Shown here: positions 1 through 64,000 of the stretch, one piece after another
How positions within the stretch are numbered: position 1 is the stretch's first letter
Layout of the letters: every line of letters begins with the position of its first letter
Source: Rhododendron vialii
Lineage: Eukaryota; Streptophyta; Magnoliopsida; Ericales; Ericaceae
DNA length: 64,000 nucleotides
Reading direction: 5' to 3'
Assembly (NCBI RefSeq): GCF_030253575.1
Contig: NC_080568.1
Location: 28,540,001 to 28,604,000 of the forward strand
Notes under the pieces: generated by a model
What the model was told of the DNA's origin: nothing
Databases searched by the model: none
What the model saw: the letters and a program-made list of their open reading frames with translations, nothing else
Made by a program: the position numbers and the translations under genes

Positions 1-9
1 CGTACTTGC

Positions 10-432
10 CTGTTCAGTGACGAGAGACTCAAGTATTGGTTTCGCGATGGAGTTGAACGGGGGCTTGGTAATGTGCGAGGAGATGGAGGAGGCGGCGTGG
101 ACGCATGCCGACCGGACGGAGGAGTCGGGGTCGCGGAGGCGGCGGAGGACGGAGGAGAGGAGCTTGGAGAGGTGGGGGGAGAGGGCGTCACCGTGGGAGG
201 CGGAGAGGAGGGAGATGAGGCGGAGGCATTGGGCGCGGACGGGGGACTTGTCGGAGGTGTCGGTGGCGGAGATGGAGGAGAGGAAGGGGGGGAGGGAGGC
301 AGGGGGGAGGGTCTTGGCGATGGATTCGAGCTCGGAGGCGGCGGCGGAGTGGGTGTCGCGGTCGGAGAGCTTGTGGAGGCAGGTCAGGACGCGGTGGTTT
401 AGGTCCCGAGTTGACTCCTTGGTAACTGCCAT
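10..432 (-). CDS. TORTIFOLIA1/SPIRAL2-like microtubule-associated protein, first exon (partial)
   Basis: Reading minus from the ATG at 432, the frame stays open for 141 codons to the left edge. It begins MAVTKESTRDLNHRVLTCL and continues with KLSDRDTHSAAASELESIAK, the N-terminal HEAT-like repeat pattern of plant TORTIFOLIA1/SPIRAL2 proteins. These bind cortical microtubules and affect helical growth and microtubule plus-end or minus-end behaviour. A second repeat (RAQCLRLISLLSASHGDALS, then a run of PDSSVRSACVHAASS type) follows. The exon appears to end at base 10 in phase 0, before a CAG/GCAAGT junction, which would be a GC-AG intron; a GT four bases further in is the less likely donor. The rest of the gene lies outside the window. 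The sequence is strongly GC-rich against an AT-rich surrounding, as is common for first exons. Family call is confident; the exact paralogue is not. Confidence 0.85.
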
Positions 433-646
433 TTTCAGTTGGAGTATTTTGTGTGAGCACGAAGGATTGAGCTCGTAGCTAGGGTCGAGGGATGAGTAAG
501 GGTGGTGGCGGAGTTACGGCGGAGGAAGTGGGGCCGGCGGAATTACCGGCGACATTGGCCTGGGGTAGCTAGATTAAAGGCGGTAGTGTAGCCAGTTTGG
601 TTATGGTTCAGCTTTGACTGACGGTTTTTGAAAACTTTGAGCTCTC

Positions 647-654
647 CTTTTATA
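647..654 (-). promoter_or_regulatory. TATA box of the TORTIFOLIA1-like gene
   Basis: On the minus strand the sequence reads TATAAAAG about 215 bases upstream of the ATG at 432. It would place transcription start near 620 and leave a 5' leader of about 190 bases. The match is good; use as a promoter is inferred. Confidence 0.55.
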
Positions 655-840
655 GAAGGGGACGACAGTTAAAAAAAAGGTTTGAAAGAACTTTTCCTAA
701 TCAGGCATTTTGTTTTTTGTACTAATTAAAATTAAAAGAATCATTATTAGTTTTTTTTTTTTCTATAATCAAGAAAATGACAAGATTTCTTGTGATTAAG
801 TAGAATTATGACCCCGTGAAAATGAGAAAACTATTTGGGA

Positions 841-1156
841 ATGACTTCGGTGTCCCCGGTCATTTTAAGAACACCGTAACTTTTGACATAACAAAATCAT
901 TATGAACATAACTAAATTTATTACAAGCATAATCAAAACCATTACAAGCATAACCAAAGTCATAACAAGGCATAACTTGGTTGGTTATGCCTTGGTTGAT
1001 TTTTGGTTATGCATTGATTGGTTTTTGGTTATCCTTTGGTTATGCCTTGTTATGATTCTATTATGCTTGTAATGATTTTTGTTATGCTTGTAAGGGTTCT
1101 GTTATGCCAAAAATTACGGTGTCCTCAAAATAACCGGAGACACCATAGTATCATCC
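841..1156. mobile_element. MITE with GGTGTCC...GGACACC terminal inverted repeats (copy 1)
   Basis: The left end (ATGACTTCGGTGTCCCCGGT) and the reverse complement of the right end (GATACTATGGTGTCTCCGGT) match through about 50 bases, both running on into ACCGTAA.TTTTG.CATAAC. Each arm contains its own small hairpin (GGTGTCC ... GGACACC). The interior is made of CATAAC/GTTATG motifs. No coding sequence. Related ends occur near 9112 and near 22970, so this is a dispersed family. Target-site duplications are not clear. Confidence 0.65.
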
Positions 1157-1622
1157 TAAGTATTTTGATCTTGAGGAGTATCTTTTTTCTTGATTTGGAT
1201 TTTGATCTTTATGTTAATTTTTGTTTATTTTCTTAATTTGGATTTTGATATTAATGTTAATTTATTCATTCGAAGTAATTCAACATGGTGATGCAACCTT
1301 ATTCTACTAAAAGAGGCGCACCCAGTGCACGGAAACTCACTCCCGCATATGCAGAGAGGCTAATTTATATTACGGTCTTACTATTGTCAGCCCATTAAAC
1401 TGACGATAAGCATAGTAGAAGATAAAAAAAATACATATTTCTGTATACTTTTTATACCCTTTAATATATTCACATACTTACTATTGTCAGCCCATTGAGC
1501 TAATTTTAAGATTTTCCAATTTATAATCATCCGAACATATCCCTTCTTCTTACCTACAAAACATGTAACCGTTCTTACTATAGATTCCCAAACCAAATTG
1601 GGAATGCATTCCTTTTTCTTTC

Positions 1623-1653
<31 letters not shown>

Positions 1654-3997
1654 CCAATTTCGAATATAGATAAGAAATGCCGTTAAAGAAAAAACCCCCA
1701 GAAATGAGTGACCTAATTTGATGAAGTGACGATCCCGAGTAGAGTTGATACCTAACCAAATAGTAGTAGGAGTTGGTCTGAAGTCCGATCAACCCCGTAC
1801 CTGCCGAACTACTTCAGTTAGACTTGTCTTTTCTCGTTTCTAATTGAGTAGTAGTAGGATCTTGGAGGAAAAGAGGGGTCCAGAATTAAATTAGGTGTGA
1901 TAAAGATTACAACACTTTTATTTCAAATAAACAAATTAAAAATGGTTTTAAGATAATAAAGGAGAAATTAAGGAAGTGTTTAATCAATATGTAGTTGGGG
2001 TTATGAACGAATTTTCTTCTTACCAATATGCTTAGAAGCATCATCCTATGAGAGTAATTATGGTTAGTCCTATAATTGCAGCTTCACGTTTTTTGTATTT
2101 TCTTCGTAACTATGTATCTAGCTCACTAGCTAACTAACTTGTCTACGAAATCAATTTCAGTCTATTAGCGGGATCTCAATTAAAACTGGACAAAACTTTT
2201 TATGGACTGATACAATTCATTTAGTGATAGCACGTGGGTGAGATCAAACCCCTCATAACCAAAGATTTCAAGATACCTTAATTGCTAGGTAACCATGATC
2301 TGAATTTGAGATTGAGAATGGCACCAAATTGTATACCAACATTAATTTTCTGACTTTTTAACACTGTAAAAAGTTGAAAATAGTAATTTTGATAGTCATT
2401 TTAGCATTAATGGGCGGACCTAGCTTTTATGAGATGGTCAAAGTTGTCTGGGTGGACTGAGAAGCCAAACCCAATCCATAAAAATGGCCCCAGGCTACTA
2501 GGCGGGAGGGTTCTGCACCATCTGACCATCACATGGGAGAGATCAGAATATGACAAACATCTCATGTCTCGCGCGCGCTCCCCCCCTCTCTCTCTCCCGC
2601 GAAGTTAAATTGTCTAGGTTAGTTTATGCATATTTCAACTAATTCTTTTTTCAATTTGAAAGATAAGCCATATGCACCAAGACTAAAAAATTCACGAAAA
2701 TTTACTTTTTTGCGGCCTAACCCAAGAATCAAACAATTATCGATTGTGTGAGGAGTAAATACACCAATCAACTGGACTACCCTTGGACTCGCCCTCGGTA
2801 GCTACGATCTCTCTATATCCTTATCGTGGATATACTACAAATGCACGTCCATTGTTTCTTTGTGATTAATGGCCTGGTAGTGCTTCATGTCTTCTTGCAC
2901 TCCCCATGTGCAATTTCCTTGGATGTAGTAACCCAACCAAATGGAGAAATGGCCTAAAGAGGGACAAAGACTTCGCAGGACTTCCCAAGTTGAAGCCATA
3001 TCCTTATTACAAAGACATTCTCTAGGTCGGCACCAGCTGTCACGTGCTCTGTATTTGGAAACTAAATGTCAGATTCAAATATGAGTCGACAAAACCTTTA
3101 CTGATATTCAATTAATATGATTCTTGTAATGAACGTTCAGCATATCGAGATCTATAAAATGGATCTCAGTAATCATATTATTGACTAATGACAAGGAAGA
3201 CATTTTTGTTATGCTGCTAATACTTCTCAACTGGCTAGCCATCTGAATTCTCAAATGCACTGCTGGTAGCAGCGCAACAAAGTTGCAGTCATCGATTCTC
3301 CTGAGAGGCCACAATTACCGTGTGCAAGGAAATGAGATGGGGAGTGACGGGCGTCAAAAGTAGGGAGTATGGTGTCTATATACTGTGGCATACAGTTCTT
3401 TACTGTAGGCCAACGAAGAAGTAGAAGGAACACGTATCACAAGCCATACAAAACGTCGCATTGAACCCACAAATGCCTTAGGCAAAAAAAAAAAAAACCC
3501 ATGCCTATAACATAAGAATTCTTCTTGTTTGGGATTGTTCCATGATGATTCTTTTGGTTCTTGTTACTTTGCTTGAAAACTATTTGGGATTCTTCTGGAT
3601 AGCTGGTAGAAGCAGACCCTCCCTGTGAGTTTAATCCCTTTTCCCTTCCATCTGATTTATGTAAACTGCTCCTGAAAGATATCTAATACAACGTTCTATA
3701 TTCTCAAAAAAGAGAGGTAACCAATCCATAGAGTATATCTCTTGTTCTACTTATTTTAGTGCCGACCACAGCATTTACGTTGTTGTTGGATATTTAGAGT
3801 TTTTAACTCTATTAAAAATGTTGACCACCGGTTTCGATGGAAAACCGAACCGAACTAGTAATCGTGATTTTGGTTATTGGTAAGATAAAATGAAAACCGC
3901 TGTTTTTTTTGTTATGGTTTTTAGTTTTAGCCTTTTAGGTATATTCTCCGGTATTGGTTTCGGTTTTACCATCTGTATCTTTGTCCGGACTTGGGAG

Positions 3998-4080
3998 ATG
4001 AATAATCGAGGTGCGCGTAAGCTGACCCAGACACTTACGATTGTCAAACCCAAAAAAAAAAGAAAGAAAAAAAAAAAGAT
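3998..4080 (+). repeat. 3' fragment of a tRNA-related SINE
   Basis: The stretch AATCGAGGTGCGCGTAAGCT followed by GACCCAGACACTTACG and an A-rich tail matches the 3' end of the more complete SINE at 54076-54290. The 5' tRNA-like part is missing, so this is a truncated or decayed copy. Confidence 0.5.
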
Positions 4081-6439
4081 TAGAAGCAAAGAAGAAGCTC
4101 CAACTCAATTATTGTGGCGTGTTTTGGTTTTGGTTGAAGAAATCCAAATCTCTCCATCAAAAGATCTTCGCCTTTACTCTAACTCCCCTGTAAAGTAAGC
4201 TAGGCGCATCAAGAAAGCTGATTTTTTATTTTTATTTTTATTTTCTTTCAAAAAGAAAGCTTTGTTTCATAAGCATGAATATGACTTCCCCACTAAAAAC
4301 TATTAAACTACTATTAGCAGAAATGGAACTTGGAGTTGACGGTACGAGACTCAAGAATTTGCTTCCTCCGAAGTTCTAGGTTCGGAACTTTCTTAGTTCT
4401 ATTGAATCTTGTTGTGTCAGATTCAACCTTTAATTGAAGCTAGACGATGAGATTGGTCTCCCAATTACTCTTAGCTCTGTCCTATTTTGATAGTTCCATA
4501 TTCCATTTTGAGTTTTCTAAAATACATGTCTACTTTCCCCAAGTTAGCACCAGCTGAGTGCCAGCACTGCTGTAGCCTGTAGGCCAGAGAGAATTTATGG
4601 AAATTAAGAACAATTTATTTTAGATCTTAATTAAAAATTGATCATGATTAGGGTGGGCGCTATTTGGCACGATAAAGTGTAAACTACATCGTACTCTTAT
4701 AGCCATATGATCATCGCCGCAACGAGGGCTATGAAGCATGTTATGTTATGCATTATGGTAGGATCCATTTATTTATTATTAATTAAACTAAATTATCTCT
4801 CCCCACCCTTAATAATTTCACGTGCAAGCTTAATTACCAAGTGAACAATGATTCTTCAACAAGCTACGTACGAATTTTCTAAATTTTTACTTTAAGTTTC
4901 TAATAAACAATTAATGGTTGTCTTTTTGCTGTACTTTTGAGATTGTTTAATTCAGATATTAATATTTCTGTAATCACCATTGGATCTTTGCAGGAAGCTA
5001 GCTAGAGCAATTCTTCTTAATTGGTTTATAGTAATTTATTTTAATAATTAAGAAATGCAAAGTACTATAAAAAATAAAAAATAACCTTGTATTCTTAGAG
5101 AAGGTAAGAAATTTTATAGCAGATATAATTGTTATAGAGTAGTATTAATGTGGAAACGAAAAAAAAGGGGAGAGTATATCAGATCTCAGATCTAAAAAAA
5201 TGGTTTACCTCTTTAGGGTTTACCCCGTAGGTTTTATAGAATGAGTGTATTTGCTCCCCAAGTAAGTTCGTGCTAGGCGCGAGCCCCGTGACATCACCTG
5301 TAACCGTTTCCAGTAGGCGATGTCATACATGACGCTCAGTGTGCACGTGTCTAGAATGTGACACCCGGTCACTACGTGGAACCGAGGCGTCATCGCAGGC
5401 GGGTCATAAATCGTTGGGCTCGCCAAATGGGCACGCTCAGAGCCAACTTCGCAAGTCTATTTTCTATTTTCCAAGTCGAACAATCAAGACGATTGTATGG
5501 GAGGGAAATGACAACTTTTAACAAGGCTCGAACATAAATGTAATGTCCGTGTCGTCCGGCACACCAATCTCTTGATTCAATTAAACTACTTCTATTGAAG
5601 GGTTAAGTTTATTCAATTGTTCATCAATGTAGGAGCTTTTTAAATTTTTTTTTTTCATTTCTCATAATTAATTTTCTTTTGTCAAAATGGCAACAATGGA
5701 AATTTTTCTTGGGGTGGAGTGCAGAATTAGGTGGGCCTACTTGGGCCCAATCTTGAATCAGCCCAATAGCCCCTGAATTCTTACACTTCACACCAAGTCG
5801 ACTTGGGCTTTGGGATGGGTTTTAAACATGACTAAGGCCTACCAGTAGCAGAGCTGGACTTAACCCATTCAAGAATTGAACATAGGAGTATATTTCAAGA
5901 ACCTCAAGGAAAAAGGACCAAAATTGAATTCAATTTTTTCTTCAGGGAACAAAAAAATTTGAGGCGGAGAAATCCATTATGCAATAAGAAAATGTTGGCA
6001 TCACTACTACTAGATACATATCTCTATGCAGAATATGTAAAATCTCAATATTAGAGGAATTATAGAAAATGTTAAATTCCACTGAATTTTTTTGGTTACT
6101 GTTCGTATTACTTCTTACTTAGATAGATACTCATGATAGATTTCCGATTAAAATGATTGTTAACGAAATAATGGATGCAAACAGTACATCCCACAAAATA
6201 AAATGCTATACCCGTATAAATCAACGACAAAAAATAATCCACAAATATATAACATTCCCTCTAAATTGAATTTCTAGTTGGGTTTGAGAAGAATAGGTGC
6301 ACTATCTTTGTATGTCAGTAAATTAAGCCAAGGAGAGGAAGATAAAGCTAATATTTGGAGAAGTGCACAATGGTGACTACTTATTCCCACGTAAGAACTA
6401 AAGAAATTCTTCGGTGTTATAACTTCCATGTACGTGATC

Positions 6440-6577
6440 AGTTTATACAGAGTTTTGCTCTGTTTTTAATTGAGCTCCCTTACAAGTGGACAGTAGAATT
6501 GGGCCTCCGAATTAATTGAGGCGCGCGTAAGATTGGACAAACAGCCGAGTCTTTGAGTTATAAGAAAAAAAAAACTA
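6440..6577 (+). repeat. SINE fragment with A-rich tail
   Basis: The segment ACAGAGTTTTGCTCTG ... GAGGCGCGCGTAAGATTGGA ... GAGTTATAAG followed by an A-run parallels the body and tail of the SINE in the APC8 intron near 54170-54290. The 5' head is not recognisable. Confidence 0.5.
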
Positions 6578-6987
6578 AAGGCATGACTTGGGTATAATCA
6601 GATAAGGTAGGGTTTCCAATCATATGTCACAATACTCTTGATTATGTCAATATTCAACTTGTAGCTAGGTTACTTTTTGAACCCTTTTTCCCATACCTAG
6701 ACTAGCTTTGATAATTATATGGACAGTTGATACTACTACTACTTTTTAAGGACCTACCCTTTTCAAAAGGAGTACTATGTCCATTTGCCCTAAAGTATTT
6801 GTATGGTAATAAAAACAATTAGGGCTAGCCCAGTAGGAGTAGCTTTTTAGGTGCCCATTATCCTACGCTAATGACTTCTTTACGTGGGGTTGGAGGATTT
6901 AACGAAAACAGGCCAACCGTGCATGCATATAGAATGATCCACACGAAGAACGCGCACACACACCTCAATAGTATATCAGAATACTAA

Positions 6988-7344
6988 GGAGTTGTTCTGC
7001 TAAATAAGCTAGATGGCTAATTTTTTTTGTCCTTTTTAAAAAAAAGTTTCGCATTTTTTAGTTTTTCGTCAAGTTTTTGTGGATTATTGCTTCCTCATAA
7101 CAAAAAAAATCTAAAAAGTATAAAATTATGATCGAAACCCCAAATTATTTTGAATAAAGATGAAAAAATTAGCTTATTGGTTTATTTTTGTCTTTATTAA
7201 ATAAATTTGGTTTTGATCGTAATTTTTTACTTTTTAGATTCCTCTCGTTAAGAAGAATCAATAATCTACAAAAAAAAATTGATGAAAAACTAACAAATGC
7301 GGATTTTTTTTGGATAAGGACGGGTTATTTAGCTGAACAACCCC
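6988..7344. mobile_element. Foldback MITE with GGRGTTGTTC termini
   Basis: The left end reads GGAGTTGTTCTGCTAAATAA and the reverse complement of the right end reads GGGGTTGTTCAGCTAAATAA. The arms stay similar almost to the middle: GCATTTTTTAGTTTTTCGTC on the left faces GCATTTGTTAGTTTTTCATC on the right. The element is about 357 bases with no coding content. Similar but more decayed palindromes are seen near 23540-23710 and 34740-34960. Confidence 0.7.
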
Positions 7345-7359
7345 GCGTTTTGGAAAAAA

Positions 7360-7824
7360 GATTAAATTCTTTCTGCCGGTGGCGGAAACCATGGTTTTCC
7401 GCTACTGACATTTTGGGGCTCACCACACTTTTATTTTTGTAATCTAAATTGTTTATTTTGTAGGGCCCGCAAATTAGTATGTCCAGCAAAAAAAAAAGCT
7501 CGATTGGACACTAGTAGATAATTTAAAATTTGAATTTTGGTTTATAAAATGAATGGTCTAATTCTGTCATTAATTTTAAAAGTTAAATTGTACGTAATGT
7601 GGACGGCAACTAAAGAGGTATCAAGACAAACTGTCATTTTGTAAACCAAAATTTAAATTTTGATATATCTATCGATATCCAATCAAGATGATATTTTTGC
7701 TTGGACATACTACTGATCTGCGAGCCCTACAAGATGAACAGTCAAATTAACAATAAACACAAGACCCACAATGGCAGTAACGGAAAAATCACCAGTTTGC
7801 CGCCGGCGGAAAGAATTTTTAATC
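7360..7824. mobile_element. Foldback element with ~200-base inverted arms
   Basis: The left arm starts GATTAAATTCTTTCTGCCGG and the reverse complement of the right arm starts GATTAAAAATTCTTTCCGCC. Both continue through GTAGGGCYCGCA, GTATGTCCA.GCAAAAA and AAATTT.AATTTTGGTTTA. It lies only 15 bases from the 6988-7344 element. No transposase remains. Its target-site duplication could not be fixed by eye. Confidence 0.7.
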
Positions 7825-8386
7825 TCAAAGGAAAATGTTTTATTTCTCATGGGTCACCAACCGCATTTAAGAAATCATTGTAATTTTTTCTCAACCAGAA
7901 TAACTTTAATTTACTCTTTTATTTTGAAACTTTTCTTTGGCTTACGACAACCTCAATCAATTTAGGAGCCTTCAATTTATGAAAGTTGAATCTACGAGCT
8001 CAAAGCTAGGTGTAAAACAGAATCCTTACTTGCTGTCATATTTTTACTCGACCAATCCCTTTTGTTTTTGAGACAATTCACTATTATAACTATCCCCCTT
8101 GACTCATTTCGACTATTTGTTACCATTAGAGATTGTGGGACTTATTAATTGGTTCAACCCTTTATTAAACGTATAATTGATAATGGCAACATACTAGTAT
8201 GATTTTTCGTTCTCTTTCAATTGCGGTATGATTTCTTAACAATTTGTTTAGTCAGAATGCATTTTTTCCCATTTGATCAATAGACATTTTGGGCAATCTG
8301 TATAACGTGCGTAGAACGCTAAGATCAATAATACTTAAAGATAGGATATTAGAATGTGGATATCAAAAAGTGGAATGTCAAAATCT

Positions 8387-8603
8387 GGCCTTTTTTCGTT
8401 TGGTAACTTTGGGTATTTTAGTTTTGGTAGTGGGTGAAGAGAGAAATAGGGTAATGATTGGAGAGATGGACAATGAGTAAAGAGAGATAGAGAGATAAAT
8501 GAAATTAATAATTTGATAAATAAGGTAATAATTGAAAAAAGATATAAAGCAATAATTGAAAAATAAAATTAAAACAAAGTAAAGATGAGAAACGAACAAG
8601 GCC
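8387..8603. mobile_element. MITE with GGCCTTnTTCGTTT termini
   Basis: GGCCTTTTTTCGTTTGGTAA at the left faces GGCCTTGTTCGTTTCTCATC when the right end is reverse-complemented. The interior is purine-rich (AGAGAGA, AATTGAAAA). This TIR type is widespread in plant genomes and often assigned to hAT-like MITEs, but no clean 8-base duplication is visible. Confidence 0.5.
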
Positions 8604-9111
8604 ATTGTACTTTTCGATGATGTGACAAGTTTTGTATAACCAGATAACCTCTTCTATCGGCTTTTATTCTTGGGATAAGACTAGTGGGAACTATTTATTC
8701 CATGAAATACTACTAAACGTCTATACATGTATGATATGCAATATTATTCTATCCCATGTTTAAACGAGCACATCATAAGGTTGGGGGTGCACCGGGTTTA
8801 GTCGAAAACGGAAGATACATTATTGAGGCAAAGATCCCATGTGAAATTGATTAACCAAAGTATGAAACAAATGCAGCCCAAATAAAGGTGCATGTGCACT
8901 GGTTAAGGTTGCGGCGTTTTGAGGGATTTTCATTTGTATCGATCCGACCCAATATCGACAATTTGAGATTTTCCAACCAAACAAGTCCTATTGATTAAAT
9001 TGCGGATTGAAACAAACCAACGTGTTGGGTAGGTTTTGTACTGATTTGTGAATTGGACCAAACCTATGAAAACAAAAACAAGTCTGTTCATACCTATGAT
9101 GCTAGCTGAAC

Positions 9112-9255
9112 GACTTCGGTGTCCCGGTTATTTTGGGGACACCGTAATTTTTGGCATAACAAAATCATTACAAGCATAACCAAACCAATTATATGTATAA
9201 CCAAGCCATAACAAGGCATAACCAAGGCATAACCAAAACTCCGATCCAACGGTTG
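9112..9255. mobile_element. One-ended copy of the GGTGTCC MITE family (copy 2)
   Basis: CGACTTCGGTGTCCCGGTTA followed by TTTTGGGGACACCGTAATTT and GGCATAAC repeats matches the left arm of the 841-1156 element. The matching right end is not found, so this is a partial copy next to the CATAAC array. Confidence 0.6.
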
Positions 9256-9324
9256 AGATTGTGCCACGCATGCTAGTTTGACCAAAAAAAATCGGTCTAA
9301 CTGGTCATCCTAACAGGTCATCGA

Positions 9325-9668
9325 ATTTGGCATAACAAAACCACTAAATAGCATAACAAGTAAACCCAAAAAGGCATAACACGTGAATTTAATGGCATAA
9401 CATGAGTATAACATTTCCTAAACAGGTATAACATTAACCCAAAATAGGCATAACAAAACCATTAAATGACATAACTGTTGAGTTATAACCATGTGGGCAT
9501 AACATAAACCATTGAAAAACATAACACAAAACCAATGACAAGTATAACAAAAACCATAAAAATCATAACAAAAAGCAAAAAGTAAAAGAAGCATAATATG
9601 ACCACATAAAAGCATAACAATAACCTCTAAAAGGTATAACAACAACCTCTAAAACCATAACAATACCC
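9325..9668. repeat. Degenerate tandem array of CATAAC/TATAAC motifs
   Basis: About 17 copies of the core (g)(c/t)ATAAC recur at irregular spacing of roughly 15-25 bases for nearly 350 bases, each followed by variable A/C-rich spacer. The same motif fills the interior of the GGTGTCC MITEs, so the array probably arose by expansion of MITE interior sequence. Confidence 0.6.
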
Positions 9669-9825
9669 ACCTGTCATTTTTTCATTTATTTTTTTATTTG
9701 AAAATGTTTAACCACGGTTAAGTGGGAAAAAAATTTAAAATGTAAATGTGTCTTGCGATTATGTTCAACAGTAAAATGTAATGGACCTCAATAAATCAAT
9801 TTATTTTAATAATCAAGGCCGTTAA

Positions 9826-10910
9826 TTTGGTTGTTCTTGTTGATTTAGTTATTTATGAAAATTTTGGGTTCCATCCGGATTATGAAACTCTTTGATTGGT
9901 ACAAAAATTCAACATAAGAATGATAACTTATGTCCGATAAAGTTTGTAACGATAAGCAATTTACTTATTTTTTTTGCAAGAATGATCTAATCTCTCTTAC
10001 GGAAATGATAGACGGTTCCGATTTTAAAAAATTGATCAAGCGGTCATCGAGTTGTGAATTATAGGACTTTAATACCTACGTAAGCATTGAATGTGTTCCG
10101 ATCGATGATCACTAAAGTTGGCAAAAATTATAGAATCGATAAGATGTGCAATCTTAACGGTTTAGATCGGTCATCAGAAAAAATTATTGAATAGCTTCCT
10201 TTAAAATCTATATGTTGAATTTCATTGTTTCTAAACTAAGGTCTTATGCTTTTGTGTAATGTACAATACTCATACTATCGCAACACAATCACAATGATCG
10301 ATACCGTTCAGTTTGTTTTGCTTGGTGTTTTAATTGTTCTCGTAAATTTTTTTGGGACTACGGGTTTAGAAAGCCCTTTTATTGGGACGTAGATTCATTA
10401 TTATAATGACATTTTACATCCGATCAAGTATGTATTGATAAGAAATTTAATTCATTTTTGGCAGAAGTATTCTAATCTTTGTTACCTAAAGTATAGACGG
10501 TCCCGATTCGGAAAAAAATAGCCGAGGCGGCCCAAGAGTGGTGCAGTATGGGACTTTAACGCTTCTGGAAGCACCAAATGTATTCCGATTATGTGGTTGT
10601 CGACATCCGATTATCACCGATTTTGGTGACAATAATTAAATGAACAAGATGTTAAATCCCATCGGTTTAGATCGAGCATTTGAAAAAAAATTAGTTGCCA
10701 ACCACCTTTAAAATCTATACATTACACTTTTTTGATTATGAACCAAGATCTTGTGCTGTAGTCTAATGTACAGTAGTCACACAACCGCATCACTATCACG
10801 ACGATCGATACCGTTAATTTTATTGTACTTGTTGTTTTAATCATTCTCATAAAATTTTGGGTCTAACGGATTTTGAAAACCTTTTCATCGGAATGCAGAT
10901 TCAATATTGT
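9826..10910. repeat. Tandem repeat, unit about 475-507 bases, two full copies and part of a third
   Basis: The marker CCGTT followed by a TTGTTYTTGTTGNTTTA-like run recurs at 9829, 10304 and 10811, giving spacings of 475 and 507. Other shared marks in order: a TCCGATNAAGT stretch, a run of the type AGACGGTNCCGATT, GGACTTTAA, GGTTTAGATCG, CCTTTAAAATCTATA, and an AATGTACA.TA motif. The copies are well diverged. No coding potential is evident. Confidence 0.7.
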
Positions 10911-11099
10911 ATGTTCGATTTTCCGATTATGTATGCAATTGGTCCTGCCCATACAAGGAGAATCCCCCAAAATTTTGAAATCAGTTTTACGGCAAAAATT
11001 TTGGGATCCGGATCCTCTACGAGGATTTCTCTGTTAGGATCATGTGATGATTTTAATATGGAGCTGCCAACACATTAATGAGAAGATCGAAGGGCCCAA

Positions 11100-11264
11100 A
11101 ACAACTCATCTTTCTTTTTGACAAAACACGCTGCTGTAGGGAATAATTGTCTAACGGAGAAAAAACCCTACGTCCTAATCTTCTTCTTCTCCGTTGCTCT
11201 CAGTCCATATCTTCGTCCCCGTTCTGGTTCTACCTTCTGTTGTGGATCGCTGCTTCGTGACAAG
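11100..11264 (+). other. Putative non-coding first exon of the HMG-box/Ulp1 locus
   Basis: A TC-rich leader-like stretch (CTTCTTCTTCTCCGTTGCTC) ends in a good donor, GACAAG/GTAACC, at 11264/11265. The next convincing same-strand acceptor with a start codon is at 13897/13898. This makes it a candidate 5' UTR exon separated by a 2.6 kb leader intron. It is not supported by coding sequence. Confidence 0.35.
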
Positions 11265-13897
11265 GTAACCATTGCTACTGTAAATAGGGTTTCGTAGGGT
11301 TTTTTTCATTTTCCTGCACTTTTTTTTGGTTTCTTTGTTCATTAGAATAGTTAGGGTTCTCCTGCAATTCATCCGAATAGTTTTGTGCGGCCGTGTGTTT
11401 CGATCTTCGAGGCTTACCAACAGAGCTTAATTATAGTAGTCCAGTAGTCCTATAATTTTGATCCTGGTAAGAATATTGGTCTTTTATTTTGGGTTTAAAA
11501 GAGAAGCATTTTCAGGATTGTTTTTAGAACTTCTGGGTTAAAAGTATAGCATTTGCAAGTATCTATGTTTGCCGAGGCTTGATAACAAGAGAGAGGGTGT
11601 GATGTCCTTGAGGTTATAAGATTACCAATTTTGACGTTCTGACTCTTAATTCCTTGGAGATTAATAAAAATGCACATAAATTGATCCGAACAATTATTTT
11701 TAAAAAAAAACTGTGACCCACACCTGCATTATTCTGCTGCACTAGGAGCATTTTTTTCCACTGCCACCAGTCGGGCTAGGGAGTAGATTGAAACAACTCT
11801 TCGGTTAAGCAAATCTAGGAATTTAGTCGGTTTTTAAGTGCATAAACAGTGCTGTTTATTAGAAGGCTGCAATAATTTCTTAACAGCTGCGGTTTCTTTC
11901 GACCAAGAAAGAAGGAACTATTACTGCGCCTGGACTCTGGAGGATTGCATTTGTGGGCTCGGCTCTGGTCCAATTCTTCCCCTTTAATCTGCTGTCCAGT
12001 TTCGACAATTTGTGGGCTCTTTCCGAGCCCATAACAATAATCGGAACCATTCACTTTTTAGAGTCCGTCAAAAACAGATTGTGTAAAGGCTTATGGCACT
12101 CACAGTCACTTAAACCTTCTACCTTTCCAAGATGTCTTGATCATCTTCTGTTCATTGTAGTTTAAATATTATTTCGTGTTAGTTTGGTCATGATTATTTA
12201 CAACAGCTCCCTTGATTTTTCCTAGATAATAACTACCCACCACCTGATTCAATTAAGTAACTTATGTTTGACAAAGATATGTTTAGTCGGCTGGATATAA
12301 TTGGTCAGGAAAAGAGGAATTTTTCTGTAGATTATCTCAGTTTTCATGTGCTAGATTCCTTAACATATCCTTTCCTGTTACAAATGCAAAAATCTGATTG
12401 ATTTTGGGCGGTTGACTTGTAGAACTAGACAAGTATCTATCAGTGGCCTAAAACCTACTACAAAGTAGGAATAGTTTGCTTTGCTACATCCTTAAGTCTC
12501 ATGTTCGATTTTCTTTTTCAGTAACTTTTGAAGCCATCTCACCACAACACGCAAGCATGTGAAAAGATTGTGAAAAGAGCTGTAAGAATTAATTCGAGGT
12601 ACACGCAAGCTGACTAGGGAAAGATAAAAAGTCTGCAAGCACCTTATTATAAAAAAAAAATTTAAAAAGGAAGTCTGTAGTAGTTTATCCCGTGGAGAGC
12701 TCTATTTGGTTCGACCAATTGGAGAAAGCAACAAACGTTAATAGAAAATGAGGAATTTGCTTGCCGAGCAAAAAAAAAAAAAATGAGGAATTTGCTAACG
12801 TAGTGATTAGCTAAGCATTTTCAATTGTCAAAGCAAGGACAGTAATTAACTGATTAAATTTTGGTGTGTTTGACTTCATATTTATGGATCGGAAAAGTCC
12901 AGGACAACAATTTGTTTAGAACCATATGATGTATGTGTGTATGCATGCATCGGACAATTCTGAATACAACTCTTTCCATAACTGTGTTCCTAGCAATGCT
13001 TTTTTGGATTTGTGTGAGCCGCACACATTAACGTGAGTGTTGTGCATGCATTTTTGTTTCTTTACTGTTAGTTCAACCATTTGTTTCTTTAGTGTTAGTT
13101 CAACCATACAAGCCAGGCTAAGATGTTAAGCAACAAAGAGTGGTCTAATAAGTAAAACGATTCATAGTATTATAGTAAGACAACCCACTACATTGATATC
13201 CAACCGATTGCTGTACACATCCTAACTTACCTTTCAACTTGAGGTTGGATGCAATCCGGTCGTGAGTTGGGCATTCAATTGCTATTGAAAAAACATGCCC
13301 AAATTTTAATGGAGTGGGTTGTCTCTTTGTGGCAAACTTGGAAAGACTGAAATAAGAAAAGTTTTAACAACTTAAATTCTAATGTTTACTCTAGCTACAC
13401 GAACACCATTGCCTATGCCTCTGAAATGAATAAGGCATTCAAGTCCCCTCTTCACAATGTGGTAGTATATTTAGTTACCACTTTGAGCTTCATGGATTTG
13501 CACAATTTGAGTAATCCTAGAAACTTACATTTGGAGATGAAATGCTTTGTTACTATTATGTTTTATCATATGTAGGCAGATGGTTATTTCTTTTTGCTAA
13601 CTTTTGAGAATGTCACTAAAAGATTTGATCTCCATCCAGTTTATTAGGAAGGGGTAGCCCTAAGGCACGAGCAAGAAGGTCCCCTCGGGACTATTCAATT
13701 CTTTGTAACTATAAGGGTGTTTAATAACTAGTGACTCGTGCCACTAGCATGTCCTTGCACTAAATAGGGATTCTATTTCCAATTAAAGTTGTACGATTCC
13801 ATTTCCAATTGATGATTAAACATTTTAAGCTGATTACATTTTCATCTCGATATTATGTTTGATTGTAACACGGCCATGATGAATTATGTATTTTCAG
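11265..13897 (+). other. Putative 5' UTR intron or intergenic sequence
   Basis: No protein-like frame. It contains a small SINE-like scrap near 12590-12620 (TTCGAGGTACACGCAAGCTG) and the tiny poly-A insertion at 12745-12796. Otherwise it is AT-rich and featureless. Confidence 0.4.
12745..12796 (+). mobile_element. Micro-retroposon: 8 bases plus poly-A between 17-base duplications
   Basis: AAAATGAGGAATTTGCT occurs at 12745-12761 and again at 12780-12796. Between the copies lies only TGCCGAGC and a run of A. This is the footprint of target-primed reverse transcription with extreme 5' truncation. Confidence 0.6.
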
Positions 13898-13898
13898 C

Positions 13899-16540
13899 AT
13901 GACAGACGAGATCATTCAGAAGTATGCTTTGAAAGGAAGGGTGCCATCGGCCTTCATTCTATATAAGTATTCCTTGTTAATAAAAATTTAATTCATTTAA
14001 CACTGATTTGGTGTTTAATTATGTATTTTCCTATGACAATGTTTGACTACTACTTTATGTTTGTGCAAGTAGCAATGAAACCATAGCCAATCTAAAAGAT
14101 GCTGGTACCTTAATAACAAATCAGGTAAAATTATAATTTTAACTTAACATTTTGTCATCTAATTGCATCTATTTGATCTAATGTTGATGATGACGAATGA
14201 TCATTGGTGCATGATTTGGTACGTATTGCAGACGAAGAGGGACATTGGTGAGCAATGGAAAAACCTGTCGAACGAACACAAGCAAAAGTACAAAGATTTG
14301 GCTAAGTTGGCCAAAGAGGAACTCACCAAGCATAAAGCTGTACTTCCGCCAAAACCCAAAAAAGTGAGTACAAATTGTTGGAACTTGTCTAGGTGAACAT
14401 GATTTGACCTGATTTTGGAATGCCAATTTATTTGATGATGTTTGTTAAATTTGCAGAAAAAGATACAGAACAGTATTTCCTTAAAGTCCATCGTTAGAAT
14501 AGTACAAAAGTTAAGCCCAGATCAACGCCGTGCTATTCAGCTTATTGGGTTGGGTGGAATATTAGAATTGAGGTGTACAGCTCTTAACCATCCGCTATGT
14601 AATTGGTTGGTGCATAAATTTGATCTTGTTTCTCGTTCACTTACTGTTCATGGGCGGACATTCCTTCTCACTGATTCCCATGTTCATGAGTGCTTGGGCA
14701 TTAATGCACAAGGCAACCTTATTGAGTTGGAGGGAAATACGTCGGTAGAATTTTCAGAAGTTTATAAAAACCTTGGAATGACGAATGGGGTAGTCCAACT
14801 GAAAGAGTTGAGAGAGTACTTGGAGAAAACGGAGGAAGTAGATGATGTTTTCAAAAGGAAATTTGCCTTGTACATCTTGGGATGTTTTTTATGCCCAACC
14901 ACAAAGCCGGGTGTTACTTGATCCCTTATTAATGTTGTTAGTGATGTTGCGGCAATGCCCAATCAGAATTGGGCGAACTTGACCTTAGACTTCTTATGCA
15001 AGGGTATACTGGACCAACGCAATAAGGATCATACACAACCAAGCGGGTGCCTATTCCTCCTGGTGGTAGGTATTGAGTGATTCTGCATTAACGCATTTCA
15101 TATTCCTTATTTCACTTTGGTTATTTATTTGTTATGCATTATTACTTTAATTGTCTCATAATGCAGGTTTTCTACTTGGATCGTGTCTCTCCAAGGGCTA
15201 CAGTTATGCCTTATGTTCGAAAATTCCCTTCTTTGCTTGCTTGGGGTGATTCTGAAATTAAGAGTGTCTTGCATCGGTTTGACCAAATTGGAGGTTATGA
15301 CAGGGAGGGGGTGGTGGTTCATTTTACACTGGAGGAAAAAACAAGTGGCAATGAATGCGGTGTGTCCCAAATTTCAACTGGAGATGTAACTGTGATGACA
15401 AATACTCTTGCAACTATAGCAGGTCTTTTGTTGCGTCAAAATATATTAATGGCGAAGCACCTTGGCTCTGAAACGCCTTCTAAGCTGCAACCACAAATGG
15501 GTCAAGAAATGGACCTAAACAATGTCCACCTTCAAGGAGAATTCTCTGCCCTCCTCGCAGGAGTACATGCATGTCAATTATAAAATAAGATTTCAATTGG
15601 TCTTGAATCATGATTGTTTACCTTTGATCGTAGATATACATACCAACAAATGATCGTGTGAGCTACTGGTTTTGCATCAAAATAGACATGGGCATCCATA
15701 TGGTTTATATTTTTGATTCAAAGCCCGCTACTCGATCCAATTTGTTTCGTAAGAAACTGACACAACAAGTGGTATGGCACACCTCGTTTAGACCATGTTT
15801 TACGATATGCCAGGTTTGTATTCTAACTACTTGTTTTTTCGATTAGCTGGAGGGATTACATCGCGCGTTGCTCTTCCAATATGGAGAGCTCTATCAGGTT
15901 GATGTCACGAAGTTTAACATTGCTAATGTTGAAAAGCAACCGTTGCAACATGAGGACGGGTAATTTATTAAACATAATCTTATTTTAATGCTTGGTTTTG
16001 GCAATTCAACTACTCTTTTATTTTTTAAGGCTTCACTTTTATGCCTATGAGACTAATAATTATGAAAATGTATCCCCGACGTATTCGTATCTTTTTTTTA
16101 GGTTTTGCCATATTGCCGTATCCGTATCGTGTCGTATCCCGTATCCGTATCTGTGCTTTATAGGTTACTTGTGTTAATTGTGTTACTTGCGTTTAAAGTG
16201 GTTTACTTTATTCCTTTCTGCACATTTTTAGGTATGATTGTGGGCTATTTGTTATAAAATTCATGCAAGGGTTCAATTTCCCATCCGGTGTACACAAGGT
16301 TAGTGCTCGTAAAGTAATATCGTTATGTTGTATTTAATTGGTTGTGATAGTGTTGGATTTCTAAGCTAGCTTTGGGTTTTGTAGATGGACAATACCGAAA
16401 GGCCAAGGTTGTTATTGGAATTGTGTGGTGACAAGAATAATCAGGATGCCTTGGAGGTTTTAAAAAAATTTGAGGCATGGAAGGCAGAAAGAGGTAAAAC
16501 GGGCTTTGTGTACGCAGGTGGTCACGTGATTCGTATATAA
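13899..16540 (+). pseudogene. HMG-box + Ulp1/SENP (C48) protease fusion locus, with in-frame TGA
   Basis: Exons: 13899-13966, 14073-14124, 14232-14363, 14457-15065, 15167-15562, 15634-15813, 15847-15959, 16232-16298, 16385-16540. All junctions are GT-AG and phases close, giving 590 codons. Residues about 14-75 form an HMG-box (VPSAFILYNNET, then KRDIGEQWKNLSNEHKQKY, a K-rich tail). Residues 85-419 match plant proteins that precede Ulp1 domains (NHPLCNWLVHKFD, VHGRTFLLTD, QNWANLTLDFLC, VFYLDRVSP). Residues 420-530 are a Ulp1 peptidase core: SYWFCIKIDMGIHMVYIFDS, then QHEDGYDCGLFVIKF with Gln513 and Cys520. Codon 239 (14919-14921) is TGA, so a straight read stops at 238 residues. The His expected before Trp431 is Tyr430. 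Known members of this class often come from MULE-type transposons. Likely a decaying or non-proteolytic gene. Confidence 0.75.
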
Positions 16541-17274
16541 CTAACAATCTGTAGGCATATTTTGTAAAGGTTAAGTTTTTTGGGGGCCTGATTTTATATG
16601 GGTTATCAAGTATCGTTCCGTATGGTAGTTTTAACTTTTTAGGGTATTCCACTTTGTATTATATGGCGCATGATTGGAACTTAATGCTATGTTGTTTCGT
16701 ATTTATTTTGGTGCAATATTTTGGTTATGTAATTTCCTTGTTCCATATGGATGATCAAACTTAATGGGTATTCATTAATGCCTGCATGATGGGAAAGAGT
16801 TACCTCACTACTTTCGAATACTTATCGGGGATTCGCACACATGGTTATCCAAATTCCTGATTATACTATCATTACCTGTTCTTTCCATGTGAATCAATTG
16901 GCAAAGATAGTGTAATAGGAATTTGGACAACTTGGGGCAGGACCGGCAGGTTTTTGGAGGAGTTGGAAGATTACAAAATAGTAGGTAGCTGTTTTTTTTT
17001 TTTTTTGTCTGTTTTCGTTTTGCAAATCCAGGAGCTGCTTTTGTTTAGGTAGAGTAAGTTTATTGGTTCATGTGAGTTGTATACAGAGCTTTTGGCAGTT
17101 CATAGGAAGGGAAGTTCAGGGGGTGGCCATGGAAGTGTGTTAATGGAGTATGAGTTTTTCCCGGCTGGGAAAAGTGGGTGCAAAAGAGCTACTAGCACTT
17201 GTTCCAAGGCTGTGGAATTCGGGTTATTACCACCAGAAGAAGATTCAGTTGCAGTTGGAATTCGGGTTATTATC
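16541..17274. other. 3' flank of the HMG-Ulp1 locus, no gene seen
   Basis: AT-rich, with a T-run near 16992-17006. A 21-base sequence beginning TGGAATTCGGGTTATTA is present twice, at about 17212 and 17257, next to the broken end of the RPN9 fragment. Confidence 0.5.
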
Positions 17275-17607
17275 ATAATAGCTGGCATACACAGATGGGT
17301 CGATGTCAGTCATAGTGTCAAGCGTACTCTTCCCGTCTTCAAGAAGTTTCTTGCACTCTTTTTGGCTGCCTTTCTCAAGATTAAAGATAGCAATTTGCAT
17401 CTTTATAAAAAGAATTGGTTCCTCAATGCGCATTTCTCTAGTAGCCTGAAGCTTTTCTATCACATCTTCCAGGTAACTAATGGCAGCATCTTTCTCTGAA
17501 TACTGCCGAGAAACAATGACGGCGAAATGTGCAAGCTTGAGAAGATTGATCTTGGTCTCAAAATCAGTGATGAAATTATGATATAACTGAATGAGAGCAT
17601 CACCAGC
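17275..17607 (-). pseudogene. RPN9: RPN9 (26S proteasome lid subunit) gene fragment
   Basis: The minus-strand frame reads AGDALIQLYHNFITDFETK, continues through INLLKLAHFAVIVSRQYSEK and KKLLEDGKSTLDTMTDIDPS, and ends at SVYASYY. This is an undamaged 111-codon stretch of plant RPN9 (PSMD13), a PCI-domain subunit of the proteasome lid. It starts right after a strong acceptor (polypyrimidine tract then TCTTCAG), so it was copied as DNA with its intron edge. After YASYY the family sequence should go on with WVSSQYHK, but here the frame runs into unrelated sequence and stops by 17245. No other RPN9 exon was found. Probably a partial duplication or a transposon-captured piece rather than a working gene. 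Confidence 0.8.
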
Positions 17608-18205
17608 CTGAAGATAATGAGAAAGAAACAACTGTCAAGCACAATCAATGCATCTTGTTGTGTTTAAGCTTTTCCCAGTCAAACACTAGCAGAACACATG
17701 TAGCAGAACCTATGCTACCTGCTGAGTCATACAGAAAGACCGTACAATGAAACTAATGTCCAACCAGAAAAAGAACACCACATATGAGCCGTCACCCGGC
17801 AGTGCGAAGAACAGCTTAGCAAAATAAAAAGCACCACCAATCATCAAAAGATTCGAAACTAATCATTTTTCCAATGAAAATGCAACATTCGCTTGTGATA
17901 CAACTCTGCCACCCGCCATTCTCCTATGATGCTATTGTCATCAACATGCAGGATCAACTCATTTGGTCTAATCTTGCCGACCAAAACAGAAAAACTAACT
18001 CATTCTAAATGTGCACAAGCCTTTGAATATGTGGACAGCGACATCCAAGAGATAACCAGTAGCAAACCATCCTATTAACAAGCTTTACAGGCTTTTCAGT
18101 TTCAAGCAATAGAAAATTCATATTAAAGAGCTTAATCAGCTGACAATGAAAATGAGAAGATCCACATAATTTTATTTGAAAGAATAGAAGTTCCATTTGA
18201 TACAC

Positions 18206-18207
<2 letters not shown>

Positions 18208-18269
<62 letters not shown>
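18208..18269. repeat. (GA)n microsatellite
   Basis: About 30 uninterrupted GA dinucleotides. Frames through it give artificial Leu-Ser or Arg-Glu runs. Confidence 0.95.
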
Positions 18270-18270
<1 letters not shown>

Positions 18271-19286
18271 GTGCTAATGACATAAATCAGCTGCACTTTC
18301 ACCATTTTCAACTCTACCATTCAACTCGTTCCATCTATCAGATCATAAGAACGAAATACCATACGGAATACAGAGAGGTTTTTCGTTGATCCCCGACTTC
18401 TAATCTAATCTCTGAAAGACCATATATGTAAGCTAACGTTGCTTTAAGTGAAGAAAACACTACAATTATTGAACAAAAATTTAAATAGAACCATCCGATA
18501 CATATAAGCCAAGCCAATCACTGACCAAGAGTATTGGTTCCTAATGGAAACTAAATGCCTACAGTAATTTACAGTCTGTAATCTCCACAAACTCTCGCAT
18601 TGTGATCCCAGAGAAGATGAAATTCGGGGAACAGACGACGGACCAAACCAATGTTTCATTTCAATTCCTTTCAGGAATGTTGGAAAACAGCCTGTATGTT
18701 GGAAAGCAGCCAGTACGCACCTTCCTTTTTTGGACACCAGAAAACACCAAGAGCCTGATAGGGAAAAGCAAAATAAACTTTGAACATGAGCCAAAAGTAA
18801 GAAAGAAAACAGAACTTGCACCTACCATGGTTCGTTCACAAAGCACATGAAGCATGTAAATGCATAATCAAAAGCATGACATAAGCTTGCAACAAAGTCT
18901 AGGGGGCATACATTTAGTTCCGCACAGCAAGATTGAAATGAATCAAATTTGGAGCAAAAGAAACCTCTAGTACAACCCCACAAGTTCTGGCAGAATTAAT
19001 ATAATAATCTGAAAAACTGGAATCTTTTGACCAGCAGCACTACTTAAATCCCAACAAAGAACTCACATAAAACCCAAGAAATCCTATTAAAACCATGTCC
19101 AACAATTACTGAGATAGCAAAAAGACTACCAATTCCAAGTTCTCTATTAAAACCATGTTATCCTCTCCTTTTCATCAAGTTCTCTATCCTATTTTCTGTT
19201 GAATGTATATTATCAATCTTGTGTTCCCCTTTGTTACAACACCTTTCTGCACTTTGAAGTGAGCTTCATTTTCCACCTCAAAGCCC

Positions 19287-19320
<34 letters not shown>

Positions 19321-21166
19321 TTGCAATTAGGCACAGAATTTCTATATTTGTTGGTCTCCTTATTTAAATTCACCAACATACTTCTGCAAATTACTTGCTG
19401 AAATGCACGTCAATCAGAAGGATGTTTTTGACACCCGTATACTGCATAATTACAAAAGTGAAAACAACAGAATTTGGTGGCCAAGAATATGCACATAATG
19501 GCAAAAGTTTATTGAGCAAAACAAACGTATAGGCTAGTAAATAAATCAAACACAATCAACCCACAGCTAATTCATTAAAGATTGCCACAAATCTTTTAAA
19601 TCGAAGAGAAATAATCAACACTGAAGCTGATAAGCAAATCCATGGCTTTTAACAAAATATGCACCAGGATAGCTTTAGAGCAGTACCTCATGAGAGGTAT
19701 CACACAAAATTTGAATTAAAATAATGGCTATATGGTTATATTATACAAGATCAGTATCCAACAAAGAAAATCGGAAAAAAAACATGCAAATGCATTATTT
19801 AGTGAATAATGAGCTAACAGTGTTTCTAATGCAGATGCATTAGTCTACCAAGCAGATGAAACCGACAATGGAAAAACATGTGTCGATAGTAATATTGTTC
19901 AAAGTTCAAACCCTATCCCCTAATGTTCACATCAAATGATCAAGGATGCCTCAAATTTTAGATCTGCAGAGAGGGGAAACTACAAGTAGATGGATACAAG
20001 CATAACAGAACTCCAATCACATACATAAGCTATAGAACAATGCTGAAGACCACTTGATTGGAGAATGGAATGAGTTTCAGGATGCCAAATTTTGGGCAAG
20101 GGATCGGCATTATTGCAAACATGACCATTGGCTGTAACAGTTTTGTTGATCGGTTCTGAAAAGTTCTGGCTACTGTATTTCCTTTGGTTTACATAACTGA
20201 AAGCAGGATAACCTATCTTAAAGCCATTCCCATCCTTGAGATGTGGGAAACTGCTGAACATGGTGGAGCGCCAATGCATAATTTTCACTGCCCAAAAAAA
20301 AGACAAGCATTAACATACAGTATCTAGTACAAAAAGGCTCCGTTTGGGTAGGTGGGGACTTCAAATTTGATTGCTTGCTTATGGATTTTGACATTGAGTT
20401 TGGTAGCCTTATCATGATTGCATTTGAGAAAACTGTATAATCAAAAGATTTGAAATCCTCCCTGATAAGGATTCAAGTCATTATCAACTCTTCTACCTTC
20501 AATCCATGTTCCCCTTTAGTTCACGAGCCACCTACCACTGAACATTAATATTTGCAGCAATTGGACATAGAAACCCCACATTTTTGAAATCCATATCTAT
20601 CCAAATGGAGCCTAATTGTTTTCAATACTTGCAAAACTACTAAGAGTTGAAAGGAAAAAAACAAAAAACAAAGAGAGACGAAATCGAACTGCTAAGTGAG
20701 CTAAATATGATTATCAAAGGCAACCCAATGCTAGAAACATAACTGAGGACCGCTTTTCTAGCAACCTCTTATGCATGAACAAAGAATTTGCAAAACGTTG
20801 AACGAACGCATATCACTGCAGATAAATCAATTATTTCTGCATTGCCTTAACTGTGGTACAGGGTTTTAAATCACGGTATCAGGAAATGCAACGGTATCGG
20901 TGACATGGCCGTATAACGGTCGATATTGGTCCGTATCGGACTGTATCGGCCAATACGTAAGCAAATAAAGGTATCGTTTTCACATTGTTTAAAATCCAGA
21001 GTGGCAGACTAACCTGAATCTCATTCTGAAGGTCAGTAACAGGAGAATTCTGACAATGGCATTGTATAGAAAATTAAAGCACTAGAAAAGGATTTAAACC
21101 TCCTATGGATTTTGAGTTTTCGGTGTCTGTCTTTTGGCAGGTATATTTGATTTGTTCCCACTTTTA

Positions 21167-21321
21167 AAGTGTAGTAGCTGTAAGAGCTTGGCTTTGGCTC
21201 ATGGTCTTTCCCCTTGGGTTCGAGTCCTTAGGGTGAGGTCGCTGGTTCGAACTGATGGAGTAACCGACTGCCCCTTCGTAGTAACTTAACTAACGTAGGC
21301 AAAAAGAAGTGTAGTAGCTGT
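21167..21321 (+). mobile_element. Short SINE with perfect 15-base target-site duplications
   Basis: AAGTGTAGTAGCTGT is present at 21167-21181 and again at 21307-21321. The 125-base body between has a pol III B-box-like sequence (GGGTTCGAGTCC), a second GGTTCGAAC, and a short A-rich 3' end (GGCAAAAAG). The intact duplications point to a fairly recent insertion. Confidence 0.75.
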
Positions 21322-22394
21322 GGATGTGTGTGTGTGTGTTTCGAAAGTAGAAAAAGTGAAGGATAAGAAAGGCTTTGTACAAACTAGATAGCAGTATAAT
21401 AACCCTAGTTACCCTACAGACTAAGATTCATTACGTACCATATGAAACAGCTATAGAACCTTATAATAGATTTCACATATCAATCTTAGGTTGTCTAGAC
21501 TGTGAATTTGGATCGTAATACCTTGTTTGGACTATTCATGTTGATATTGCTGATACTTTAAAACTATTGTTTTAGATGGTTATTCTCTAATTTGACCGAA
21601 AGCATTACTCTTTGGTGATTGACCATAGCAAGTACAACTACCACTGGCCAAATTCAAGGTTCTTAGACAGTGGAAAATATCAGAGTCTAAATGATAGATC
21701 CCGATGCAGGCTTGCCGCCATTTCGGCATCTGCCCTCTTGAATTATTTCCGAAGTCATGCTTGAACTTTAGGTCGGAAAAGTGCTTTTTTAGCAACTCCA
21801 GAAACATGGCAGATGATGCAAATACATGTTTTGGGCACTGCTTTAATCATCTAATGCTAAGATTAAAAAGTAACTACATCCTCCAGCCACATCTTTTACA
21901 TGAAGACTGTGAAACACGTGTTTGCCATTACATTTTGCATGTTAAGCACCAAGTACTCCCCCTTGCCTTAATATCTTCCACATAAAGAATTAATGGAAGA
22001 AGCTTCAAACTTCTGTTTAAGTACACAAGTCACAAAGTTCAAAAAACAAGTTCTAAGACGTCCGTGTTGGGTAGCAAGTTCTCTATCCTTTTATTTTCCT
22101 TATATTTATTCAAGCTTTAAAGAGGATCGGGAAAATTCTTTCTTACCACCAAACTATTATTAGAACAAAAGAGACAAAAGTGAACAGAAACATTACTCAT
22201 TACAGGAAAGCTACCACAATGCATAGCTGAAAAACCTGGTTAAGTAGCAGCAACAACAAGTCACAGCATAGGAGTGCTAGAATCGTTAATTTGTGTTGCC
22301 CTAAAGTTAACACAAATTAGAAGATTTCAACAAATATGGGCCGTAAATAAAATTTGTTCAGAAATAAAATAGGGAATCAGATTATACCCAAACA

Positions 22395-22620
22395 CAAATA
22401 CTGGGTTTGACGTGGGCGTGGGGGAGCTTCAGGATCTCGGCCTTGCTCTCGTTGAAGGTGGGTTTCAGATTTGGATTGAAACCGGGTTGTCCGATGGCGG
22501 CTCGACGCCGTTGTTGTTGGTTGTGGGGGCGGTGGCGACGTCCATGGGGTGGATGTAAGGTGGGGAAGAGGGGACGGAGGAAGAGAAGAGAACAGAGAGA
22601 AAGAGAGAGAGAGGAGTTGC
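22395..22620 (-). other. GC-rich island, possible first exon on the minus strand
   Basis: Read on the minus strand, a CT-rich leader (CTCTCTCTCTTTCTCTCTG) is followed by an ATG at about 22542 and 26 codons (MDVATAPTTNNNGVEPPSDN...) before a stop. A different frame nearby gives PTFNESKAEILKLPHAH. Composition resembles the 5' end of a plant gene, but I do not recognise the protein and cannot follow it into further exons. It may be a fragment. Confidence 0.3.
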
Positions 22621-22884
22621 TCAGATCAATCCATTCCTCGACACCGGACGAGGAGTCGATGATGGGTGGGAGATGAACATGGTTAAAGGGCGAGGGTTTT
22701 CTTTCTGGGTGGGAGTCTGGGAGATGAACGAAGTGCAGAGGGATTTTCCCTGGTTAAAGGGAATGATTTTAGGGAAAAGATGTAGAGGATGATAGATGCA
22801 GGGGATAAAACTCCCTTAACCGTGGTTAAACCGTGGTTAAAGAGGGCTAATTTATTTTTCTCTTTTTTTTCACCGGCTCTTTAA

Positions 22885-23010
22885 GTATCCGGGAAATTTG
22901 TTATACCTTGGTTATGCACTATATGGTTTTGGTTATGTTCATAATGATTTTTGTCATGCCAATTATTACGGTGTTCCTAAAATGACTAGGGACACCGTAG
23001 CATCATCCAT
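22885..23010. mobile_element. Partial GGTGTCC-family MITE (copy 3)
   Basis: GTTATGC motifs run into CCAATTATTACGGTGTTCCT and GGGACACCGTAGCATCATCC, matching the right arm of the 841-1156 element. The other end is missing or unrecognisable. Confidence 0.5.
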
Positions 23011-23104
23011 CATTTTTTGTTCTTTTGGCAGAAGTAATATCAAAAGACGAATAGCATAGTAGCGGTTTTTGTTTCCAGGTTCACATGCTTACCGACACTT
23101 CGGG

Positions 23105-23305
23105 TCGGTGCTGTGCATTGAGGTGCATATATAGTACCATGCTGCACACCTCCGAGCAGTCGGATCGTGCATTCGACGGCTCGGATCTCATCTCAGCAAT
23201 GAACGGCTTCCGATCGTCTGAGATGAGATCCAAGCCGTCGAATGCAAGATCCGACGGCTCGGAGGTGTGCAGCACGGTGCTGCACACACCACTGCATAGC
23301 ATCAT
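23105..23305. mobile_element. GC-rich foldback element
   Basis: The arm starting ACCATGCTGCACACCTCCGA (23136) is repeated inverted ending at 23278, through GCATTCGACGGCTCGGATCT and CATCTCA, around a loop of about 23 bases. Weaker pairing extends outward to about 23105 and 23305 (GGTGCTGTGCATTGAGGTG against GATGCTATGCAGTGGTGTG). Confidence 0.7.
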
Positions 23306-24860
23306 CCCCCAATTCAGAACCTAGCTAGTATCTCTTTTTGTCTAACAAGATGCATGTATGCATACATACATCTTAATCAAGGTTGTGAATACCGTTCCGT
23401 ATGTACTGAATTGACGAGAAAATGGTACCATGACCCTCTAATACTCTCCCGGTCCCAATACCGGATCTTACCGGTCGATACCAGCGGTTTCAGCAAATAC
23501 CAGGCGAGATGAGCATACTGGAAATTTTGGGCCTTAAGCTAAAAAGTTTCACTTTTTGCATTTTTCTAGTTTAAAATTGGATATTTTTTAAAATATTTGA
23601 TTAAAAGTAATTTTTTTTTTGATTTTCTGATTTCTTTCATCGAAATGAATCAACAATTCACCAAAATTTGATACAAAACTAATAAATGCGATTTTTTTAA
23701 AATAAGGACAAAACTTTTCAAAAAGTCCTAAAAGTTAAGTAGAACTCAACCTTAGTTTCATTTGCTTTATTTTCAGTTTTTAAATCTCAAATTCTTTTCG
23801 AAGAACATAGTACCCTATGGATGCATACTTGGCATTTTTGAAGAGAGTGAAAAATATACAAGGTTACACATATTTGCTAGGAAAAAATTTCTTGTTGGAG
23901 AGAGAAACAATGTGAAAGCTTATATACTTTGAAAAGAAAATTGAATTATTATGAGATTAAAGATAGGCATGTTTATTTGAGACGTCATGATACGAGATTA
24001 TTTGGGCTACAAGATCCACCAAACGTCATGATCTGGGATTATTTTTGTGCTATAAGATCCAACGAGCAAGATTTGATAAGTAGTCAACAAATTGACATTG
24101 ATTTATGAACAGATTTTTTTCTTTAATTCGAGCTCGTTTCACTAATTTTTTAATTTCTTTAATCGAAGCAGCTACAGAAGCTCGTCAATACTAACAGCTA
24201 GTGACGAGTTTGCTGCCTCACAGTTGAGTACTATTCCTTTATCTTTTAGTTATCCTTTAAACCAAACGTGTCTTTGCAATATACATTAAAGTCTATGCCC
24301 ACCGCTTAACATTCACTGCTCCTCCACCGCTCTCAATCTCACCGTCTGAAAGTGTTTTGGACGGTCCGGATTTTAAAAACTCTTCCATTTCCTAGATTTT
24401 TTTTAAAAAAATCCGAACCATTGATTATCGAGATGGACAGTGAAATGTTGAACAGTGAATGCTGAGCAGTGAGCGTAGTCTTACTTTACAATATACAAGT
24501 CGGTTTTCAGAAAACTTTTTAAGTGCAATACATTGCAATTGCAACGCTAATTAAATTCACTTAACAGCCTCATTAATGGCACCTAGTCCTCGGATTAGAA
24601 ACAAGGGCAAAAGAGGTAAATTTCGAACTAATTTCCAAGGGCGGAGCCCATTATTTGCGGACCACGGAATTACCCAAACGACACCGTCGCTTAGATCCTA
24701 AATATCTCCCCCTAACGCTGTCGTTTTCTCCTTTCTTGCCTTTGTCGTCAATAGCACAGCCGTTCCCTAAATGACCCTACTCGATCCCGAAATTAGCGTC
24801 GCCCAAAGAGGACACGCAGTAAATTAGGTCGAAACTAGGGGCACAATCGTAAGTCAAGGG
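23306..24860. other. Intergenic, decayed repeats
   Basis: Holds a repeat rich in ATACCG/CCGGT motifs at 23380-23525, a decayed palindrome at 23540-23710, and at 24300-24480 a weak inverted pair (CACCGCTTAACATTCACTGC against GAGCAGTGAATG-like sequence) around a GGACGGTCCGGATTTT core. No gene seen. Confidence 0.5.
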
Positions 24861-24869
24861 TTATATATA
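24861..24869 (+). promoter_or_regulatory. TATA box of the RING gene
   Basis: TTATATATAG lies about 165 bases upstream of the ATG at 25029, ahead of a CT-rich leader at 24945-24985. Position and sequence fit a plant core promoter. Confidence 0.6.
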
Positions 24870-25028
24870 GTCTGGGTAAAGGGTTTCGTTTTCTAGCGTC
24901 ACAGAAGGAAAAGAGGCAGGCGAAGGCAGAAAGGAGTTTCCGTTATCCTCTCTCTCTCTCTTCCAGTTTCTCTCTCTCTCTATCTAGCTCTGTATCCCTC
25001 GCGATCGTAACTGAAGTTTTCGACAGCT

Positions 25029-26655
25029 ATGGTTACTGATTCGACCACCAACGCATCGATTCCCATGGCCGCATCCAACTCCAAGGATTTCGCCAAGAAA
25101 AAGAGGGTAAATCTCTCTCTATTCGATTTTTGTTCTTAATTGCATTATAATTCACTAGGTTTTGTATCATCGGATTGGAAAAGAAATTAATTTTCGTTGA
25201 TTGTCATGTTTTTCAATTTCTTTTGGGGGTTTTTTCAGGTGAATAGGTCTGCCAAATTGAAGCAGTGCAAGCTTGATGCTCGTCGTGAGCAGTGGCTTTC
25301 GCAAGGTATTTTAAAGATCTCTCGTTTTCTCTCTTTGGATTAAAATCTGAATACTCTAATGCACTGATAAGTTAAAACTAACACGCAGCCACACACATAT
25401 ATGCACACATATATATAGAGATATTTTTGGGATAATCGGGTTTCACGAGAAATATCGTGATTTGGGCGTTTTGGATTTATCTTTGAAAAAGAATCGATTT
25501 GAGGCCTGGATAAGGACGATTTTTCAACAATAATAAAAATTACTAAGACCGGAGCTAATAATTATGAAACAATTGGTAGAAGTTTTTATTTATTTTTTAT
25601 TCTAAGATAGGTTTGTTCATGTATGCGTGTGGTAAGTTTGGGGTCAGATCTCCTCCTGTTTTCATGGATCAGTTTGGTTCAGTTTGGGATCCACGCACAG
25701 ACGATCTGAACTGAATCAGTCTGGTGCATGAATCTTGAACTGGGTTTGTATTTTGGTAGTTTTTCATATATTTTGATAGTTGTGTTATGTGATTTGGGAT
25801 GTATGTGTCTATTGAGCAGTGAAGAACAAGGGGGGATTTGGTGATTCGTCGGGTCATCCACCATGCAGTGAGAGTCAGTTGTCGATGGAGAATTTAGAGG
25901 TAAAGCCCAGAGGCGAAAAGGAGGGAGGGTCGATATACCACCATTACAGTGATTCTGATTCGGCTTCCAACAGCCCCACAAGTCACACCAGTAGCGTATT
26001 GGGCAGTAGTAGTAATGTGTCTGGAACGATTTTTACTGGTAGCGGCGGTAGCAGCAGCAGTAGTGGGGGAAGTTGCTCTGGAAGCGTTACCGGTGAGGAT
26101 GAAGACGATGATGGGTGCTTGGATGACTGGGAGGCGGTTGCCGATGCTTTAGCGGTGACTAATGAGAAGCAGGAGCAAGATAAACACAGTTTTGATAATC
26201 AAAGTGTGGTTCCATCAGTTTCTCCGCCAGAACTAAAGCCCGAGGAGCGAGTAGAAGGGAATGTACAGAAGGGTCAACCCAATTGCAGGGCTTGGAAGCC
26301 TGATGATGCTTTTCGCCCTCAAACTCTGCCCAATCTGTCGAAGCAGCTCAGTTTCCCTATGAAGTCGGGCAGGCAATACGGTTGTCCATGGGGATGTAAG
26401 AATGTTGTATCAGTGCCAACTACTTGTCCCATATGCTGTGAAGATTTGGACTATACGGACTCTAGGTTTCTCCCTTGCTCTTGTGGGTTCAGGCTTTGCC
26501 TTTTCTGCCACAAGAGGATTCTTGAAGACGATGGGCGTTGTCCTGGATGCAGGAAGCAATATGACGATGAACCCATCAAGGGCGAGGCAACAATAGATGG
26601 AGGCAGTCTGACATTCAAGTTGGGTCGCTCTTGTAGCATGATCACGAGGTCTTAG
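25029..26655 (+). CDS. RING finger protein, CNOT4-type C4C4 RING
   Basis: Exons 25029-25106, 25239-25305 and 25820-26655 join in phase to give 326 residues. The N-terminus is Lys-rich (DFAKKKRVNRSAKLKQCKLD, then ARREQWLSQ). The middle is low-complexity Ser/Gly followed by an acidic patch (GEDEDDDGCLDDWEAVADAL). The C-terminus, residues about 251-297, has CPICCEDLDYTDSRFLPCSC, then LCLFCHKRILEDDGRCPGCR, the eight-cysteine pattern of the NOT4/CNOT4 RING, which recruits E2 enzymes for ubiquitin transfer. The RRM found in true CNOT4 is absent, so this is a stand-alone plant relative, not the CCR4-NOT subunit itself. The start is the first ATG after the leader; a second in-frame ATG follows at codon 13. 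A TATA box and a CT-rich leader lie upstream. Confidence 0.88.
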
Positions 26656-27700
26656 AAAGATTCTCTGTTTTTGCCTCACTAGTATGCTGGGTCTCTCTAT
26701 TTTCACATGTCTTGCGTGTTTTCTTATCATTGGACTCTGATTTCATAGTCTTAGATGTGGGTAATGGGCATAGGGATGTGGTTTTGAAGCACCCGGATTT
26801 AGGCTGGTTCTTTGTTTGAGTTAGGGCAACATATGTCTGGTAATGTGCTGATGTAGAAGACGTTGTGGGTATGTGAATAGATAAGGTGGTATATAAATTT
26901 AATACATGAAATTTGATTTGAATACTTTTTTTGTTGTTCTTTCTCTTTTAATATGTGAATCTTTTCTATTGTAGAGTTTTTCCACTATATGGCTGAAAAT
27001 ATGATATTCGTTCCTTCACACGGGATAGGGTCTCAATTCCTTTTTTCTGGCATCCCTTGCTATTAACAGTATTATGAACTCCGGATTTGAATGGGGTACT
27101 TGTATTGCAAAAATTATCAACATTTAAAGACCAAATGTTCAGAAATGCTTGTTGATAAATCTCCTTGATCAATTGCTGAAACTTTCAATTCGATAGCAAT
27201 GTATCACGTGCATATTGAGCATTGGTTTGAGACGATTCTTTGGGCTCAGTATTGACCGCTCTTTATTTGAGGCCTCTTTTTTGGAGAATAGGCTTATAGC
27301 AGGCTAAGGCATGCTGCTCCTTGCATGTTTTAGGAGACTCGTGTTTATCATCATATTGTTGTCTCCTGTTAGGCACGCCACAAGTGACTAGTGCTATCTA
27401 ACACTCTTATAGTCTGTTGCATATTGTGTGGACTAGTTGAGCCTGAAGCAATAGTCTAGTGTAGATGTTAATGTGATGTATAGTTTTACTGAGAACCTGC
27501 CTTGTTAAAACTTTTATGTGTGTTCTTTCAGGATCTATAAACTACGGGATTGCTTTATTAAATAAGCTGCCACATATACAATCAATTTGTTCGCATGCAA
27601 CCAACCTGCCTAAACTATGCCATTTCGTTGCGTCAATATGCAGTCTACTTGAGTCTGTAACTAATATGGTACCTCATAGTTGACTCTAGTACAGTCCACC
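26656..27700. other. 3' flank of the RING gene
   Basis: Likely 3' UTR up to about 26930, then AT-rich intergenic sequence. Nothing coding seen. Confidence 0.5.
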
Positions 27701-27733
27701 CACTTAGTAATGTAGCCACTCCAAGAATTTTCC

Positions 27734-27922
27734 TCATTGTATTTGGGAGTGTGTCGTGGTGTCCTTCCCTATCCTTGACTTCTCCATCATGTGATCAACA
27801 TATATCTCTACCACTTTGTACACCATGCTGTGTAGTAGTGTGGTGGTCATCCTCTTATACGTGGCTCTGGCATTTTTTAGCCCAAAAGGCACAACTCCGT
27901 AGCAGTAACGAATCAAACACAA
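27734..27922 (-). pseudogene. Ty3/Gypsy reverse transcriptase relic
   Basis: The minus frame reads RYCYGVVPFGLKNARATYKR, then a stretch ending VYKVVEIYVDHMMEKS. This matches the plant Gypsy RT block (PFGLKNAGATYQR, then YVDD). The catalytic YVDD is YVDH here and the frame closes after about 62 codons, with a stop just upstream in the same frame. No LTRs were recognised around it. A dead fragment. Confidence 0.75.
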
Positions 27923-30681
27923 TGATGAATGTCATGGCCATGATATTGCTGGACAGTTCAATATATCTTAGGGTCGTGATCAGCTCGGTATTGAGTTGCA
28001 TCAATGTTTCGCATGCGTATTTTTTTGGTAAATAATACGTAGCATGCGTTGTTTTCCGTTTTTGTTGCAGACCTCCTTTTCCTATAAGCTAGCATTTTAT
28101 TGAAACCTGATTACTTCACTTTTATTGGGGCTTTCTTTATATGGAACCTGTCTAAGAAGTGGTGGATGCGGCGCTCAACACAAATATTACATAGGTTGCC
28201 CGTTTCATGACTTGTGCGTGCATCCTAATTCCTAGGGTAGCATCCCACGATACTACCGTGAAGAGAGTACATTCAAAAGCCTATGAAGTGTCGGATCGCT
28301 TGAAGGCTCGACATGAAGACATCTTTTGACAAGGCATGGACCAAGAAGACCAATCCTAGGCCTAGAAAGCTTGAGTTTTGTCAACTTTGCCAACGATGGT
28401 ATGATCGTGGTTGACTGGGTTCACAGCTAGATAATGCGAGAGTTTAAGTCCCAGACTTGGGTCAACCAAGGTGAATTTATCAAAGAGTCCCTTGAAGTCC
28501 AACTTAGGAAAATTGGAAAGACCTGCTATTTGGTATCTTGAAAGAAGGCACTTGGAGTGCCCAAACTGACAATACCTAACAGTTGTTGTTTAGAAACAAA
28601 TAAAGAATTTTGGCACAAAATTTAACTCAAGTTTACGCACGTCGCACAGTGAGAATAGCTCAACATACCAGAGTAGAGATGAATTAGGGGACAAAGTTGA
28701 ATCAACTTGAAAATTTTGGTTTGTCCCATTTGGAAACCTTTTGTATTTGCTAATTGCAGTGACGGTTTGGAGCAGTGGTTTTCATATTTCTTATATTATC
28801 CATGGGATGAGCAGTAGTCTGATACCTATGGGCATATGTTTCCCTTGAAATAGGGACGTACCAAATGGTAAGCTATGTTATTCAAAACCTTCGAAGTATC
28901 CGGTACCTTTCGGTTATGCTAGGTCACATGCGTCACATATTTATGGAAGTAAGAATGTAACATTTCTTGGTTGACATGATGCATTTAGAGTAGATGTTTT
29001 GGTAGATGAAGAATACTCTTTTAGTAATTTTGTTATATCTCTTTGAAGAAAATCATGGAGACTAAAGCAGAATTTGTTCCAACGATTTAAAATTTTGTGG
29101 ATGACGGATCCTCACCTTTTTGTAGATGTGTTCCATCTGTGTATCTATATTTCATAGGCTTTCTACAAGCTCTTAAAATTACTACCTTATACCTAAATCT
29201 GTGTCTCACCATTCTCGGACTCGTTCTTATGAACTCTAATTTCAATATGGTCAAGAATCCACAAACGTATCCTGGTCACCTATATTCTACGTTTTGAGAA
29301 TTTTCCTTATCATTGTATCTCTATCTTGCCCTCCCTGTGTCCTGTATGCATATCTGTGCTTCATAGGTTTCGTTCTTCCACTTCTAATGGATGCGCCAGA
29401 TCCTCCTCCTGCATTAGGATGGCTTGTGGGGAGTTTTTGTTGTTCATTCTGCAGTTTGCAGCCTTCATCTGCCTCACTGACATATGAACTTTGATATTCA
29501 TGTAAGGAAATCTCCATTGGCTTAAGGGTTTCCTTGTTTTTTCATGCTGTTTGTGAACATTTAATGAGCTGAAAATGCCTCTTGTCTTTAGCAATATTAC
29601 TGCATTTAACAAGGATTGTAGTGGCATTACCTGACATCTCGTGCCTCAATGGTTCTTAAACTATCAAGTGAGAACATTATTAATCATGTTGTTGTCAACT
29701 ACATTTGGTATGTATCTGGGAGGTTCTCTGTCTTTGAGTTGTGTACTATTGTTGCAAACGTTTTGTGGTCTTTCTACTAGGTTTAGTTCTCTTATGGGTT
29801 GTGTCTGTTCAAGCTTTACCTCCCTTGCACATTTTATTCATGTGATGTTAGCTGCTCTTGGGCCAGCACGGGTTTGGGGGATGATGTCATTACCTGATTT
29901 CGTTAAGCTGTGGTTCCAATTTTCTTATGTTGATCAAGGTTCCATGAACAGGAATTTTTGCTGCAAACAGAGTACAATGCCTTGTCATGATTTTTTTTGT
30001 CCTTATGATGGTGCTTGGTGTTGTTCTACTTGGTTTAGTTTCTCTTATGTTGTTCTTCTTTGCGAATTTTATGCTTGTTCTGTTCTTTGAGGAAGCCCGA
30101 GTTTTGGACAGTGTCATTTCCCTGATGTTATTCTTGTAGCTTGGTTTCTAGTTCTTGTGTCCAGGAGCTGATTCTGTTGTTTCTGTATGATGCAAGCTGT
30201 AGTCTCTTTGTTTTGTGGATGCTGTTAACCATGAGTGGGTTCGATGGGTAGCCATTCTTTCTAATGCATATTCTCCAGTCATTTTACTTTTAATTGAGTA
30301 GTGATATGCAGCTTCTTTTATGAGCGTACTATTCCCACTTCTGGGTTGGGTTGGGTTGGGTACATAACCCTTTCTTTCTCATGCATGTTTTCCAGTCATT
30401 AAAATATGATTTTAGTTACATTGGTCTGTTCCAACAAGTGTAAAAGTACTTCTATTCCTTTGCCTCTTTCTGCTTTTTCTCTGTTTTCTATGCAGATTTT
30501 AGGCATTGTCTCAGGAAGTTTTCTCTTTCTGATTACATATGAACTTGTAACTTGGGGACTATATCCGTCATCTCCCAGTAACCTGAATGATTGGGTTAGG
30601 AATTGCTGGACATCAATATTTTCATGTGAAAGCATACTGAATGCCTGATGATGTCCTGGGACTGTACTGAGCGGATGCCTT

Positions 30682-30685
<4 letters not shown>

Positions 30686-30749
<64 letters not shown>
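30686..30749. repeat. (CT)n microsatellite
   Basis: About 32 CT dinucleotides, followed by a short GT-rich run. Confidence 0.95.
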
Positions 30750-30751
<2 letters not shown>

Positions 30752-31566
30752 CGTGTGTGTGTGGGTGCGCAGGCATGTGTGTGGCTAAAAACCTGTCTCT
30801 TAGGTTTTGGGAGTCTCTATACCTCGGAAATTGTTGTCTGATTAATATGATAACTTCTGCAGTACATAGTAGGATATAGGCATGCTGAATATTAACTTGG
30901 ATGTTGCTTTTTTACTATCTCCTTAAATTGTTGCGAGTTCTTTAGAAACAGCAGATATTCGTTTGACTAATCTTTTGTTTAAATAAAAAAGATGGATAGA
31001 GGCAACTACTGTGTTCTTAGAAAAACCTACTTTGTGGATGCTGGATGGGGGCCTAGAAGGGCAATAGGGTAGAGTTGCCAGTTCCAACATAAACATGTCA
31101 TCGAAGGAGAATAACATCTGGAGCTCAGCGGAAGTTGCAAATGTTATATCGGTTGCTCATAAGCCCCACAACGAAAGGGTTTTTTTGTTGGCGGGGTTCT
31201 TTTTTTATTTTACTTTTTCTGTAGGCGAAGTTAACTTCTATGCTGGCAAGAGTGTCTTTTCCACTTGTTGGTAAATGCTTGATTAAACCTAGAGAACATT
31301 TCTGCCATCACTCTGTTGACCTGTTTGTCAGTACATTTTTTTTCAAAGAATACATCTCTCTCATGTGCAGGATTTCTCTTTTATCTCTTCAACTTAGTGG
31401 TTGTCACTTATCCGTTTTCTCCACTTTGGCTAAAAACGGGGTTCTGAGCTGGATCATTACTCAAATTTTCAGCATTGTCATTTTCGTCTTAGCTTTACCT
31501 GAGTCTAATTCTTGTAAGAATCTACTCTTGTTAGTTTCTTGTTTTTTTCCTTGTGTGTCTCTGCAG

Positions 31567-31635
31567 CAGCACAAAAGACCCAACCTGGCTCATGGTCTAC
31601 AATTCCAACCACAGACTGGTTTATTTTCTCACCAG
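31567..31635 (+). other. Exon-like orphan segment
   Basis: A polypyrimidine tract and CTGCAG precede 69 bases open in one frame (QHKRPNLAHGLQFQPQTGLF...), ending in CACCAG/GTAATC. Both splice signals are good, but no partner exon or family was recognised. Could be part of a long non-coding transcript or chance. Confidence 0.2.
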
Positions 31636-33957
31636 GTAATCATCTCTCTCTCTCTCACACACACACACACTCTTTCACATGTACTCTTAGCAATTGTGAA
31701 CATCATTGTTACTTTTGCCACATATTCTGATGCCTATTAAGTGGATTTCTTGCACCTGTTGGTTGCTGGGATTTACCAAGCGTCACAGAATTCTATTAAC
31801 TACCTCTAGTGCAGACTTCCATTATGCCTTGTATTTGACCATGAAAATTTATTGTTCATCTAGATTGATTTGATTTTGACATTAACATAGTCCTACAATT
31901 TGATCTCCAACTTCCATGTCTAATCCACGGTCTGTTTGCCTGTCCTTGTAAAGTATGTCATCAGATTAGAACCTTGCATTCTTCTCAAGTTTTCTGAAAC
32001 TTGAGTATCACTCAACTTTTTGCAATAAGAGGATTTACTTCAAGCTAGTTTCTGGCAGGTTCACAACCAAACATTTCTGGAAAGCAGTAAATAAATAGGG
32101 GATGGAATACATGTTGCGTCGTCCTGAAGAGGTTACACTAATTAAATAGCTTCAGTAACCAGGCTATTCATTTTAGCAACTTTTATCTTTTAACCAACAT
32201 TTCAATTCGCTTTTCAGATACATGTCACATGTTGTCTTTATGATTATAGCCTTTGATTGCGGTAAAAATTGTTTATGGTAGTGGAATATAAATATGTTCA
32301 TGTTCCCTGCCTCTTTATAGTTCCCCACTCGGAGTGTTTCTGTATTAATCAATTTCTATTGCTGTGTAGCGGTCTTCAGAAACTATCCTCTGACTCGCTA
32401 GAAAATAGAACTTACTCTTCCGAGTGATAAACATCTAGTCAAAGTTGTCAAACTAAGTATTATTTCTTCAATCATTCATACAAAATAAATCACTCACCAA
32501 AATTCCATTTTCTCTAGACTTCTACTTAACATGTTGATCTTTTGGAAAAGCTCTGGGGTCGCTTTGAATAGCTAAAATACCGTCTCGGTACGCAAGTGTA
32601 CCATGTTTCAAAATGTGCTCTACCAAAAGGTAGTTCGCTAGGGTATTTGCATGTTCCGTGAACTTTCTTAATGTTCTTTAGCAAAACAAGATAATTTGCT
32701 GCTTGTTTTCTTTTGGTTTTGGTTGGTTACAATTTCAAAGATGTTTGCTTGATCTTTGGTTTTGTATTTGTAGTTTGCTTTTGTTTAGTGAAATGACAGT
32801 CATGCTGCTGCTTTAAGTTGTAAGATTAAGATAGCAGAGGAAATTTTAGTAACTCAACCATTGTAAAAGCATATTTAACACAGTGGTTAGGTCAGTTCTG
32901 GTCTCCAGGGTTACTGTGTCCTATCTGAGTTCCATTGTAACTGAGGACCTATATGTTTATGTGACGATCGTTTATTTGTATACTGTATCTTGTAAGTTAC
33001 TGTAGCAACGTGTAGGTTTTATACTTATTTAACAACTCACAGGTTGTGAGTTGGTGCAATGAAACGTTGTATTGTGCTACTTTGGGTCGCATGAAATTGT
33101 CTCTCCACAAAATAAGTGAGGTATGCTTGCATACTTGTTACCTCCCATAGATATCACGGTACTCGTGTTTATTCTAGATACTCCTATTTGAAAGATTTTT
33201 CTGTTTCATCTTCGCCGGGACTGCCACCCTGTGGTATTACAATTTTGTGAAAATTCCAACTCCAACACTTGTATGGAATTGATGCCATATCCAGTATATA
33301 AGTAATAAGTAGATCATATTGTTCATATATTTACGTGCATTTGTACGCATTTACATATATACATGATCTTTCAAGTGGCCAGCGGTGAGCTAGGAAAGGT
33401 AATAGAAAGCTACGTTGTGTATATCACCATCTATGTTTATGTATCGACAATATAAATGTTTCACAACATCCAGAGTCAGGGAGGCTGCAGGATTTTAGAT
33501 TGGCGGTGACAAATCTTTACACAAACTTTTACATGCAAAACATTGTATAGAATGAAGATATTTATTTTGGTTTGCACAAGATGGATTTGCAAACAAACCC
33601 CCCCTGCGCGACGTAAAAAGTACTAGCTTATTATGCATGAGATGCATTGTAGACATAACAGTTACTAGAACTTTCGAATTCTGGTTTTTATAGGTTACTT
33701 GCTCGTTGTTGTGATGCTATCTTGTCTCCTTTTAATCTCTGTAAACTTGCTCTGTGATTGATAAATCTTTTCTTGTAGCTGTTGGGAATGTTGTTCAGTA
33801 GTTATCTTAGCTTTGCTTTCTGTTTCTGGGTTCCTTCCATAGCTCTGATTTCTCATATGGAGAACCATGAGTACTACGGAGTATTTTATTTCACACCACC
33901 TTCATTTGCACCCGTCACCGTTGTCGGCTTCATCTTTAACTCTGTAGATTTGTACCA

Positions 33958-34173
33958 CTAAAAAACAGTTCCTCGTGGGTTCGAGTCCTACCTTGTGCTC
34001 ACTTTTCTATAGTTTAATACGATTCGTGTGCTTGGGCCGTCGGTGTCAAAATGAGCTGACCTTATTATAGTTTAATGCGATTGGTGCGCTTGGACCGCTG
34101 GCGCACTAATCGTATTACTGTAGTAAATTGAATGCAAGGTCGGACCTGAACCCGCAAGGAACTGATTTTAGGG
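33958..34173. mobile_element. Foldback MITE with internal direct repeat
   Basis: CAGTTCCTCGTGGGTTCGAG at the left faces CAGTTCCTTGCGGGTTCAGG when the right end is reverse-complemented, both continuing to ACCTTG. Inside, a run starting TATAGTTTAATRCGATT occurs twice, about 58 bases apart. No coding content. Confidence 0.6.
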
Positions 34174-37040
34174 AAAACTAAATACCCTATGCTAAAATGA
34201 TGAGACCAATCTCGTTCGTGTTTCTTTGTTTCGTATTCAAGTTCGAAGTGTAGATGTGCGCAATGAAAATAAGCAAACTTTCGATGAAGATAGTATTAGG
34301 TCTCATTCTATTAAAATTCTTATTTTTTAAGTGCTTGTTTTTCGCTTTACGAGACAGGTCATTCTATCACAATACATCACCTTTAATTCATACACCCTTA
34401 GTTCTCAAATTTTGTACTGTATAAACCAAGCATTTGACTAGCACAAAATATTCTATTTCTATCTCCCCAATCATTGAGATTATCATTCTTTTTTAAACTC
34501 TGCTTCACCTCTCGAAATTGATTTGGAAAGTAACATTTTCAAATTTTCAAATCTCGAATCTTCTGACTTTTTGTTTTCAACACTATATCTAGTTCAGTCC
34601 CTTTCAACCTAGATTATTAGATTTTCCTCGATAATTTTCAATTCATTCAGCATATCTCAAAGAAGATACAGTATGTTTGAACATAACTCTCAAGTCTCAA
34701 CCTTATTTAGGACTCTTGTGGTTAAACAATTGAGCCAGATCATTTTTTTGTATTTATTAATTTTATGTCAATTTTTTTGGGTTTATTGATTCATACTAAC
34801 GAGGGGAATCTAAAAAGTAAAGAATTGTGAATCAAACTTAAATTTTTTTAATAAAGACAAAAATATTCCGAATTTTTGTCTTTAGTAAACTTTTAAAGAT
34901 TTTGATCATAATTTTTTATTATTTAGATACGAACTAATTATACACACAAAATGAACGTAAAACTCACAACTCATAACTCAGTGAATTCTGGTGGGCCATG
35001 GGCCATAATTGAGATTATTTTTTTTCCCCTTATTTAAATTTTTTGCTTACTAAAGACAAAGATTCGGAATATTCACTGAGTCAGATTATTTGGAATGCCG
35101 TAGTGTTTTGCTCATCTCACAATTCCTTTGTTACCCAAAAAAAATTGCATTCTTGTTTTATCCAAAATTTATCTTTAATTAGTACTTGTATTGTGTATAA
35201 TTGTAAACACTACGGCGACAAATTTTGGAGTTCATTTACAAAAAAGTGTCGGAGTGCATGATTACCAAAAAAATGAAAAAAAACGTATAATCGTCAAAGT
35301 CTGCATTTTTTTTCTTTTTTTCTTTTTTTTTTTGGGGGGGGGGGGGGTGTTTAATAAATAAAGTCTGCATTTCTTTGCTCTTATTTACAGTCTTGATGAA
35401 TTCCTAGTTTGACCAGGAAATATTTGGATTCAGCAAGAAAGTTAAAGTTGTAGAGCTTTGAATTGTCTTTCTAGCCGCAAACCTTGTTTCAATTCACCAT
35501 TGGAAGGGGATTGCACTGTGCAGTCAGAATTTGACAGGGCAAGCAGGGTTCGCATCAATGATCAGAAATCTTTGTTTTATAGAACTTGTCGAGAATAATA
35601 TTTGTGTTGAAAATTTACAAGATCAGATTCCGGTTAATAACTGTTCGTAGTTTGTTTCGAATATGTATCTATCAATATCTGATTATTATGATCTTTGACC
35701 TATTAATATTCTCGACGAACTCTATGAAATGAACATTTCCAATCATTAATGCGACCATTGCTTGTGCCCGAAAAATGCCGAGAATTCAACTCCTTCTTCT
35801 TTTTAAAATTTTTCCTTCTTTTGGTAAAGATGACTTTAGTCCTGCTCCAACGTTTTTCTTCATCCCTGACACTTTCAATTCTTAAAACTCAATGCGAAAC
35901 ACGCCATTGACTCTCTTAAACTCACACTCTCTCTCTCTCTCACACAAACACCAATAAGCAATAAACTTTAGGGCCAAGTCAAGAAAATGATTTGAAATTA
36001 TTGAAAGAGAAAACTAGCTCTCAGCTTTTTGCTTCATTAATTAAAAAGAGACGGTGAGAGAGGGCACAAAAAAATTATCAAAAAAAAAAAAAAAAACCAC
36101 GCATATAAGGTTGACTTTTTCTTTCTTGAAAGAAAACACACGAAATTTTTTTTTTTTTTTGAAGATTTTCATGAAAATAATTATTACCCATAAATTGATT
36201 TTCAAATTTCTCATTTTTCAGTAATTTACTCCTAAAGAACTTTCCATTGTGACCAAACCTGTAACAAAAAGTTACTAGTATAATTTTACTACATATGTTT
36301 ATGACCAACCACAAAAAATAAAATAAAATAAAATATTCTTTTACTTGACTTTCTACAATTTTAATGGGTCAAGTTGAATAAGAAAAACTAGAAAATGAAA
36401 TAAGTCCCAGGACAGGTAGTTGGCATCTTTGAGACAACATGCAGGAGAAATGATCTCCATGATATGATGATTTTTTCGTGTGATCTGCGTGATGTAAAAT
36501 GAACATCGACATTTTATCGATTTCAAAGGGTAAATGATTCATTCAGAAAATATATTGGATCGAACATCGACAAAAACTTGCCGGATCAAATTTGTTTTGG
36601 AGCTATGGATGATCATACATGACCGTTCATTTCTCTTAAGACGGAAATAATTCATGCAAGAATGATATCGATGCCCGATCAAATTAACATTTTTGCACGA
36701 ATGACGTAGACATGAATACCTACGAAATGAGTGGCTTAAATCGTCGAATGGGACCATATTAAATCCTATTTTGCATCCCAGAGGGATCACGTGACAGATC
36801 TTCACATGAGAGAATATTTATTCAACTTATACAACTGCTAAGAAATACAAAAGATGAACAAAATACATCCATCACAACCCCAAAATGCGAAACACCACAG
36901 CCATGGGCCAACGCATCGCAAGGATACGCCAATCAATCCAACGTTCGACAATTTGTGCCGTTTTGAAGGAAGATTGAGGCGACGGTGGCAATGGACATGG
37001 CGCGAGGGATGATGATATAATTGATCCCAATTAAGCCAAG
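34174..37040. other. AT-rich intergenic stretch
   Basis: Contains a decayed palindrome at about 34740-34960 related to the 6988-7344 foldback, and a T-run directly followed by a G-run at about 35320-35347. No gene seen. Confidence 0.5.
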
Positions 37041-39928
37041 TTATGTCGGCTGCAATGACGACGATGGGGATGGAGGTGCGTAATCGTCTTGTAGATTTCT
37101 TTTTCGTTTTCCTCTACCTCCATTTTCCTCTCCCTGCTCTCTCAGTATGTAATCTTTCAACCGGTTCACATCTGAAAGCTTTACTGGCTTCACGAGAAAT
37201 TCTTCTGCTCCTTCCTCCAAACATCTGTTTACCGATGATCATAGTCGCATACATTCAGCAGGTTCTCAATAGCATGCCTACTTTACGTAGTTACAAGTGT
37301 AGAGGCATAGCAACATTTGCGCAAATCTAGATAAGGCAAGTCCACAAATTGTGAAAATAAAGCACAACACCAAAATCAGATATCTAGGTCTAGTTTCGAC
37401 AAGGGATTTATTTCAGAGGTACGATCTTGGTGAGATAAACGTTGAAATGTGCAGAGGAACGGATCAATTGTATGTGTTCGTTTGCATCCTCCAGTGGGGC
37501 GGTTAAAGATTTTTAGTGAAGATAGCTATGTAAAAATGATACGAGGAGAGATAATACGATCCTGACTGCATACTCAGCAGGTTTAGAACTAGTCTAATAT
37601 TGGGAAGGCCTGTCAACAAATTAACCAGATTCAATTTTTTCTGTGCCCAATCTCATTCGGTATATATGGTAGATTCGTATAGCAAATAGTTGATTCTATA
37701 GACTTGTACACTGTAAGATGCAAATCAAATAGCAGATTCGAGTTGTTTTGTTGAACACATTTTTCCGCGGATTTGTCAAATCTGAACGAAATTACCCTAA
37801 ACAATATATGGATTCTGAAACACGTTTCACAATCCGCAGATTTTGAAACATGTATTGTGATACAATATGGATTGCTTGCGAGTTGTTTTGCGGAACATGT
37901 TTTTCCGCTGATATATTCAGATCTAAAGATACCCTAACAATATATGGATTGTGCATTATTATGTAACACTGAAAATTTCAACTTCATATCCAAGTATTGT
38001 GTTGCCTAGCTACAATTATACTTCAAGAACCACGAGACAACATTTAAACAGGAAGTAGAGCATACCTATCGATGCGAGCTAAGATATTCTCGGATGACAT
38101 GATCACCACTGGTATTTCTCTCAAATGCGACGACTCCTGTGAGTTCACAAGTTCAAGAGTCAAAAACCAATTTACGTATCCACGCTTGGTATATATTACC
38201 CCCACAATATGAAGTTTATATTATGAAGCAAGCTACTAGAGTTAGAGTTCGTGTTCGAGATCTCATTCAGTTCGTTTACCAGCCTTATAATCGTACTCTT
38301 TTTTGACTCATTTCGTTGGATTCCCCCTATAGTGCAGTAAAATAAATAAATCCAGGCTACCCCCAAGTTGACCCCAATAATTTTCCCCATTGCCACAGCT
38401 TTACAGCCCGTTTTAGACGAGGAATATTAAAAAAAAAAAGGTGGTAAAATGCGGCTGAAATTGAAAAAAGTTCACGTACGACAACACTAAGACAAAAAAG
38501 ACGGCTATTTAATTGGTATTTTTTCGTCTTTCATGAACTTTTTTTTGCTATTGGTCGTAATCTTTTAATTTTTAAACTCCTCCCGCCGATACGAATGGCC
38601 AATGCAAAAGGTCATGTGTGTGTCTAACAAAATTTAGAAAAGACGAAATTAATACATAAAACAAATTTTTTTGGAAGAACAGGCAAGTAACTAACTAACC
38701 TTGATCTTCTTGAGAAGTTCATATCCTGACATCCCAGGCATAGAATAATCAGTCAAAATTAAATTCACCTTCAAACCATAAAATCAAACAATCACAAACC
38801 ACACAAATCCACAAAATTAACCAAATCTTCTTTGGGAAAAAAAAAAAAAAGAAGTTAAGGACAAAGTGAATCCTCTGTTTGGCTTAAACAATTTTTCCTT
38901 TCCTTTCAATTTGCTTTCTATCAATCTTGTTTTCTATTCTTTCTCTCTTTTTTAATCAAACATTAGTAGAATTCAAAACAGGATCGGGAAGTCTACGCAT
39001 ACAAGTTTAAAACACAATTCTGAATACAACTTTGTGTCTGAATCTTTCGATGCATGTGGACCCAACTATCGAAGGGTTCCAGACTCTGAACACTGGTCCG
39101 GAGCTATGTTTTAAAGTTGGGAGCGTAGCATTGCGGTTTAAGAATCTTCCAAATTTTGGGATAGAATATTTCTTACATCGAATCCGACGGAGCTCTTCTT
39201 GTCTCCGTTCAAACCCAGATACTGCAACGCTCTGCTCCCGCTCTCTACGGCCGTAACTGCAGCATCGCAGATTCCAATCCGTTTCAGCACCCAATCAAAA
39301 ATCGTTGCGAAAAGAACATGAGTACATACATACAGCGCGTACGCACGGATTTTGAATCCGTTTCGGACCCGACAAAAAAAATAATTCAAGTAGCTCATTT
39401 TGTTGGAAATATTTGTTGGGTCCTTGTAAAGAAATAATTCAGTTGGATGTCGGTAAAGGCGTCTAGAAACATCCAAAGTCTGTTTCCAAAATCCGTATGT
39501 ACACGCTATATATACTCCCTCCGTTCTAAATTTTTTATCTGATCCGCAAAACGAAATGTTAAAAATAATACAATTTTTACAAGAAAAAATCAAAAAAAAT
39601 TTAACAACTTACTAGATATTAATGAATATTTTTAATTTGTAAAAAAAATTTTAATTTTTTCAAGAAAAAAATTATATTATTTTTAATACTCTGTTTTACG
39701 AACCGGACAAAGAATTTAGGACGGAACGAAGGAGTACATTTATGTACCTTTAGCAGAATCTGTACCTCGGCAAGAAGAGATCTTGAGCAACCGCTCGATC
39801 ACCTTCCGGTCCACGTGGCTGTCATCGACGGCGAGGACATGAAGTTCCTGTGACGCCGACGACGGTTGATCATCAGCTCTCTTTGGCGACCTCTGCTGTA
39901 TACACTCTCCTCCTGCCCTTCTCGCCAT
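37041..39928 (-). CDS. Type-A (cytokinin) two-component response regulator
   Basis: Exons on the minus strand: 39766-39928, 39177-39256, 38700-38768, 38066-38136, 37041-37224; phases close to give 188 residues. A short N-terminus is followed by a receiver domain: [20 protein letters not shown] (acidic pair D35/D36), the phospho-acceptor D88 in [20 protein letters not shown]118 in [15 protein letters not shown], and K140 in [16 protein letters not shown]. The C-terminal tail is short and basic then Ser/Pro-rich ([19 protein letters not shown]) with no Myb-like GARP domain, which makes it type-A. Such proteins are cytokinin-induced negative regulators that accept phosphate from histidine phosphotransfer proteins. 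The four-intron layout is usual for the family. Start is the ATG at 39928. The leader has a (GA)n tract 8 bases upstream, and intron 1 carries a Stowaway MITE. Confidence 0.92.
37740..37956. repeat. Diverged tandem duplication in intron 4 of the response regulator
   Basis: A motif of the type GAGTTGTTTTGNNGAACANNT, continuing TTTTCCGC, recurs about 138 bases apart, each followed by TACCCTAA.CAATATATGGAT. Two copies. Confidence 0.5.
39515..39734. mobile_element. Stowaway-type MITE in intron 1 of the response regulator
   Basis: Ends are CTCCCTCCGTTCTAAATTTT on the left and, reverse-complemented, CTCCTTCGTTCCGTCCTAAA on the right, flanked on both sides by TA, the target of Tc1/mariner-type Stowaway elements. 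The 220-base interior is A/T-rich with no coding capacity. Confidence 0.85.
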
Positions 39929-39931
39929 CAC

Positions 39932-39936
<5 letters not shown>

Positions 39937-39979
<43 letters not shown>
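39937..39979. repeat. (CT)n microsatellite in the response-regulator leader
   Basis: About 21 CT units; on the gene's strand it is (GA)n ending 8 bases before the start codon. Confidence 0.9.
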
Positions 39980-39981
<2 letters not shown>

Positions 39982-42239
39982 CTTCAATTTAAAAATACAC
40001 ACATATAGTACACATTTATCTGGTCCTAAATTAATAATGTATGCATAGATTTCAAGTACAGAAACGGAGGAAATTCCAAAAGGTGAGATTCTGTGATCTT
40101 TGAAAATCTCTAAAATTATTCCCACCTGTCTCTCCTGACAACAACTACTCACGAAACAAAATAATGATTCACTTTTTTTATTTATTTAATCAATTAAAGT
40201 ATGAAGTCAAATAATTGATTAAAACAAACAATTTCAAATAAAAATTTCACGGACAAAAACTCAGGGGGCTTGTCTCTAGCGTCAGTTTGGAATTTTTGAT
40301 GTCATCTTATTTACCTTGTTTAAAATTTTGAAGAATCTAGACGCAATTGTTTCCGGACTCGTTCAGACTTTAAGTTATAGTAAGCGTAGTATTCGTGCAA
40401 GATACGAGAGCACGGAATTTTTTATGTTATATTTAATGACATTTATTTCTCATCGATTTAGGATTTCAGATCAAATAGTGAACATTTTATATTAATTGAG
40501 AAAATTTGATTAAGTAAAAACATTAGGAGAAATTTCAAATTTTGTTTTCATAGGGAAGTGGAAAAAGAGAGATTACTATTATTGAGACGAATTTTTGTGT
40601 ATCATACGCATGCTTATATTTATAAATTTAGTGTTGTATTAAAGGTTATAGGGACACATGGGATGAAGGGTCCTTCAATAACTAAGAGGCCTTCAACCCA
40701 TGTGAGTATATGCGTAAAGATTCGTGCCAACTATATGAGTAACTCAACCGATTGCAAGGTCAATATGCATTCCATATCACTCTCAATGACAACAATTATT
40801 CACTAGATGGTAAAATATTACCCTCAATGCACAAAACGAGCAGAGATTTAAGCCACCAATTATTCACTAGAATATGTCACTTGAATTAGAAATGTCGGTA
40901 CTATCCGTAAGCTTGTCGGCCATGTGTTGCCATTCTTACGTACATAGAAATAAAACGTCACTCGAAATAGTTAATTCAACATGATGGATATGAAAACATA
41001 TATGATAGATTTTTACCTTTTCAATACGTGGGAACAATGCACTTTTCTATACAAAAATGTCAAATGTTTGCACAATTAGTTTTGTGTTACATCAAGCCCT
41101 GTGAATTAATGAATAAGTAGGTAAGTATAATTCCTTGTATGGTGCACCAACCATAATTCCAAAAGTCTTTTTGAATCTATATGTCCGTTTAATAAAAGTG
41201 GTAGAAGACGCAAGAGAGAATAAATTTCAGGAAGAAACTTATCAAAAATACTCGAAAACAAAATCCTTGCACATTCTTGTAAAAAATACAATAGATTTTT
41301 ATTTTCTTTCGTGAGAGTTCTATCTGTTCATATATAAGTCATAAGGGAACGTGAATGGATAGTTATAAATCACTCCCATTTTGTCTAATAATCTCGTTCT
41401 TTTTTCCATGAATATGTTACACAATTTAAGGTCAATCGCCGCTAGCTTATCTATTGCTTCTTGAGGGATGAAAAGTAATTTTCCCTCATCTCTTATTTTT
41501 ATGTAGTGACGCTCTTCTTATATCTAAAAATAGTTGTTAAAAAAAAAAAAAAAAAACCACACTCGTAGAAGAAAATAGTACTCCTAACTATTTCTTTCAG
41601 TTTTCTTTCTGTCTTTCACTATCCGCCATAATTATTTTCCTAATCAAACGGCTCCAAGTATCTTCTTAAGTACTAGTATTATACCCATTTTCTTTAACTT
41701 TTTATTAACATCCCAACCTTAATTTCGCCTCAGGTTTGCCCAAGGTTTTGAATACCGCTCTGAACTGATCGGTTTGTACCATTTTATCTTAAAATTGGTA
41801 AGTACCTTAACCTTTTATTTCGTGTGGGTTCAAATATCGGTCCTTATTGGGCCTCTCGGTCGTACTGGCAAGTATTGGCTAATTAATACTAGCTGGTATC
41901 AGTCCTACGATTTTTAATTTATTTTTAGGATTTAATTCTATAATTAATTATTTAGGAAGGTTTTTTTTTTTAAATTTTCTATAGTTCTTGATATATAAAC
42001 TTTATTGTACTACTATTACTATTTTTAGTACCTATTTTCATGTTGATTGAAAAATTTATGCTTTCTGAGCGTACGTAGAGAAATTTATAATAAAATATAT
42101 ACTTAAGATTTTCTTTCCCTTTCATGAATTGATCCAATAGAAGTGTACTTCGCCTTATCTAGTGTTTTCATACATTTCGTTGACTCTCTTTCTCTCTCTC
42201 ATATTTGATTTTGATTATTTTTTTTAAATTTTTATTTAT

Positions 42240-42440
42240 GTGTGTATTTCTTATGAGAACTATATATTTTTTATGAGAACTGTGTATTTGTCTTTAAGAA
42301 CTGTCTATGAGAATTGTGTATTTTCTATAAGAACTGTATATTTTTTATGAGAACTGTGTATTTTTCTATGAGAATGTATTGTCCATGAAAACTATCTATA
42401 AGAACTGTATATTTTTTATTAGAACTGTGTATTTTAATAT
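42240..42440. repeat. Minisatellite, unit about 26-30 bases
   Basis: The phrase TATGAGAACTGTGTATTTTT recurs about seven times with small changes (AAGAACTGTATATTTTT and so on). Confidence 0.75.
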
Positions 42441-42559
42441 GCGGTGAGACTATTTAATCTGTGTATTTTCTTGTTCATATAACCAGTTCACATTGTTTGT
42501 TCACATAGCATAGAGAACTGTCAGTTGAACATAGCATAGAGAACTGCCAGTTCTCATTA

Positions 42560-43015
42560 GACCTGGGTAACAGGTCATGTCAGGTCGTATTCGTGTCGTG
42601 TTAGTAGGGTTCGTGTCACAAATCACCCAACCCGAATTGACCCATCTGGAATTTGTGTTTCTCGAGTCGTGTCATTTTCGTGTTTCGTGTCAGAAATGCT
42701 CAATCATAACCCGTTAATTTCGTGTCCGATTCGTGTCGTGTTATCTTGTCTGTTGCCCAACTCTATATAGAATTACAGATATACCATATATTACATATAT
42801 ATGTTCATGTTAATGAGTGACACAAGTTAGTAACCGTGTTGATCGTGTCAATTTCGTATCTCGCGTGTTCAACCTGAGCCCGACCCATTTAAAATTCGTG
42901 TTCTCAAGTCGTGTCATTTTCGTGTTTCGTGTCAGAAATATTCAACCCTTACCCGCTAACTTCGTGTCCGATTTGTGTCGTGTTATCGTGTTTCTTGTTC
43001 TTTGCCCAGCTTTAA
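42560..43015. repeat. Two copies of a GTGTCGTG-rich repeat
   Basis: TCGTGTCATTTTCGTGTTTC followed by GTGTCAGAAATNNTCAA and TTCGTGTCCGATTNGTGTCG is present at about 42665-42750 and again at about 42907-42990. Each unit ends near TTGCCCA.CT. The copies are in direct orientation about 240 bases apart. Confidence 0.65.
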
Positions 43016-43546
43016 TTCTCATAGCTCAGTTCACATAACCAGTAGCAGTTTTTATAGAACTGACTATGAGAATTGACAATTTTCATAACCAGTTCCATAG
43101 CTAAGGGTATTTTTATCCGAAATAATATGTATTAGAAATTGATTTTAAAAAAATAAATTTTACTAAAAATAGACATGTACATAAAAAATTAAGAATAATA
43201 AACAAAATAATAAAAATACGTGAAAAATAAAAAAAACATAACTGAAATAAAAAAAAATATTTTTATCAAAATTATTTGAAGTCTGAACTTAGAAAACGGA
43301 TCCGGCCTCTAAACTCCCCAACCTTTTAACACACGAATACATAAAAAGCCATTGGAGATGATTTTGTAAAGGCTTTGACAAACAGTTTTTACGGATGGAT
43401 ACAGATAGGCCCATGGATGCGCTAAAGCTGCTTGACGCCCAAACCGGGATTGAAATAACCAACCCAACAAAAAAAAAAAAACCCGTGGGTCTCTCTCCTC
43501 TCTCTCTCTCTGTGTCCGTCTGTGATCTCCAAACCGGAGATCAACA

Positions 43547-46500
43547 ATGGAGGAATCAAAGGCGGCAGCCTACTACGACGAGCTCACACGGAAAGGCGAA
43601 GGAGCCGCCAGATTCAAACAAGGCCTTGGCTTCTCCTCCACCTCCTCCGCCGCCTTCCCAACTAGAGGCTCAGCTCTCCTCACCAGCTTCGTCAGGGCTT
43701 CCAGCCCCTCCAAAGCCTTCGAATACCAAAAACAAGCTCAACTCGAAACCATCCAAAACAAGCTCAAGAAGAAACCATCCGAAACAAGCGAACGATCGTC
43801 TAGGGTTTCGAGAGATTCGCGTCGGTCTTCGAGTAGAGAGAGGGATGATAACGGTCGGAATTCCAGACGCCGCAGCCGAAGCCGAGATAGGGACAGAGGT
43901 AGAGATAGAGAGAGAGAGAGAGATAGGGGTAGGCATAGGGATAGGGATAGGGATAGGGATAGGGATAGGGATAGGAGGTCTCGGAGGAGAAGCCGGTCTC
44001 GGAGTGTATCGGATGATGAAAGACGGGGGAGAAGGGGTCGGAGAGTGGAGAAGAGTGGGAAGGAGGGGAATGGGGCAGTTGATTTTGCGAAATTGATTGA
44101 AGGTTATGACAAAATGGTATGTGTTTATCCGAGTTTTGTGTGTTTCGACTGTTATTTTCGCAATGTGTTATCTTTCTTCTGTAAACAAATGTTTTAGGAA
44201 TTAGAACCCCTAATGGCTCTGTAGTGCTACATCATTTGCAGTAATGCCTACTACTCTACTTAAAGAATAAGAAGTACTTCTTTCAAGAAGAAGTAAAACT
44301 GTGAGTGGAAAGCCATGTAGGTTTTATCATCGTGACGTGAGTAGCTTAAAATGGTGGAATTGATTAGTGGAGGATTATGGGAGGAACGAAGTCCAAAGCT
44401 TTTGTGCTAAGGTGACATTCTTTGGGATATCTAATGTTTTAGTTGAGCATCAACATCAAGAAGGTCCTGCCATGTACGATCTTGTCATTGTTGCCAAACT
44501 TATGTTTTGGTATAGTTTGTTGATAATCTAGCAAATTAACATAAGTATAGTCTAGGAATTTGTTGTGTGAAGACCTTTTCATGCGCAATGGGTAGTTCCC
44601 TCCTTTTAGGTTGTCCTTGTGCTTTTAATCTAAAGGTTTGCTTGATTATGTGAATTTGGAAGGAAAGTAGTGCTGTGTATTGTGTATTCGAATTGCTGCA
44701 TTCAGCATTTTTTCCATGGGAATCAAGTGTTCAGATGATAAAGTCAAGGACAATCAGGAATCATATAATCTTTGTAGGCTTTGGCATCTTTTTTGACAAT
44801 AGATAAAGGTTGACAACTTGGCAAATATGTAGTAGACATGTGATTTGAACTACCACTAGCTATCCTCCACTAACAGGGAAGTTCACCCGAAAAGGGAGCA
44901 AACATGTACTTGAATAAGAAACAAAGCCAAATACTAGAAATGCCCCTCATCCCGATTATCATATCCTTTCTATCCAATCAAATGCTTGATGATGGTGAAT
45001 TGAGGTACATCTTTTATGAGTTGGATGTCTGGGGTTGGTCAATATTCACGACATACTATACCCTACTCTGCAGTTTGAAAGCGACACATAAGGATTGATG
45101 TAACCCGCCTCTTTCTCCCACGGGATTCAAATCGTAGTCTCGATGAATCAATACTTTATAGTGGAGATAACTGTGATACTTTATCCTGGTTACAGTATCA
45201 TGGACCAGCTTGTGTTAGTTGTTTATCCTATTTCTGCATTCCCGATTTCTTTGTCTTTGCTGTAGCCATTAACTGTTACGTGAGGTGAAGTTGTGTTTCT
45301 CTTTTGAACAGTCAGCTGCTGAAAGAGTCAAAGCCAAGATGAAACTTCAGCTTTCTGAAACTGGTACGGGCAATGCTATATTGCATCTTTCTCCAGTCTT
45401 TGTCTTTGTTACTTCTTAGTTCTTACGCACTTGAATTCCTCCTCTCTTCCCTTGTATCATGGGCTTGGAGTTTTGTATCAGTTCAAAATAAAATCTGTGG
45501 ATGACATTTACATGTGCATGGAACACTTAAATTGACCGATTGATTTTTTGATGGGTAATGGAGGAACTATGAACCTAGAAGAGTTGGACAGAAGATAAAT
45601 TTCCTTGCCTGTCTTTCTTTTCTTCTTTGTTAATTCTCTATGCAATAAGTATACATGACATTCTAAATGGGAATATAACTCTTTTATCATATGGGTCATG
45701 AAAACAACTTCATGATAAGAGTGCTTGCTTTTGAATGTCAGGTTGTGGGCTATGTAGCATGGACACTAACACGGACACGCGACACGACACCGGCACTTAG
45801 ACACCCAAAGTTTAAAAAATTGAAGGACACGAAACATTTTAGAAAATATTTATATCGATAAACTATTAAATATAAGGGTCTAATTGTCTAGATGTTACAC
45901 ACCATATATATGAACAAAAATTATTAACAAAAGTATACGAACAAAAATTATTTTTCAAATTATCCTTTTAGTCCATACACCATCATCCTTTGCATAAAAC
46001 ATACGCTTCCCTGAAATTTTTAACACCCGTGGCTTGTTCTGCGAGTGTCCTGAGCATTTATTAAAGTTTCTCTGAAGTGTTCGAACTAAAAATGTTGAGA
46101 AAAGATAGGGCACTTTGGATTTGAGTGTTAGACACGTGTCTGGAGAGTGTCGGTGTCCGGCAAGTGTCCGACATTGGTACGTGGCCTCTGACGAAGTTTC
46201 CGTGCTACATAGGTTGTGCCACTGGGATCTGAATTGCGATATCATGCTGAAATTTGAAAATTTGTGGTAAAAAATAAAAAGTACCACTTTGTTTCTGAAA
46301 ATCCTCCTCAAAAAGAGGAGACGGTGGTGAAAATTATATTAATAGTTCTTTGTGGAAGCACCCAATTTTGAAACCAACTTCCTAGGGAAAGTGTGAGCTG
46401 CTCCAGAAAGTCCTCAAACACCTCTCATTTGGTCATTCCGCATTGTCCTGAAATGCTCTAGCAAAGGCAAGATTCCACATTGCGCCGAAAGTAGACAAGT

Positions 46501-59500: not shown

Positions 59501-62500
59501 AAATCAAAATTAAAAGTTCTGTTCATACCCTATGGGCTATGGCTATTAGACCTCCAAACAGTGCAAGAAAAGGATTGGCAAATCAAATGCATATCTAATA
59601 TGCAACTTTATTTTCAACCATGGATAATTTTGTCACTTCCATGCACCAGATATGATTCAATTGTAATCCTCTACATGCAATATATATTTCTGGTACTTTC
59701 ATGCATCAGGATCGTTCCAATTTGAAAGACAGAATAGTTCGAATGAACAAAATCACTCGGAAAAGATATACCAAATGCTCTCTAGAATATCCTGAAAGTT
59801 TATAACAAAGAGGCATAACCTACTGGAAACGGTGGAGAAACAATACTAATACTAACAATGTATACTTATTTTAACTTTATCTACATGGTACTTGCTTTTC
59901 ACAAAAGCACATAAAATATGGATACCTTGTCGCGGACTGGAGAGCATCAAAACTGGACATACGCCTCAGATTCGCTGAAAACAAGGAAATAGAGTTCAGC
60001 AGGCCATCATGTGTCTAATATCATCTCAAAATTTGAAGAAAAAATCTACTGTGTGACTCCAGTAAAAGCAAAAAATTAATTTAAAATCCAAGCATCATAT
60101 GCAGATAGCCCCTTTCTGATAGAAAGTAAAATACATGTTCAAATGGCCTAAACTGTACACTGAGAGACAAAGCGCCATGTTATACAATTGGTCACAAGGA
60201 AGAAGAACCAACGCACTTCATAGCAAACAAAGGAAAGGAATAGACTGATGACAGGCATTTCACATGGAAAAAAGTAACAAAATGATAATCAAGCATATTG
60301 TTCCAATCATCTTGTAGAATCTCCAAATACACTTGGATGGCCACATTGTAAATCCGTGTGATATATTATACCATACCATTTTTACGATATTAAGACTCAG
60401 AATATATTGAAATGCACGTAATGACCAAGGCCCGTAGGCGGATGAATCCAGATCATTGGTGATGATGTAGTACAGAGAAACTGCTACTCACATGCACTAT
60501 ATGACATACAAACAGAGCCTCTAACACTGACCTCTATCTTTCCGTTGTGTCGAAACACCTCCAATTGCCGTAAAAATATCCGGCGTAAATATATACACAC
60601 CACAATTTATTCGATCACTTACCTGCAACACATACCATTATAGACTAAGAAACGAAGACAAAAGCAAAGACAACAAAAAAATGTAGCTGAATCCTGATCT
60701 TATGCATACAAAGGTTTCTGGTTTCTCTGTGTAATGCAAGAGTTCATTTGTAACTGGATCAGCCACCAGTTCCCCAAACTGGCTGGCTGACTCTGCAGAA
60801 ACCTGCACGCAAAACAAAACCAAAGGGACACAAATGAGGAAGACATAAATCAGGAAGAACAACTTCTTGAGAGGAATAAAAAATATTGTTATTGCAGCTT
60901 ATGCTTATCCAGAGAGCCTATACATCTGTTTAGAGACCTTAATTACTAGGATCGTTCCCATTCCCCCATATCTTCTATGAGCCTCTGCAAAAGTGCAAGG
61001 CAACAGGGAATAATAAAATTTCTGAATGAAAGGGTACCGTGAGAAATCAGAAAACAAAAATACACAACCAGCAAAACTTGTGGGCAAAACAAGATAAATT
61101 ACCAAGCATCGCAGGCAATGGAAAACTGCAGCAAACATCACAATTTAGTAGGAAGATATGCGACTGCCATGCACATATGTAACTATATTAGCTCCGGTAG
61201 CAAAGAACCAATAAGACTTGATAGATAATGATCGGAAACAACTGGTATATTTGCTTTTTTATGCTGAATTAACAAGCTATCAATACTGCTAGAGAACAGT
61301 ACGCTCAACAATCACAAAAGTAAGAGGTGAAGCTTTCGCGGAAGTATATAGCAAAAGATAAAAACCGGGTTGTCTTCCAATATCAAATCTCTGAAGTTAT
61401 AGAGCCCGCCAGCTGAGCCGTGTGGTTTGTCCTCTCTCAAGTACCTAATGGCATTATCGACAAGAAAGAATACTGAGAACCCAGATTCAACAAACATGTT
61501 GAAGTAAAAAACATACTTTCATAACTAAGAAGAAATGGGGAAAAAAAATCAGTAAAAGGGAATAAGTTACCTGACGGGAACTTTGAGCTCATTAGATATT
61601 GAGGAGACGTACAATGCGAATTCACGCTCCTCATAGAAGCCAACGAGATAGATCTGTGCTAGGTTTGGGATCTATAATGGAAACAATCACAACAAATCAA
61701 CAATATGTTGTGGTCCAATAAGCTCGAAGTATATTGGGCATTTTATAAAGCATTGGCATCTCAAATTCAATCACTTGGTATATCCACTAGCCAAGAAGTA
61801 AACAGTACGTAGTATGAGAAAACCAACTTTTTGTCTATGAATTCAAATCTTTATGTACCTTTTTACAAGCAGATATTGGATGGTGCACCATAGGCTGGCC
61901 GGCCAATGGAAAAAGTGGCTTTGGAATATTTAAAGATAATGGCCTGAACCGGGTACCTGCAAATGCGCGCGCACACTTACAGACATTAAAAAAATTTAAG
62001 CTACACCTCAAAAGAGCCTCATTACTCATTCAAGAAGCAAAGTTTTGCAAAAAAAACAGTGTGAAATTGAGAAATCAAAGTAAATGTCACGAAATTATAA
62101 ACCAACATGCCCGTATTCTGTGTTCTTTAATAACATTTATGTACATCCATTGAAATAGTAGGATATACAAGAAATCAGTCTTCCAATTGGGAATACAATC
62201 AAGTTTAGTCCTTAACTAAAATAAATTTACCTTGGTCTCCAATAATTTTTCTTAATTGCTTCATAAAACAGAACAAAATACTCCTAAAAGTAATGTAGGT
62301 GTTCCAATTACTTTTAAAAAATGACAAAACAGTTTACACAATCCATTATGCATGGAAGGTTCACTTTTCTCAATAAAAACCTAATATTTATCAGCTCGAC
62401 CCTCGTACACCAACATGATTTAGTGAAATTGCCTCTCATGATTCAGAAACCCATATACACACGGAAATCAGAAAAATAAGAAAACGATCTCCATAAAACT

Positions 62501-62644
62501 GAAAGAGCAAGATTAAGCAATAGTAATCACAATTCAAATCAGATAATCAACCAAAATTCGATACTGACAAGGTTTTAATTCCATACCTTTGGTCGGTCCA
62601 CCCACCATTATCACAGCAACCACTCTTTCCTCCGAGCTTCCCAT
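56557..62644 (-). CDS. KJC1: KONJAC1/2-like GDP-mannose pyrophosphorylase-like protein (GMPPA type)
   Basis: Fifteen minus-strand exons close in phase to 415 residues, the length I recall for Arabidopsis KONJAC proteins: 62587-62644, 61859-61956, 61571-61671, 61366-61444, 61103-61163, 60938-60984, 60710-60802, 60532-60622, 59926-59974, 58414-58530, 58182-58329, 57469-57561, 57324-57392, 56765-56807, 56557-56657. The N-terminal nucleotidyltransferase-like domain has [55 protein letters not shown] and [20 protein letters not shown]. The C-terminal half is a left-handed beta-helix ([38 protein letters not shown]). KONJAC proteins bind and stimulate the catalytic enzyme VTC1 to make GDP-mannose for glucomannan. 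Whether it is KJC1 or KJC2 cannot be decided. A variable piece lies at [20 protein letters not shown] (exons 8-9). Confidence 0.95.
58853..59003. repeat. Tandem duplication of about 77 bases in intron 9 of the KONJAC-like gene
   Basis: CCACTCAAAGNTCGAG followed by CTAGGCAAGGATACACACAA and ATCCATAAATTC occurs twice, at 58856 and 58933, with a few substitutions. Confidence 0.75.
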
Positions 62645-63597
62645 TGTCCAATGTAAGATTTCTACAAATGAGTTCAACACCCTCCGAAATTGTAATAACT
62701 CTCGATTCTTCTTCTTCAATTCAAGTGATACGAAGAAACGAACATGGTATATACTAGTTGATAATTGATGCGGTTGCTTCGTCCATTTCTCGATGGGAGA
62801 GGTGAATTATTTGAGATACGGATAAAGTTGACAGCTACGAATCAGAGAGGGGGATGGCACGGCTGAACAGAGCAGTATCAAGTGGAGCAAAAAGAGTATA
62901 GAATATAATTATGTGCGTGAGAGATTCCGGAAACGGTAATGTAGAGATACAGTGAAGTGTCGGTGCACACAGAGAGAGAGAGAGGGGGGTGGGGGGGAAC
63001 CACCACTCGCCTTGCGATAAGTTCGAAAGGGGGCCAAATGGTAACGAAGCTTCCACCTCTGCATTCACCAGCGCTCTCTCTCTCTCCCTCCCTCTCTCTC
63101 CGCGGATGTCTGTCGTTTCTCTCTCTAGAACTTCGTCGTTATTGGGGTTGGGGGCTTTCCGGTGGGCCTGCAGGTGGGGACAGGATATTGTGTGGCCAAC
63201 TTTTCCTAAGAGAAGTAAACATACAAAAATTCTATAACCACGTCCCAAATCACACCCAAATACACACTCTCTCACAAAACAAAAGGGTTCCGCAGTGTAT
63301 GTGAATGATCGGAGAAAGATAAAAATAAAAAGAAAAAAAATAATTAGAGATAGGTGTAATAAGTGGATTTTATAGTAGGGTAATAATTTAGAGTCCAAAT
63401 CCTAAAAACGCAACTAAACAAGCCCGGATTTTTGCATTTCAGTGGGAGCTGGGGCAAATAACCCAACTCGTGGAGAGGTTTTTTTGGAATTGCATAAATA
63501 TGGAATGGAGGAAAAGAAATATTTCCCATACATGAAACGCACCGATCGAAATTTTCCATACATGAAATGGAGGAAAATAAATTTCCAAACAGAAATC
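62645..63597. other. Upstream region of the KONJAC-like gene
   Basis: Promoter and leader should lie here. On the minus strand a TATATACC motif lies near 62745-62755. GA/CT-rich tracts at 62968-62987 and 63070-63125. No convincing second gene. Confidence 0.4.
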
Positions 63598-63945
63598 CTA
63601 TTGGTACCGATGGTACCATAGGGAAAATGCACCGACGGCCACCGGACGGCCGATCCGAGCCGTCCAAAAATTTTAAAAAATAAAACTGAGTGGCCATACG
63701 CGAGAATGAATGGCATCCGAGATGTGTAGGGTACTTAATCCGAGCACCCCTTTTTCGTGTATATATGTATATACGTGTATATACATGAAAAAGGGGTGCT
63801 CGGATCAAGTACCTTACACACCTCGGATGCCATTCATTCTTGCCCGCGCCCACTCGGTTTTATTTTTTAAAATTTTTGGACGGCTCGGATCGGCCGTCTG
63901 GTGGCCGTCGGTGCATTTTCCCCATGGTACCATCGATACCAATAG
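63598..63945. mobile_element. Near-perfect palindromic foldback element, arms about 170 bases
   Basis: The left arm from 63598 (CTATTGGTACCGATGGTACC, then GGGAAAATGCACCGACGGCC) is repeated inverted ending at 63945, through GGACGGCCGATCCGAGCCGT, CCAAAAATTTTAAAAAATAA, GAATGAATGGCATCCGAG and CGAGCACCCCTTTTTC. The arms meet near 63770 with almost no loop, in a TATATGTATATACGTG centre. Differences between arms are few. Confidence 0.85.
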
Positions 63946-64000
63946 CAGCACTCATTTCCAAAACATGGAGTTGGTTTGTAATCGAATCTGGGTTTGAGCC

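Follow-up and report, generated by a model that had tools for sequence, protein, structure and literature searches.

The window analysed here is a 64,000-nt stretch of the Rhododendron vialii genome. Nine exon segments on its forward strand, between 13899 and 16540, can be joined into one reading frame. When we re-spliced them, the nine exons, GT-AG edges and matching phases proposed in the initial annotation were all reproduced: a GT donor and an AG acceptor were found at 8/8 internal junctions, and the phases agreed. The HMG box starts in exon 1 (13899-13966), continues in exon 2 (14073-14124) and is completed in exon 3 (14232-14363), which presumably holds helices 2-3 of the box and also encodes a basic tail. 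Exon 4 (14457-15065) encodes a middle domain resembling PMD and DUF1985, and the remnant of an exon 5 lies at 15167-15577 (it stopped at 15562 in the earlier model). A C48 peptidase region follows, with its His/Asp part in exon 6 (15634-15768), its Gln in exon 7 (15847-15959) and its catalytic Cys, within the motif YDCG, in exon 8 (16232-16298); exons 7 and 8 were placed by the Peptidase_C48 match and by splicing. Exon 9 (16385-16540) adds the C-terminal tail and the stop codon. Exons 1 and 2 are the same in two near copies found elsewhere in the genome, here called copies C and D, and exon 9 is also open in copy C.

The chosen frame contains one internal stop; the two remaining forward frames contain 31 and 41. 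In 1000 mononucleotide shuffles the mean number of internal stops was 37.4 and the minimum was 14, and the coding signal of the spliced frame is far beyond chance. The frame is nevertheless not the single open one that had been claimed: whichever version of the model is used, codon 239 is a TGA (14919-14921), which the initial annotation left unmentioned and which copies C and D lack. The length of 590 codons and the numbering of Gln513 and Cys520 could be reproduced exactly, but only if the TGA is counted as a codon. Ten GT-AG pairs in frame could splice it out (54-180 nt), and every one of them would take out no fewer than 18 middle-domain codons, in a region alignable to relatives. The boundary of exon 6 also had to be moved. 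Ending at 15813, as first annotated, it gave 28.2 bits against Peptidase_C48, versus 37.8 bits when it ended at 15768.

Related sequences were searched for in the same genome (13 contigs, 532.6 Mb; the window lies on C12). The PF02902 profile, with 100 candidates scored, revealed C48 sequences in at least 17 places. We fetched 16 stretches of 10 kb for them, the 17th place (C7:37007959) falling within the stretch L015. A clear middle domain (E of 4e-15 or better) was present in five of the 16 stretches (L010, L011, L014, L022 and L024), and the C48 stood without a clear one in the remaining 11; a middle-domain match in L020 was dropped (E 1.8). When 120 of 351 candidates from a search with the middle domain itself were scored, at least 118 stretches matched. 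Among the matches listed, six spanned almost the whole of exon 4 with 78-95% identity, two each on C1, C4 and C2, and three of these six had no stop; the window itself matched at 99%. Intact copies of the family exist elsewhere in the genome, and the window copy is not one of them.

The HMG box was confirmed. Exons 1-3 matched the Pfam HMG_box profile at 6.4e-11 and 43 bits, above the curated cut-off of 25.4, and the best relatives of solved structure were the HMGB1 boxes (2.5e-8). Distant relatives have the box too. The scores were 38.7 bits for copy C, 35.9 for L024, a divergent locus on C13, and 26.3 for the spliced HMG exons of copy A (the element containing L010), the last being barely above the cut-off. 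The three HMG exons measure 68, 52 and 132 nt in the window and 62, 46 and 135 nt in copy A. Their phases, 2-0-0, are identical in the window, copy A and L024, the third lineage with such exons, and in all three they stand ahead of the same middle domain. As the middle domains of copy A and L024 are only 36% and 28% identical to that of the window, the identical phases show the HMG fusion to be old. An HMG-like exon was also found upstream in 5/5 of the fetched C48 stretches with a clear middle domain (one of them broken, by a stop in L014). From the shared phases and these five cases, the fusion is both old and recurrent, and it is absent from some C48 copies within the fetched stretches. In L009, HMG exon 1 lies on the strand opposite the C48. 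The order of HMG box, middle domain and C48 is thus a genuine architecture.

In the initial annotation, the segment after the HMG box was likened to domains that precede Ulp1 modules in plants. This is a fair description, but the profile matches are all below their cut-offs. Exons 4 and 5 of the window, joined with X at the stop, matched PMD at 6e-4 and 19.5 bits, copy A at 24.8 bits (1.5e-5) and copy C at 21.4 bits; the cut-off is 34.9. DUF1985 was matched by copy A (3.1e-5, 24.4 bits), again below its cut-off of 35.1, and this Pfam profile gave no match in the window or copy C. The middle domain of L024 matched no Pfam family. None of three reversed or shuffled decoys of the middle part of the window matched PMD (0/3). 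A single-sequence AlphaFold model of exon 4 was set aside at a mean pLDDT of 37.6.

Exons 6-9 matched Peptidase_C48 at 2.5e-9 and 37.8 bits (cut-off 20.7), covering only profile positions 86-183 of 217; copy C scored 50.8 bits. Searching by sequence with E up to 10 found no solved relative of this part of the window. The C48 core that had been claimed stands as far as the profile match, the Gln and the Cys are concerned. The site Asp is also kept, with the Gln at seven residues before the Cys (C-7). However, the position of the catalytic His (15664-15666) is occupied by Tyr, in the motif VSYWF, which the initial annotation did not mention. The Tyr-Asp spacing is 17, as for His-Asp in the solved Ulp1/SENP chains. 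In copy C the catalytic position holds His, and His was found in 8/8 matches to a pattern that permitted Tyr among the 16 fetched stretches (six of the window type, plus L019 and L021 of another type). The divergent L016 and L024, missed by the pattern and read by eye, have His as well. Thus, the complete His-Asp-Cys catalytic set is not present in the window copy. We dropped the idea that a Gln at C-7 is displaced from the C-6 of the solved Ulp1/SENP chains, C-7 being found also in L001-L005; in copy C the Gln is at C-8.

The junction drawn between exon 5 and exon 6 did not hold up in the relatives, where these exons are not neighbours. Between the counterparts of window positions 15577 and 15568, copy C (C1:39.93M) and L028 (C1:5.63M) both contain an additional 1.86 kb, and in the window the two blocks of homology share 10 bp at 15568-15577. 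Intron 5 (71 nt), with its donor at 15563, therefore sits on the scar of a deletion. In copy C, exon 5 lies within an open frame of 454 aa with tandem units of about 150 bp. The deletion took the remainder of exon 5 and the exons read as the N-terminal half of the C48 domain, which is consequently absent from the window. These exons of copy C are our own reading, and Pfam leaves that half unscored. As copies A and C likewise show no profile match over that half, its loss is judged by the deleted exons. L029 has no alignment to the window past 15577, and the splicing of exons 6-9 left out this stretch and copy D.

Copies C and D are free of stops from exon 1 to exon 4 and in what corresponds to the exon 5 remnant. 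For these four exons together with the retained part of exon 5, dN and dS were 0.0135 and 0.0405 between the window and copy C, 0.0187 and 0.0405 between the window and copy D, and 0.0072 and 0.0144 between C and D. The resulting dN/dS ratios are not firm, because the three sequences are too similar and the changes too few. The substitution rate in plants is near 6.5e-9 per site and year. The window copy is young: at this rate, its dS of 0.04 corresponds to roughly three million years. It could encode at most 238 residues, that is, the HMG box and a part of the middle domain, and it is most likely a pseudogene.

We also compared the surroundings of the gene with those of the near copies. Between 9108 and 17259, the window aligned with copy C (C1:39919000-39935900) in four blocks of 92-98% DNA identity; segments 11207-11262 and 11415-13231 had no alignment to copy C. 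We take 9108-17259, on the plus strand, as the extent of a dispersed element in the window. Its left terminus, which carries a hairpin, begins at the identical base in the window and in copies C and D, and the outer flanks are unrelated. The right end of the window element is cut off, because copy C continues 269 bp past the point matching 17259. An alignment of copies C and D extends over 9,932 bp at 96% identity. When a 154-bp piece of the terminus was used as the query, at least 91 matches were obtained in the genome (40 of 737 candidates scored). Ten of the 91 listed reached the end of the query, the window, C and D included, and many of the remaining ones were short inverted pairs resembling small non-autonomous elements. 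A palindromic MITE-like repeat at about 835-1144 in the window has the same terminus as the element at 9108, and no target duplication was found at it in the range tested. An overlapping direct repeat of about 0.6 kb (9808-10405 and 10293-10911, 69% identity), upstream of the gene, is common to copies C and D.

No target duplication was found at the window, C or D. Transposase sequences gave no convincing match in copies C and D (best E 0.6) and none at 1e-3 in the window. Six short pairs of inverted repeats were found in 9000-20500, none of them bracketing the gene as a terminal repeat would. Given the absence of a target duplication and a transposase, the window subfamily is non-autonomous, decayed or moved in some other way.

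The link to MULEs holds for the sister family only. L010 (on C4) and L011 (on C9) fall in copies A and B of an element of about 12.3 kb. These two copies, on different contigs, share 99.4% identity across their main alignment block of 11,950 bp. An exact target duplication of 9 bp surrounds element B; element A has a 9-bp flank match at shifted offsets only. On the strand opposite the Ulp1-type gene, element A has a frame of 786 aa with FAR1 (2.8e-18), MULE (5.3e-26) and SWIM (2.6e-4, above the cut-off) domains, and we take FAR1-type MULEs of this kind to be Jittery-like. A remark in the initial annotation, that Ulp1 domains sit in many MULE-derived plant proteins, agrees with the recurrence of this architecture in the genome. 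At the left edges (position 1306 in L010 and 2174 in L011), the 9-bp flank match of A overlaps bases that B shares as the end of the element, as though the ends used by A and B differed slightly. Element A also contains tandem units of about 110 bp downstream of its C48 gene (L010, about 7755-8624) and a 174-bp direct duplication inside this gene (L010, 5735-6081). Pattern searches of a viral contig collection and of a genome contig collection returned 12, 17 and 106 stretches, none of which was confirmed as a relative, and the NCBIfam profiles gave one weak, unrelated match only.

Next to the cut right end of the element, the window contains a truncated duplicate of an RPN9/PSMD13 exon (17248-17634, minus strand; PSD13_N 2.5e-26). 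The same 120 aa occur without a change at C7:16938880, in a frame 182 aa long. A C-terminal piece of RPN9 had no match in the window. The surroundings of the element are gene-rich by their Pfam matches and include a TORTIFOLIA1-type N terminus (1-513, minus), a zf-RING_4 protein (25816-26652, plus) and APC8/CDC23 (50997-52367, minus). Self-palindromic stretches occur at 63598-63945, 23133-23281 and 7359-7825, with 90%, 86% and 68% identity to their own reverse complements.

Taken together, we think that the window probably holds a recently dispersed and disabled copy of a multicopy gene of mobile type, the intact members of which encode an HMG box, a PMD/DUF1985-like domain, a linker of tandem repeats and a complete Ulp1/C48 domain. 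The domain order, the exon phases, the dispersal, the damage and the location of the sister family's gene on a MULE whose other strand encodes a FAR1-type transposase were observed directly. It is unlikely that the copies arose instead as a dispersed host family that spread through ordinary duplication, one member of which was captured by elements A and B. The missing target duplication and transposase in copies C and D would fit such a history, and MULEs are known to capture Ulp1 and PMD sequences. Against it stand three copies that start at an identical base between unrelated flanks, and a shared terminus that recurs in at least 91 places, often as short inverted pairs. It is quite improbable that the locus is a working host or domesticated gene, encoding an HMG-box protein with a non-catalytic C48 and a TGA that represents allelic variation, is bypassed or stems from misassembly. 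A strong coding signal with a single internal stop, Pfam matches exceeding their cut-offs and dN/dS values of 0.33 against copy C and 0.46 against copy D, both from few changes, speak for this gene. Three independent lesions speak against it, namely the TGA, the 1.86-kb deletion including the N-terminal half of the C48 and the loss of the catalytic His, as do the near-identical copies scattered on other contigs.

Exons 1-3 and exons 4-9 might be two adjoining genes, one for an HMG-box protein and one of the Ulp1 type, with separate transcripts. Retention of intron 3 would indeed close an HMG-only frame shortly past exon 3 (frame 14163-14396). We nevertheless regard two transcripts as very unlikely: HMG exons of identical phases precede the middle domain in both diverged lineages, an HMG-like exon lies upstream in every fetched stretch whose middle domain is clear, and the first 107 codons of exon 4 include no Met. 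The initial annotation had envisaged a functional protein directing desumoylation to chromatin, and this finds no support at the locus. The site retains Asp, Gln and Cys, as an active, chromatin-tethered SUMO protease made from the window locus would require, whereas the stop at codon 239, the deleted N-terminal half and the replaced His make such a product extremely improbable. The case also shows that a convincing model of nine exons may turn out to be a defunct transposon-type copy, one junction of which is an artefact.

By analogy with known systems, the intact protein is likely to be an accessory factor of its transposon, akin to KIU and VANC. Its HMG box would bind or bend DNA and keep the protein on chromatin, and the middle domain and the C48 may counteract silencing of the element. 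The C48 would cut SUMO-type conjugates, or might merely bind them. As a tentative proposal, the intact members could form a separate class of transposon-coded anti-silencing factor, KIU/VANC-like with an HMG box of its own and a complete domain of SUMO-protease type, present in at least three lineages of this genome and on FAR1-type MULEs. If so, DNA bending by an HMG box, a PMD/DUF1985-like fold and desumoylation would be combined in one protein of a mobile element. A Ulp1 module fused to a recognisable DNA-binding box suggests a route by which such proteins reach chromatin, and the intact copies of the family allow direct testing.

KIU (Kaonashi ULP-like) genes are C48 genes of non-TIR MULEs, and in KI-MULEs the KIU gene lies in reverse to the transposase, which is mudrA (PMC6117577, PMC13317346, PMC2528002). 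Elements bearing KIU are reported there to undo methylation (PMC13317346, PMC6117577, PMC2528002, PMC5735166). The VANC proteins of VANDAL elements contain DUF1985 and variable tandem-repeat regions and direct the loss of methylation at their own elements (PMC5735166). The precise function of Ulp1 domains on plant transposons is described as unknown (PMC13317346). PMD-protease fusions and the capture of PMD by MULEs have been published (PMC7156037, PMC5418596). Such fusions, MULE-captured PMD and MULE-borne Ulp1 genes were described before, and the HMG box would be the added feature. An HMG-box version of such proteins was not found in the accessible portions of the open-access literature, with subscription journals and plant protein databases outside the scope.

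Compared with KIU-bearing MULEs, the sister elements A and B are alike in that their C48 gene lies on a MULE, in reverse to the transposase. They are unlike KIU in the HMG box at the head of the protein and in the FAR1-domain transposase of element A, which takes the place of the mudrA of KI-MULEs; DUF1985 was seen in copy A only as a match below the cut-off. VANC proteins share the sub-cut-off DUF1985-like region of copy A and the variable region of tandem repeats in copy C. The present proteins differ from them in their HMG box and C48 domain, and the anti-silencing role proposed here would follow from analogy with VANC. The likeness to the PMD proteins MAIN and MAIL lies in a weak PMD match, every instance of it below the cut-off, and the available sections on these proteins mention no HMG box (PMC7156037, PMC5418596). 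With FAR1-type MULEs, element A shares the FAR1, MULE and SWIM domains and copy B the 9-bp target duplication, whereas the sister elements carry in addition the gene with HMG box, PMD-like domain and C48. Finally, HMGB-type proteins resemble the window box through its above-cut-off HMG_box match, the HMGB1 boxes being its best solved relatives; unlike those small chromatin proteins, a single box here heads a protein of transposon type.
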